Positions 1-64,000 of a stretch of DNA of 64,000 nt are shown here, piece by piece. The notes beneath the pieces are model-generated. The model was not told the DNA's origin. It ran no database searches and saw only the letters and a list, made by a program, of their open reading frames with translations. The DNA is from Dryococelus australis (taxonomy: Eukaryota; Arthropoda; Insecta; Phasmatodea; Phasmatidae). Both the position numbers and the translations under genes were made by a program. The DNA lies in NCBI GenBank assembly GCA_029891345.1, contig CM056995.1:215578547-215642546 (forward strand), given 5' to 3'. Position 1 is the first letter of the stretch; each line of letters opens with the position of its first letter.

Positions 1-161
1 ACGGATCATAAGCGCCCACAGGAACATTTAGGCTAAAACGCATTAAAAACCTCCACAGGAGGCAAAAGGGAGTTTGGTTAAAAACAGATAAAAATGTCCA
101 CAGGAGGCAAATAGGAAATCTGGTTTAAAACAGATTAAAACCTCGAGAGGAGGCAAATGAC
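1..161. repeat. Short tandem array (about 46-bp unit) abutting the exon 4 donor
   Basis: Three to four copies of a unit containing CCACAGGAGGCAAA and AAAACAGATTAAAA lie between position 1 and 161. The last copy (TCGAGAGGAGGCAAATGAC) runs right up to the 5' splice site of the CD36 exon, so the minus-strand intron starts GTCATTTGCC within the repeat. The array continues beyond the window. Confidence 0.75.
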
Positions 162-377
162 CTTGTAGAATAAGCCGAAGCTGTCGTAGGGGAACACATC
201 GCCGTCACTGGAGAATAAGGAGACGCGGTTGAGTAACTTCAGGAGGTTGTCCTCGTAGCCGGCGAACAGCAGCTCCTCCACAGTGTGCGTCGAGTGTTCC
301 TTCGTGTTCAGGATCGCCATCGTCGACGACACCAGCCGCCTGAACCAGAACGACTTCTGCTCGGTGACGGACGCCGC
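162..377 (-). CDS. CD36-family receptor, coding exon 4 (residues 142-213)
   Basis: This is the fourth visible coding exon of the minus-strand CD36/scavenger-receptor-B gene and encodes part of the large extracellular (or lumenal) lipid/ligand-binding loop. It is entered at an AG acceptor (minus strand ...TTGCAG|GCGGCG) and left at AAG|GTCATT, and is exactly 72 codons, phase 0 on both sides, matching the phase-0 end of exon 3. Family hallmarks are VEELLFAGYEDNLLKLL (the conserved 'ELLFxGYxDPLL' segment) and PYDSFGLFYK (the 'FGWFYxRN' segment). The following exon should supply the family's NGS/TDG stretch and lies beyond the left edge. Codon use is GC-rich compared with surrounding intron. The CD36 call is firm; the subfamily (SRB, emp, croquemort or SNMP) cannot be decided from this N-terminal portion, so no symbol is given. 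Confidence 0.93.
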
Positions 378-419
378 CTGCAATTTTTCGCCACTAGGTA
401 AGCGCTAGTGCCGCATGCG

Positions 420-1970
420 TACTGGTTTTTGTCTATTTTCTATTTAAAAAAACAAAATAATTACAATAATCAAAAATAAAATATAAAATAAATATGCAGC
501 TAAGTAAAATCTTTCTCTTTTATTATTAATGTAGCTCAAAATTTTAGTTAAAAATGACCTCATTGGAACACTGCGCCCCTACCGGCGGAAATGTTACCTA
601 TTCCAAACTCCCCCATAAGAACACTCGTTTTGTTCCTAATCTGAGTATAATTAACCTTACTTATGGGGGAGGCGGTCAAAATCCGCCATATTGGATTTAC
701 GGAATTTTGACCACAACTTGCTTTACATTTATTTTGTCACATTTTACGGATTTCCTTACGATGCTAACGTTGTCATGGCAACCAGGGGGGGGGGGGGAGG
801 GAAACAAAAGAAACAGAAACGCAGTAAAGTGGAGAGACGAAGTGTTTCGATGTGCGTGGCCATAGGAAAGTCTGTAGAGTGGAATGAGAATCTACATGCG
901 CGGAAGATTAAAGCAAACTGTTTGTAACTGAAACAAATAAGCCCAGAAAGAGTGGTGGGCAAGCAGCGCTGATCTAGTGTCTCTGGAATATACGCCACTG
1001 GTCAACATGCATCCTTGGCTAGCAACGTGTCCAGGTGTCCTCATTACGAACTTCACATATCGCAAGATTCGGTTCGCTGAGAAGCGATTTTGCCGCTGTG
1101 TAGCGCACTCGGAGGCAAGCTGAGTATGAACATCTTTCGTTTCGTTATCGCACCGCAAATGTCGGAGTTTGATGACGTCGCAGCGGTGGAAATCGCAAGA
1201 TGAGAGTACGAACCTGCTGCGTTTTGTGCGGCCAACATCGCAACTGTGGTGAGCTCTTCACCACGAGTACGATTGTCCGTGGAGAGATGACAAAACACTG
1301 CACGTCATTTACTTTAAGCTAATTCATCAAGAAATATACATAATATGCTATAATATGTTGTAAAATACTTTGAATTACTCGTAAGATACATATTTATGTA
1401 GTTGCAGCAGTCTATCTATGTAAGTTAATGTTGGGCGGTTACTGCGGCAGCATGTGTTAATTTTCCCACTCAACAGATATCGTGTAGGTGTTTACTTTTC
1501 TGACCTAGAGATGTCGCGCTCGGTAAGCTGTAAGTTTAAAACAACAAATATAAATATTGTTAACGACATGGTCGCACACGTTATTCATAGTGCCTTTTTT
1601 TTCAATTAAATCTACCATTTTAGGTAGATACTTACGTTTGTCTGGACAAAATTACTAAATAAATTAACATAACGATTGTTGTGTATTCGTTTGTTCTGTG
1701 ACGTCAGAGATTTTTCGATATACATCGAAGTTTAACGAATTGCATACCGCATTGCAGTTCGTAATCACTACATTCGCTTTGTGTTTCGTTGTGTCTTCGA
1801 AGCATAACGACTGCTATCGGAGAGTTCGTGGGCTCAGACCTCTTGCCCATCAAATGTGTTTGGGACCAGATTGTGCGGCAACAATGGATCGACAGGATGT
1901 TGGGCACTGCGTGACATATCTTGGGCAGAGGTTCTCAGAACCTCGATGTTCAAACCAGCAACTGCACTCT
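420..1970. other. Intron 3 sequence, no gene recognised
   Basis: This is AT-rich intronic DNA of the CD36 gene with a poly-G run at 785-797. The open frames around 554-998 and 1698-1991 show no family motif, no splice structure in register with the gene and no unusual length. A hAT-like end sequence (CGCCACTG) occurs near 994 without a partner that I can find. Confidence 0.6.
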
Positions 1971-1973
1971 GCT

Positions 1974-2353
1974 ATTGACTGTCCACGGTAAAATGAGCAG
2001 ATTTGAAAGCCCTGCTTAAGATCTACTTGTACACACGCTGTGTATTCCTCCGTCTTATGTAAAATTAACATTGCCACAGGCTTATCATTTTATTCATGCG
2101 TCGGTCAGGTGAAACTGTGAAATTATTAGAAAAGTAAATACTTTACAAATCTGCTCAATTATACACTTCTATACAAAAAAAAAAAAACAGAAAGCGAAAG
2201 AAATATTTTAAATGAACAGAAATGGCTACTTAACACTTGTAATTCGACATTAAGATACGGAACTACTTCCCACCCATCGTTACCAACTTTACTCGGCGCA
2301 TGTCACTCAGGGCACCCGTTTAAATATATGCACTTTATCGTGAACAGCCTCTA
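1974..2353 (+). mobile_element. MITE family A copy A1
   Basis: Non-autonomous element with ends related to TAGGCTGTTCACGGTAAAG (left, here GACTGTCCACGGTAAAATG) and its reverse complement (right, ATCGTGAACAGCCT). The internal order (CTGCTTAAGATCTACTTG, then TTTACAAATCTGCT, then CGACATTAAGATACGGAAC) matches the copy at 62643. The right sub-end is shortened. Lies in intron 3 of the CD36 gene. Confidence 0.8.
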
Positions 2354-2536
2354 TACACTTTACTTCTTTAATCGCCCGAAAGTTAAAAAAATAATGTTAT
2401 TTTTCTCCGAGCAGTTATCAGTTCAAAATTAATAAATGCAGTGAAGCTTTAACAAATTAACAAGATTTGAGAAGCGATTGTTTATGCCGTGTTCCGAAGA
2501 ATTCTAGTTAATTCAGTAGAAATGGAACTCACGGGG

Positions 2537-2571
<35 letters not shown>

Positions 2572-3774
2572 CCAATGCGACGGGGACTGAACTCCCTGGC
2601 GCTTCACTTGCATTGCAGAGTTTGAAATGCAGCCCCCTCCCCCCACAAATAAAATAAAATGTGTGTGCAATGGACTGACTTACAAACATAACACTCTTCA
2701 TACGAGGCATGTTAAGTGCTTTCAAGATGTCACACACATTAGAAACACAATTCCAGAGCACTCCAACAAAGCTAAAAACAGTTTTTGGAAGCGCTTTATC
2801 TCAAAATACAACACACGCTTCACATATACACAAAATTCAAGGGCTCTGCATGGAACTTTGCAGCAGACTTTCCACCAATGACATGTAAGGGTCACCGCTT
2901 TAAGTACAATAGATGCACGCAGTGCGATGAGAACACAGTATGCCAGTTCAGACAGAGCCTTGCGCGTAGTGGCGATGGAGCACTTGATGTGCGTGATAGT
3001 GTCATCCTTATCTCTTCCGCGCTTCTCGTCTTCAAAGGCGGGAATTAGCTCCAGTTTGGCGGGCCACTCAAAAGTGCTTGTCATTAAAAAATGCAATATT
3101 TTATGTTCGTAAGAAATACTGCCAAACATGTACACATAACTTGCAATATTGTTTCCTAACAAAAACATTCAGGCCGCATATTTTTTGCATATTGACAAGC
3201 CAGAATCACAATTTTAGTGTTTTTAGGATCTACTAATACTTAAAAAAACCTAATTAACTTATAGAAATGAGATATATTACATCGAATTGATGCCACGAGT
3301 TGCTTCAAAAAATATTTACAATCACGCTATGAAATGTTTGTGCAATTTTTAAAAATATCTTGAAGTTAAATTTTTATTTTTATTTTTTTATTTGTAGCAG
3401 TTTGCATTGTTTTGTAAAATATATATTTCTAATCATACCTTGAAATGAATTAAGAAATATCCTTTCAGTTACCTCCGTAAGAGTTTCAATAAATGTTTTC
3501 ATTACTATTTTTTATTTTCATATCTCAAAAACACTGATTTTGGCATGCTATTGTCGTATTTGAATTAGTGTTCAGTTTCATCTTTTCTATATTACTAAGC
3601 TACCAAGCTCAGGTGAGGTATCTGGTTGCCATTGTTGCTATATTAACATTTTTATGTTAACTTATTGATAACTGTTAATATTGCTTACTAAAAATATTTT
3701 TGTAGATGCCATTGACACTTTCATTCAGCACCATGACCACAAGTATTTAAAAGAGGAACAAAAGTGTTACTCAC
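2354..3774. other. Intron 3 sequence with A30 tract
   Basis: Holds a run of about 30 A at 2537-2566 and otherwise unannotated AT-rich intron. The 148-residue minus-strand frame at 2722-3168 does not match the CD36 family at the expected position and has no recognisable domain; I regard it as chance. Confidence 0.5.
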
Positions 3775-3919
3775 CGTCAAAGCAACTATATCAACGCTCG
3801 TGACGAGATCGTCGTGTGATCCATTCGATTGTTTCGGGTCGAAATACCACACCTTGGACTGTCGATAGGTGACTGTGTGGTTCTCGTGCCACTGTAGATC
3901 CACCTTCTCATCGTGTTCA
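3775..3919 (-). CDS. CD36-family receptor, coding exon 3 (residues 93-141)
   Basis: The 145-nt exon begins after ...ATGCGCAG (acceptor AG at 3921-3920) and ends at ACG|GTGAGT, a perfect donor. Its first base completes a serine codon begun in exon 2; the remaining 48 codons end in phase 0. The protein reads SEHDEKVDLQW...NHTVTYRQSKVWYFDPKQS..., which fits the CD36 segment following the conserved GPYxY motif: 'xE...KV.i.w..n.TVsy....yyFd'. Two N-glycosylation sequons are visible (N106-H-T and N125-G-S), as expected for the heavily glycosylated ectodomain. A family A MITE lies only about 25 bp upstream of the acceptor, so the branch point may sit inside transposon sequence. High confidence. Confidence 0.94.
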
Positions 3920-3943
3920 CTGCGCATGGACATTCTCTTATTA

Positions 3944-4147
3944 AAAGCTGTTCACGATAAAGAGAGCACTTTTGAAATCAACCTTAGAAAAAAATCACTG
4001 CTCCTACTGGGCATATGTTTTAACGGGCACACTGAGTGACATGCGCCCAGTCAAGTTGGAAACGATGGATGGAAAGTAGTTCCGTATCTTAACATCGAAT
4101 GATCTTAAGCAGGGCTTTCAAAAGTGCTCATTTTACCGTGAATAATA
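3944..4147 (-). mobile_element. MITE family A copy A2, internally deleted
   Basis: The left end AGCTGTTCACGATAAAGAG and right end GCTCATTTTACCGTGAATAA form the family TIR. The middle jumps from the ATCTTAACATCGAATG motif straight to ATCTTAAGCAGGGC, so about 200 bp present in full copies are missing. It sits 25 bp from the acceptor of CD36 exon 3. Confidence 0.8.
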
Positions 4148-4231
4148 TATAATAAGCCTGAACACAGATACGTTAGGGATTGTGAAAACGAGAACATTAT
4201 GAAGTGCTCGAGATAGGATTTCTATTTTCAC

Positions 4232-4295
4232 AATGCAGGTTCGCCTAGATGAGGGGCGAGTAGTCTCACCACTACACCACCGCGACTCCCGAACA
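4232..4295 (-). repeat. tRNA-derived SINE head fragment
   Basis: On the minus strand this reads GAGTCGCGGTGGTGTAGTGG (A-box region), then GACTACTCGCCCCTCATC and GGCGAACC. It matches the tRNA-like head of the SINEs at 20651 and 28846; the body is missing. Confidence 0.6.
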
Positions 4296-4556
4296 TAGCT
4301 CCAGGTAGGCGACCACTTTAACGAGACGTTAACTGCCAACGTGACCGTAAATATGTGACTAAGAGTTACCATTAAATAACGTGCATTTAGTGGCAGAAAA
4401 GCTTATTTAAATGGTTATTTTCGAAATTACTCATCTGTTAACCTTGAACTGGCTATATTAGTCAAGTTCCGATACTCGCAGATTTCACCGGAACAGTTAC
4501 TTAAGTAATTATAGCTACTGTTTCGATACTGGACGAGATACTGGATGATCACTGGT

Positions 4557-4977
4557 AAAGGCTGTTTACGATAAAGTGAGCACTTTTGAAATTAATCCTA
4601 GAAAAAAGTCACCACTCCTGCCTGCACATATTTTAACGGACGCGCCCAGCTAACATGCGTACAGTAAAGTTGGAAACGATGAATGGGAAGTAGTTCCGTA
4701 TCTTAACGTCGAATAAAAAGTGCTAGGCAAACATTTGTGATAACTTAAATTATTTATTTCGCTTCCTGTTTTTTATGAATGTAAAAGTAAAAATTAGCAA
4801 ATGTTTAAAATATTTACTTTTCTAATAATTGCGTGGTTTCACTTGGCTGACGCATGGATAAAGTGATGAGTCCCATGACAATGTTAATCTTAGATAAGGC
4901 GGAAGAATACAAAACGTACATGCAAGTAGATGATAAGCAGGGCTTCCAAACGTGTTCATTTTGCCGTGACTAGTCTA
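4557..4977 (-). mobile_element. MITE family A copy A3 (near full length)
   Basis: About 420 bp, from AGGCTGTTTACGATAAAGTG to TTCATTTTGCCGTGACTAGT. It carries all internal landmarks of the family: TTGGAAACGATGAATGGG, TATCTTAACGTCGAATAA, the CATTTGTGATAACTTAA block and GATGATAAGCAGGGCTTC. Inserted in CD36 intron 2. Confidence 0.85.
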
Positions 4978-5039
4978 TACTCGTTTTCGCGTGCCTCACC
5001 CTGCGCGAGGATACAGTGAGTACTGAAAGCACTGAGTAT

Positions 5040-5340
5040 ACTGCTACCGGCAGTTATCTGGGCACGGATAAGCATTGAAGCGGGGTCGCCGGAGAAAGGG
5101 GAAACCGATGAAAAAGGGAAATGGGAAATCCCTCACGAAAAGGGAGCTCATGCGCCCAGATACCTGCCGGCCAGGCAGACAACAGAGGTTGTGAAGTGCC
5201 AGCGAAACAAGGTTTGGCGGGTGGCTCAAGGTGTATGTTCTCCAGCGTATTTACATACATATGTGCCGACGGTAGTTTCATTAAATTCTAAATAGCCCTG
5301 ATTTAAATTCAACAAAAAAAAAAAAAAAAAAAAAAAAAAC
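5040..5340. other. GC-richer intronic segment ending in poly-A, unidentified
   Basis: A locally GC-rich stretch (5040-5240) followed by a run of about 24 A at 5316-5339. The layout is compatible with a retroposed fragment, but I see no tRNA boxes or coding motif. Confidence 0.3.
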
Positions 5341-5674
5341 TCAGAACAAAATTTATGTTGTTACAAAAGTTTGTTTTCTTAATTTAAATAAGTAATTAGT
5401 AGCTTATGTTTCTAATGCATAAATAGTCTTATAAATCCGGAGAGATAAAAATTAATATTCAATTTCATGATTTAGTCCCTTTTTTTTAAATTTAACAATT
5501 ACCATTTCCGAGCATCTTGAAGCTACAAACTTTCTGACGATTAATGACGAACAATCAGTGGTATCAGTTTTCGTCAGAAGTAATGGAGCGTGCCCAATAT
5601 TAATCTAATGCGCGTTGTTACCATTACTCACCGCTTGCTGGTAATATAAAGAGAGAGTATGATTACGAACAAAC

Positions 5675-5832
5675 CTGTAAGTGTAAGGCCCCATCTCAAC
5701 TAGACGAGGCTTACCGCCACTCCGGAACTCTTCAGGGTTGGTCCAGTTGAAAATGTAGATTCTGAAGGTAATTGGGTACAAGGACTTTCGCCAAGGTTCG
5801 TAGCGCACAGACTGTGGCGAAAGAACCATATA
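5675..5832 (-). CDS. CD36-family receptor, coding exon 2 (residues 41-92 and part of 93)
   Basis: The exon starts after a pyrimidine-rich acceptor (TATATTTTTCAG|TATATG) and encodes the most diagnostic CD36 signature in the window: YEPWR, FRIYIFNWTNPEEF (with glycosylation sequon N69-W-T), then GGKPRLVEMGPYTY. These match the first ectodomain strands of CD36/SCARB proteins. Entry is in phase 0, matching exon 1. The exit that keeps the family reading is TACAG|GTTTGT (phase 2), a weak donor. A much stronger donor, GCG|GTGAGTAAT, lies 43 nt downstream at 5631 but changes phase to 0, and splicing from it to the normal exon 3 acceptor would give an immediate TGA. The intron preceding this exon is 16,951 bp; the one following is 1,755 bp. 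Confidence 0.95.
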
Positions 5833-6310
5833 CTGAAAAATATAGTACACTTAAATTAATATCGCGAATAAAGACTGGTAAAAAAAAAAAACAAAAAAAA
5901 AAAAAAAACCGGAACTGCGTTCGTAAGGGGGAGATCCCCACCATCATCGATTTACGCATATTCCTCTACAACTTAATTTCGAAATTCTAAATTTAAAAAC
6001 CAAGCTTCTCCAATCACAAAGAATATCTTAACAGTTATTTAGAAATGCAAATTTTTTTCTTTCCTTAATTGATTCACATCTATAAACATAAAAAATGCTT
6101 GCATTATTATTTAATAATGATTGTTTTGCACGGGAAAATACAGATATAATTGAAACAGCACGAACTTCAAAATTCTGTTAAGTAGAGCCTTGCGTAACAT
6201 GATCTATGCCTATATTCTTTGGGGCATTTATTTAGAAGATAAGAACACTAGTATTGTGAACATTTCAAGGCACAGAACCCTATCGTGACACAACCATAAC
6301 CTGTTATAAT

Positions 6311-6584
6311 TCGATACCTGAGAAATTCGCGAGTTCAATGACCTGTAGGCTAGAATTTACAGTCTTATATACTCTCATATAGATAACAATTGTGTATTGG
6401 TTTGATTGTTGTGGTAGTAAAAGGTGGTGGTTGGGCGCACCATTTATTGCATGTTTGTTATTGGCCCATTTATCTCCAGGAGGTGTCAAGCAACACGTCG
6501 ACCAATTACAAAAGTAACACGAAAGTACAAGTGTGTGAATTCCAACTTGTCTAGAAATTAACCCGCGAAATGATCGGGTCTCTA
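6311..6584. mobile_element. hAT-type MITE, 274 bp, with 8-bp target duplication
   Basis: The 5' end TCGATACCTGAGAAATTCGC and the 3' end (reverse complement TAGAGACCCGATCATTTCGC) form imperfect TIRs sharing TTCGCGxGTT. Flanks GTTATAAT (6303-6310) and GTTATAAC (6585-6592) are an 8-bp duplication with one mismatch, the hAT signature. A second copy lies at 30079. No coding capacity. Confidence 0.85.
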
Positions 6585-8353
6585 GTTATAACAACGAGCT
6601 TTATCGCAGCAAAGGCGAGTGAATAATATTCGTTCACTGTGGATTGACAAGTATGTTTTCACTCTCACGAGAACAAATACATATAGAAAAAAAAAACTTA
6701 AAATTATTTGACCAGAGGGGTAATAGGTTCTTGTTACCTCCTGCCACATGGCGCCAAATTGTGCATATGTGCGTACCTAGCAGTGGCGTGGAGGTATTTA
6801 TGTTAAGTTGAGGGAAATTCGGGATACTTTTTCAATGAAAAAGGATAAAATGAATTTTCACGATACCGCTTAAAATTCAGGAGAAATGTTCAACCAGCTA
6901 GTACGATATCATATTACGATGTTACACCAACTTTTACTCATATTGCATTTGAAAACGTTTTTTGCATTTCTTGCGATAATTACGAGAGGGTAGGAGGCGA
7001 GGAAAGTGGCACTGACAATTAATATTTTAAAATTTTTTCTTTAAGTGTTTACAATTTATTTTTTAAAATTCTTAACGGGCATTGTTTGTGCTTGTAGTCT
7101 GCCAATACTTAACTTAACATATGCTTTTTTTGTGTAATTGTAATGTAACGAATGTAAAAATATCATATGAGTTTCATTTTATGCAAATAAAAAAGGGAGA
7201 TTTTGACACACAGAAAAGGAAATTTGTTCTTGAACAGTTACCAACACTTTCTGGATGTATCATAGCTTTGTCATCTAAAGGATATATATATATATATATA
7301 CTCGATACATATGTGGTCAGGAGGCTACATTTTATAGGCTCTTTCGAGTCACTATGTTCTCAGGCCACAATCACGTTGCCAACACCAAAAATGCCATGGG
7401 GATATATTAATTAAAAAAATTATTATCTTAGGAATAACTTACTAAACTTCCTTCGCTCAGTTTATAACTAAGAGGTGGTTAGAAATATTATTATTTTTTA
7501 AAAATATATAGCATATCAAACAAGGACAATTTCGTAACTTTACACGATCGCTGCACACGTGCTTCCCTCTTCCTTTTGATGTTTTGTGACTTTCCTGCTG
7601 TTATGTTTACCAAGACGAGACCGTTTGTTTTCGATTAGGTTTGTTAGAAGGACGTTTATAATACAAAAGGTTCTGAGAAACTGACGAGTCTCCAGTCTTC
7701 AGTTCATAAAGTAATTGTAGAAAGTACTGAAAGCCAACCGCCAAAATAATGTAGGTATACCAGTTTCAAACTGGACAAACAATAGGAAAACTACTTAAAA
7801 ATAAAGCATCTTAGACAACGTTTATCTAGGCGAAGACGGATTCCATAGATTCGCTAAGTTTGTAATCACGATAGCCATTACCTGGATCCATAGCGCTTCA
7901 TCTTACTGATGTGCTTTGACGAATGTTATGTTGGCTATACAACTGCGACGTGTTTACAATTTGTAACTAAAAAATAATAGCTCAACGCAATCCATGGCAG
8001 TGTCGCCTCTCTCTTTGTAGGCGGTAAGTGCATGTTGCAAACCCATAGGGAAGAATAGAATACAATAAACCGATGTTGTCACCTCCTTTTCCCATTGCGA
8101 CTTGCATCAACAGCCTTCATTTATTCCACCCTTATCCCCTTGGCTCTTTTCTAAGGAATGGCGAAGACACACATTCTTTCCTTTCGATATCCATATGTTC
8201 CTCCATGGGGCTTAATTCTGCTGTCATAGTATGGCAAGCTTCCGAGCCCTATGCACAGGTATTTTTCTGTAGACGCACAATTGGCACCATTTATTTTGAA
8301 GCTAGAGCTAGCAGTAAACTTTGAATGAATAGTGCAGCGGGGGTGAATTACTA

Positions 8354-8759
8354 AATGGAGATTTTTGGACATTCGTCATTGCGATGCAGATGTCTGTCGA
8401 AAAAAAAAAAATAACACGAAAAAATACTCAAATAAGACAAGTAACCTATGAACGAGAAAATAAATATATGAATACAAGGCTGGAAAATTTCCAGAGCGAA
8501 TACATTATACTGTGTTTGCGCGAGTTTCTTCGTTGTCTTTGTTTGCCAGTGTTGTGTTATTTGCGTAAGCAGATAACTAGCCTTTGTCGTCTTCGGTGTT
8601 TTTTGACTCTACTCCCTCTTGGAATTTTCCAGTGTTGTATACATATATTTATTTTCTTGTCCGTAGGTTACTTGTTTTATTTAAGTATTTCTTCATGTTC
8701 AGTCTTGTTTTTCTATGACACAACTGCACCGCAATGGCGAATGTCCAAAAATCTCCATC
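8354..8759. mobile_element. Palindromic TA-flanked MITE, 406 bp
   Basis: Inverted arms of about 150 bp. Left starts AATGGAGATTTTTGGACATT, right ends (reverse complement) GATGGAGATTTTTGGACATT. Similarity continues inward through TTGCGATGCAG and the CAAGTAACCTA block to about 8500/8610. It is flanked by TA on both sides (8352-8353 and 8760-8761). The 126-codon open frame inside is a by-product of the arm sequence and not a gene. Confidence 0.85.
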
Positions 8760-8813
8760 TATAGCTTGAAGTTTGCCATTAGTAACATACTGCAGGCAAA
8801 CACAGGCTTTTTT

Positions 8814-9218
8814 TTAAATCGTGTGCCTGAGAAATAAACTTCGATTACTTTTGAACTCTGTCTGACAGACAAACGAGTCCACTTCATCAATGCCCTCTTT
8901 CGTCGTGTAAAGCCACTTTTCCGAATTTACGACACGTCTGCAATGACTACGCTGGAATAGTTTGGCTGATTCAAGGTCATGGATCATGGAGGTGGGGGTG
9001 TGGAGCGAATCAATGACCTCGGGCGTTGGGCATGTTGGGTGCGAGTTGTTAAGATTGCGACACCAGCCTCGCGGTGCGCCCAGGCGAAAGGCGGTCACTA
9101 GCAGCCTACCCAGGGGCTGAATCGGCATCATTTGCACTGCGGAAGCGGAATCGTTCCACACGAACCTGCAAGTTGGATCATTGTATTTAGTTAAGACTGA
9201 TACAGAAGTAAGGGTCAT
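8814..9218 (-). other. Unidentified open frame of 134 codons
   Basis: One of the longer open frames in the intron, on the same strand as the CD36 gene. It is moderately GC-rich and includes a stretch reading SEKWLYTTKEGIDEVDSF that looks protein-like. I see no recognised domain, signal peptide or convincing splice sites. It could be a decayed element or chance. Confidence 0.25.
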
Positions 9219-9589
9219 CGGCCGGCAACTTTAACTCCGCCCACGCCAAGCTATCGGCGAATAGGGAGGGAGTTGCAGCAAATTATCAGGAGGGGGGGGG
9301 GGGAGAAGTGTGGTTGAGGGATCCGAACCTGTAAACGGCGTCTTCCTGGTGTGTCCGCGACACGAGGTGGACGCAGGGTGCAGGGGCACCCGATCTCCAG
9401 CTGTATTCAGGGGAGAGTTAGTGAGGGAAAGAGAGTCTCCAATTCTTTCATCTGTCCTTCCCTCGTCCTACTCCCATTAAATTGTAATTATTTTAACTGT
9501 TTTAATTATCATCAAAGAGTAGTAGTATCTTTAGTACTTCTTTTATTTCACATCCTCTCCTATCAACCTCTAAACTGTGGCGTCGCCCT

Positions 9590-10135
9590 AAGTGACAACC
9601 ACAACAGAGTAAATTTGTCCTGGAACGATAGCGGCCTTGACCTGGGTGTGACCTTTAAACACAATGACATTAGAATAAACTTAAAGATAACAATTGCAAA
9701 CATTTGGGAATATCATAAAAAAAATCGGAAAACTTTCATTATTGGCAATGACCACCATATTTCATTTACATGACTTCATGACCTTGATCTCAAAAGAACT
9801 TGAACCATAAAAATCTTAAAAATTCAGAAAAAAAAATGGCAAAAATATCGTGGTTGTGATCAATAACCACGATCTTGGATTTACATCACTTTGACCTTGT
9901 CCAAAAGTGACCTTAAACACGAACAATCGATAAAAATTGCAAAATTAATTTTAACAAATGATAAAAACAAGGGAGATATCACATTATTTACACCGACGAG
10001 CATTTTGAATTAAGGCGAACCTGACCTTAACTCCATGCGACCTTACACCCGAAACAATTAAGAAAAATCGTAAAATCTTAAAAAACCATACTATATCATG
10101 GAAAAACTAAAAAATTAAAAATATTATTAAAGTGT
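9590..10135. repeat. Degenerate tandem repeat with TGACCTTGACC-like motifs
   Basis: Units of roughly 110-130 bp each contain a (T)GACCTT motif, a T-poor AAAAATTGCAAAAT-type stretch and a GACCACCATATTTCA or AACCACGATCTTGGA block followed by TTTACATxACTT. Divergence is high. The theme resembles the long arrays at 14.56 and 34.6 kb. Confidence 0.55.
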
Positions 10136-10619
10136 AAAATTGATTAAAAATGAAATACTAAATCTAAAAAAAATTGGAAATATTAATTTATATTTTAAAA
10201 AGTTATTTGTAGGATGTCAAGGTCTTGTTAGCATGTCCGAGTATACACCTACTCCCAGAATTGTGGCCAGCAGGCGACTAACCCCAATACTATATTTAAT
10301 TGGATATTTTGTTGGCACTCTACTCAACTACCCCCTTCAAATAATCACTGGCTTCCTGTCACTATCAACCACTAGACCCCAGCACCACTACCACTAGAGT
10401 GTGCTAGTTAATTAATGATTGCATCACATTGCTCGCTCGTGATTGGTTGTTGGTCACTTGGTATCGCTCTCTAATTCTGCAGATAATTAATGTGAACCCG
10501 ATACTTATGCATAGTTGTTAAGTGTGTTATGGGTGATTGCGTAGTTCTTCATGCAGGTACTTGTGCGGTATTACGGCATATTCATTGCAACTTGTGTTGA
10601 GAGGACGTGTGTGTGTGTG

Positions 10620-10935
10620 TGAGTATTGTGTAATGGGCTGGTGATTATGTAATGAAATAATAATATTTAAATTTATATTATTCTCTTTGTTAGAGGTTCG
10701 TTGAAGACTGGCTGTCGTGGTAAGTGGATGTGGTTATGTATGTACGAAGTTATTGGTGACTGTGTAACGAAATAGCAATAACTAAATTTGTAATAGTCTT
10801 GGCCAGTTGACGATTGGCTGTCGTGGTGAGTTTTGTGATTGGCTGGTGCTTACAAAATGAATTAATGACCATAATAGTAATAATAAAATTTGTAATAGTC
10901 TTTGTCTCTGAAGTTTGGCTGTTGTGGTGAGAGGA
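10620..10935. repeat. Tandem repeat, about 110-bp unit, three copies
   Basis: Each unit runs from a GGTG(A/C)TTAxxxAATGAA-like start through AATTTGTAATAGTCTTxG to (T)TGGCTGTCGTGGTGAG; the GGCTGTxGTGGT motif recurs at about 10710, 10818 and 10918. Confidence 0.6.
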
Positions 10936-11044
10936 CATTTGCAAGTGTGTAGTTGTCAGTTGTATACTGACTTGGTGAAAACGTATAAATTGTTTGTTGA
11001 TGTGTTTAGGCAAACAAAACTGTTAGCAATCGATGAAGGTTGGG

Positions 11045-11190
11045 AACATCGATAGATGTTAGTTTGTGTGTGTATGCATGTGTGTATATGTGGATGTATG
11101 GGTGTGTTTGTGTGTATGCATGGGTGTATGTGCATGTGTGTGTGGGTTTGTGTCTGTATGTATGTGTTGGGTGTATGTGTGTATGCTTAA
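11045..11190. repeat. GT/ATG-rich microsatellite
   Basis: Irregular TGTGTGTATG repeats, giving low-complexity Cys/Val/Tyr-rich open frames that are not genes. Confidence 0.8.
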
Positions 11191-11224
11191 CAGCTCACTT
11201 TCTCTCCGAAGAGTATACTTGTGT

Positions 11225-11320
11225 GATTGGAAATTTTTGGATTTATTTTGGATTTTTGGGAATTTTTAGATTATTTTTAGGAATTTTTGGATTTTTGGGG
11301 ATTTTTTGGATCTTTACATC
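11225..11320. repeat. Minisatellite of GGATTTTTGGGAATTTTT type
   Basis: Five or more imperfect copies of an 18-20 bp T/G-rich unit follow the GT-rich microsatellite. Confidence 0.65.
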
Positions 11321-11479
11321 TATAAAGAAATAAATAATTACACGATTACGTCATTACATGCCAACATTCGAGCTGTAGTGAGTGTATCACGTTAGTTGGG
11401 CGAGGGACATTGGCGAGGTCACATGTACGAAATATCTCTCGTAAGTGTCTTGCATCAGAAGTGTATGCGTTAAAAATAA

Positions 11480-11800
11480 AAATTTCCAAGATTTGCATTC
11501 GCTGGGACTCGAACCCCATAGCGGAAACTGAACCTCCGTATCGGAAGTGTAGTGCGCTAGAAGTGTATGTATTAAAAAAAATATCGAAATTTCCAAGTAT
11601 TGCTCTCAGCGGGAATCACACCCGGTAGTCCAAAAGAAAAAAAATGTATTAAAAGCCCTAAGCAGGAATACTCTTCAAAATTAAATGTTATTGAATTCTG
11701 AGAAAAAAATTAATATTAAATGACCTGCTCGAGAATCGAACCCAAGTCCGACAGTAACATTACATTAACTACCCCCACCAGCTATCCTACTAATATATAA
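11480..11800 (-). repeat. tRNA-like SINE heads (minus strand)
   Basis: On the minus strand, B-box-like GGGTTCGAGTCCCAGC (near 11500) and TTGGGTTCGATTCTCGAGCA (near 11730) are present. The second is preceded by GATAGCTGGTGGGGGTAG, an A-box-like segment, at the usual tRNA spacing. Related B boxes recur at 13840 and 14225-14470. Confidence 0.5.
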
Positions 11801-11819
11801 AGTTTTTTTTTAAATATTG

Positions 11820-13790
11820 TGACGGGAAACGCCACGTCACTGCACGTTTGTGAATAATTATCAACTTGCAAGCAATAGAAACACTCTTAAAATTAACGGG
11901 GTGGACCACGTCGCACACGCCCTCGAATAATTAAAATGTATATGAACTAGCAGGTGGACATTGTCGCCGTTCACCCATTCGAAAAATACTCACTGTGTCT
12001 GTGTTTGGTTGCCTGATAATTTGTGCGGCGCACTGTCCGATACGCACAGACACTTTCACACGTTGATTTTGAGGTTTAGTCACTTCCGATGTGACTTGAA
12101 ACTCTAATATAACTCACCTGTAATGTTCTCGCCTGCTTCACGTCACTTTAAAAAGACTTTGACAAACTTGGGGTGCCGAGAAAATAACTGTTCATGTCCG
12201 TGCATATTTTACAGTGCGGCAGCAACCAGACCTAGCAGAGAAATGTATAGCGGAATGATGTTTCAGCGATTCGTCGCCGGATCGCAGCACCGTCGACGGC
12301 CAGTACGAAGAATAGCCTGCCATTGTGCGTGCGCCGCCCCAAACAGGGACGTGTGGTTACGTCCCTTCCGGCAACTTGGTCAAGAGGCCGGAAGTCGAGG
12401 GACTGCTGTAATATTATTGGTGTTTAAATTTTCAATTTATGAAACCCTCTAAGGGAAATTGGTGTCTGCTGCGTCGGTCACCATATTTGGCAATGTCAAC
12501 CACTATTGGTTGTGATTAGCTTAATCTCTCCCAGGAGTAATTGAAAACCCCAACGATTTCTTGGAAATTCGGGGTTTTGAGGGGAAATTAATTTGATTGG
12601 TAGCGCAGGAGGGCGGACCTTTGTATTTAATGCCTCGAGGGGGCAAGCTTCTGCCAGAGAAAAGTAGGATTCTTATTTGATACACACATGTAGGTTCCTC
12701 AAGCGACCAGGTCCCTTACGTCACTTTGACGTTAACTGAGGGCCATGCTCGCCGGAAATTTTAAAGTATTTTTAAAGTTTTGCGAAATTTTGGCCCTTCA
12801 GCCAAAAATCCCACAGTGTTGCCTTCTGTAACCAGAGGTTTTGTAAACCTGGTCGTAAACACGAAATTAGGTGGCTGTAACGACCTGTAACCACTTATAA
12901 CCACGTGTAATCGAGATTATTTGGAACCAAAGGCAATAGTTATGGTCTTAGCCTTTTATAACCAAGTATGCGATATGCGAAACACTGTGTAATTATGATT
13001 GGCGAATATTTTTAAGAGAAAACTTTAGGAAGTTTAGGGTTTTTGTAAAAATCACATTTACTCACGGGAGTTAAGGCTGGCATTGCTTAGCAGTTGCTCC
13101 CATCCACTTGGGATCGCGAGTAGATATGCAGTAAACAGTGAGGTTATAAGGCTCACTTAGTGATGACCAGGAATGTGTTACCAAAATGGTTAGTTCCTGG
13201 TGTAGGAACTAACAATTATGTAATAATATCAAGAGTAAATGTAGGTGCGACAGAAATAAAGCCGCCATTTTGTAATTATGGTAATTTGGGGTTACCTGCT
13301 CAATATCTTTTGCGATGGCCTTTTGTTTGTTCTTATTAAAATTGCCAGAAAAAGGACATAAATATAAGCTGTATGAAAAATTTTGCAAGTATTAGCTGAA
13401 TAACAGCAAATGTATTTGGTACGGGAAGTATCTGGTTGCATTTTACTCTATATTTTGGCAATCTGTCTTTTCATATAAATGTATTACTAAGTTTGTTTTA
13501 TATGGGAGAGGAAAATAATGTTCACTTTTAAAAATGTAATGTAAGAATAATACAAATGGAAGTTTTTCCACCTGTAAGAAATATAAAAGAATTTAACAAA
13601 AAAAAATCAAAATAAAGAATACTACCACACTTCTTCGTTTCTGTTATAAATCGTTTATAACTATCAACTAACCCTTACACTGTACAGAAAAATGGTTTTC
13701 GAATGGCTTTTGCCATTTGTTGTGTTCTGATGGTTTTGCTAGGTCTTATGTAAATCCTGCCTTGCCATGCCCTTGATTTAGGAAGCGGCA
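11820..13790. other. Intron 1 sequence, nothing recognised
   Basis: Mixed-composition intronic DNA. The 109-codon open frame at 12123-12452 is locally GC-rich but shows no known motif or gene-like splice context. Confidence 0.4.
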
Positions 13791-13829
13791 AGGTCAGAAT
13801 CTGGAAATAGAATTATATCTAATGACCTG

Positions 13830-14480
13830 TTAGAGAATCAAACCCATGTCCGAAATTAACAACACATTATCTGCCCCCCCCCCCGAGCTATCAAACTCAC
13901 AAATAATTCTTGTTTAAAATTCGGAAATAAAATAATATTACATGAATTGACCGAACATCAAACCTGGATGCACTAAATGTGTAAATGTTAAAACAAAATA
14001 ATTGTTTCGTTAATGTATAAATAACTAATTACACTTGTCACTTATACAAGAACATACACTCATTACGCCAATAACCGATTATGTCATGCGTTCCCCCCCA
14101 CCGCTCTCGACCAGTAACTGTTTACAACAGCGAGTACGTTTTGTCACCTGATCGAGGGACATCGTGGTGATAAGACATCAGTCGGAGAGCGTAAGTGATT
14201 ACACTTTTTTTTCTTAGTGAATCGCCAATGAATCGAACCTGGTATTGCCAATAACTTTCAAAATTCTTCAAAATTAACAGAAATGCACCCGTTGGGTTTT
14301 GAATTCTATACCAGAAATCGAACCCCCATACCGGAAATGTCCCAAGTAAAAAAACTTTCAAGATTTTCCAAAATTAACATATGCGCAATGCCTGGGAATC
14401 GAACTGGAAGTTATAATTGCAAAATTTTCCAAAATTACCGTACATGCATTGCCTGGGAATTGAACCGGAAGTATGTTATG
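13830..14480 (-). repeat. Cluster of tRNA B-box-like repeats
   Basis: Successive copies of GAATCGAACC-type sequence (minus strand GGTTCGATTC) at about 13840, 14222, 14325, 14395 and 14455 are separated by similar AAAATTTTCCAAAATTA(A/C)C spacers. This is a short array built from one SINE-derived unit of about 60-70 bp. Confidence 0.55.
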
Positions 14481-14559
14481 CCATATGTGCAAAATATAGG
14501 TCATTGGATATGCAAAAATTGCAAATCTAGGTCACACCAAGCTAGAAATAGTAAGTAGG

Positions 14560-15260
14560 TCAAATTATCAGAAGTAGGTCACATATCAGAGGTTAAGGTA
14601 AAGGTCAAGTTCAAATATAAAAAAATATACAGAACGTACATGCTCCCACTACTCCCACACCCCCCCAAAAACACACCTAAAACAATCATAAAAATCGAGA
14701 ATAACTGCAAAAAATCTGGAAAATGCTCAAATCTATGAACTTATAATGTTATGCCACCCTCGCCCCTCCCTCACCCACAACCTGACCAATAGCCTCCATC
14801 CCTTACAACCACCCTCCCAATCATAAAAATCGAGAAGAATCGTAAAAATAAAAAATTCTAACTATTGGGGAACATACAGTGTTACTCCACCATTTATACT
14901 AGTTCTTCGATATTTTATATACATTTTTTTTCTCAATTTTTGGAGTTTAAGGTCATTGGGGTTAAGGTCTACGTCTTCAAAATCAAACATGAGACTCAAG
15001 TCATCAATGTAATATGTTCCCCGATTTTTAGAATTTTTAAAATTATTTTTCGTGATTGGTAGAATAGGGTGAGGTGTGGGGTTTTGGCTATGGGGTTTTG
15101 TGGGAGCTGTGGCCGGGGGGGGGGGGGGCAATGTATGGGGTAAGGGTGGAGTAATATTATATGTTCCTCGATTGTTTGAATTTTTTGGTTTTTGCGATTT
15201 TTCTCAATTTTTATGATTTGATGGGGGTAAGGGTTGGAGTTGGTTAGAGTGGACTTATTG
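14560..15260. repeat. Inverted array of C-rich / G-rich units (foldback-like)
   Basis: The left half has AATCATAAAAATCGAGAA followed by C-rich tracts and GGGGAACATA. The right half has the reverse complements: TATGTTCCCCGATTTTTAGA, TATGTTCCTCGATTG, CTCAATTTTTATGATTTG and G-rich tracts including a run of about 15 G at 15114-15128. The switch occurs near 14930. Same theme as the palindrome at 34.6 kb. Confidence 0.65.
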
Positions 15261-15379
15261 GATATAAATCCCGTTCTTCAATTCACTGATGAGTGAAGAT
15301 ATCTCAGTAATGTGTGATAAACCTCCAAGTTGCTCCTAACCAATTAAAATTCTGACTATACAAACAAGCTTACTGATGT

Positions 15380-16500
15380 CTTCAGGAAATATGTAGCCAT
15401 GTTCTAATCGTTTGCTTTCTTCACATCAATCGTCGCAGGAAACTCATTAGGGAGACGCGTAAGATCGTCAGGAAAATCACCATCACATTCATCTCCTTCG
15501 TCATCAGCATAGTCTTCAACATCGTCATTTTGTGCTTCTTCATCAGCACAGCCATCACAGATTTATTTCCTTGGCAAAAAGGGCGTTGTTGTTGGAATTA
15601 GTCCTCACAGCAGCTGGTGATACATTTTTTTTGAAGTTCGTAATTTCACATGCCATAATAGGAAATATATAATAATTAGCACCAGCTGACTGTATCGCAC
15701 GTTGTTCGTCGCTTGTACAGCCTGTAGTCATCTCGTCGCCTGTGAATGTAGTATGCAGCATATTAGCGAGCTGTAGTGACGCCAACACGTGCTGTTCCCC
15801 TGTAGGAGGCAGAGCACTATACTTGCAGACCTTGGTGCATCTATTCAAATTATCACTTCGAGCGAACTGCCTACACTGTAAAAAATAATAGGAAAATTGT
15901 CAGATAAGTGCAAGGTAATATTCGCAATTCGCGCCCACCCACCAGCCAATGTCAAGCATTTTAGTGTTGAGATTTCAGTTACTATTCGTCAGAGGATATT
16001 GGTAATAAAAATTTACAGTACTAACACTCCAGGATATTTTTTAATACATTTTATTACACAATATAGTTAATATTCCTTTACTTGTATGGGATTCCCCCCA
16101 CCTTTGTCAGGTACTTCTCTCGTACGATTAGGGAATAGTACTTTACTTATAAATTTACTCTACATTTAAGAGGCAATTTTATCTTACATGTAGAGGTAAT
16201 TAGCTTCCCTTACATGTAAGGGAATTTTACCCCAGTTTTTTACAGTGTAAAACAGTTAACATAGCTCATTTCCATACGAGGTGGGTTCATCAAAACTTCA
16301 CTCTTCTCTTGTGGATGGACTGTGTGGCTGTAGGCATAAGCCTTATCGTAGTATCGCCCCGATCGACAATCTGACGAATAAGGTGCTTGCCTTGGCTCCA
16401 CATTCATTGCAGTCAGTCCTAAGTACAAGTACGCACGAATAATCTCCAGTACAAGGAGAGCAAGGTCTTCCAAATCAATGTTTACACACAAACTCCTAAA
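15380..16500 (-). pseudogene. Unidentified coding-like remnant split by a CACTG MITE
   Basis: On the minus strand two open stretches flank the MITE. 16491-16250 encodes an N-terminal-like piece (...IDLEDLALLVLEIIRAY..., ending MEMSYVNCF). 15870-15555 continues (QFARSDNLNRCTKVCKYSAL... to NNNALFAKEINL). A further acidic stretch in another frame (GCADEEAQNDDVEDYADDEG) lies at about 15440-15560. The composition looks protein-derived, but I do not recognise the family. It lies inside CD36 intron 1, on the same strand, and I see no CD36 motif in it. It may be a decayed transposon ORF or a processed gene. Confidence 0.35.
15874..16247. mobile_element. MITE with CACTG...CAGTG termini, 374 bp
   Basis: The left end CACTGTAAAAAATAATAGG and the right end (reverse complement CACTGTAAAAAACTGGGG) form short TIRs. 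TA flanks both sides (15872-15873, 16248-16249). The interior has repeated TTACATGTA(A/G)xGG motifs. It interrupts the coding-like remnant. Confidence 0.75.
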
Positions 16501-16509
16501 AGAGGACTA

Positions 16510-17480
16510 TGACATTGCTCTCTGTAACAGCAATGGATGCATGGATGTATCCAGTCTGGAGTTTCATATCTACATCACTAAAGTTCCTACTCTCCAAAGC
16601 CACAAAGAAAATTAAGTATAATATCTTCGCATATGATTCGCTCATCATCTGAACAACACATTGCTAATTTATTTACATTCTTTGAATTAAGTACATCTAA
16701 CGAGAGGAGTTACATATCTCCCAAAAGCCTCGAACAAGTAGGTCACATTTCACAGTAATCACATACATTCCGGCGCATTCAATATTGTTCTAGCATTTTC
16801 TTAGACTTCGCTCATCAAGGTTAAGAATCGCGCTCTGGACAAGATATATTTTTCAGGATTTTAGGAAAAAAAGTATTATCTCAGGAAAGTTTATAATCTC
16901 CAAATATTTAGAGGAACCTGGCGTAGACTTTCTCGAAGGCAAATACCGTTGAACATTGTACGTCTCCATTGCTATACGCTTATCTCATACGGCATATGAC
17001 GGATGCTGTTTGGCAACGTATTGGCCCACGTAGTCTAGAGCCTGACGACCAGACGCTGGAGAACGCGCCATCAACACCGCATGCTAGCGAGTATGCCCGC
17101 GTCCGACGATGATGCGCCATCTGATCAGGTCCGAACTGACGACACACTCGCCGATATCGTCGATGGTCGATGCTCAGCAGCATGTCTTCCCTTTGCGAAG
17201 CTTTTCGCGAAACGTGCCGAAAGCAACCCATCTGTTCGGCGAAACATTTATGGTACTGCTATAGTGCGAAGCCCAGCTTATGCTCATGAAAAGCCCTCAG
17301 CCATACATTTTAAATGTTAGAAATATGGGAGAACCGAGAAAACCCACGTATACGATCGCGTGATGTTTAATAATCACAGATAATTGGAAATAAACAACGC
17401 TGATGCTATTTTCTACACGAATATAAATACACAATGTTACGGCATCAGTGGCGCGTGGTGAACTGTTGCAAGGTATAGGC
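16510..17480. other. Intronic DNA, unrecognised
   Basis: A GC-rich block at 16980-17290 carries overlapping open frames on both strands (83 and 79 codons). I could not match either to a transposase or a host domain. Confidence 0.35.
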
Positions 17481-17625
17481 CGTTCACGGTAAAGTGAGCA
17501 CTTTTTAAGGCCCTTACAGATTTTCCTTTCATTCAATTTCCATATTCCTGCTGCTTTTTAATATAAAAATTGCAATGTGACCAATAAACACAGTGTATAC
17601 ATTTCAAGGTGGGCATTTAATAAGA
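17481..17625. mobile_element. MITE family B, left half
   Basis: TAGGCCGTTCACGGTAAAG followed by GAGCACTTTTTAAGGCCC and the internal ACCAATAAACACAGTGTATA block. The right end is missing or unrecognisable. Confidence 0.65.
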
Positions 17626-17629
17626 ACTA

Positions 17630-20475
17630 CCTACATGCTAATTTCATCCGACTTAGGTATTTATTTTGGCACATAGCCCAGGTGAGAACTGACTGTGGGA
17701 TCTGCTGGTTGCAAGGAAGATATTCTTAGTCCTAGACCTCAGGGTGCTGGTATCAAGTCTAAGTTTTCCGATTAAAATAAAATAAATTGTTTATTGTCCT
17801 CGTATATGGAAACGTCATTTTCATTAAAAAAGTTTCTGACAAATTATTAAAAGTTCTAATGAATTCACTTTGTGGTCTAGGGCATTGTTCGCTGCATGGC
17901 AGTCGTATAGGCACCTAAGCAATATTAAATAGGCCTAATATGTACAGTTAAAAGAAAACCTTTGTTCAGACGAAATGTAAAAATGATATGCGGTGCGTAC
18001 TGAGTGAGCCAAGACATCACATCACGGCGCTACCTAATTAACTGTGAGATTACAAAATAAGGTAATAGACAATACATTTCATAATCTCCAAATTGTTACG
18101 TAGTGTGAAAAATATACACTGTACGTTAATTTTGTAATATTAAAACAGATTCTCATGAAAAACTTCAAAAAGGAACTCGCTTTCTCCCCTCGCGTTAATG
18201 TCTCCTGACACATTATTGGGTTTTATGACTTCATGAACCACATATATTATCTAAATGAGTGAGTGCAAAGTGTGTTTAGTTTACGAGTCAAAATATTTCG
18301 TTACTGAAAATAACTGCATTATCAACTTCCTCAAACAACAGTTAATACCACAAATATGTGACACATAAGAACAGCTGATTTTAGGTCAAGTATGAAGCAC
18401 CGAAATGTCATTTTATCATTAACGCATAAACTTACTGAGAAATAAGCAATGCTGTATGTTACGGATACCCGCCAGTAAAATATTTTTTAATAGGCCTACT
18501 TCTGTGAAACTTTGTTTATTGCGACATTCTATTGATCACGAGGATTCGGAACTTAAATGATTCTAATGAGCCGAGGTATAGTCCATTAGCTCTTTAAATC
18601 TACGACCACTCCACTCAATATTTATGTGAAAAGGAGGGACTTATTATCCAGCACTGCACTGATGAGCTCATGTTCGTCTTGACTGAAATGACATTAGCGA
18701 GAGCCACGACAATCTTCAGACACATCGTAGATATCAAGTTAATTATGCTATTTCTCTCTACGTGGCTAAGATATTGGGTAGCCCATTTCTCAAGTTTTAT
18801 ATCATAATATTATTTCGCTCGAAAAAAAAAATGTTGACGGGTGGTGTATGCCATCAGCACGTTCTAGTGAACGTAGTTAATATCGTACGGGGCTTCCAAA
18901 ACTTGAAAAAAATTTCATAAAATTAATAAAACGTAATGGATATATGTTTATTTTGCTATTTTACTGCCATAATAAAGCTGATTTTAAACAAATACATGTA
19001 AGATAACATAGAAAAATAAGTGTTATATTTGTTAACATAAAATACCAGCAGGTAGTTAAGACGCAATGCACTTACATTTGCTGACGTAAACGACGACACA
19101 GTTAATTTTATTACGTATATTTTTACACGAGCATGTATCATGTCATAGTTGAAAGAAGTAAGAAAGAAGACAGACGATATTTTGAATGTTGACGCAGAAG
19201 TTTAATTGTGTGGTAACACGACAAGTTTCCCAAGAGATGAACTTTCGTCGTTACGTCATTCCCAATCTGTGTTTCACGAAATGATCAGCTCAATCTATTT
19301 AACATCGGAATATATCAATGGCAGAATTGTAAACATGCGTGCATGTCCACTTTGACAAACATTTACTTAAACAACGTGTGATTTCTGTATATAATATATT
19401 AATGGCATATTTTCACTTATTGAAGAAAACCTGTAAATAATTAGCCCACGTCGAATATGCTGTACTGTATCATAAATAAATCATTTATCGTAAGCGTTTT
19501 ATACTTCCGTTAACACTACAGTACATAATTTTTTAGTTAAATTAAATTTCCCCTTTCACTTTGTACATAAATTCCGTATACTATTTATTTTATAGTCAAC
19601 GTGGAATTAAAAGCTAGAGGAAAGAGTTATTTTGTTAAAAGCTAGCAAGAAATAGTTATTGTATACAATGTTATTAAATTACGTTTTATTAAGTAATGTG
19701 TAAAGCGAACATTTCTTACCTACACATTTAAGTTTTGTGGTGAAACTGGCGGAAATATTACGTATAAAGATATTTATTTTCGATTGTCTGTCCAGCTTAC
19801 ACGTTTCATGCGTTGTTTTACTTCAGGGGTTTTGTCATACCTGCACACGTTGCAGCGACAGATGCGGAATTGCATTTGGGATGGCGAATATAAAAAAAAA
19901 ACATTTACTGCGGCTTAGCAAGTAGACATACTCTACAGAACAGGGAAGGCCTTAGCGGAAGTAAGCGAATTATAGTTTTAATCCCGTAAACATTTTTAAC
20001 GCCATATTTTCTTTTCTGCAAGGAAATAGACTATAAAAGTTGACAAATTGGAGAGTTACTCGCTTTCCAATTTAAATTTCACAAATCGCATATGTAACGT
20101 AAGAACAAACCTTCTATAATGCTAAAGCTTCACCAAATTAATATAAAATACATAACACAATGCCAACAGCTCTGTAATTCCTACAAACTATCTATACATG
20201 CAACAGATTTGAGCTTACATGCAGTATAAGTAGCATAAAAGCCTACAATTCTCGAACATTTGCATAAAATTATGGCAAATTTCGTACCGTACCTCTCGTT
20301 GAAGACAAATGTCAACAACGTTAATTTCTCAGTGGAACACTTCAAAAAACGATTAATCTGTCCGGTATTGAACTAATTTACAAGCCTTAGTGTTGCAGTC
20401 ATGTAATATTTCGCCATGAACTGCAAATGCGTCGCGCGTGCTTCTTGTAATCAGTGCACAACGTCCTGCGTGCTC
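17630..20475. other. Intronic DNA, nothing recognised
   Basis: AT-rich sequence without long open frames, tandem structure or obvious TIRs. Read on both strands. Confidence 0.5.
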
Positions 20476-20650
20476 GGTCATATAGGCTGTTCACGGTAAA
20501 CTGAGCACTTTTGAATGGCATGCGTAATATCTAGTTGTAGACACACATATACATTGTCATGGTCCTCAGCACTTCATTCACGCGTCGGTTAAGTGAATTT
20601 GTGGAATTATTAGGAAAGTAAACATTTTACAAATCTCTTACATTCACGGG

Positions 20651-20910
20651 GGCCGCGGTGGCTGAGCGGTTAAGCAGCTCGCCTTCTACCATGGCGAACC
20701 GGGTTCAATTCCCGATCAGGACACTCCCGGATTTTTGCATGTGGGAATCGTACCGGACGATGCCGCTAGTCGGCGGGTTTTCTAGCGGATCTTCCATTTC
20801 CCCCCGCCATTTCATTCCGGCGCCTCTCTATACTCACCTCAATGACCCTCATTGGCTCTCAGGACTTCGATGTTAAGAGCCGCTCAAATCTCTTCACTCA
20901 ACTCACTCTT
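20651..20910 (+). repeat. tRNA-derived SINE, family 1, copy S1
   Basis: The head GGCCGCGGTGGCTGAGCGG has an A box, and GGGTTCAATTCCCGATC has a B box at tRNA spacing. The body carries GCATGTGGGAATCGTACCGG, GCGGGTTTTCTAG and CTCTCAGGACTTCGATG, ending CTCTTCACTCAACTCACTC. Possible target duplication TCTTACAxTTxAC on both sides. The 72-codon open frame inside is SINE sequence. Confidence 0.88.
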
Positions 20911-21359
20911 ACACTTACAAGCAAAAAAACTAGAAAGAATATGGGGTGTGGCTGTGTTGGGGACACGGCCGTTTGTTTTGCGTGAATTCGTCTACGTTGA
21001 CGCGCTCGGACGGACGCCTTGATGTTTATTTTACGTTCCCGGCGCCGCTTCACTCGATCATATGAGTCTTTATGGGTATCACTGGATTTATTTTGAGATG
21101 CTCTTTCCAACAGTATACGATTTATGTAATTCGATTTGGCTTTTGACGAGTATAGGCCGACATTGTTAAGTTTTCTTAATTTTTTACATTGAACGCATAC
21201 GATTTCACCATGACCTCGCCACAGAAATGTTTTTATATATGCAATCGATTGATCTTGACGAGAGCTGTCGATTGAAATTCAAACTAGCGTAGTAGCTACT
21301 CCTAGTCAAAAGTTGTACTACGCGGAAGTAATGAGACGCGGCGTAACAAACTCAAAATT

Positions 21360-21385
21360 GCGGCCTCAATCCCCCCCCCCCTCCC
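21360..21385. repeat. Poly-C tract in the insertion splitting A4
   Basis: About 11 C at 21370-21380, in an unidentified segment of roughly 640 bp (20945-21590) lying between parts of the A4 MITE. Confidence 0.5.
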
Positions 21386-21719
21386 TATTCTCTCTGTCGA
21401 GCGCGATGCTTCGCAGTCCTCAGTCAACGTAACATATTCTTTGATACTTTGGTAATCGAGTGGTGTAATGGAATTTCGAATGTAGCCGATAGATTCGGAG
21501 CTGCAATGACAAACTGTATCCCCCAATTTTGTTATCAATGGATTTTCTGGATTGCCACCCCATATGGTTGCAAATTTAAAACCGTATTCGCGTCAAAAAG
21601 AAATAGTAAATTTAATATTAAAATATGGAACTATTTTCGCTCTGTTCTTGCCAACTTTGTTGGGCACATGCCAATCAGTACGCCCGTTAAAATATATGCT
21701 TATAATATGCCCCTATTAG

Positions 21720-22740
21720 CAGTAACCATTCATAAATGAGACGTGCAGAATGTCTCACAAATCAGATTACTGTGCTAAGTGTACTCGTTCGTGATCCTGG
21801 GGACTGAACGTGTCTAATTATACCCCACACATTAGTTCGCACATTAATTAGGAAGGTGGCGACATTGTTCACTCAACTGGCAAGCTGTTATCATAACATC
21901 TGTTTTCGGCGATCTTATAAAGATACCAAAACCTCTCAGAGACAATTAATTGATTTGCTTAACAAATGAATGAAGCGGGCTTGGGACTTTTGGAAATAAC
22001 TTCTAACTTTTTTCCGGTTATACACTTAATGCTTGCTGTGCCACTAGCGATATTTTATCACTCAAGCCCAAACATCGAAGAATTTATTCGGAAACACACA
22101 ATAATATTAGTACAGTTCCCTTCGTAATTCAACTCCTTCCGAAAGAATAAATATACTCCCTAGAAAACATGTAAATATAACTCACCCTAGAGAGAAAAAT
22201 TGGTTTTGAGGAAATATTCGGATAACTGAAGGAAAAAAAATTATTATAGTCTTATTGTACATGTTTCGAATCGTACAATCAGTAATTTTTGAAGATGATG
22301 GGAGTTAAGAATTTTGCTTTAATACCGTAAATAAAAAGCCACAGAGCTCTTCGTGCACAAAAACAGCCTCATCGTGGTTTTTAGCCACATATCTCCCGTG
22401 GTTATTTCGTGAGTGACGCACATTCGAGAGTGATCTAAATGTATGGAAGTGGGCATTGTTATTGTATATTTATAAATAAGGTGGAAATATTAAGCGACTG
22501 TAGTTACTGTTAAGTCAGTGGTTATGAATTTAATTCTACTTGAGATTACCATGACCACAGCTCTCAGTGATAAAGGCAGAAATTTTTGATAGTATGGCGA
22601 TACAGTCGTATTTTATAAATAATACTGCATTTCTATGCATTTTTTAATCCCTTTTCAAATAAATTATGAAATAAAATTTAGTTATTCTATTTTATTAAGA
22701 CCTCCGTTTCCACACTAACCTGTACGACCTAGCCAATTTG
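21720..22740. other. Intron 1 proximal part, nothing recognised
   Basis: AT-rich, no repeat or coding motif recognised. Confidence 0.45.
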
Positions 22741-22783
22741 TAACTTTATTAATGTGTTGCACAAGTTAGCCATGGTGTCTCAC

Positions 22784-22903
22784 CCTGTTGACTATAACGC
22801 GGTAAAAGTCCTCTACAAGGACGAGAGTGATGCCTCCCAGGAGAACCAAAATGACACCGAGAGATGCCGAGATTCTCATCCAAGTCTTGTGCTTGAACTG
22901 CAT
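22784..22903 (-). CDS. CD36-family receptor, coding exon 1 (start codon, N-terminal anchor)
   Basis: The 40-codon reading begins at ATG 22903-22901 and ends at AACAGG|GTGAGA in phase 0. It encodes a short basic cytoplasmic tail (MQFKHKTWMR), one hydrophobic membrane span at about residues 11-30 (rich in V/L/I/G), and the start of the ectodomain (EDFYRVIVNR). This is the expected architecture of CD36 proteins: a two-span topology with both tails cytosolic and the first span acting as uncleaved signal-anchor. The start is fixed by an in-frame TGA at 22936-22934, 33 nt upstream. Joining residue 40 directly to exon 2 gives the spacing seen in the family between first span and the 'YExW' motif, so no exon is missing between them despite the 17-kb intron. 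Confidence 0.92.
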
Positions 22904-22956
22904 TACTCCGCTGCGGCTGTGGTACTTCCGCCTTCACTGCCGACGAAGGATCCTGT
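22904..22956 (-). other. 5' UTR part of CD36 coding exon 1, with splice acceptor
   Basis: On the minus strand TTTTTGTTTCTAG precedes 22956, a good polypyrimidine tract and acceptor (a second AG lies 4 nt downstream). The exon therefore begins with about 53 nt of 5' UTR and at least one non-coding first exon and the promoter lie further right. I could not identify that exon. Confidence 0.7.
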
Positions 22957-23014
22957 CTAGAAACAAAAATACAGATTTGAATATAAGTCTCCGTTTTTAC
23001 TTGTAACCCGTGCT

Positions 23015-23018
23015 AACA

Positions 23019-23067
<49 letters not shown>
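23015..23067. repeat. (CA)n microsatellite
   Basis: About 22 CA units, 60 bp beyond the 5' border of CD36 coding exon 1, so in the 5' UTR intron. Confidence 0.95.
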
Positions 23068-23068
<1 letters not shown>

Positions 23069-23309
23069 TGGCATAGATATAAGATATTCGCACCTGTTTC
23101 AAGGATTTATAAACAAGGACAGACCAGCAATTGTACGAAAATTTAATGGATAACTTTTTAGGTGAAAAATACGAATTGAAGTAACCAGAAATGAGAATGT
23201 AACCGTCCTCTCAAACGGTTTTATAACTACAGTTAATAATCGGTTAATGTACATATTATGAGTCCGGTGCAATGTATTTTATTTAGTAGTTGTACGACTT
23301 GCGGGAGGG

Positions 23310-23435
23310 GGGAATGGGATCGGTTCGACTCGGAACAGCTCGACAGTCTTCGGCTCGACTCGGGAGGGTGCCCTCGGCAGTCATCGGCTCGACTAGGATG
23401 TGCCGGCAAGGCTTCGACTCGGGATTGCCGGACGT
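23310..23435. repeat. CpG-rich minisatellite of (G)GCTCGACTCGG type
   Basis: Imperfect copies of CGGCTCGACTCGG / GGTTCGACTCGG / GGCTTCGACTCGG recur four to five times in 120 bp. It is the most GC- and CpG-rich stretch near the CD36 5' end. Open frames on the + strand here are repeat-derived. Confidence 0.65.
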
Positions 23436-23735
23436 ACCCGAAGGTGTTCAGCAGGTACGTCCACTAACCTTTAGTGATATACATACATTTATTCAAGCCG
23501 GCGGCCATATTGTTTTTACAGACGTAGGCACACGCAAATGTTATTAAATAAAATCTAAATAAAAATTGTTTTATTTTTTATTTTAATTTGTCCAGAACCT
23601 GTACATAACGGTACCCTAATAATCGTCTTATTCGTTACTAGAATCCCGGACTCCTCCATTCAAGTCCAATTCTTACACAATGTCAGAGTCAGGAAATTAT
23701 TCTTTCATCGACTGTTGTAAAGGTTAAGTATTCTA

Positions 23736-23968
23736 TAGGCTGTATACGGTAAAGTGAGAACTTTTGAGGCTCTAGTTACCTTTTACTTTTGGCCGATTTT
23801 TACCCTTTAAACGCCCTTTAAAAATAAATATTGGCATGTGAGTAACACGGTTTGTATATTCCACCGCACTCGAAAGTTAACGTCTAAGGCTACAATAGAA
23901 TATATTTATTGACTATTATTCCAAATGAGAGGGCTCTCAAAAGTGCTCACTTTACCGTGAATAGCCTA
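23736..23968. mobile_element. MITE family B copy B2 (complete, 233 bp)
   Basis: TAGGCTGTATACGGTAAAG at left; CACTTTACCGTGAATAGCCT at right; TA flanks both sides. The interior has the family B marks CACCGCACTCGAAAGTTAA and TATTTATTGACTATTATTCC. Confidence 0.9.
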
Positions 23969-24189
23969 CACTACGATTTTTTTAATTGTGGCATTTATGT
24001 GTGACCAAACGAAGCCCATCGTATCGGTAGCGGACACCTGCACAAGTATGTTATGATCATGACATGAATCAGAATCTACCAACATTTTTATAGGCATAGT
24101 TGGTTGTGATTTAAGAAACAATAGTGTTAGGCCTTTGAGACGTAGAGCGTATGAGGCCAGCTTGAGTAATAGAAAATATAATTTTCCGT

Positions 24190-24960
24190 GCTCTTCTTGC
24201 TATCAACCCATCTATCTCCCGATCAAATTTCGTAATCTTTCCATTAATCTTTTCATCAGTCTTCCAATATTTAAATCTATCTTTTCATGAGCCCTCCAAT
24301 CTTTATATCAATGTTTCGATCACTTTCGCAACATTTTATCAATATTTCAATATTCTGTTCAATCTTTCGAACAACTTCACAAGTTTTCTATAAATCTTTC
24401 AATCTTTCGTCCAATATTTCAATCATTCTCACAATACTTACATAAATATTTTAATCAATCATCCAATATTTCGGCAAATTTCGCAATATTTTTATGAAGC
24501 TTTCAAGTATCGTCAATCTTGCGATCAATCCCGCAATTTTTCGATCAATCTATCGATCAATCTTGCAATCTTCCAACCTTTCCATCGAACTTACGTTCAC
24601 TTTCGTAATATTCCCATAAATATTTCAATCTTTTTTGCAATATTTCAATCTTATATTCAATCTTTCGATCTCTTTGACAATATTTTAATATATTGTCTAA
24701 TCTCTCGATCAATCTCACAATATTTCCATCAATCTTCCAATTTCTAAATCAAACATCCAATATTTCCATCAGCGTTTCAATCATTTGATCAATATTTGTA
24801 TTAATTCTCCGATCATTCCATTAGTGCATCTACCATTCAATAAAGCTCTTCTTAAATATTAATCTTTTCATCAAACTTTCAATCATTTAACAATCGTCCA
24901 ATTAACATCCCAATGTACTTATATTAATTTTTAATATTTCGATTAATGATCAATACATAA
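24190..24960. repeat. Degenerate satellite-like array of TTTCAATCTTTCGATCAATC
   Basis: About 770 bp of imperfect repeats built from AATCTTTC, GATCAATCT, CAATATTTC and CATCAATCTTCC. Spacing is roughly 20-24 bp, strand composition is pyrimidine-biased, and no unit is exact. No coding frame. Confidence 0.75.
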
Positions 24961-25144
24961 TCATTCCATCGGTTTGTCTCTTGTCCTGCGTCCGTACATA
25001 CCAAAAAACTATTCATTCTCCGACTGGGTACACACATTTGTACTTGACAACTGCATTAATGTTTTGAATGGAGTATGCTATCCAATCATTTTTAGCTCTC
25101 TTTGCGAAGAAAAGAAAGCCTTACGAGATAACTTTCCCGTGCGT

Positions 25145-25190
25145 GTGTATGTGTGTGTGTGTGTGTGTGTCTGTGTCTCTGCGTGTGTGT
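25145..25190. repeat. (GT)n microsatellite
   Basis: GT/GTGC repeats directly preceding the degenerate repeat block at 25.2-26.15 kb. Confidence 0.9.
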
Positions 25191-25194
25191 CCCC

Positions 25195-26150
25195 CATTTC
25201 AATTTTTGAATGTATAAACAGAATTTCACCAAACTCAGTACACATATAATGCTTAATAAGGACACCTGACTTTTATAATTTTCGACCAAGTTGGGCACTT
25301 AATTAAAAATGGCGGCCATTTCAAAATTTGGGCTATCTCAGATCTCGGGAACTATCCCATCGATTGAAACTACATTTCGTAGATATGGATATTGTTGTTG
25401 GTCTGCCTTTTTGGACAATAGCAGCAAATTAAGAATAAAGATATTTTATTATATCTCTAAAACTATCAAACCTATTCTCACCCAATTTGGCATGTGGATA
25501 ATAACCTGAGTGATTGAAATTTATTACGTACTTATTTTCGAAATGGCGGAGATACAAATATTTAACGATTATTTGGTATATCTACCATACCATTGAAACA
25601 ATTTCATCCCAATTTTGTATTCTGGAAGTATCTATTACAGGCATCATATATGACATCACATAACTACTTTTGTCGGCCATTTTGAAATATAGCTGCAAAC
25701 GAATAAATAAAGTTACCATGTAATATCTCAGTAAAAAATTAAACTATTCATACCTTATTCGGCAGACAAGTAGTGCTGCTGCAGACGACGTTAAGTGGTA
25801 TGTTTTAAGAATGCTAGACACTCATTAAAAAATGCTGGCCAATAGCTATTTTAGTTTATAATTATATATAGTATAAATTATGTAATCAATTCGAGCATTA
25901 CTATGTATGTTGGACATAGATATTATATCTGTAAACTATATTTACACGAAGAAACTTTTTCGTCACTGTGTAAGAAGCACCATGCGAATAAATATATTTT
26001 TAATGCCATATATCGGTATAAAATTGACCAATTTCTATCAAATTTGGCAAACAAATATTTATGTGGTAGATGATGCGAAATTGCATGTTTAAAGTATACC
26101 AGACACTTATTTTCCAAAATGGCGAACATTTAGCTACTGGTATTTTAGCT
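25195..26150. repeat. Degenerate repeat block with AAAATGGCGG motifs
   Basis: Similar segments recur at about 25306, 25540, 25670, 25825 and 26115. Each has (C)AAAATGGCGGxCATTT or its inverse CGGCCATTTTGAAAT, and most also have ATATCT(C/A) and AATTTGG(C/A)A motifs. The block starts at a (GT)n tract, an association often seen in insect microsatellite-linked repeats. Confidence 0.55.
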
Positions 26151-26159
26151 TTAAGGCCA

Positions 26160-27085
26160 GGTTTAACCCAATAATGACCTTGTCTGCGGGTCAGGCTTTT
26201 ACATGTTAAACAAATTTTGCTACTTTTTGGGTATTTTTCGTGATATCGACTTCAAACAAAACCAATTTTTTAGAGATTTCGAAGTGCACAATAATGGAAT
26301 GTGTTTTAAAATGGCATTTAACGATTTCATAAATCTGCTATTATGTGTTTAAATACTTAAAGTGGAATAGTTTTCAGGCTTTGGGCGGAAGATTATAAAA
26401 GTTCACTCACATTCTTGTCCGAGACGAGGCGCAGAAAATGTTCTTTTTTACATTAGTAGTGTAACTTTTAAAACAACGGGGCCACATTTCATTTTATAAT
26501 CGAAATCTTCACAACCAGTCAAGCATCGTGTGACCTTGGATGACTGGCACTCGCTGACATGCCTGGCGGGTCAGTAATTACCTGTGGTGGGGTCATTACC
26601 TCCCTGCGCGGCTGCTAGGGACAATCAGGGAGTCACCTATACATGTCGTGTTCTAGCGCGAAGATGTCAGTGAAGGCTGCAAAACATTTAAGCCAGAATC
26701 CCACTCGCCATCTTGGATTTATGGAATTTTTGCCATACTCTGGAAATACTGTATTGTATAATATTTTTTTTGGAACGACATAGCACAGAGTATTGCCTAA
26801 TGCATTGTCTGGGTTCAGTATTTCTTGATTGCTGTTGATATCACCACCTTTGTAATCGTCTGCAATAAATAGTATCGCGTTTCGCCTCAACAGTTACCAG
26901 CTAAAAATTAATCATTTTTTTGGGAAGCTGTGGCAGTTCGATAACGTTTGAGAAGCTGTTATTTAGGAAATGTCGTGCAGGAAATTTTAATTTACCTGCT
27001 GAAATTGAAGCTTTGGCGAGAAATCGATAAATACAAGATGGCGGGTGTGAATCCACCTTAAATAAGAAATATCGCTCCTACTGTT
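26160..27085. other. Intergenic DNA, nothing recognised
   Basis: A small GC-rich patch at 26520-26640 with no identifiable feature. The 85-codon minus-strand frame at 26633-26890 is not recognisable. Confidence 0.4.
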
Positions 27086-27089
27086 CAAG

Positions 27090-27342
27090 TAGTGGAGTGG
27101 AGAGAATTTGGTGGCGCTCAACATCGAGGTCTTGAGAGCCGATGAGGGTGATTGAGGTGAGAATGGAGGAGTGCCGAAATGAAGGGGTGGTGGAAACGTG
27201 AGATCCCTGAGAAAACCCGCCGACCAATGGCAACATCCGGCACTATTTCCCAAATGTGTAAATCTGGAGTAACCCGGCCGGGATTGAACCCTGATCGTCT
27301 TAGTGGGAGGCGGGCAGTCTAACCGCTCAGCCACTATGGCCT
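27090..27342 (-). repeat. tRNA-derived SINE, family 1, copy S2
   Basis: On the minus strand GGCCATAGTGGCTGAGCGG, then AGGGTTCAATCCCGGCC, GGCGGGTTTTCTCAGGG and GGCTCTCAAGACCTCGATG. Confidence 0.85.
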
Positions 27343-27344
27343 TC

Positions 27345-28840
27345 TACTGTTCAAGAATGATTATTTTTATAGTAGCACCTATAAGTGGCTTTATAATTTA
27401 GAGGCTATGACGACGATATACAACTAACTTACAGTAATGTGCATAGTTTTACGGTTTTATAAAATATCAACAAACAGCTGTTAGACATTTTGAAGTAACG
27501 CGATAGTTTTCTAGTACAGATAAAATTTTATTTACAGTAATCCAGTAATCTTTCCTATAAAAATTTCAATGAATTTTGTTTACACAAAATTATGAAAACA
27601 ACAATCGTCTCTATGTACAAAAATCTAAGGATATTTCTATTGATGCCTAGCTCGTAATTATCTTTCGGTTATTGAATATGGAATCTTCCTAAGTTTTATA
27701 GTAGACATATATACATATATTGGCTGCGTTATTATAGTAAAATGGCATGGTTAGAAACCAAAAATTAAATATTTGAGTCAACAACATAGTTAATTATAAT
27801 TATTTTGGGCATCAATTTTTTGAAAATTTAGATCCATCCATTTAGTCAGTTTTTGTGAATTTTTTCATTTGTTTTTTCAAATTTTCAACCCAATTTTTGT
27901 GGTCATTAATTTTATGAACACTAATTTTCATTTTAAATTCTTCCGATTTTATTTGAATTTAAGTCTTGTAAGGATGAAAAATATCTATTCCACAATTGAT
28001 ATTAAGTTAAATAAAAAATATTTATAGTTGACTGTTTGAAAAAAATCTTACTAGTCTAATGAGCACCACTTTTGTTTTCCTAAAATATTTATCAAAATAT
28101 TACTTTTTATCAAATTTTTACTATTGTTATTGTTTGTAAAAGTGTGCTTAAATTAAAAACAAATTGAACAGATTGTAATGAATAAGTTGAATTTTCGAAT
28201 TCGCCCTCATTAGAATGAAATTTATTTTTATAAAAATTCCTTGGTAATTGTTAAGGTCAAACATAGTAATTTAACTTATTTGTGCCATACACTGCATATA
28301 CCGGAAGAGTCCAGACTGAGTGTGTAAATTTTGGGAGGAGATTCCTTACTAGAAATAAATCAGATATGTGTCGGGGCATTTTTCGATAAAGTGAAAATTA
28401 TGACCGTTACGTGCAACTGATGATCAAATTTGAAATTACATTTCGACAAATATTTCCGAAACCATAGGAAACTAAGGGACGTAATTCTGAACTGTGTTAC
28501 AGGAAAGGGAGATCTTGAATCACTTACGAGTGTGGTGATAGTATCATCACACTTTACTGGCTGTTACTTTCAAAATACTGTTATGTAATGCACGTTTTCG
28601 TACAGTATATTAATCCGAATGTGAAAATCATCGAATAAAGTAATTTTGTCAGCACTCGCTTAGGCTAATAGTTTTCGCAATGTCAGTATTTGTATGTTTA
28701 AAGGTGTGCGTAAAAATGTTTGAGGAATATGCAAACTGAAATACAGTGTAGCCAACGATCTAGGCGTTCTACAGACAAGCATACATGGAACCACCGTTTT
28801 GTTCATTTGAAATGTCTGTCGACAAGTTACCACGGAAGCG
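27345..28840. other. AT-rich intergenic DNA, nothing recognised
   Basis: No open frame above 60 codons, no tandem or inverted structure that I can see. Confidence 0.5.
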
Positions 28841-28845
28841 TAGGT

Positions 28846-29097
28846 TGAGTGAAGAGATTTAGGCAGCTCTTAACATTGAGGTCTTGAGAGCCGACGAGGG
28901 TGAAGCGAGGTGAGTGTGGAGCAGCGCCGGAATATAAGAACGCGGGAAACAGGAGATCCCCGAGAAAACATGCCAATCAGCGGCATCGTCCGGCATGATT
29001 TTCACATGCAAAAATTCGAGCGCGACCCCGCCGGGAATTGAACCCGGTTCGCCTTGGTGGAAGGCGAGTAGTCTGACCATTAGACTACCGCGGCCCC
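28846..29097 (-). repeat. tRNA-derived SINE, family 1, copy S3
   Basis: On the minus strand GGGCCGCGGTAGTCTAATGG, then CCGGGTTCAATTCCCGGC, CATGTGAAAATCATGCCGG, and GGCTCTCAAGACCTCAATG. The head differs from S1 in the A-box region. Confidence 0.85.
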
Positions 29098-30078
29098 TAG
29101 AAGCGTTAAGCAATGAGAACAGGGTCGTCGATTAAGTGATTACATAATCACATTACGAATTGCTGCTGACCAAACGTCCATGTAATGGTTACGTTTGTAA
29201 TGAAAGGACGCGACCATAACTAGTTATTTGTATATAATTGCAGTCGCTGGCATCATGTTATCGACGGAGATAATATCGAAGTTTAAGATAATTTTAAAGT
29301 TAGGTACCAAAACACCACAAATTCTAGCCCATGTCTTAGTACACCAAGTGTCACAACATTATGGCGTAAACAAGTAGCATTTGCCTGAAAAAATTGCATT
29401 CCATTTACGCCTAGATTGTGATAGTTATACAGAGGGTACTGCTGTTACCTGGTAGGTAAAACAAGAGGATAGTAACGTTACGCCAACGTTTTGGCGAACA
29501 CGTGGTTATAACGTGCACCAAGGCAGCGCCCCATTAGACCTGCGGGCCTATTACGAAGCATAGTATCTAGTCATGTAGTGTGGAGCAGATTCTTGTACGG
29601 GGCTCGACACAATACTCATGATGGAGTGGAGTAATGCAGAGTTCAGCGGCATTGTTTTAAAGTACGGCGAAACGTTATATAATGCAGACTCAGAACGTCG
29701 GAGGTATGCAGAGTGTTTTACAGCGCGACGGTTACCAAATATACAAATTGCAGTGACCCGTCGCTTGCGTGAAACAGGGAGTGTGTGCGGAACAAGATAC
29801 GTCGCCGGCAGACGCCTGCGTGGTATTGAGTACGCTGTTCTCAACTGCATAACTGACCACCCACGCATCAGCGTGCCACATATTGTTGCTAGACTGAATA
29901 CATCGTAATCAACAGTGAGTCGTGTACTACGCCAGGAGAGACAGTGTGCACTTCACTTCCAGTCAGTACAGTCACTTCACACGCAAGATTGCCAGGCTCG
30001 GTTGCAGTACTCTCGGTGCGTTCTATAAAAGGAAGCAAGATCGCAGGTTTCTCTAAAATCGTCCTCTTCACTGATGAA

Positions 30079-30365
30079 TAGAGCCACAAATATTTCGCGG
30101 ATTAAGTTGGCAGCAAGCTAGGCTGGGCAGCCCTCTATACACTCGAGACATTATCGTTTGCTTATTGGTTGTTGTGATCAAGTGAGGCCTCTGCACAGGA
30201 CTGTTAAACACTCACTCACACTACTGCTTCTTGCTTATTACTGGCTCGCAGTTAAATGGGGGAGTGTCTGAAGAACTGTCGCCCAATCACAACAGTAAGG
30301 GAAAAGAACAAGTGTTTAGAGTCTACCTCGTCTCCGAATGAATTCGCGAAATACTCGTGGCGCTA
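30079..30365. mobile_element. hAT-type MITE, 287 bp, inside the mariner-like transposase
   Basis: The 5' end TAGAGCCACAAATATTTCGC and the 3' end (reverse complement TAGCGCCACGAGTATTTCGC) are 26-bp TIRs. Flanks CTGATGAA (30071-30078) and TTGATGAA (30366-30373) form an 8-bp target duplication with one mismatch. The site interrupts the LFTDEA codons of the transposase. It shares ends and internal motifs (AAATGGG, CCCAATCACAAC-like) with the copy at 6311. Confidence 0.9.
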
Positions 30366-30690
30366 TTGATGAAGCATTATACGAGAGGTGGCATATTTGA
30401 CTATAACAATGAGCATGTGTGGGCATATGTCAATCCCCACGCCGTTCGTGAATCACATTACCAACATAAGTTCTCACTTAATGTTTGGAACGGTATTTTA
30501 GGTGACATGTTAACTGGAACCTATTAGTACATCAAGCCTGGGCGTCTTAACGGAGCCTCATACCGAGTCTTCTCGGAGAAGGAACTTTCAGAGTTACTGA
30601 AAGATGCACCACTGCACCTACGTCGTGAAATGTAATTCACGCATGGCAGTGCACCACCGCGCTTCAGTTGTACTGGACACAGCATACAGT

Positions 30691-30929
30691 TATAGGATGT
30701 TCACGGTAAAGCGAGCACTTTTGAAGCCCTAGTTACTTTTTTCTTTCAACCAATTTATATCCTTACACCACTTGTTAAAGTAAACCGTGCTGCGTGAATA
30801 ATAAACACAGTGTATACATTAACCATACCCAAAACCAAAAATCCGAGGCCACAATTACATATGTCTATTGGTTATTATATCTGACGAAACAGCGACAAAA
30901 AGTGCTCACTTTACCGTGAACGGCATATA
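30691..30929. mobile_element. MITE family B copy B3, inside the mariner-like fossil
   Basis: TAGGATGTTCACGGTAAAGC at left, CACTTTACCGTGAACGGCAT at right, TA flanks, and internal AATAATAAACACAGTGTATA. It interrupts the transposase between blocks 2 and 3. Confidence 0.88.
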
Positions 30930-31473
30930 CTATCGTTGGTCTAAGGCTGAGCCTAAGGAATTACAGTTTTATTGTAAGAAGGGCATTTTACTTCAATGAC
31001 CGGGGACGTTAGCTCAGTGATAGACCAGAAGAACAAGCTATATGACGATTTAATTATCTTCACCTGACATTACAGACACAAGTTAACAATTTCTCTACAA
31101 TCAAAGCGTTATAAAAATTAAGCTACGAAAAGACTCAATCATATCGTTAGGAGCTTAATCGAATCCAATACCGACTCCAGCCCCTGTTCTTTACGCCCCG
31201 TCTCACATTCGAGTTGGCGTTTTACTCACCACTGATATTTCTATATGCTGCACGACTGACGTACGAAGGCTCCGTTGATGCCGACCTCGCCGGAATCTGG
31301 ATCGCTCTCTCCGACGACCCAGCTACCTTTTGCGTGCGACCTTGTGATCACCTGCCTTATATAGTAGCCTGCGAGCCTAGTTTACCTTCGATGGCTCTGA
31401 CGTTTATCGCGTGTCTCCTAAACACTGCAATTCCGACTTCGTCCCTTCGTCCGCTGTAGTTTCTCGTAATTGT
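30930..31473. other. Unidentified insertion within the mariner-like fossil
   Basis: About 540 bp lies between the B3 MITE and the resumption of transposase sequence at IGRGGPV. A tRNA-like start (GGGGACGTTAGCTCAGTGAT) occurs at 31003, suggesting part may be a SINE, but no B box follows. The 81-codon frame at 31214-31459 is not recognisable. Confidence 0.45.
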
Positions 31474-31766
31474 ACCCTCAGTGCCAGATTGGAAGAGGAG
31501 GCCCAGTGACAGGACCACCCAGACTACCGGACGTAAACTCCCTAAATGTTTACTTGCGTGGCCTTTTGAAGGCCCAGGTGAACGCTAATGACGTGACTAA
31601 TGACCGACAGCTGTGACTACGTGTTGAGAATGCATATCAGGCGGTACAAGCAAATCCAGGTTTACTGGTGCGTGTTCACCAGTCCCTTCAGTGTCGCCTT
31701 TTGTATGTGTGGAAATGGACTGCACGCACTTTGGGCATGTTCTGTAACCACGACCTTAGTCTAAAC

Positions 31767-33792
31767 CAGGGACGAAGCGTCCATGGAAACAATGGAAGCA
31801 TCGCTTCCCCTTTAATCTCCGTCTGTTAAATAATAATTACTCTGTAAAGTTCACGGCCGAATATCTTTAGTTTTTCATTGAACAGGAGTAAGGTGGTTCA
31901 TCATAGAATACTAAGTAATTTTTGACGTTGTGCGGTACGGAGCGGTTCGTGTCTCGTGATATTCTTTGCTTGAAACCATTCTTCTTGTGTGCTTCTAGTG
32001 TTACGACTGTTCAATGCTGGCGCAGCGATGGAATCCTGGGTGTCAGCTGTCGTGGGCAGGGGGTGGGTTTAAGCAGCCGTGGAAGCAATCGACGGACGTA
32101 AGTCCGTACGACGTACGACACGATGTTAGTCGAGTGGTGATCGAACTTGTGCGAGCGATAAGTATCGAGCATCTTTTGTCTGATTTGTAAATAACCAACA
32201 ACGTTTATTTTCACGGGTATATGGGAATGCTTTGTAAATTAACATTTGTGTTTACTAAGCCATGTCTTCTGAACTCGTTGGGTGATAGTAATATGATGTT
32301 AGTCCTTTACTAGAGCATAGTTTCTGAGATAACATTCAACTTATTGAAAATTACCAATGATGTAACTACATGTGCGAGTGGATATTTACGGGAACGTGTG
32401 TGAGGGTAATATGCATTTACTTGTTTTTACCCACCAAGAAGTCAAGATATGCCTTGTTTTATTTAAATTGCAACGCCCTTAAGGTCAGTGCAGTGCGAGC
32501 TTGGCCATATATTATGACATACATTTTAAATCGTTATCGTTTTCGTGTTTTTGCGTGAATAACGTGTGTCAAATAATTAGTACTTGTAATGTACGTTAGA
32601 TTCTAGGGGTCAAAACATAGAAGCAAAAGGTGAATTCTCAGAATCATTTCATAGTATAAATAATTATTTTGAATTTTGCAAGCACGTTAGGAAAACTCAC
32701 GCAGTTTTGTTTAGTAAAATTCCCCTTCGAGTTGAGATTAGAACTCTACAGAACTGTCTGTTTTGTAAATTACGCAATCGACGGCATCGTAATAGAAGGA
32801 AACAATTCAGAGAATGTGGCGGTGTCAGTTTTATTTATGTGATAGATTTGTACTCATTTTGAATATCGCTCAAGTTATAAACGTGTTTATATGGGTGAGG
32901 TGGAAAATTTTGAAAAATTGAGAATAATTAGTAAATCTCATAGTTCTGACTCATTGTTAACAACGGAAGCATTACACTAGCTGGTCTTATTTTTCACCAT
33001 CTTAGTTATGTTAAAAGAATATCAGCAGAATGATACTTTTAATTTCCACCTAAAACTTACCTGCGAAACTTACAAGGCGAAGCATTTAAAAACAACTTCT
33101 TTGTATAGCTGCGAAAACAGGATAAATTTCCATGATGATGTAGTTAGAATACATCTGAAGTAAAAGTAAATAATCTGCAATGAAAAAAATTGCTTATCAA
33201 CGGATTCGTTTCGTATATAATTTTTTATTTAGATGTTTTACGTTATGCTATCTGTGTCTTTACATTAGTGTCTCATGGCTAACTGGGGAACGGGAATTCC
33301 GGAAAAGTGCATTGTGTATTCCGTTTCAGTTGTTTGAAAACGACACTTTATAAACTTATTGCCTCTGGCATGTGTGCCTTACATGGGTTAGGCTACGTGG
33401 GTTAGTGTGCAGATTTATGTATGCATGGTTTTTACACTAGCCTATATTATTGGTTTAGTGCTGTTGGTTAGTTTTTCCAAGATAACCATTTTAAACTGTA
33501 GAGTCATTTTGATTTTCAAGAATACATTGGAACTTCCTTAAGTTCTAGCAATTTATTGAGTTAAATGCCATTTTTACAACTTGCTTAGTAGTACTTAATA
33601 TCAACAACATATAATGTCAACACGTCGTATAATGCCTTAAGGGGATTATGTTGAAACAAACTAGGCAAATATGTCGATATGTAGCTAATGGCAGCTGTTT
33701 TCAGTATTTTCAAAATAATACACTACTTCTGTTCTGCAACAGTTGCTCCCCCCCCCCCCCCCATTCCCCGAAAATATCACTCCTCGCCACTG
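31767..33792. mobile_element. hAT-like element, 2.03 kb, non-autonomous
   Basis: It starts CAGGGACGAAGCGTCCATGG and ends (reverse complement) CAGTGGCGAGGAGTGATATT, short TIRs of hAT type. Flanks GTCTAAAC (31759-31766) and GTCTAGAC (33793-33800) are an 8-bp target duplication with one mismatch. The interior has no transposase-like frame. A run of about 17 C lies at 33746-33762 near the right end. It inserted immediately downstream of the mariner-like transposase. Confidence 0.8.
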
Positions 33793-33800
33793 GTCTAGAC

Positions 33801-34620
33801 ATCTCTACGTACTGATCAACAAATTGTTTTGCATTAGTGTCACATGTAACAAGCTAAAACATTGCCATTCATTAACAGAAATATTGTATGTAACAATACA
33901 GGAATAAACCAACTATCCACGTCATATTCAAGGCAACGCAACCGGCTAGCATCATATCAAGCATTAGTTCCCACCCATCTCCATGATAGCGTGGTTACCT
34001 CGCTATTTGATCATCTGAGCTGGACTCGACAGCACAACATCTTTGTGGTTATGTGCGCATTCTCGTTAGTCTTTATCGCAGCTCAGTAGTCTTTCATGAT
34101 CCCTGGTGGTATGGTACTTATTTATACCATCCGTATTATAAAGGCAATATGTTATAGATGAATCGTGTTCTCAGTGTCTAATGACATCCCTTCACCTTTT
34201 TGGTTACTCACCATCATACATTCCAAATCATTAACAAGGCTTGTCCATGTCTGCTTGTACCTACAATGGACAATGGCTAATTCATACACTACGCTGCAAA
34301 GTTAGTTTGTTTACATAACCCCCAGGCATTCTTGAGCACACCTTTAAACATATAAATGTTGATATCGTGGAAAAAAAGTTAGCTTCAGCGAGTACCGACA
34401 AGAAAAACATTTTGTTGCTTTTCACATTTTAATTAAAATACCGGACGTAATGTGCATTACATATCAGTGTTTCGAAAGTAACAGCCAAAATATGGCGATT
34501 AACCCCATGCTCGTACCGGAGGGATGATATTACAACTACACTCGTAACATGTTGAAGGTCTCCTGTTTCCTGTAACATTGCTCGAAATTATGTTGCATGA
34601 TCTTAAATAATTTCCGAAAG
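33801..34620. other. Intergenic DNA, nothing recognised
   Basis: Probably includes the tail of the mariner-like element, but no matching terminal repeat was found. Confidence 0.4.
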
Positions 34621-34624
34621 AACT

Positions 34625-36625
34625 TGACGAAATGAGTAGAACGGTTATGGCGAGTCTGGGAAAAGGGCAGAGGGCACAGGCACCAGGCACCGACTGGCTG
34701 TCATGTTGTGACGTCCCCCTACCACCATATCGGATCTGAGTCATTTCGACCTTGACCTGACGACCGTAACCGTGACCCGTGCCTGTGTCCTGGGATAACT
34801 CTGAAACCAAAATATTAAAATAATAAAGTTCTAGGAAGTTAAAAAAATTAAATTAAAATAATCGAGGAACATAATGTTTGCCTCGCCATTCATCCGCTCG
34901 CCCTAACCTACACCCCTTCCCACCTGCCTACCCAATCATAAAAATTTAATAACAATCACATAAATTGAAAAAATTCTAAAAGTTGAGGTCTATTAACATA
35001 GTCCCACCCTCCCATTCTGCTCCCTTCACAACAATAACAAACACCCTCAACCCTCACCCCAACCCTCTCAATAACAACAAAATCGGGGAAAAAAAAAAAA
35101 AAAAAAAAAAAAACACTTGCAAAAATTCGAAAAAAAATGTCTAACAATTGAGAAGTATATGTTACCCCACCCTCCCCTTCTCATCATAAGCAACACCCTC
35201 ACCACCCCATACGCCCTCCTAATAATTAAAAAAATTGCAAATATCGAAAATGCTCTACAAACCAGGGATAATTTAATGTTACACCGCCATCCCCCAGCTT
35301 GACCCTAACAACCTAACCAACACCCCACCCCTCATCCTTACAATCATAAAATTCGAATGAATATAAAAAAAAGTAATAATTTTTAAATTCGAGGGAAAAA
35401 ATTAAACTGTTGACTCCGACCACCATGTTGGCTGTTGTGGACTTTGACATTGACTCCATTGACATCGAGGGAAAAACTATTTACCTTATGCAAAAACAAA
35501 GTTGTATGTGTGTGACCCTGAAGGTTATATTCTCATAAAGGTGGCATAACACAGTCACTCCCTGGTACGACGATCAGCAGACAACTGAATCCCTGCCACT
35601 TAATTTCATTGAATATTTCGTCAGCTCCCAACACTCCCTCATCCCTCGTGATTGACTTAGACCGTACTGATGATCATAACAAAGGACCATACCGACCAAC
35701 TATACTAGCCAACGACTGACTGCACCCAAAACTGTCTCCACTGGAGTCAGTTTTGGATGCAGTCAGTCTTTGGTGGATTCAGTTTTAGATGCATCAGCCA
35801 TTGCCTTTTATTTATTTATATTTTTTTTAAGATTTGTGTTATTGGAGTCAATATCAAGGCCGACAACAACCAACAGGGTGGTCGGAGTCATCAATATAAT
35901 TTTTCCCTCTCGAATTTTAGAAATATATTATATTTAGTTTTCTTGTGATTTTTCTCGATTTTTATGATTGAGGGGGGGGGGAGGGAGAGTGAATGGTGGG
36001 AGAGGGGATGTGGTTAGAGTGGTGGGGTGAGCGGGATGGGAGGATGGGGTATTGGAAATGAACTTCGATTTCTATAATTACTTTTTCGATTTTTGTGATT
36101 TTTATCGATATTTTATGATTGTTTTGGAAGGAAGGCAGGATGGTTGGATATGGGAAGCGGGGAGAATGAGAGGTGTTATATGTTCCTTGATTAATTAAAT
36201 TTTCCCCATTTTATTCGATTTTTCTCGATTTGTTGTATGATTTTGGTGGAGATGATGGTTGAGGCGTAGGGTATGTTTCTTTGGTTCGTTGGGTGTGAGG
36301 AAGGGGAGCGTGGACTAATGTTAATGTACCTCAATCTTTCGACTTTTGTGTTTTTGTTGAATGTTTTTTATGATTTGAAAGTTGGAGGGAGTGGGCGGTG
36401 TTGATCAGGTTGATCAGTGTGAGGGTGGGGTAACATTTATAATCCTCGATTTTTTTAATTTTCTTCCATTTTTATTCCAATTTTATAGATTAAAAAAAAA
36501 ATTGGTTTCAAAGTTATCCAAGAACACGGGCGTAACGTCAACGTCAAAGTCACTCATATCTGATATGTTGGTCGGATGACATCACAATATGACTGCTGGT
36601 CGGTGCTCACCATAACCTTTCTACT
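34625..36625. repeat. Long imperfect palindrome, about 2 kb (foldback-like)
   Basis: Two arms of about 0.9-1.1 kb in inverted orientation meet near 35735. Matching pairs run from the outside to the centre. GTAGAACGGTTATGGCGAG (34637) pairs with the complement of CTCACCATAACCTTTCTAC (36607). GCACCGACTGGCTGTCAT (34685) pairs with ATGACTGCTGGTCGGTGC (36590). GGGATAACTCTGAAACCAA (34792) pairs with TTGGTTTCAAAGTTATCC (36503). GACTCCGACCACCATGTTGG (35414) pairs with AACAGGGTGGTCGGAGTC (35872). The hairpin centre has ACTGACTGCACCCAAAACTG (35715) and CAGTTTTGGATGCAGTCAGT (35747). Left-arm spacers are C-rich and right-arm spacers G-rich. No transposase is present. Confidence 0.88.
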
Positions 36626-36629
36626 GAGA

Positions 36630-38100
36630 TGTAATTTCAAATTCGATTTTTAGTTGCGCGTAGCGGCCACCATTTTCACGTTATCGAAAAATACTCAAGA
36701 AATACCGATTCATGTAAAAAAAAAGAAAATGCAAAGTCTTTATCAAGAAAACAGAAATGAGTGGTGATAAATATAGTTGAAGATTAGTGTAAAGAACTAC
36801 TCTACATCACAAAAACCCTCAAACATAATTAGGAAGAAAAAGTTATGCATCTCACGTTTCTATAAATAATATATTTACACTCCACGTTATCACAACGAGG
36901 TCATAGTTGAATTATAAGTGTCACAAAATCCTAAACTTTTGAATCGTGGTCAAATCACGCTCCAAAATAAAACATTTTTACTATTTTTTTAAATTTATTT
37001 TTATACACAGTCAAACGCCTGCATAACGAAATTGTACAATTTATCGTTAAAATAATTTTTTAACTTATAGCTTATGGAGAGTTTCCGTGAATTCACGGGT
37101 AATTATTCGAAATATACGAAAAGTCCGTTATTAAGAAAAATATTTCCAAACTTTTAAGGAGAATTTTAGAGTATTTCACCAATATTTTTCCGTAAAATGT
37201 CAGTTTTTAATAGTGCATAACTAAAATGATATTTCTTTCATAATATGATAGCGAAGGGATGTGATTTTGACATCCGACTGTTTATGATGTGTTGCGGATG
37301 GCAAAACAATCAATACCTTCCAAATGTAAGCACATGCGCGAGGCGGGGTAGTACAGCCTACCACCTTGAATGGATAAACTACTTCTTGCTGAAAAGGACA
37401 AGCCAAGAGGCAATATCCGTCTTACCCATAGATTAAAGCTGAGGTAGACCGTTTATTCGTCTTCTGTGCATGTACCTAACATTGATCTACCCCAAAGGAA
37501 CACATCTGTCAAAGTCACATGTTCAACAGTGATGAACGTGTTTGTTTACTAAATCTTGTATATGTAAATTAATTACTTTCAAAAATTTGTATTTAATAAA
37601 ATTGAATTACAAATTGGCAGGAGTAAGTATACAAATATCCTAAAGCACTTGTTTATTAATAGGTTTTCTAACCCGCAATTAGATTCGACGCCTTTTTCGG
37701 AAGTAGATTCGGCGGAAAAGCAGGCCAATGTTGGGGCACGGAGACTGGTTGCGCGCAGCCAGCAAGATCGGCCTAGCTGACCTTTAGTCTATGGTTCTAC
37801 CCCGCCATACTATGCTCAGTGAATTCACTCATCTGAAATTCCAGTAACGGCAGCTGTTGTTCCGATACTGCTGACGAGTACAGATGGTCACAGCCAGTAG
37901 TTTTAGCGGCGGAGGGAACATTGGGTAGAGTGCGCACGTAAGATGCTCGATACAGCCTCTCTCTATACTCTTCAACACCGGCTTGCTCTTCTGCCGACAA
38001 TACTACTGCAAACAACGCGGATAGTTGATTTTAAAACACTGTTCATGTAAGTAAGTGCTTTGAGATGTTGTACACGTCCTCTCATATAGTTGTAACTACA
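36630..38100. other. Intergenic DNA, nothing firm
   Basis: A lone pogo/Tigger-like end (CAGTCAAACGCCTGCATAAC) occurs at 37010 with no partner found. The 72-codon minus frame at 37797-38015 looks mildly protein-like but is unrecognised. Confidence 0.35.
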
Positions 38101-38107
38101 AATTATA

Positions 38108-38530
38108 CACAGATACACGACAAAGTGAGCACTTTAGAAATGAATCTTAGAAATAAATCACTGCCTCTGTATGCATATATTTTAATGGGCGCACTGAGTG
38201 ACATTCGCCCAGAAAAGTTCGTCATGACGGATGGAAAGTAGTTCCATATCTTAACGTCGAATAAAAGGTGCCAGGTAACCATTTGTGTCGACTTAATTAC
38301 TTATTTCGGTTTCTGCTTTTTTTTAATGCATGGAAATGTAAAAAATGAGCAGATTAAAAAAATATTTACTTTTATAATAGGTTCGAAAGTTCACTGGACC
38401 GATGCATTAATACAGTGGTGAAGTCCATGGCAATGTTAATTTTACATAAAGCGTAAGACTACACAACGTGCATACAAGTAGATCTTAAGTAGAGCTTTCA
38501 AAAGTGCTCATTTTACTGTGATCAACCTAT
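38108..38530 (-). mobile_element. MITE family A copy A6
   Basis: Left CACGACAAAGTGAGCACTTT, right CTCATTTTACTGTGATCAAC, with the full internal order (ATGGAAAGTAGTTCC, TCTTAACGTCGAATAA, AACCATTTGTG, ATCTTAAGTAGAGCTTTC). Confidence 0.82.
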
Positions 38531-38586
38531 AGTCAGAGTATTTCATACAAATGGAAAGACAGGTCTGTTGAAAATTCAAACATAAC

Positions 38587-39011
38587 TATAGGCTGTTCAC
38601 GATAAAATGAGCACTTTTGAATTAAACCTTAGAAAAATACCACTGCTCCTACCTGCATATATTTTAATGGGCTCGCTGAGTGGCATGTGTCCAGTAAAGT
38701 TGGTAACAATGGATGGAAAGTAGTTACATATCTTAACGTCGCATAACATTGGTTAGGTAACCATTTGTGATAACTTAAAATTTTTCCTTTCGCCTTCTGG
38801 TTTTTTAATGCATCGAACTGTAGAAATGAGCAGATTTGTAAAGTATTTACTTTCTTAATAATTTCACAGTTTCAGTTGACCGACACGTGAATAACATGAT
38901 GAGGCCCATGACCATGTTAATTTTGCATAAGGCGGAAAATTTACAACGTGTATACAAGTAGATATTAAATAGGGCATTGAAAAATGCTAATTTTCACGTG
39001 AACAGCCTTAA
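38587..39011 (-). mobile_element. MITE family A copy A7 (full length, 420 bp)
   Basis: TAGGCTGTTCACGATAAAAT at left and TTTTCACGTGAACAGCCTTA at right, same orientation as its neighbour A6, 57 bp away. Both ends and the whole interior are present. Confidence 0.88.
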
Positions 39012-39068
39012 ACACCTTCGTCAAAGTTCAACGTATGACTTTAAAAGCTGAGCTGGTTACCTCACCTT

Positions 39069-39345
39069 GGGGGCCGCGGTGGCGTTCTGGTTATACTGTT
39101 CGCCTCCCACTCAAACTGAACCGGGTTCGATTCCCGGAGGGGCCGCTCCCGGATTTTCGCAAGTGGGAATCGTGGCGGACTGACGCTGCTGGTCGGCGGG
39201 GTTTTCTCAGGGATTTCCTTCAGTTTACCCAGCTCTTTCATTCCGATGCTGCTCCTTACTCATCTCACATCACCCTCATCGGCTCTCAAGACGTCGTCTT
39301 TAGGAGTCGCTCAAATATTTCCCCTCTACCTCACGTTGCGAGGTA
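39069..39345 (+). repeat. tRNA-derived SINE, family 1, copy S4
   Basis: GGGGGCCGCGGTGGCGTTCT then GGGTTCGATTCCCGGAG (B box), AAGTGGGAATCGTGGCGG, TCGGCGGGGTTTTCTC and GGCTCTCAAGACGTCGTC. A run of about 24 A lies 145 bp downstream. Confidence 0.85.
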
Positions 39346-40493
39346 GTGTGGAGCAACCTGCGCTAGACTAGAATAATGACTGAAAACGGTGAGCTTACCA
39401 CTTCTGTAGCAGCACCAGTAAACAAGACATGCGTTTTATAGAGGTGTTTACGAAATTCAAAAGAAGTACTGTTAAATATAATAATTTCAGAAAAAAAAAA
39501 AAAAAAAAAAAAAAAACAACACATTATCTTGATGTGAAACTACTTATTTTAATCTCATAAGCTGAAAAATAAATGTATGTAATCTTTTAGTTATTCGCGG
39601 AACTAAATTAAAAAGAAAAAGTTTATTCGAATACTTTCTCCGTCAAGTATTAAGGACCCTGCTCACGATAGAAAGAGTTAATGTGACGTCATGCACGTTC
39701 CCCTTCTTTACCTTTCCTCCATGACGTTAGCTTAGCGGGAGAAGGCAAGAGGCGCCGGTAACGAGAAACGTTGTTTGCCTCGAAGTAAAACATATTTTTG
39801 CCCGTTGTTGTGTTGCAGTTGTGGTAGTTTTAAAATTTCTAAACTATGCCAAGCTCTGCAGTGTATGAGTGTCACAATTACTCACAAAATCTAAAGTAAT
39901 TGGCGTAAAATAGTTTTGTTTTTTAAAGTACGTTACTAAAAAGTGGACCGTGGCATGCACGGACAACGACGAAATTAAAGTGAGGATGTGTAAGTGTAGA
40001 GTATTCGCGGTTTATTTACACGTGTTTTAATCAAAACTTTGAAAAATTAACCCAAGTATAGCATATTAGATTGTTTCATAAATATGTCATGTATCTCAAA
40101 TTTTTATACTAGTGATTACATGAAATTACCCCATAATTAGTTAAATTTAACTGTTACTTATAGTTTACTTATAAAGTGTAATATTTCATAACCAATTAAT
40201 AAGGATAAAACAGGGAGAAAATAGGCGTGTTGGTATTGCCAAATAAGAAATAGTTCTTTTGCGGTGGAAAATGAAAAATAAACTTCACTATAGTTGTGAC
40301 ATAGATCCACCATTTGCGTATGAGGCACTGATATAGGGCAGAACATGCAATGATCAACAGTGCTGTGCTGTGGACTGAACAGGAACCGCGTACTGGGCAC
40401 AGAACCGCTGAGCCCAATACAACTGTAGTTGACACGGTGAAGGAATAGTCTGTTGTTTCAAGCATCGGCCTGCGTGTAGTAAGCAGTGTGGAC

Positions 40494-41320
40494 ATACCAC
40501 GACGGCATAGACGATCACACTTCGTGCAGTTAACGGACTTTGAACGAGGTCGTATTGTGGGCCTGAGGGAGGCTGGATGGTCCTTCCGAATAATTTCCTA
40601 ACGCGTAGGACGTGATGTGTCTGCTGTGCATCATTGGTGGTGGCGGTGGTCCAACATGGTGCACATGCTCGTCAACCTGGTTCTGGACGGCAGCGGCATA
40701 TGGATTCCCGCCTGGACCACCATATCATCAGACGAGCAGCCATTGCTGATCGCACGGCGACCACCTCACAGATTAGGGTCACTGTTGCACCCAGGGTGTC
40801 AGCTAGGACCATCACCAACCGTTTGCTGGATGCAGGGCTACGATCAAGGGTGCCGCTCGCCAGGCTTCCTTTCACACCTCATCACCTTGGTTTCGCGAAC
40901 GACGCAGCTAGAGGGATGAATGGCGCGGAGTTGTGTTTAGTGATGAGAAAAGATTCTGCCTTGGCGCCAGTGACGGACGTTCGCGAGTGCGGCGTCGACC
41001 AAGAGAGCAGCAACAACCAGAGTGTATACGGAAGCGACATACGTGACCAACTCCTGGGATCATGGTATGAGAGGCAAAAGCCATCAGTAACCCTACACCT
41101 CCGGTGTTTGTTGAGGGAACACTGTACAGTGAACGCTAAATCCAGAACTTCATCCAGACCATTTTGTTGCCGCTCCTACAATGCCAAAGAGATGTCCTCT
41201 TCCAGCAGGATAATGCCTGTGCACACAAATCTCGTGTTAACCAACGTGCTCTCGAAGGTGTTTGTAATATCTTGTACAAATGTGCGTCGCCTTTTGAAAA
41301 CCCCGCCGCCTGAATAGTGT
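40494..41320 (+). pseudogene. Tc1-type transposase fossil
   Basis: Decayed Tc1/mariner transposase. At 40494 the expected ATG reads ATA (ATA CCA CGA CGG), followed by HFVQLTDFERGRIVGLREAG, a stop, then RVGRDVSAVHHWW (helix-turn-helix region). ADRTATTSQIRVTVAP, RTITNRLLDAGLRSRVPLA and LPFTPHH follow. After a frame break come VVFSDEKRFCLGASDGR (the first acidic site, DE) and, near 41195, DVLFQQDNACAHKSRV (second acidic region, QQDNAxxH). The C-terminal catalytic part is lost and unrelated sequence follows. It has stops and several frameshifts. No intact TIR pair was found. Confidence 0.88.
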
Positions 41321-41329
41321 GTCTCACCG

Positions 41330-42680
41330 TCACAGCGCGCAGCACTGTTTCCCCTACCTCTCTGGGGCTTGGTTCCCCTCCCTTCTTCTACCCTAGCCCC
41401 TACCCCGCCTCCCCTTTCAGGAGTGTGGCATGAATTTTAATGTTAATGTGTCACCTCTCCACGCGCCGCCGCTTGTGATTCAACGCCCCTCTGCCTGCAT
41501 GGTGCGGGCTTGGTCTGCAGCTACCTTACTATCAACTGGGGCATCATGAGATAGAACTACGCTTTGGGCTCGGCGATTATTAATTGTCAGTAATGAAATG
41601 TTTAGAGAATTTAGTATGCAAAAATTTTATTATGACGGAAGGTTTGGGACTAGATTGAGCGGTGAGTAGTGGAATGTTCCGTAATTTGCGTCTGAGTACA
41701 TAGTCTTTTCAGAAATCTGATTACCTGAAGTGCTAACATAATTTTGAGGGCGTGCCGTAGTTCTTGATTGTAGCTGTTGTTTCGGGCCGCACGTTCAAAA
41801 TGGTAGTTACGTAGTTTTTGGCTTTGTAGTTTGTTTCTTACACTTATATATTGATTCGCCAATTTAACGAGTGTGTGGTGTGTGGTTAGTTGAGCCGCCC
41901 CTATAGACTGCCCAATTTTTTTTCCACAAAAGTGCGTCCACTACTCATGCAGTCGCGATTTTAAATGTGTTTAATCAATATTATTTTTTAGGATGGTGCA
42001 ACTTTAATGAACCGCAACTAGCTGCTTTCCCGTCTGCTGTATTTTTTAATTAGTTTTAATCTGTGTATTTTACAGCGCGTGTCCCTTAATGGGCGATTTC
42101 CGCCGCGACATGTGCTACCAATTAATTTGTGTGAACTATAAGATCAGCACGTTAAATAGTGCTTCCACGCTTTTTAGATTTTGTTGTAAATGTTGGAGTA
42201 ATTCGAAAATAATTTTCTACCACTTGTTTGAAAAACCCATGAGCATTAACGGAGCCATTTGATTGTAAACTTTGCTGAGCTCTGGGGAAAAGGTTTAGAA
42301 TACTGTTGAATAATTTTAATGCCGTGCCTTAATTTATATGTTGGTTTGGTCTCGAAGAAATGCTTTGGTAATGAATTGTCTCAAATATGTTCAGCCTACA
42401 GGCCAGTCCTGTTTACACGAAGTGTAATTTACTTATTTTAACTGACCCATTGTAATGCAATGGAGTCGGGGCTGCTACTAATTAATTATCTTGTTGAATG
42501 TTTATCAATTTGGTGTGAGATTCTATTCACACGTCGTTAGCGAGACCAAGTAAAGCTTAACGTATTTTGTGCACGACAAATCACTTTGCTAATCACGTCT
42601 GTTTTTTCATGAACCATTTGTAACTGTACCAATGAGTTGTAATAAATAGTGTTGTGATTTTGAGTAGTGTTTATAATTGT
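41330..42680. other. Intergenic DNA, nothing recognised
   Basis: A C/T-rich patch at 41350-41430, otherwise unremarkable. Confidence 0.4.
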
Positions 42681-42689
42681 GTTAACCCA

Positions 42690-44885
42690 TGCGTGCCAAA
42701 TTGTACCATTTGGTACAAATGTTTACCATATTTCAATATATTTTCGTTAGATTGCAGGACAGAAAAAAATTCCAAACAATAATGGAGGTTGCAGAGGATG
42801 ACATAGTTCCATCAAAGTGTTGCCATAGGAGCTGTGTTATACATGTTTTGGATGAGAAAGATAATGCGAAGCTAGTGTGTCCACTAAGTATTGAATCTTG
42901 AAATCCTCATTGACAGCGGCATAAATCCGCAACTATGAACCCATTCTGAATACTCGAAAAAATGTCACAGAAGCAGAAATACAAGATATATATTACCATT
43001 GGAAATGTCGAAGCATTTTTACCATGAAGAAACTACTGAACTCCATAAATGGGAAGAATGAAAAACCAGTAGAAATGAAATATGAGCCAAACAATAAAGA
43101 ATGCTGCCAGAGAGAAGGAGGATTCTCCAGTGTAGTTTATGAAGAAAATTGTATTTTCTGTGAAAAAATTTCTAAATTCTGGAAAGGCCAGCATACAAGG
43201 GAATCACTCGTTCAGTGTTGTGAACTATGTGCAGATGAAAGTATTAGAAATGAAGCAGAAATAAAGAGAGATTAAAGGATTATTTATATTGTAAGCAGAG
43301 ATATAGTAGCCGCAGAGGCTCATTATCATAGATCGAGCTACACTGCTTGCACAAAATCAGAGAACACAGACATAAATAGTAGCAATGACAAAAACCTTAT
43401 CAAAGATAGCACAATTCATGATGATGTGGAAAAAGTTGCTTATAAGGAAATTTTCAAATTGATTAGAAACGACTTATTTACTGATATACGAGTTATCGCA
43501 ATGACTGAAGTAACAAGAAGACTGATGCACACGATGGAATTGTATGGCACCAGCGATGTCAGAGAGGCAACAAGTAACACATTCGACGAAAGCATGAAAA
43601 CGAGTTCTCAGAAGTTTTGCACATTATTCTCAATAGTGATGGAAAACTGTATTTGTACCCAGAGACTCTCATTTTCATTAAGTTGTTTCAGTTAAATAAT
43701 AAACTGAAGAAAGTGATTCAGAACTTGAAGACTACACTGGAAGACAATACTATGGAAACAGCATACGATCTAAGATTTTAAATTCAAAAGCAAACAGTTA
43801 CACAGGTTTGGCCTTCAAATTGTAAAATTGAGTGAAGAAGATGTTGTACCAGAATTACTTTCTGAAGTTCTTGTAAGTTTTGATTACTGGATCTGAAAAT
43901 AATATTCCTGCCCGAACAAAACTTCTAGTCTCATTGTCAGAGCAAGATGTGTGTTATATGCTGTCACTAATGGTATAGTAAAACCTCTGCAACACATACG
44001 TCTTTCATTTGCCATAAAATCTCTTATAGTAAATGTTGGGTTAGTAACTCTTCTCAATCGTCTTGTCCACTGCATTTCTTACTCTAAATGTGAAGAGACT
44101 GATACAACCTTACGCATTCAAAAAATGGTTATAGCAGATGGAGCCACGATGGTACCTTCTAACAATGTGCTTGGTGTTTTGACTACTTTAGCTTGGGATA
44201 ACATAGACAAAAAGGAGGAGAAATATAGTGGGAAGGGAACATTATATCGTGTAAATGGGAGTACTATCCAACCAAAACTATCTGAAGAACCTCAAGAAAG
44301 ATTGATATCATCTATACCGAAAAGCAAAAAGCGTAACATAAGCAGCCAACCTATGATGATTCCAATATACAATGTTGGCCAACGAAAATGGCCAACTGGG
44401 GCTGCAAGTGTGGAAGTTGCAGTAGACCCTTCAATTCAGTCATCAAGGGAGAACGACTTGGTGTGGATATTGGCATGGTTATGAATGAAAATGTACAAAT
44501 TGTCAGCAATTGGACAGGGTATGATATCCTAATAAGGATGGAATCTATGTGACCCAGGATAATTTAGGATATCTGGATACAATAAATTCTCCAGAGATCC
44601 TAAAATACCAAATCCCCAAAAAAATTGGATTGGTTGTTGACAGTAACAAAGTTTCAATTCAAAGGATGCATAAACCTCTGGCTCCTGATGTTGTGAAAGA
44701 CTTGCTGGCGTGTGGTTGCAAGCGTTCATGTAAAATACAATTTTGTTAATGTATTATTAATGGAGTGAAGTGCACTGAAATGTGCAAAATACCGACTTGT
44801 AATAATAAAAAAGAAGAATACCAAGAGCTTGGGGGAACTGAGAATGTGAGGACTTTTAAATAAAACAGTTTATGTGTATATGATG
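42690..44885 (+). pseudogene. Decayed intronless copy of an unnamed multi-copy animal protein
   Basis: A broken reading runs through several frames. 42990-43275 holds YHWKCRSIFTMKKLL and CIFCEK...RESLVQCCEL, with paired cysteines. Then VSRDIVAAEAHYH (43293), EIFKLIRNDLF (43447) and MTEVTRRLMH follow. After a frame change comes FPxDGKLYLYPETL-like sequence (43640). LAWDNIDKKEEKYSGKGTLY (44190), RVNG, a Lys-rich linker and VWILAWL* follow. SNWTGYDILIRM and DNLGYLDTINSP (44570) precede APDVVKDLLACGCKRSC (44685), with Cys residues near the end. I know these blocks from large proteins of unknown function present in many copies in insects and other animals. The stretch between YLDTINSP and the Cys-rich tail is absent, so the copy is also internally deleted. 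An AATAAA lies at 44861. Function unknown; a mobile or retroposed origin is inferred from copy number and lack of introns. Confidence 0.7.
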
Positions 44886-44889
44886 CACA

Positions 44890-45410
44890 ATTCTAATATG
44901 TACTCTGATTACCTATCATTGGGGGTTCATTTTTAATTTTTCACCAGTGTACATTAAGTGTGCACGAATCCAGTGCACAGTCCCTTTGGTGCAAATAACC
45001 ACGAGGCGGAGGAATATCCTGGAAATAGTACTTTAGCAGAGCTACTGAAAATTGGGAAGTAACCGTGAACAGCATACACTCTCGAATCAACACCCTTGTT
45101 ACAAATATTCTATTTTAAAGTGACACATTCGTTTGACTTATTAAATTTTTAGAGTAAAGTAAAAGGTGATGGTACTTCGATATCCAGCTCGGAATTGAAT
45201 AATGCAGTCTGACCGGCTAGAACGTGGTAATCAGTGGATTAGAGGGAGTTTGTCTGTGCCGTAACGTGCTGTGCAGGATCTAGCTGCTGTAGTGATTTTT
45301 CTATTTTAAACGAGCTACCGATACTATGCTTGTGCTCTGCATAATTGTATTCTTAAAAGTGGTCGCATTATTGTACGAATTAATTTTACATCGTCATATG
45401 ACGACATAAA
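44890..45410. other. Intergenic DNA with a possible lone A/B MITE end
   Basis: AAGTAACCGTGAACAGCATA at 45057 resembles the right TIR of the A/B MITEs but has no clear partner. Confidence 0.4.
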
Positions 45411-45415
45411 TTTAT

Positions 45416-45790
45416 GAGGGGGCTTGGAAGGGGCTCTTTGTACCAGGGCCTTGCGGGCAAATATTCCCATTTAAGACCCCTCGCCCCCTCAATTTGCTGC
45501 CCTGATGGCACGTGTTAGAGCACAATTTCAGAATTCATCTGGAGTGATTTCGGAAATCAGATATTTATTCTTTTTCTCCCCACTACGCAATATCTTAAAC
45601 CACATACGCACAGAGTTACGTTGCAGTTTCTTGATCTCGGTTTCCTGTGTTTTTTCCAAAATCACTCTAGACGAATTCTGGAGTTGTGTATTAACATGGG
45701 CCATCAGTGCCTCCTCTACGTGGTTGACGAGGGCCCTGGGGAAAAATTTCCCTATGGCCCTGGTCCAAGGAGTTTCTTGCAAGCCCCTCA
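45416..45790. mobile_element. Foldback element, 375 bp, with about 150-bp inverted arms
   Basis: It begins TGAGGGGGCTTGGAAG and ends GCAAGCCCCTCA. Inward pairs are TACCAGGGCC / GGCCCTGGTCC, CTGATGGCACGTGTTAGAGC against the complement of 45690-45710, and CAGAATTCATCTGGAGTGAT against ATCACTCTAGACGAATTCTG. The loop is about 75 bp. The facing open frames of 118 (+) and 84 (-) codons are mirror by-products of the palindrome. No clear target duplication. Confidence 0.85.
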
Positions 45791-45859
45791 GTAAAAATTA
45801 TCGATTAAAACATAACTTTGAAGGTACACAATATAATGCAGATTATGTTATTCATTATT

Positions 45860-47678
45860 AGAGATATAGAACTGAACCATTAGTGTAGTGAATAAATTTG
45901 AATTAACTGATAAAAAAATATTCACGCAATGGAGACATTTTAAGTTATGTAACTAAATAAAGAGTATTGGATAATAAGTTATATCTGTGAGTAGGAGGTA
46001 AAGGCCACTACGTATATTCTAGAGAAAAAAAGATTTTTATATTGTCTTATTGTATTTTTCGAGCTATTTCCGAGTTGCAAAGAGCTATGTATATACTATA
46101 CGGAATAATAAAATATTTAGCCAATAGGACAGGACACTATATGCTATCATGGTATCGAGGTAAACTGCACTTCTGTAAATTTTCATATCGTGTCAGAGTA
46201 CATTTTACCTCCGATGCATAGATATGGAAAAATTTGATTATGCACTGTCTATAACTAAATAATATTTCGTGTCGTTGCAACAACTCTTTCCATATAAGCC
46301 ATATTGTACTGCGACAATAGTTCTTATGATTGGTTTCCTTAGTCCGACAAATTATGGTTATCGTATCAAGTAACATTTAAAATGCGTTTGTTGTCAACTC
46401 TTCAAAGCTTTGTCATAAATGCATGGCAAAATAAAAGTACTGTCTTAAACTCTCAGAGTAAGCCATTGTAGCTTACAGTGTTATTCATTCATTCATTCTG
46501 TTTGCATATGGCTGGTTTTTGCATATAATGTTGTTACATATTACCTAACTAAATGCGAAATGTTTATGCTACCAGGAACTGCTACGGATTTCTCTTTAAT
46601 TAATTTTTACACTACCAGACATTATATTATCTTCGATGTATCAAAATTCACAAGAAAAATTTCGCGTTCTTAATCGCAACCGAAAAATAACCCAAAAACT
46701 TGTACATGCATGCATATAACATACATGCGTAGGTGACTTACAGCTTTGGTTGGTTCCTAACAGAGGAATACTACCTTAAACGCAAACTTGAAGTACGTTT
46801 TCATTTTCAAAATATTTAACAAAACCTTCCCTCATCCAAAGACAATCTCATTAAATGAAGCTCTTTACTTTCATAAAATACTGCTTATCGTTAACAATAT
46901 TTACGTTAATAAAATTACGATTAACACATATTTTGTGTAAGACTATCTTTTATTGATTACACATTAGTCATAATAAATTGGCATTTTGGGCATAGCGTTT
47001 TTGAAATATCTATTCAGCTGCAACATATTGCAGAGAATGGCAGTTTTACTATCTGGGGTGTTGACTATGCTGTGTAATTTACAGTTACATACTTCTAGCC
47101 GCGATTTTCGTAAAGCGATATTATTTGCTCCAGGGTTCAGATCTTGCTCACAGTATTCGTAAACTATGGTGTGAAATATTTTTTTAATATCGGAAAATAT
47201 AAACCTTCCAATAAAATTCAACCCTTTCAATTAAATTTAACCATTTAAATTTCTGATCGAATTTGAATCGGATTAAGTATTAACCCTTTCAGTTAAATCG
47301 ATAATTTATCAATTAAACGCAATTATTCCGAGGTGGTGTAGGACCTGCCCGCCCCTACTACTACTTACGAAGGGTAATGTGTATTGTAAATTCATTATGT
47401 AACCACAAAATATGGACTGATAAAATTGCCCATTAACATGTTTTATGTCTTAAGCGTTAGTGTCATCTACCCGTTTTATTAAACATGTGTAAAGTGAAAT
47501 ATTAGGATATGACGAGTATATTTCCATAAACCTACTTTGTCCTTTTAGTTCTAGTCTTATAATAATTTTTGTTTACTTCTGTATTGTGAAACACGCAATG
47601 TAAAGTATATTGCCATGTCAACATATTGTAAATGAATTGTGGACTTATGAAGACCTCACTCATGATGATCCGACTTCT

Positions 47679-47680
<2 letters not shown>
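45860..47680. other. AT-rich intergenic DNA, nothing recognised
   Basis: Read on both strands; the open frames are short and lack motifs. Confidence 0.5.

Positions 47681-47745
<65 letters not shown>
47680..47745. repeat. (TA)n microsatellite
   Basis: About 32 uninterrupted TA units. Confidence 0.98.
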
Positions 47746-47747
<2 letters not shown>

Positions 47748-47989
47748 ATGAATAACGCAAAATAATTGTACTAACTTGACGATACCATGTATGAATGTAC
47801 TGCGTCCAAAGATGAGCCAGTGGATCTGGAAGTCTTCTATCAACAAATAAATAAGCATCATGTGATAATTATGACAACCATTCGTGTTTATTTAACACGA
47901 TATGTTCCAGTTATGGCATCAAAACAGATACTGTGCATTTACAAATACTGAGGAAGCTGTGAATAAAATCCTTTCTAAAATCACTGCTG

Positions 47990-48370
47990 TAAAAGTAAAA
48001 TAAAAACAAATGCCCTGGCGTTTACTAGTGCGGCAGGAAGTGTCGGGTGACGGGTTATATCGTAGAGACCCGCTTACCTGCTTGCACGCCGGGTCGAGTA
48101 GCCAAGTCTCGTAGAAGCTTCTGCCGGAGCTGGTGCCGAGTATTATATCGTGGCGTACAAAATTGACAGCTACGAGCAACACACGCGTTCAAGTCTTACC
48201 CAGAGTTCGAACGCGCGACCCCTCACACCGCGAGCTGGCACCAGACCCAAATGCAACACGCAGGACAATACGAACCACAGTCGCAGCCGGTCAGACGCAC
48301 ACGTACTCACGAGCCAGGCGTCTTGATTGCTCGAGCCGAGTTACACTAGTGTCCCGACACAATTAACGAC
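47990..48370 (-). other. GC-rich unidentified segment, possibly SINE-derived
   Basis: A CpG-rich block between AT-rich flanks. On the minus strand GTCGCGCGTTCGAACTCTGG resembles a B box, but no A box at proper spacing was found. Frames of 87 (-) and 77 (+) codons have no known motif. Confidence 0.35.
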
Positions 48371-48687
48371 GGAACATCCATTCGCTTTCTGAAAAAAGAA
48401 ATATATATATATTTTTATATTAAAGCGTGATGATGAAACATCACTGCACAGCACATTCCGAAAGTTCTAATTTTTGTGCAACGTTTCCTGATGGGCGAAC
48501 GGGTTCAAAGCCAGAATTCATGGCGTAGGCGGGAGTATCTATCTGAGATGAGGAGTGAAGAAATCGGAGCAGGGATCAAGGTCAGTCAACAAGGTCTTCA
48601 TTTGGTCCAGGCAACAAGGGCATATGACCTGCCTACCACGGAGGTCGCTGGTGAACAGTCCACAACGTTTACGATCTCTGCACCGAT

Positions 48688-48895
48688 TGAGGTGGCGCAG
48701 TGGTAACTCACTGGAACCGTGTTCGGGAGGACCCGGGTACGATTCCCGGCCCAGTCATTCAGGCGAATGCTGGGATGGGTCCTTAACAAAGCCCATGGCC
48801 GATTTCTTCCCCAATTCCCCTTCCCTGTGCAACTTGCACCGTCTCTAATGACCTCGCTGTCGGCGAGACGTTGACCCGAATTACCTACCTACCAT
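48688..48895 (+). repeat. tRNA-derived SINE, family 2
   Basis: The head has GAGGTGGCGCAGTGGTAAC (A box) and CGGGTACGATTCCCGGC (B box). The body ends CCCTGTGCAACTTGCACCG then AATGACCTCGCTGTCGGCGA. The shared 3' body recurs at 50640-50695. Confidence 0.8.
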
Positions 48896-48949
48896 ACCGA
48901 CCTCCGCGCTGTCCCGCTCTACAGCAGTTATAACATATTTCTATTATGG

Positions 48950-50440
48950 TACATTCACGGTTACTTTAAACTTTTCTGAAGCCATGCTAAAGTTCTACTT
49001 CCAGGATGTTCCTTCGCCTCATTCAAACAAAGCTTAACCAAGTTAAGGCTTATTATAGTTAGGTAAGAAACAAAACGAGGTTTCTTATGGGAGAGTTCTG
49101 GGTAGGGCATATTACCGCGCAGTGTTCCAAAAGGCAACTTTTAATTAAAATTGGAAGTTACGTGAATAGTAATGAAGAGAAAGATTTTACTTAGTTACGA
49201 AGTTACTTAATAACTAACCTATGATTACAGTAATTATCATGTTGTTAACATAGAAAATAAAGAAAATCTGGTACACATGCAACATTAGCGCTCAGCTAGT
49301 GACCAACATTTTTGGTTGCCGAACTTTTTAACATTGATCTTCCCAGCCAGAGTAGAAGGAATGTTAAAAAAGTTTAGCAAACAAGAGCAAAGGGACAACG
49401 CACCGCATTTGTGCCTACTCAGTAATATTCTGTATGAGAACTATTTCTTACTAGTCATTACCAACATACATATTTATCCCTGTTTTATATGTTATAATTA
49501 TTAATTAAACATTATAATTTATAAGTAAAATATAATTAAACGTCCAATTCCACCAAAATAAGATAATTTTATTGCGAAAAAAGAGTAAAACACTTGAGAT
49601 ATTACATATTTAGGAAACAACCAAACATGTCATACCTGCATGGGGTAATTTTTCAAACGTTTTATTCAAAAAGTGGACGGGCTATACAGTACGTTCTGTT
49701 AAAAATCTTTGGACTTTGCCTGGTTGATATGATATATATACATTAATTTAATAAGTATAAAAATAAAATTAAAATATCAATTAGCGTACAATAATTGAGA
49801 AACACTACAAAAATACAGGTATGCATTTGAGAACAGAACTATCACAAAAATTTCATGGTTATGAATCAAATTACAACGAAATATACTACATAAAGTCAAT
49901 ACAAACACTATCGATCACTGCCTTAATCACAATACTCAAAATGAGAACTAAACTAGACATTAAATAATATATCTGATAGTCGATATTAAGGGGGCCGCCT
50001 AGTAGAACATTCTAGACGCCTCGAGGTCACGTCCGGCCGGGAGGCAACATTGTGACTGCGATGGAAAATAGTATAAACCAGTTACGCGTGTGGTCAGTTT
50101 CCTCAGAATTGTAAGTGGTTTCTGTAGGGTTTTAATACAGCAATATGTTCAGAAAAGATATCGCATTGTCGCTATAGTTTAAAACAGTGTCTTACAAGAC
50201 ACCAAATATCCTAAACCAAGAGCTAACTACGTTCATTCTTGGTGAATTCGGCACATTACAAAGACCATATTCATGTTTCCATAACCAAATTTGTAAATTG
50301 CCAACAAAATATCGATTTAATTTCTATTTTGAAAAAAAAAATATTTACACTCACTGGAACATTCCTCAGATTTTTAGAACTTTTAATAGACACAAGTACC
50401 TACTTAAAGTGAGACATATAAGGCAACTAGGGAAGTCTCT
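48950..50440. other. AT-rich intergenic DNA, nothing firm
   Basis: A GC-rich stretch of about 70 bp at 49990-50060 starts with TTAAGGGGGCCGCC, resembling a TTAA-element end, but no partner was found. Confidence 0.4.
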
Positions 50441-50446
50441 TAAACA

Positions 50447-50713
50447 CATCCGCCTCCACATTGTACTGGGTGTGGATTGCAGCTTCCAAACAGCAAGATT
50501 GCGCATCCGAGAGGACCAGGGTTCAAATTTTGGTCCAACCTTCCTGATATCGGTTTTGCATGATTTCTCGTAATCTCCCCCACGCTAATGCTGGAATGGT
50601 ACCTTACCACAGGCCATGGTATAATCCTTCTCCGTTCCTGCTTCCCTGAGCAACTTGCTTCGTCTCCAGTGACCTCGCTGTTGTCGAGACATCGAAGCCA
50701 TACCACAGCCTCC
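50447..50713 (+). repeat. tRNA-derived SINE, family 2, diverged copy
   Basis: A weak tRNA head, with GGGTTCAAATTTTGGTCC as B-box remnant, followed by the family 2 body GGCCATGGTATAATCC, CCCTGAGCAACTTGCTTCG, AGTGACCTCGCTGTTGTCGA. Directly followed by a family 1 SINE. Confidence 0.7.
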
Positions 50714-50716
50714 AGT

Positions 50717-50955
50717 GGGGACATTTGGTGTAGAAGTAGTAATACTCGCCTCCCGCTATGGCGAACAATGTTCGATTCTCGGCGGGTGTCACCTATATTC
50801 TTGCATATGGCAAACGTGGTGGTCGTTACCGTTGACGGCCGGGTTTTCTCGGCCACTCTTGTTTCCTCCATCCTTGCATTCCACTACTGCTCCATCTTCA
50901 CCACATTTTCACTCTCAACGACACTGAAGACCTCGCTTATTAAGCGCGTTCAAGA
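50717..50955 (+). repeat. tRNA-derived SINE, family 1, diverged copy S6
   Basis: TTGGTGTAGAAGTAGTAATA head remnant, ACTCGCCTCCCGCTATGGCG, TGTTCGATTCTCGGCG (B box), GGCCGGGTTTTCTCGG, and TGAAGACCTCGCTTATTAAG. Confidence 0.7.
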
Positions 50956-50959
50956 AGTT

Positions 50960-52855
50960 AAAATTATTTTCTACATTGTTTAGCATACTGCATCTTTTTT
51001 TTTGGCGCAATATGAAATAATAGTCAAAAAGGCGTGACATTGGAGGAACACGACTTTACATAAACGAATGTGATGCGTTGTAAGAGTTTTAATGTTAGGC
51101 CGATACCTACTGTTTTCGTACAAATCTAAAATTACAAAATCAGTACGCACTACAGCTCAAATTCATTACTCAAATTATAAGAATGCAATGAAATATTTTT
51201 TGAAAAAAATTGTTATATATATTTCGTTTGTAGTTAAATTCTTACTTTTGAAATAAAATTTTATGTCAATAAAAGTTCAAAGCTAAACTTTCACAGCAAG
51301 AGAACCAAATGTCAAATTTCAAAGAAATTACATCATTCTACTCCTGTAGCTTCAAGAGGCACTTCAGCAGAATTAAAATTTTGTGTTGGGAATAAAATTT
51401 TAAAATTTGTACCAATTAAGTTTTTAAAATTAAATTGTTTTATTTTCACAAGAAATACATAATGAATATTAATTTACTGTTGGTTTTGGTATTTTTATGA
51501 AGTTATCATCGATACCGTGTCACGGAAATATAAAATGTATGAAAATATAGACTTTTGAACAGTTTTAAGAACGAACCACAACCGCTCTACAACAACAAAA
51601 AAAAAAAACTAAAAACACAGTCTCTAGAGTGGTCCTGGGAGCCCCTCGAACACACCCCACAGCCGTGACGTACTCGCAGGTCACTGGTCCCACGCCACGA
51701 ATGTCACCCTCCGTACACAGATAAGTCCTGTACATCATTTCAATGTCTCCCGAAACTCAGTGCCTACGAGGTTAAACGCTCTGGTCGTGAATTCTTCTGC
51801 ACTATATGCGTGACACAATTATGTTTTCCACTCACTGGTTCGCTCGCTCTTTCGCTAACTACAACTGGGCTGCCACTTTCTTTCGGCTGAGATGTGCGAA
51901 GGCCAGTATATGCAGGTCCGTCAATTAGGTCCTGATTGTTCGACAGCTTTCCTGCCCAATGTAGCATAAGAGGGCGTTGAGATGTTTCTTGGCAGACAAA
52001 GCCATTCTCCGTCTCGCTAGCCACAGAACTGTCACATGTTTGTCAAAACACCGAAACTTGTCCTGCTGGTTGTAGTGTCCACCTGTCCCTTTCCATCACC
52101 CCTTATATATTTGTCTTTCCAGCCGCGAGTGTGAATCACCTGCGGGGAAATATGCAAAATGGGCGTGATCCCATATGGCAGGATGTATCCAGGACGATGT
52201 CACGAACTTTCAGGGATCATGGGAGAAGGGAACCAGCGTCCATTTAAGATAAACTCCAGTTTGTAAACACCTCTGTCGAACGATACAATGAAAGCAGCTT
52301 TGGGGTGCTCATTACAGTGGAATACTACAAAAATTTCTTAAGTACTTCTATAGTGAACTAGTTATTGTTTTACCCTGCAGTACATACTTAAATATTTTAC
52401 TACAAACTCATAACTATGTCACAATATGGATTCTACCAAATTTTGGTAGAATCGATATTATGACAGTGTTATGGGTTCGCAGTTTAGTTTTTATACCTAT
52501 ATTGCAGCTTAAAGTCAACAGCTGGTTCGCTAAAGATGCACTTTTAAAACTTTCATGTTTATAAATACAATTAAGCAAGAAACACCAAGAATCCAAAATG
52601 GCGGATGAAGCTTACTCTTAAAGGACTTTGCGAACTAATTTAATGTACTAATGTACTAAGTACACGACCGGAAAGCTATGAAGGACTCAGTTCACTAAAG
52701 GAGTTCAACGGCACGTCTTCCAGCGTCAATGCAGGCATGTCAACATCACACGAAGCTCTGTCGCATCCAGTGTCAACACACCGAATGCCATCTACTGTGC
52801 ATTAGTGGAGCATACATTCCCCACCACCTTGAGCTATGCTACACCTACAGGACAT
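50960..52855. other. Intergenic DNA, nothing recognised
   Basis: A GC-rich patch at 51620-52220 includes an 86-codon minus-strand frame (51764-52024) that I cannot identify. An inverted pair TCTACCAAATTTTGGTAGA sits at 52430. Confidence 0.4.
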
Positions 52856-52861
52856 GTTGGT

Positions 52862-52975
52862 AGACTCATGACATTGCGGTTAACATTCTTAACTGTCATA
52901 CTCCAGGCACCAAGTTCGATTCCCGGCCCAGGCAATGATGTGTTTCATGGTTTACAGGCTTCAAGGTCATGTTAG
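52862..52975 (+). repeat. tRNA-derived SINE head fragment
   Basis: TTGCGGTTAACATTCTTAACTG then CAAGTTCGATTCCCGGCCC (B box), followed by a short unrelated body. Confidence 0.6.
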
Positions 52976-53710
52976 TACTTTACCTTAGGAGATTACACGC
53001 CCCGACCGCCGTGGTTATTAAAAAACTTCACCATAAGATCACACGGTTCTGTGTTCCTATCCCAAGTAAGTCACTGAGAAGTGTTGAATTTTTATTTCTA
53101 ATTGTGGTAGACAATCTTCTTCAGGTGGCGGGAAAGGAGTCATTAGTGCAGTTTAGTATCGGTTATGTGCGTTAAAGTGGGCACCTTTGAAACAACCTTT
53201 CAAAGAAATCACTATTCATAACTTCATACACCGGATGTTTTTGAACACCGACAATCACCAACAGGTTTATTCCTCACGAAAATGTAACACCGAAATGCAC
53301 ATATACTTTTTCCCAGAAATTATTTTTACAAGTGGTGCTCCGCCACAAAATCCTGATATGTCAAGAAACAAACATTCTGTTTTGAAAGTTATGCATTAAT
53401 TTCTTGAAAATTGTTTGCCTGAGAATGTGCAGAGAAAACGATATTATCTGTTAATTTACACATGCTGTTTCATAAGACGTCTTAATTTTCGAGTATATCT
53501 TACGGTTACAAAGTTTTATTCAAAAATAAAGATGCCGACTCACATTTTCACCATGAAAGGGAACGATACTGCCAACCGCGTGTTCTGAGGCATAAAATCT
53601 CTGTTCCACAAAACACGATTCACTGATTTGTTTCTTAGTCGCAAGTAGTCTCTAATATTTTGACGAAAATAATTTAAAATTGGATATTTGGGACCGCAAG
53701 ACTCTCTTAA

Positions 53711-54098
53711 GGGCCCTGCCTACCGGTTGGCATCTGCGAAATTTTAATAGAAAATCCCAAGTTAAGAAAATTTTGCTTTAGTGCGTTAATTTTAAAGATA
53801 GGCGTTTGAAACTAAATGTATTCTTCACAAATTTCCAAGGAGAAGATCCCTACAGTTGTGATGTTTCCGTAACATGCGTAGCCTAATTGGATAGAATTTT
53901 AAAAAAATACGTTTTACGAAAAAGTATACACTTCCTACCTACATTGAAAATATACGCTTATGAAAAAAAAAAAAAAATTCTCGAAGAATACATTTTGTTT
54001 GAAAAGCATATTTATAAAATTAACGCACGGAGGTGAAATTTCCTTAACATGGGATTTTCTATTACAATTCCGCAGCAGTCAGCTGGTAGGGAGTGCCA
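53711..54098. mobile_element. TTAA-flanked MITE T1, 388 bp, with about 115-bp arms
   Basis: TTAA at 53707-53710 and 54099-54102. The left arm starts GGGCCCTGCCTACCGGTTGG; the right arm (reverse complement) starts TGGCACTCCCTACCAGCTGA. Pairing continues through TAATAGAAAATCCCAxGTTAA and GTGCGTTAATTTTA to AAATGTATTCTTC. TTAA duplications are typical of piggyBac and Kolobok. Confidence 0.88.
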
Positions 54099-54369
54099 TT
54101 AATAATAAATAATGTGGGTAAGTGATACATATACCTGCCCGAGTTTGTCAGTGTTCTTCACGAACAGCCTATATATTACATTACTCACTGGAATATATGC
54201 TTCATGTTAAGTTGGCAGCGAATTTATAAAAGTAGTTCTTAACACCTGAAGTATTGCGAGTGTAATGTTTAAATACGTGGCCGCTGAACTTAGCATTTCT
54301 TCTTTTGTAGACGTTATAGTATGGATTTGTGTATAAGTAACGAATTGGCAGTCCTAACAATTCCAAGAT

Positions 54370-54511
54370 TTTACCTGGATGGCGCATTAAAAACGTGATG
54401 AGGCCCGCGGCAAGGTTAATTTTACTAGAGCAGAAGAATACGCCGTGAGAAGTAAAAACAGAGCCTAGGCAAGGCTTTGAAAAGTGTTTAATTAACCTGA
54501 ACAGCCTACGA
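54370..54511. mobile_element. MITE family A fragment, degenerate
   Basis: GATGGCGCATTAAAAACGTGATGAGGCCC, AGCAGAAGAATACGC and a right end ATTAACCTGAACAGCCTA fit the family order. The left part is lost or decayed; a second right-end-like sequence (TTCACGAACAGCCTAT) lies at 54155. Confidence 0.55.
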
Positions 54512-54597
54512 CAATATTAATAATACAGAAGAGCACGGAAGATAAGATTGTTTATCACCATAGTTGTCCTCGTACATTCCAAGTCTGAAGGGTCGTA

Positions 54598-54832
54598 TAG
54601 GCTATTCACAGTAAAGTGAGCACTTTTGAAAGCCCTCTTATTTGGAATAATAGTCAATAGATACATTTTATTTTAGCCTTAGACGTTAACTCCAGAATGC
54701 TGAGGATTATACACACTGTGTTTATTACTTACATGGCCATATTTATTTTAAAAGTTTGTTAAAGGATAAAATATGGCTGAAAGGAAAAAGTAAATAGAGA
54801 CTCCAAAGTGCTCGCTTTACCGTGAGCAGCGT
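54598..54832. mobile_element. MITE family B copy B4, inverted orientation
   Basis: TAGGCTATTCACAGTAAAGT at left, GCTTTACCGTGAGCAGCGTA at right. The internal order is reversed relative to B2 (GGAATAATAGTCAATAG first, CACACTGTGTTTATTAC later). Confidence 0.87.
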
Positions 54833-54839
54833 ATATCCA

Positions 54840-56500
54840 AACGGTTTGCAAACAGCATTGACGACAGCATAAACAGTCCAGCTGGAGTCAACGATGGTAC
54901 TACTAAAGATTAAATCGGTATGTTGGTCGTAAGCATGCTATTAAACGAATACTTCAGCTTTATATCTACAATCCAATAGCTCGCTGGTCGGACCTGGTAT
55001 TCCAAATTTTAGGAAGAGTTTTTACTTTGGCGGGGAAATATATATATTGTTAATTTTCGAGCATGCTTAATAATAACCTGAAGATTTTTATGGAAGAGCT
55101 GGGGGAGCAGGCTGAATGCTGAAAACGCCAGGGAAGAGAGAGTGATCTGTCGCCGCTCACACCACACGAAGAACTGTGATGTGGCGCACCTTTGATTACA
55201 TTAATTATGTGCAGGGGACGACGAGATATTATGCGACCAACAACCAATCACGAGCAGGAAATGTGATGTTATCGTGAAATCACCAGTACAGTCTAGCGGT
55301 AGTGGCGGGTCTTGGGCTGTAGTGTGTAAATGGTGGTCGGGTGACGACACAACATGGCAGCCGGCTGGCTTCGGCTCTGCTCCCCCATCACTTTGTGCCG
55401 GCGCAATCCATTTTATTATACTGACGATGTTGGAAAATGGCTTTTGAAGTAAAAGAAATCACATTGAAATTCATTTTCCTCAGTGATTTTGCAGAAGAGT
55501 GATACCTAAGTCCTGGAAGAATATAATTTTCACTGCCATCGTAGATTTGAAGTGCGAAATTTCCGCGACATGTAGCATTATTCTCAGGTTCAGGAGCAAG
55601 ATTTTCGAAACAAAAAAGGTTCTGGCGAAACTCTCGAGACCGGAGGAAAATTTGTTCTACAACTTTACGGTGACGGTGAAAATAAATAGTTGAGATATCT
55701 TTATTCGTTAAATCATCGACTAAAACTAACTTTTAATCTTCCATCATTTCCTCAAATGTAATCTGTTCTTCGATATATCTCTTTTCAACATTAGTAGATT
55801 CAGATATTCCTTTGGGAAGGGAAATGGGGAGGGCAAATATTTCCACTTTTGTGTTTTGCAATGGGAGGGGTGCATGTTTTCATCATAAATTTGGGAAACA
55901 ATATTAAATTAATCAAATAAAATCACGATTTGAGACAATTAATTATGATAATATTTTAGTCCAGTTTTGAAACACATTCGCAGGGGAGTTTCATGTAAGT
56001 GTAATTTTTGTCGGTGTCTGTTGGTGAGGGTAGAGGAGGGGGGGGGGGGTATCCCCTCTCAATCTTCTCCGGATCCACCCCTTGTTTTCAAACGTATCAC
56101 AAAATTCAAAATTGAATTGGAAACGGATCGATTTTCGACGACAAACAGGAGCTGGAAAGTAATCCCGAATGGGCAAGCTCTTAGATTGCTCATTTAAAAC
56201 ACTTGCACACCCATAATTTCTCATAGACTTCAATACCTTAAAATTGTAAATTCCACGAAGAGAACATTTAGTTGTAGAACCCTGGTTGAACGATCTGAAA
56301 CAATGTAGCGGATTGTTTTGCTTTGATTATGACACAGTTATAGAACAAGAGGAATGTGATGATCCTGTTGATGTGCAATTTTTTCGCTTTATTTACTTAA
56401 CAATAACTTCCTCCTGAAAAAAAAGTGTATTAAAGCAATACATCGCCCTTTTCAATCAGGAATAGGAAAGGAATAGACCAGGACGTGCATTCACATGGAG
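54840..56500. other. Intergenic DNA, nothing firm
   Basis: A GC-richer patch at 55100-55430 and poly-G at 56038-56049. No gene motif. Confidence 0.4.
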
Positions 56501-56514
56501 CGATTTCGGAAAAC

Positions 56515-56605
56515 TCCTCGAACAGGAAATCAGAACGACCGGTAGTCGAACCCAGATCTTCTCCAATGCGAGTTGAGTCGTTTATTACTCTGCTACCTCG
56601 CCCGT
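56515..56605 (-). repeat. tRNA-derived SINE head, third type
   Basis: On the minus strand CGGGCGAGGTAGCAGAGTAA (A-box region) and TCTGGGTTCGACTACCGGTC (B box) at tRNA spacing. Confidence 0.65.
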
Positions 56606-56609
56606 TTAT

Positions 56610-57805
56610 TTTTTTTAATTAGAAAGTTTTTTTAAACGCAAGATGCCTTTTACATCATACTCGTTCCGACACCACTAATATTATCTTTTTCCCAGCTTTT
56701 ACTCCATGTTACTTTACTGTACTCTCGGAGTAGTATTTCGGAACACCCCGCCCTACTAGGTCGCGGCAGTGTTGCAAGACCTTCGCGATGGAAACTCCCA
56801 TACTAATGTAAACATTTCCCAAGTTTTTCTCATATTGAATTTTTACAACCGAAGAAACAAATAAGTTTACTTGGAAACTAAAATAAGTATATGAATTGTT
56901 GTATAACAATTCCAAAAAATAAAATAATATATATTACTGAAATTTAGAATTAAAATTTTAGAAAAAAAATGGATTTCTAAAATGTATAAACTCACCTCCA
57001 GTCGTACAGTACTTCGGAGTTGTGCAGAAATAGATCGGTTTGAGTAACACTTAAGGTATTGCACAGAGTAGAAGCTCTATGGGGGGAGTTTGGGATAATA
57101 AATACATGGCAGAATAACTTGACCAACATTGGATAAGTTAAGCGTGCTGGTAACGAACAACTTGTTATTTTATATTTGTAGCATATAACGTACAATATAT
57201 AGACATTATCTATGACTACTTTTCCCTCAAATACAGTTTATTTAGTGTTTGCAAAATTACATTTCATGGTAGAAATTCTTTTGGCAATGTTCAAATAAAA
57301 TAAAACACAATATTTCGCAGAAAATTTCGCAAGGGCAACGGAAAGACCTTGTTTTAGTCAATTTTAAAGTATTTTTACAAAAAGATAATTTTCAAAAATT
57401 CAGGATGAGCGAAAATTGCAAAAACATTTTCTTGTACGATTTTATAGACATCTCGATGATTCTTTTGGTAACTTCTTTCATTGCAAATTACTTTTTTTTT
57501 ACTTATATTAGTTTTCATTACTAATACGTTCCTAAAACAGTCAAATTGTGATTTTGACGTGTATTTACGTAAAAACTGGGGGAATGATTTTTTTTTGCGA
57601 GGAAAGAGCAATCATAATGTCGAAAAGTCACAGAAAAATAATTTTACTACCGGACTCTTCTAAGATTAAAAGTGAAATCGATCTTAGATACCAACAAACG
57701 TATTCAGTACGTATTTCTGAAATATGGTCGAAAGTGGCGCCGATGAAAAATAAATCGAAATAAAAACACTGTGTTAAAATTTTCCACGATTTTGTTGGTT
57801 TTTTC
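56610..57805. other. AT-rich intergenic DNA, nothing recognised
   Basis: Short open frames without motifs. Confidence 0.5.
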
Positions 57806-57812
57806 AATTAAG

Positions 57813-58191
57813 GCCAGGCTTCACCATACGTAGGCGTATAGGGAATCAAAGGCTAAATACGGACAAAGATCTCTGAGTCATTTTTTTTTGATAGTATTTT
57901 CAACTAAGGCTTTTTTGTTTAAGATTGAACGCATCTACATTGGTAAACCATTCAAATTTAAATTTTAAATGCACTTCTTAATTATTTATAAAATGTCATA
58001 ATTTTATAAATAATGAAAACGTACATTTGAAACTAAAACAATAAAATTCGGTAGGTTTACAAATCTAGATGAGTTCAATTTCTAACTGTAAATCTTTAGT
58101 TGAAAATACTACCACAAAAAAAAGACTGATATATCTTTGTCTGAATGCAGCCTTTGATTCCCTATACACCCATGCATGGTGATGCCTAGCC
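57813..58191. mobile_element. TTAA-flanked MITE T2, 379 bp, with about 145-bp arms
   Basis: TTAA at 57809-57812 and 58192-58195. The left arm starts GGCCAGGCTTCACCATACG; the right arm (reverse complement) starts GGCTAGGCATCACCATGCA. Pairing continues through GTATAGGGAATCAAAGGCT, ACAAAGAT, GTATTTTCAACTAA and TTGAACxCATCTA to GTAAACC. Long arms and size resemble T1, sequence does not. Confidence 0.9.
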
Positions 58192-58199
58192 TTAATTTC

Positions 58200-59135
58200 C
58201 CCTTTTCCACACATTCTCTCTGCCGTGAGAAATGTCTTGTCAGTGAGTGTCGTAGGAAGCTGACACAGAGACGCAGGGTTGTTGGATCACTCTTCTCCTC
58301 GATGGGGAACTAACAGACTGGTCAGTTTGCGATGGGGTCACACATCCTCGACCCCGCGCTGCTGATAAGCCACTGTGCTCTCTCTGGGCGCCAAGCATCA
58401 ATGCAGATAGTATCTTTCCTAAACCTCAGCTCCTCTCGCCGCCTCAGACATACAACCAAAAAACACACGAAATAAAATGCATCTCGATACGATACGAGTG
58501 TGTCCCGTTACATGAGGCTCGAAATAGTTACGTGATAAAAAGAACCATGCTGTTAAGGGTCGTATGTACCGAAAATTTTACTGTAAGATCGTTGTTTGCG
58601 CGTAAACGCGTATATCCGTAAATAAACGTTCTGGAAATATGAATTCTTGTCAGAAAAAAAAAAAATATCTATGGCCCCATTTTTTATACTTTGGCATATT
58701 AAGTGTATTCTTGGAGAAAAAAATTCGTGAAAATGGTTAAATATCTCATTTTTAAAGCTTGCCTACGCAGTTGCCTTGAGCGGAAAGAGAAAACTACAAA
58801 GATACGGACGGCGTTAAATCTGTGGGTTTTTATCGCGTGTAATAAAACCCCACTGTTACAGATTTAATTTGCACAGTACAGAATTAGGACGGAAACACTG
58901 CACGCCTTGCCGTAGGAGCTATGAGGCGCTAGAAGTGCGTGTTAGTGTCGCCCGTATAGCTCCCTCGCTTCTTGACCTTGGACGCGCAGATACATAGTCC
59001 CCTTGAGTGCACAAAAAAATCAATTCATAAATAACTGATCTTATTCGGTAGCCCTCTTTAGAACTTTTTAATACCTTTTACTGCGTGTTCTTTCACCACA
59101 ACTAAAATTAACATTGCCATTGACCTAAGTAGTGT
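58200..59135. other. Intergenic DNA with a GC-rich patch
   Basis: 58200-58450 is GC-richer and unidentified. A possible TTAA element start (TTAAGGGTCGTATGTACC) at 58553 lacks a convincing partner. Confidence 0.35.
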
Positions 59136-59137
59136 TT

Positions 59138-59793
59138 ATATGCAGTTCACCTCTAATTGAACACTTTTTAAATCGACCCCTGAAAAATCTCACTGCTCCT
59201 TTAGGCTGTTCACGGTAACGTGAGCACTTTTTAAGGCCCTCATACCAACCATTAGACTCCAATAAGTATGTTTCATTGCAGACTCAGGCATTACATTTTG
59301 AGAGTGGTGAAAGTATACAACTTATTTATCAACATGGCAATGTTATCATTAAAAAGTAACGGAAAGACCACAATTATCTACAAGGAAAAATTGGAAGGGG
59401 CTTAAAAAGTGCTCACTTTACCGTGAATGGCCTATAGCTGCATGTATTGTAACGGACACGCTGGTTGGTGTGAACCCAGTGAAGTTGGTAAGGACGCACG
59501 GAGGTTAACTAGTTCCTTGCATTAAAGTTGAGTTTAAAGTTTTAGGTAAATATTTGTGATTACTAAAAATAAATATTTTGACTTTTTACTGCATGTGTGT
59601 GTAAGAAGTAGCAAATTTGTAAAATGTTTAATTTTTCTAATAAATTCACAATTTCACTTGACCAACAAATTAATAAAGTGACCAGGCTATGGCAATGTTA
59701 TTTTACATGTGGTGTAAGAATACACTATGTGTACACAGGATTATCTAAAGTAGGGCTTCAAAAGTGCTCACTATTTACCGTGAACAGCGTATT
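59138..59793 (-). mobile_element. MITE family A copy A5, interrupted by a family B MITE
   Basis: The left piece has CAGTTCACCTCTAATTGAAC and AAAAATCTCACTGCTCCTT. The right piece resumes GCTGCATGTATTGTAACGG and runs through the family order to CACTATTTACCGTGAACAGC. In the uninterrupted copies these motifs are continuous (CTGCTCCTACCTGCATATAT). Confidence 0.85.
59202..59436. mobile_element. MITE family B copy B5, nested in A5
   Basis: TAGGCTGTTCACGGTAACGT to ACTTTACCGTGAATGGCCTA, with TA at both borders. It lies between the CTGCTCCTT and GCTGCATG segments of A5, which proves insertion and gives relative age. Confidence 0.9.
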
Positions 59794-59971
59794 ATATCAA
59801 CTAAGTATGCACATTCGAAGATTGCAACGAGTTTTAAGCTGCAATTGAATTGATAATTGGAAATGGGGTTTTAGAAAAGCACACGTTAATATTTCCTCCG
59901 AGGTCCCGCACGATGTAGTTTGAGAGTTCCTCAAAACAACTATGTAACGTAGTGTCACACTAGGTCCGTTA

Positions 59972-60211
59972 TAAGCTGTTCACGGTAAAGAGTGAGCACT
60001 TTTGAGGCCATTGTTTTTTTTTCTTCAATTTAGTCATTTTTATATATTAACCACCTTCTTAAATGAATATTGCCATGTCAGTAATAAACACAGTGTTTAT
60101 TCCACCGCACTCGGAAGTTAATGTCAATGGTTAAGATAAAATATATTTATTGACTATCATCCGAAATGAGAGGGCTTTAAAAAGTTCTCTCTTCTCCGTG
60201 AATAATCTATA
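59972..60211. mobile_element. MITE family B copy B6
   Basis: AAGCTGTTCACGGTAAAGAG at left, internal AATAAACACAGTGTTTATTC and CACCGCACTCGGAAGTTAA, and a decayed right end CTTCTCCGTGAATAATCTAT. Confidence 0.85.
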
Positions 60212-60349
60212 CTTGCAAATTATATTAGGTCTGGTGCCCACGTACCGACAATTGACGTGCGGCGCTGAATTTGCGTTCTTCGAAGACACGAGGCCATACT
60301 TCACAAAAAAATTTTATTTAATTGCCTGAAAAAGATTAACATAAGCACG

Positions 60350-60917
60350 ACATAAATGTAAATATTTGTAGCCAAATTAATATAGTTTTAAATATATAGC
60401 ACCGCAAAGTCGAAAATTTCGGAATACGGGAACCTAAGTTTCTAGGCTCCTAATTAACTTTGCCAATGAAATCCCCTGTAACGTGATATATATCATTTCA
60501 CAACATATCAATTAAGTATCAAGGATATTTAACAATCGGTACTCGAATACTGGCATCCTTATCTCTTTTAAAATAGGTATTGATGTTTTTGCCAACACAT
60601 ATTTTATAAACCGAAAGAAAATAATATTAATATTTATTAGTTTATCTTGGACGAATAAAAATGTTTTGGTAAGAACATCTATAGCTATTGTTAAAAAAAT
60701 GCGGAATGCCAGTACCCAAGTACCTGTTGTTAATTATCCTTATTTCTTAATTAATATGGCGTGTATACTATATAGATCACGTGACATGTGATTTACTTGG
60801 CAAATTTAATGAGGAGAATAGACACTTGAGCTGCCATATTCCGAAAATTTCGAGGTTTCGTTGCTATATCTTGGAAACTATAATCATTTGAATTCAAATA
60901 TTTACATTTACGTGGTC
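60350..60917. repeat. Near-complete palindrome, about 570 bp
   Basis: The arms 60350-60634 and 60635-60917 are reverse complements along almost their whole length. Outer pair: GTAAATATTTGTAGCCAAAT with the complement of TTTGAATTCAAATATTTAC. Then CGAAAATTTCGGAATACGG with CCATATTCCGAAAATTTCG, ACTTTGCCAATGAAATC with GATTTACTTGGCAAAT, TACTGGCATCC with GGAATGCCAGTA. The centre is AATAATATTAATATTTATTAG. There is almost no loop. Confidence 0.88.
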
Positions 60918-61108
60918 CTTGTGTAAATCTATTTCATATAATGAAATTAAAAATGATCGTGAAATACGGACTTAACTGATATGAATGAGTGCGCACGTAG
61001 CTGCTGTGCGCCTGCGCCACCGTACGTCCACTCTGCGTGCAGTGTTCGCCGCAGCTACTCCCAAGAACGCTGCGGCGCCCCCACGTCAACCTCTGATTCT
61101 CTACAATG

Positions 61109-61365
61109 CTCGGGGCCACGGGTGGCTGAGTGGTTAGCCTGTTCGCCTCCCACCAAGGCGATCCGGGTTCAATCACCGGTCGAGTCACTGCGGAATTTTT
61201 GCATGTGGGAATCGTGCCGGACGATGCCGTTGGCTGGCGGGTTTTCTAGGAGATCTCCCGTTTCCCCTACCCCCTCATTCCGGCGCTGCTACATACTCAC
61301 TGCAATCACCCCCATCGGCTCTCAAGACCCCTATGTTAAGAGCCGTCCAAATCTCTTCACTCAAT
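61109..61365 (+). repeat. tRNA-derived SINE, family 1, copy S5
   Basis: GGGCCACGGGTGGCTGAGTGG (A box), CCGGGTTCAATCACCGGTC (B box), GCATGTGGGAATCGTGCCGG, GGCGGGTTTTCTAGG, GGCTCTCAAGACCCCTATG and CAAATCTCTTCACTCAATC. The long overlapping frame (160 codons) is SINE plus flank. Confidence 0.88.
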
Positions 61366-61469
61366 CATTCTACAATGCTCTCCAAACTCTTCCCATGGTG
61401 ACATTCCATCCCAGAAATAAAAATATCCCACACAAATATCACACTCTCTATTCGAATCTGTGAGAATTT

Positions 61470-62350
61470 CACTATTTCAATCAGTCAACAGTATACCTGA
61501 CTGTTTCAACAGTCACTTCAGTGAATTTAACTGATGAATCATTAAAAAAATGTCAGATTTCCTTCACTTATTCATTCTGTGACATCTTCCACTCAATTAT
61601 CAGTCATTCTTCAAAACTGTTTTTCAGTAGTTTGTTTTTTGACTGATGAGTCAGTTAAACAGCGTGTAAAATTGGCCGTCACACAAAGTGTAAAAATGGC
61701 CATAAACAACGTGTAAAAAGTGAAATAACAACGCATAAACTAACGAAACCGATACAAAATACTTTCTAAAATGTGTTTCCTCTACCAAAACACCATTTAA
61801 GGAGGTAACATCAAAATTCAGTCTTTCATTCAGTTTTTATATCTTTCATTTTGTTTTCATGTAATCACAGCGCTCTGTTTGAGTGTTTAAACTGCATACA
61901 ATGTGGTGGAGAGAGTTTACCCATATTCACTATTCGTTTTAACAATCCTAACACTACCAACTAAACCAAAAACTAAAAGTAAGAGCATACAATTTAAACC
62001 CCCACGATTTTTTCATCAATATAAAACCTATTTTCTCCTCTATCCATTATGTGGCTTGGTAGCGTAGGTGGTAAAGCAACGGCATTCAAGTGAAGCGGTA
62101 AATGAGAGTATGTTAGATATCGGCCACCTCCGATAGTACATTTACTTTTTTAAACTGCGCAATAGAAATAGTAAACTGTTGTGAATATATTAATTTCACG
62201 TTATTATTTGCCTGAATTAAAACAACAATATTTAAGTCACCACTGCAGACGACGTTCATTTATTCAGTCAGTGAAATCGTTTCACGTCACTAATTCAATC
62301 AGTGAAATTTTTTCACCCAAGCTATCAGTGGCTTTCCACTGATGCGCATT
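61470..62350. repeat. Region framed by CAGTCAGTGAAAT-type motifs
   Basis: Clusters of TTTCAATCAGTCA / CAGTCACTTCAGTGAA at 61480-61560 and CAGTCAGTGAAATCGTTTCAC / AATCAGTGAAATTTTTTCAC at 62255-62320 bound about 700 bp. They may be sub-terminal repeats of an element, but termini and target duplication could not be fixed. A tRNA-like GGCTTGGTAGCGTAGGTGG occurs at 62052. Confidence 0.4.
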
Positions 62351-62642
62351 TAGAGTGCAGTACTTTGTATATGCCTTTAATATGATTAATAAAATGAAAA
62401 ACACATTTACAGTGTTATTTGCAGTGCATGTGAGGAAGAATAAATACACTTATGTTTCGGACGGGAGAAAAAAAAACCACAGACATGTTGAACCTTAGTT
62501 GTATGGCTCACATATGCTTGCCGAGTCACACAAATACTATCTTATTTATTTATTTATTTATCTGTTAGTTCGCGATACCCTAAACACATCGAGGCCACAC
62601 CCCAAGTTGTCGTGACACCGAGCTTGGAAAGCACTGCGTCTG

Positions 62643-63058
62643 TAGGCTGTTGACAGTACAATTAGAACTTTTGAAGCCCTGCTTAAGAGCTACTTGTGTG
62701 CGCGTTGTGTATTCTTCCACCTCATGTAAAATCAACATTGCCATGTACCTCATGACTTTATTCATGCGTCTGTCAATTGAAACTGTCGAATTATTATAAA
62801 AGTAAATATTTTACAAATCTGCTAATTTTTATACGCCGATGCATAAAAAAAAACGAAAGAAATAATTTAACTTATTACAAATGGTTACCCAACACTTTTA
62901 ATTCGACGTTAAGATATGGAACTATTTTCCACCCATCGTTACCAACTTTATTGGGCGTACGTCACTCAATATGCCCGTTTAATTATATGCAGGCAGGGGC
63001 AGTGACATTTTTCTAAGGTTAATTTGAGAAGTGTTCTCTTCATTGTGAACAGCCTTTA
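62643..63058 (+). mobile_element. MITE family A copy A8 (full length, 416 bp)
   Basis: TAGGCTGTTGACAGTACAAT to TTCATTGTGAACAGCCTTTA. The internal order GCTTAAGAGCTACTTG, ACATTGCCATGTACCTC, AATATTTTACAAATCTGC, TCGACGTTAAGATATGG, ATTGGGCGTACGTCACTC and AAGGTTAATTTGAGAAG makes it a good reference copy, together with A7 in the opposite orientation. Confidence 0.88.
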
Positions 63059-63059
63059 G

Positions 63060-64000
63060 TACGTTGCTTTCAACAGGCCAGTGCACAAGTGCGGTGTTTC
63101 TTCCGTACCAGTGAGACAGCGGGAACTCGTGACTTTGAAGATGTATTGGATATTAAACTTTTTACAGAAGAAATGAAGAAGCATCTAGAGATTTGTAATA
63201 TCGCGTGTGAATAATTCCATGACCGTGCCAGAAAACGAAGCTCGCGGGCTACTATCTGGAAACAATTTTGCGAAGGATTTGACGAAAAGGAGAATAGAGG
63301 GGGGGGGGGGGACGAAATTTGGTACTAAACCCCGTTATACTTTAATTTAAGTTTGTAATTACGTAATATGCATAGTATTAAGAGTCACTTAAAATAATTC
63401 AAACACAACAGAAAACAAAACGGAGCAGACGAACAACGTTGCGATATTTTGTTGCTTTGACCTTCCTATAGTAAATTACCCAAATGTTTTTTATTTACAA
63501 TTCGATTAATATTTTAAAAATTTTACCTGACTACAGAACATTTATTTAAGGAAACGTGTCGAACAAATGTAATTTGTATGCTAACATTTAACACTTGTAT
63601 TAATTATGCTGTAAACATTTGTAACTAAAACTTTTAAGAAGCCTATGGCTGTTTAAATTTCTGTAATTGTGTACACAAACCATAACACTGTGATAATACA
63701 TTTTACGCTATCACAGTTACCAAAGTTTTTGGACGGAAATTTTTTCATTCAAGTTACCTATTATATTTGTATATACAAAAAAAACAACTTATAACCAATA
63801 TAATATCAAACATGTATATAAATAATTAAATGTTAATATATATCATGTAACAGATTTGTTAACAGATTTGTTAGATAAATGGACTTAAAAAAGCATTTCA
63901 AATACAATCTTCATGCCAGGGTATACTACAATAACATAAATGAAATAATCAGCAAGCATATTTCTCATTTGGCTGCATTGAATGAACCTCTAGAAGAATT
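63060..64000. other. AT-rich intergenic DNA, nothing recognised
   Basis: Poly-G at 63300-63310. No gene motif on either strand. Confidence 0.5.

What the first reader, a model, noticed from the sequence alone, without database searches (positions are those of the whole stretch)
34625..36625. 2-kb palindrome with C-rich left arm and G-rich right arm
Arms of about 1 kb are collinear in inverted order from 34637/36607 to a hairpin centre near 35735. The transcript of either strand would form a very long dsRNA. There is no transposase, and the right arm has many G-runs (G-quadruplex prone). This is the largest unexplained structure in the window and may be a foldback transposon family not previously described.
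Basis: seen in the sequence. Interest (0 to 1): 0.8.

Follow-up and report, generated by a model that had tools for sequence, protein, structure and literature searches.

The report
Foldback remnant of a Maverick transposon
The 2-kb palindrome is an old, gene-less jumping-DNA copy made almost only of the two long inverted ends of a Maverick (Polinton), a kind of virus-like transposon that is plentiful in this stick-insect genome; it suggests that foldback elements can arise from Mavericks and may help to sort some of the genome's unclassified repeats.

Summary
The palindrome is real: 34635-36625 (1,991 bp), arms of 1,107 and 884 bp, 629 of 790 aligned pairs identical. It is a transposon insertion. 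It lies between 6-bp repeats GAAATG/GAGATG, inside an older repeat whose other copy in the window (28378-28736, - strand) lacks the insert. The genome is almost certainly Dryococelus australis. The end motif occurs at 639 places at up to 3 mismatches, reversed control 0. Twelve related elements give 56 of 72 matching bases in 6-bp target duplications against a mean of 23 for shuffled pairing. Six-bp duplications, long inverted repeats and AGTAGT ends are the Maverick/Polinton signature. The same kind of end bounds an 18.7-kb pair that encloses an uninterrupted double-jelly-roll capsid frame. So this is most likely a non-autonomous, foldback-shaped Maverick derivative, presumably moved by Maverick proteins supplied in trans (inferred). 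Foldbacks are mostly assigned to Mutator, with Galileo (P) an exception; Maverick-based ones I did not find described. The dsRNA and G-quadruplex claims are weakened.

The parts
34629..34634 (+). left target-site duplication GAAATG
   Evidence: pairs with GAGATG at 36626-36631 (5 of 6 alike)
34635..35741 (+). left arm (long terminal inverted repeat), starts AGTAGAACGGTTATGGCGAGTC
   Evidence: end-profile positions 1-191 at 34635-34825, E 1.6e-48; this end was one of the 22 used to build the profile
35462..35708 (+). stretch of the left arm without a good partner in the right arm; in relatives such as L028 its homologue lies on both sides of the core
35709..35773 (+). central hairpin, 32-nt arms with a 1-nt loop, 91% complementary
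   Evidence: (I4)
35742..36625 (-). right arm (inverted repeat), outer end CCATAACCTTTCTACT; lacks about 33 bp near the end relative to the left arm
   Evidence: profile 52-195 at 36607-36483, E 3.2e-25; this end too was in the profile
35394..35464 (+). well-matched inner block of the left arm (83% complementary to 35837-35907)
   Evidence: I1
35837..35907 (+). partner of the inner block in the right arm
   Evidence: I1
35947..36233 (+). degenerate subrepeats (GATTTTTCTCGATTT and like) in the right arm, spaced 150 and 110-120 bp
   Evidence: D3, D5
36626..36631 (+). right target-site duplication GAGATG
34309..34628 (+). left flank: an older interspersed repeat into which the element inserted
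36632..36692 (+). right flank: rest of the same older repeat
28378..28736 (-). second copy of the older repeat without the insert (paralogous empty site with a single GAAATG)

Best explanation
It is an old, non-autonomous, foldback-shaped insertion built almost only from the two long terminal inverted repeats of a Maverick/Polinton element, joined nearly head to head with the gene-bearing core missing. Shown: the palindrome, its ends, a 6-bp target duplication and a paralogous empty site; recurrence of the ends in the genome; 6-bp duplications in related elements; the same kind of end on an 18.7-kb pair that encloses a Polinton-type capsid frame. Inferred: a Maverick integrase supplied in trans recognised the ends and inserted the copy, making the 6-bp duplication; the core was lost earlier, by internal deletion or by snap-back copying during protein-primed replication; the subrepeats in the arms may be multiple protein-binding sites.
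For: Palindrome and chance control. Empty paralogous site with a single GAAATG. Dispersed relatives: 53 matches, 40 of 732 first-look candidates scored; 40 matches, 40 of 114 candidates scored, for the outer 201 bp. End motif at 639 places, reversed control 0. Target duplications over 12 elements with both ends: 56 of 72 bases match, 8 of 12 at 5/6 or better; shuffled pairing mean 23, maximum 47 in 20,000. Vertebrate Mavericks: 6-bp duplications, TIRs 46-1,447 bp, most common ends 5'-(AGT)2//(ACT)2-3', intact elements 12.7-24.6 kb (passages of PMC8097293). Inverted pair of such ends at C8:144376861/144395542, 18,682 bp, around a double-jelly-roll hit with a 408-aa frame without stop; profile positions 1-196 match the first 180 bp of its left end at E 2.2e-29, and 0 of 200 base shuffles hit. 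For the 100 ends listed and the 126 capsid places, four ends at three capsid places lie within 10 kb on the inner side and none on the outer side, 0.037 expected each; ends within 20 kb pair inward 6 times and outward 0 times. For the 100 ends the figures are 2 and 0 (the same two places). Sizes run from 0.5 to 18.7 kb. Relatives that keep a core show arms around it. [quoted passage not shown]
Against: No Maverick gene lies in the window copy. Polymerase (PolB) places did not fall near the ends: 0 within 15 kb for 170 ends x 47 places, 0 within 40 kb for the 100 ends x 47, and the end profile gave no hit at E<10 in about 9 kb on either side of three PolB places. Listed capsid and PolB places did not fall together either, so these lists have little power. 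The first 170 ends gave 0 capsid places within 15 kb (0.19 expected); the positive lists came later and from another variant of the end. If the 18,148 first-look capsid candidates are real there is one per about 190 kb, so a single neighbour, as in L078, can be chance. Four of 12 elements match at 4/6 or less, among them the 18.7-kb one (GACAAT/AACGAT, 4/6). L012 gave 1/6 with its left end at 1529 and 5/6 with the end at 1528, where the profile's position 1 would fall. In the first scan of five elements 9 bp was second best (23 of 45, against 18 of 30 for 6 bp), carried mainly by L035 at 7/9, whose left end is uncertain. The window's end reads AGTAGA, not AGTAGT, and shares 100 of 147 aligned positions with the 18.7-kb element's end. 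The Maverick integrase was not sought.
Confidence: 0.85

Rival explanations
1. A Mutator-type or classical foldback (FB/Tetris-like) element, moved by a Mutator transposase.
For: Long internally repetitive inverted repeats and a variable middle are the foldback plan (passages of PMC4079207). L035 fits a 9-bp duplication at 7/9, and 9 bp was second best in the first five elements.
Against: 8 of 12 elements match at 5/6 or 6/6 over 6 bp; Tetris makes 8-10 bp. The ends match the Maverick motif and bound an 18.7-kb pair with a capsid frame.
Confidence: 0.06
2. A member of another 6-bp superfamily (IS3EU/GingerRoot, Dada) that merely resembles Mavericks.
For: IS3EU usually and GingerRoot make 6-bp duplications (passages of PMC10045372); 6-7 bp for Dada is recalled.
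Against: IS3EU ends are TA..TA, GingerRoot mostly TA..TA and occasionally TG..CA; here AGTAG..CTACT. A capsid frame inside a pair of the same ends is not expected.
Confidence: 0.05
3. A local inverted duplication or assembly artefact rather than a mobile element.
For: One locus in one assembly made from error-prone long reads (PMC10268593, passages); no reads could be examined.
Against: Arms differ at about 20% of aligned sites (K2P 0.24); target duplication and empty paralogous site; relatives with the same ends elsewhere.
Confidence: 0.02
4. A hairpin locus kept by the host as a source of dsRNA or endo-siRNA.
For: 503 and 522 pairs spanning over 400 nt predicted on the two strands.
Against: Longest identical run in the arm alignment 14; longest helix 14 or 21 bp; arm divergence fits decay. 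No transcript or small-RNA data were available.
Confidence: 0.02

Closest known systems
Maverick/Polinton elements
   Same: 6-bp duplication, long inverted repeats, AGTAG ends; such ends pair at 17.9 and 18.7 kb, the latter around a capsid frame
   Different: The window copy has no gene, is 2 kb long, and consists of two arms of about 1 kb that nearly meet
Foldback elements (Tetris and other Mutator-type ones) and Galileo (P-type)
   Same: Long, internally repetitive inverted repeats, short or missing middle, no transposase
   Different: 6-bp instead of 8-10 bp duplications (Tetris); Maverick ends
Maverick MITEs reported in Helicoverpa
   Same: Non-autonomous, assigned to Maverick, 6-bp duplication (table passage of PMC9033116)
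   Different: Those are up to 800 bp with 10-42 bp inverted repeats, 6 and 5 sequences in two species; here arms are about 1 kb and the end motif is found at hundreds of places

Membership tests
Maverick/Polinton (non-autonomous derivative) | 6-bp target-site duplication | tested here: met
   GAAATG/GAGATG in the window (5/6) with empty paralogue; 8 of 12 elements at 5/6 or better
Maverick/Polinton (non-autonomous derivative) | terminal motif (AGT)2..(ACT)2 or close | tested here: met
   AGTAGA..TCTACT in the window (one base off); 24 of the 100 listed places match the AGTAGTATR variant of the 25-base end exactly; motif
Maverick/Polinton (non-autonomous derivative) | long terminal inverted repeats (46-1,447 bp in vertebrate Mavericks) | tested here: met
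   arms 1,107 and 884 bp; range
Maverick/Polinton (non-autonomous derivative) | ends shared with a full-sized, gene-bearing Maverick | tested here: met
   18,682-bp pair around a capsid frame; end matches the profile at E 2.2e-29; capsid places on the inner side of ends only
Maverick/Polinton (autonomous) | own capsid, polymerase, ATPase, protease, integrase genes | tested here: not met
   longest frame overlapping the element 117 codons; capsid and zinc-finger queries gave no hit within 34635-36625; hence only a derivative is claimed
Maverick/Polinton (autonomous) | PolB or integrase in relatives with these ends | tested here: inconclusive
   PolB 0 coincidences with little power; integrase not tested
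Mutator-type foldback | 8-10 bp target duplication | tested here: not met
   6 bp; one element, L035, fits 9 bp better
Mutator-type foldback | Mutator transposase in autonomous relatives | not tested
   no Mutator profile was searched
Galileo / P superfamily | 7- or 8-bp duplication (recalled) | tested here: not met
   length scan over five elements: 7 bp 11 of 35, 8 bp 10 of 40, 6 bp 18 of 30 match
IS3EU / GingerRoot | TA..TA (or TG..CA) ends | tested here: not met
   ends AGTAG..CTACT

The most novel reading that the evidence does not exclude
The foldbacks are integrated 'snap-back' defective genomes of a virus-like transposon: during protein-primed copying the Maverick polymerase switches strands near an end, yields a molecule with two copies of one end, and the integrase inserts it. 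Together with the numerous relatives that carry a zinc-finger frame between the same arms, they would form a satellite swarm living on Mavericks, as satellites and defective interfering genomes live on viruses.
Probability: 0.2. Interest if true: 0.75.

Novelty: new variant of a known kind. Interest (0 to 1): 0.55.

Why it matters
The D. australis paper left 1.56 Gb of masked repeats unclassified (passages). A gene-less family whose ends are those of Mavericks gives a handle to classify part of it. It would add a further source, besides Mutator and P, for the foldback body plan. It also makes testable whether virus-like transposons with protein-primed replication spawn defective palindromic genomes, as some viruses do (recalled).

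Tried and rejected
Chance palindrome: rejected. Assembly artefact: thought unlikely on arm divergence, target duplication and dispersed copies; no reads seen. IS3EU/GingerRoot: rejected on ends. Zinc-finger frame as the N-terminus of the Maverick polymerase: weak only (profile match in L064, about 4 kb upstream of a PolB match, E 4.8e-8; L063 1.2e-4; generic C2H2 similarity is not excluded). For six such frames Pfam gave nothing above cut-off, the PDB only weak matches, best E 0.015 to a zinc finger protein, and IMG/VR no relative. Coding constraint in that frame: substitutions about equal at the three codon positions in the 11 pairwise alignments, so no sign of selection. The 7.2-kb element L066 with both ends: no Maverick gene recognised in its listed frames, which were not scanned against Pfam. 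The capsid piece in L078 was first taken as decisive, then demoted. Co-location of ends with PolB: nothing, little power. PHROGs: only weak matches of unknown function. The coordinate lists were thinned before counting: 170 of 180 listed ends (repeats dropped), 47 of 54 PolB rows (second pieces of one locus dropped), 39 of 53 arm matches (window's own and second pieces dropped), 150 zinc-finger rows.

Full report
WHERE IT IS. The window lies at C3:215578547-215642546 of a 3.415-Gb genome in 646 contigs. One contig is 262,277,254 bp long. The published Dryococelus australis assembly is 3.42 Gb with scaffold N50 262.27 Mb (abstract of PMC10268593 in the listing). I infer that this is the Lord Howe Island stick insect.

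THE OBSERVATION. The palindrome is real. The left arm (34635-35741) and the right arm (35742-36625) align with 629 of 790 pairs identical, score 448; 200 dinucleotide shuffles gave mean 42 and maximum 87. The centre is a 32-nt hairpin. GC skew is -0.31 and +0.40. About 250 bp of the left arm (35462-35708) have no good partner. K2P distance between the arms is 0.24. The longest stop-to-stop frame overlapping it has 117 codons and runs out of it. The RNA claims are weaker than stated: longest helix 14 or 21 bp, one G4 motif per arm.

IT IS AN INSERTION. The flanks belong to an older repeat with a second copy at 28378-28736 on the other strand. Joining the flanks with one duplication copy gives a continuous alignment to that second copy across the junction; a 28-bp gap lies further out in the left flank. 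The element is bounded by GAAATG and GAGATG (5 of 6 alike) and ends AGTAGAACGG...CCTTTCTACT.

IT IS A FAMILY. The left arm has 53 matches in the genome, three of them the window's own arms; 40 of 732 first-look candidates were scored. The outer 201 bp have 40 matches; 40 of 114 candidates were scored. A 25-base end motif occurs at 639 places at up to 3 mismatches, with 0 for the reversed control. Two variants, at up to 2 mismatches, occur at 401 and 333 places, controls 0; these sets overlap, and 100 places of each were listed. In some relatives the arms enclose a core, and several cores hold a zinc-finger frame. That frame has 20,269 first-look candidates; 150 were scored and the listed matches have E 5.6e-44 or better. 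Listed ends and zinc-finger places fall within 5 kb of each other 3 times (170 x 150 places, 0.075 expected), and arm matches and zinc-finger places 3 times (39 x 150, 0.017 expected); one of the latter is the query's own locus.

THE DUPLICATION IS 6 BP. Twelve elements with both ends in hand (the window copy, L012, L032, L035, L041 and seven found as inverted pairs of ends) match at 56 of 72 positions; pairing left and right flanks at random gives mean 23 and maximum 47 in 20,000 trials. Eight of 12 reach 5/6 or 6/6. L012 is one of these with its left end at 1528, as the profile implies (position 2 at 1529); with the end at 1529 it gave 1/6. The poor ones are C11:89.80, L041 and L035 at 3/6 and C8:144.38 at 4/6. 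L035 fits 9 bp at 7/9, its left end is uncertain, and 9 bp was second best in the scan of the first five elements (23 of 45 against 18 of 30 for 6 bp).

WHICH SUPERFAMILY. Vertebrate Mavericks have 6-bp duplications, TIRs of 46-1,447 bp, most commonly the ends (AGT)2//(ACT)2, and intact sizes of 12.7-24.6 kb (passages of PMC8097293). IS3EU and GingerRoot also make 6 bp but end TA..TA or occasionally TG..CA (passages of PMC10045372). Polinton genes are plentiful here: PolB has 6,289 first-look candidates (91 scored, 54 matches), the double-jelly-roll capsid 18,148 (126 scored, all above cut-off). In one polymerase locus a capsid piece lies about 8 kb away on the same strand. The decisive step was pairing of ends. 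C8:144376861 and C8:144395542 are inverted ends 18,682 bp apart, and a capsid frame of 408 codons without stop lies between them. Profile positions 1-196 match the first 180 bp of its left end at E 2.2e-29, with 0 of 200 base shuffles hitting, and 100 of 147 aligned positions equal the window's left end. A second pair is 17,913 bp apart with TTCCGT on both sides. For the 100 ends listed and 126 capsid places, four ends at three capsid places lie within 10 kb on the inner side and none on the outer side, 0.037 expected each; within 20 kb the ends pair inward 6 times and outward 0 times. For the 100 ends the count is 2 and 0, the same two places. Against this, the first 170 ends had no capsid neighbour within 15 kb (0.19 expected) and no polymerase neighbour, and the flanks of three polymerase places did not show these ends within about 9 kb. 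The capsid piece in the 9.2-kb element L078 (PF21738, E 3.7e-20) is supportive only, since such pieces may occur about once per 190 kb.

HOW IT WORKS. Distances between paired ends are 0.5, 0.5, 0.6, 1.5, 1.5, 1.7, 2.0 (window), 2.5, 2.8, 3.0, 4.0, 7.2, 9.1, 9.2, 9.9, 12.0, 17.9 and 18.7 kb; for six of these 18 (1.5, 1.5, 1.7, 7.2, 9.1, 9.9 kb) the duplication was not examined, and nested insertions may lengthen some. I read this as long Mavericks and their internally deleted derivatives, with the palindrome near the short end. It would have moved by Maverick integrase in trans (inferred). The core loss may be simple deletion or snap-back copying (inferred, untested). The insertion looks old: one mismatch in the duplication, arms alike at about 80% of aligned sites, and the two copies of the host repeat alike at 75% and 84% in the two aligned pieces.

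KNOWN AND NEW. Foldbacks mostly seem to belong to Mutator, with exceptions (passages of PMC4079207); Galileo belongs to the P superfamily (abstracts in the listing). Maverick MITEs of up to 800 bp with 10-42 bp inverted repeats have been listed in Helicoverpa (table passage of PMC9033116). [quoted passage not shown] For foldback-shaped Maverick derivatives I found no description in searches of the held library (listings, plus passages of some of the papers). Repbase and most subscription papers were not searched, so this is not proof of novelty. I file it as a new variant of a known kind.

Noticed in passing
14550-15540: A second, shorter C-rich/G-rich palindrome sharing units with this one, followed on the - strand by an acidic fragment like the C-terminus of the zinc-finger frame (profile E 2e-5), so probably another decayed family member.
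   Followed up: partly
55328-55422 and 9596-10038: Further matches to the outer-end profile (E 3e-14 at 55.4 kb; weak ones at 9.6-10.0 kb).
   Followed up: no
8352-8761, 52340-52543, 53707-54102, 57806-58197, 60291-60972: Five other inverted repeats, 72-82% alike; this window is rich in palindromic elements.
   Followed up: no
24240-24815: Minisatellite-like array (AATATTTCAATC units, GC skew -0.39 over 24001-25000); similar-looking arrays lie near the arms of relatives L010, L013, L014, L016, L023.
   Followed up: partly
L009:48-794 and relatives: A zinc-finger frame with about 20,000 first-look candidates in the genome, unmatched in Pfam above cut-off, between arms of the same family; no sign of coding constraint between the copies compared.
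   Followed up: partly
L032, L033, L046 and other outer ends: Many outer ends carry GTGACGTCAC, a CRE-like palindrome (label recalled).
   Followed up: no
L016:1068-1250: An end motif is repeated in tandem, six matches with a period of 27 bp or a multiple of it.
   Followed up: no
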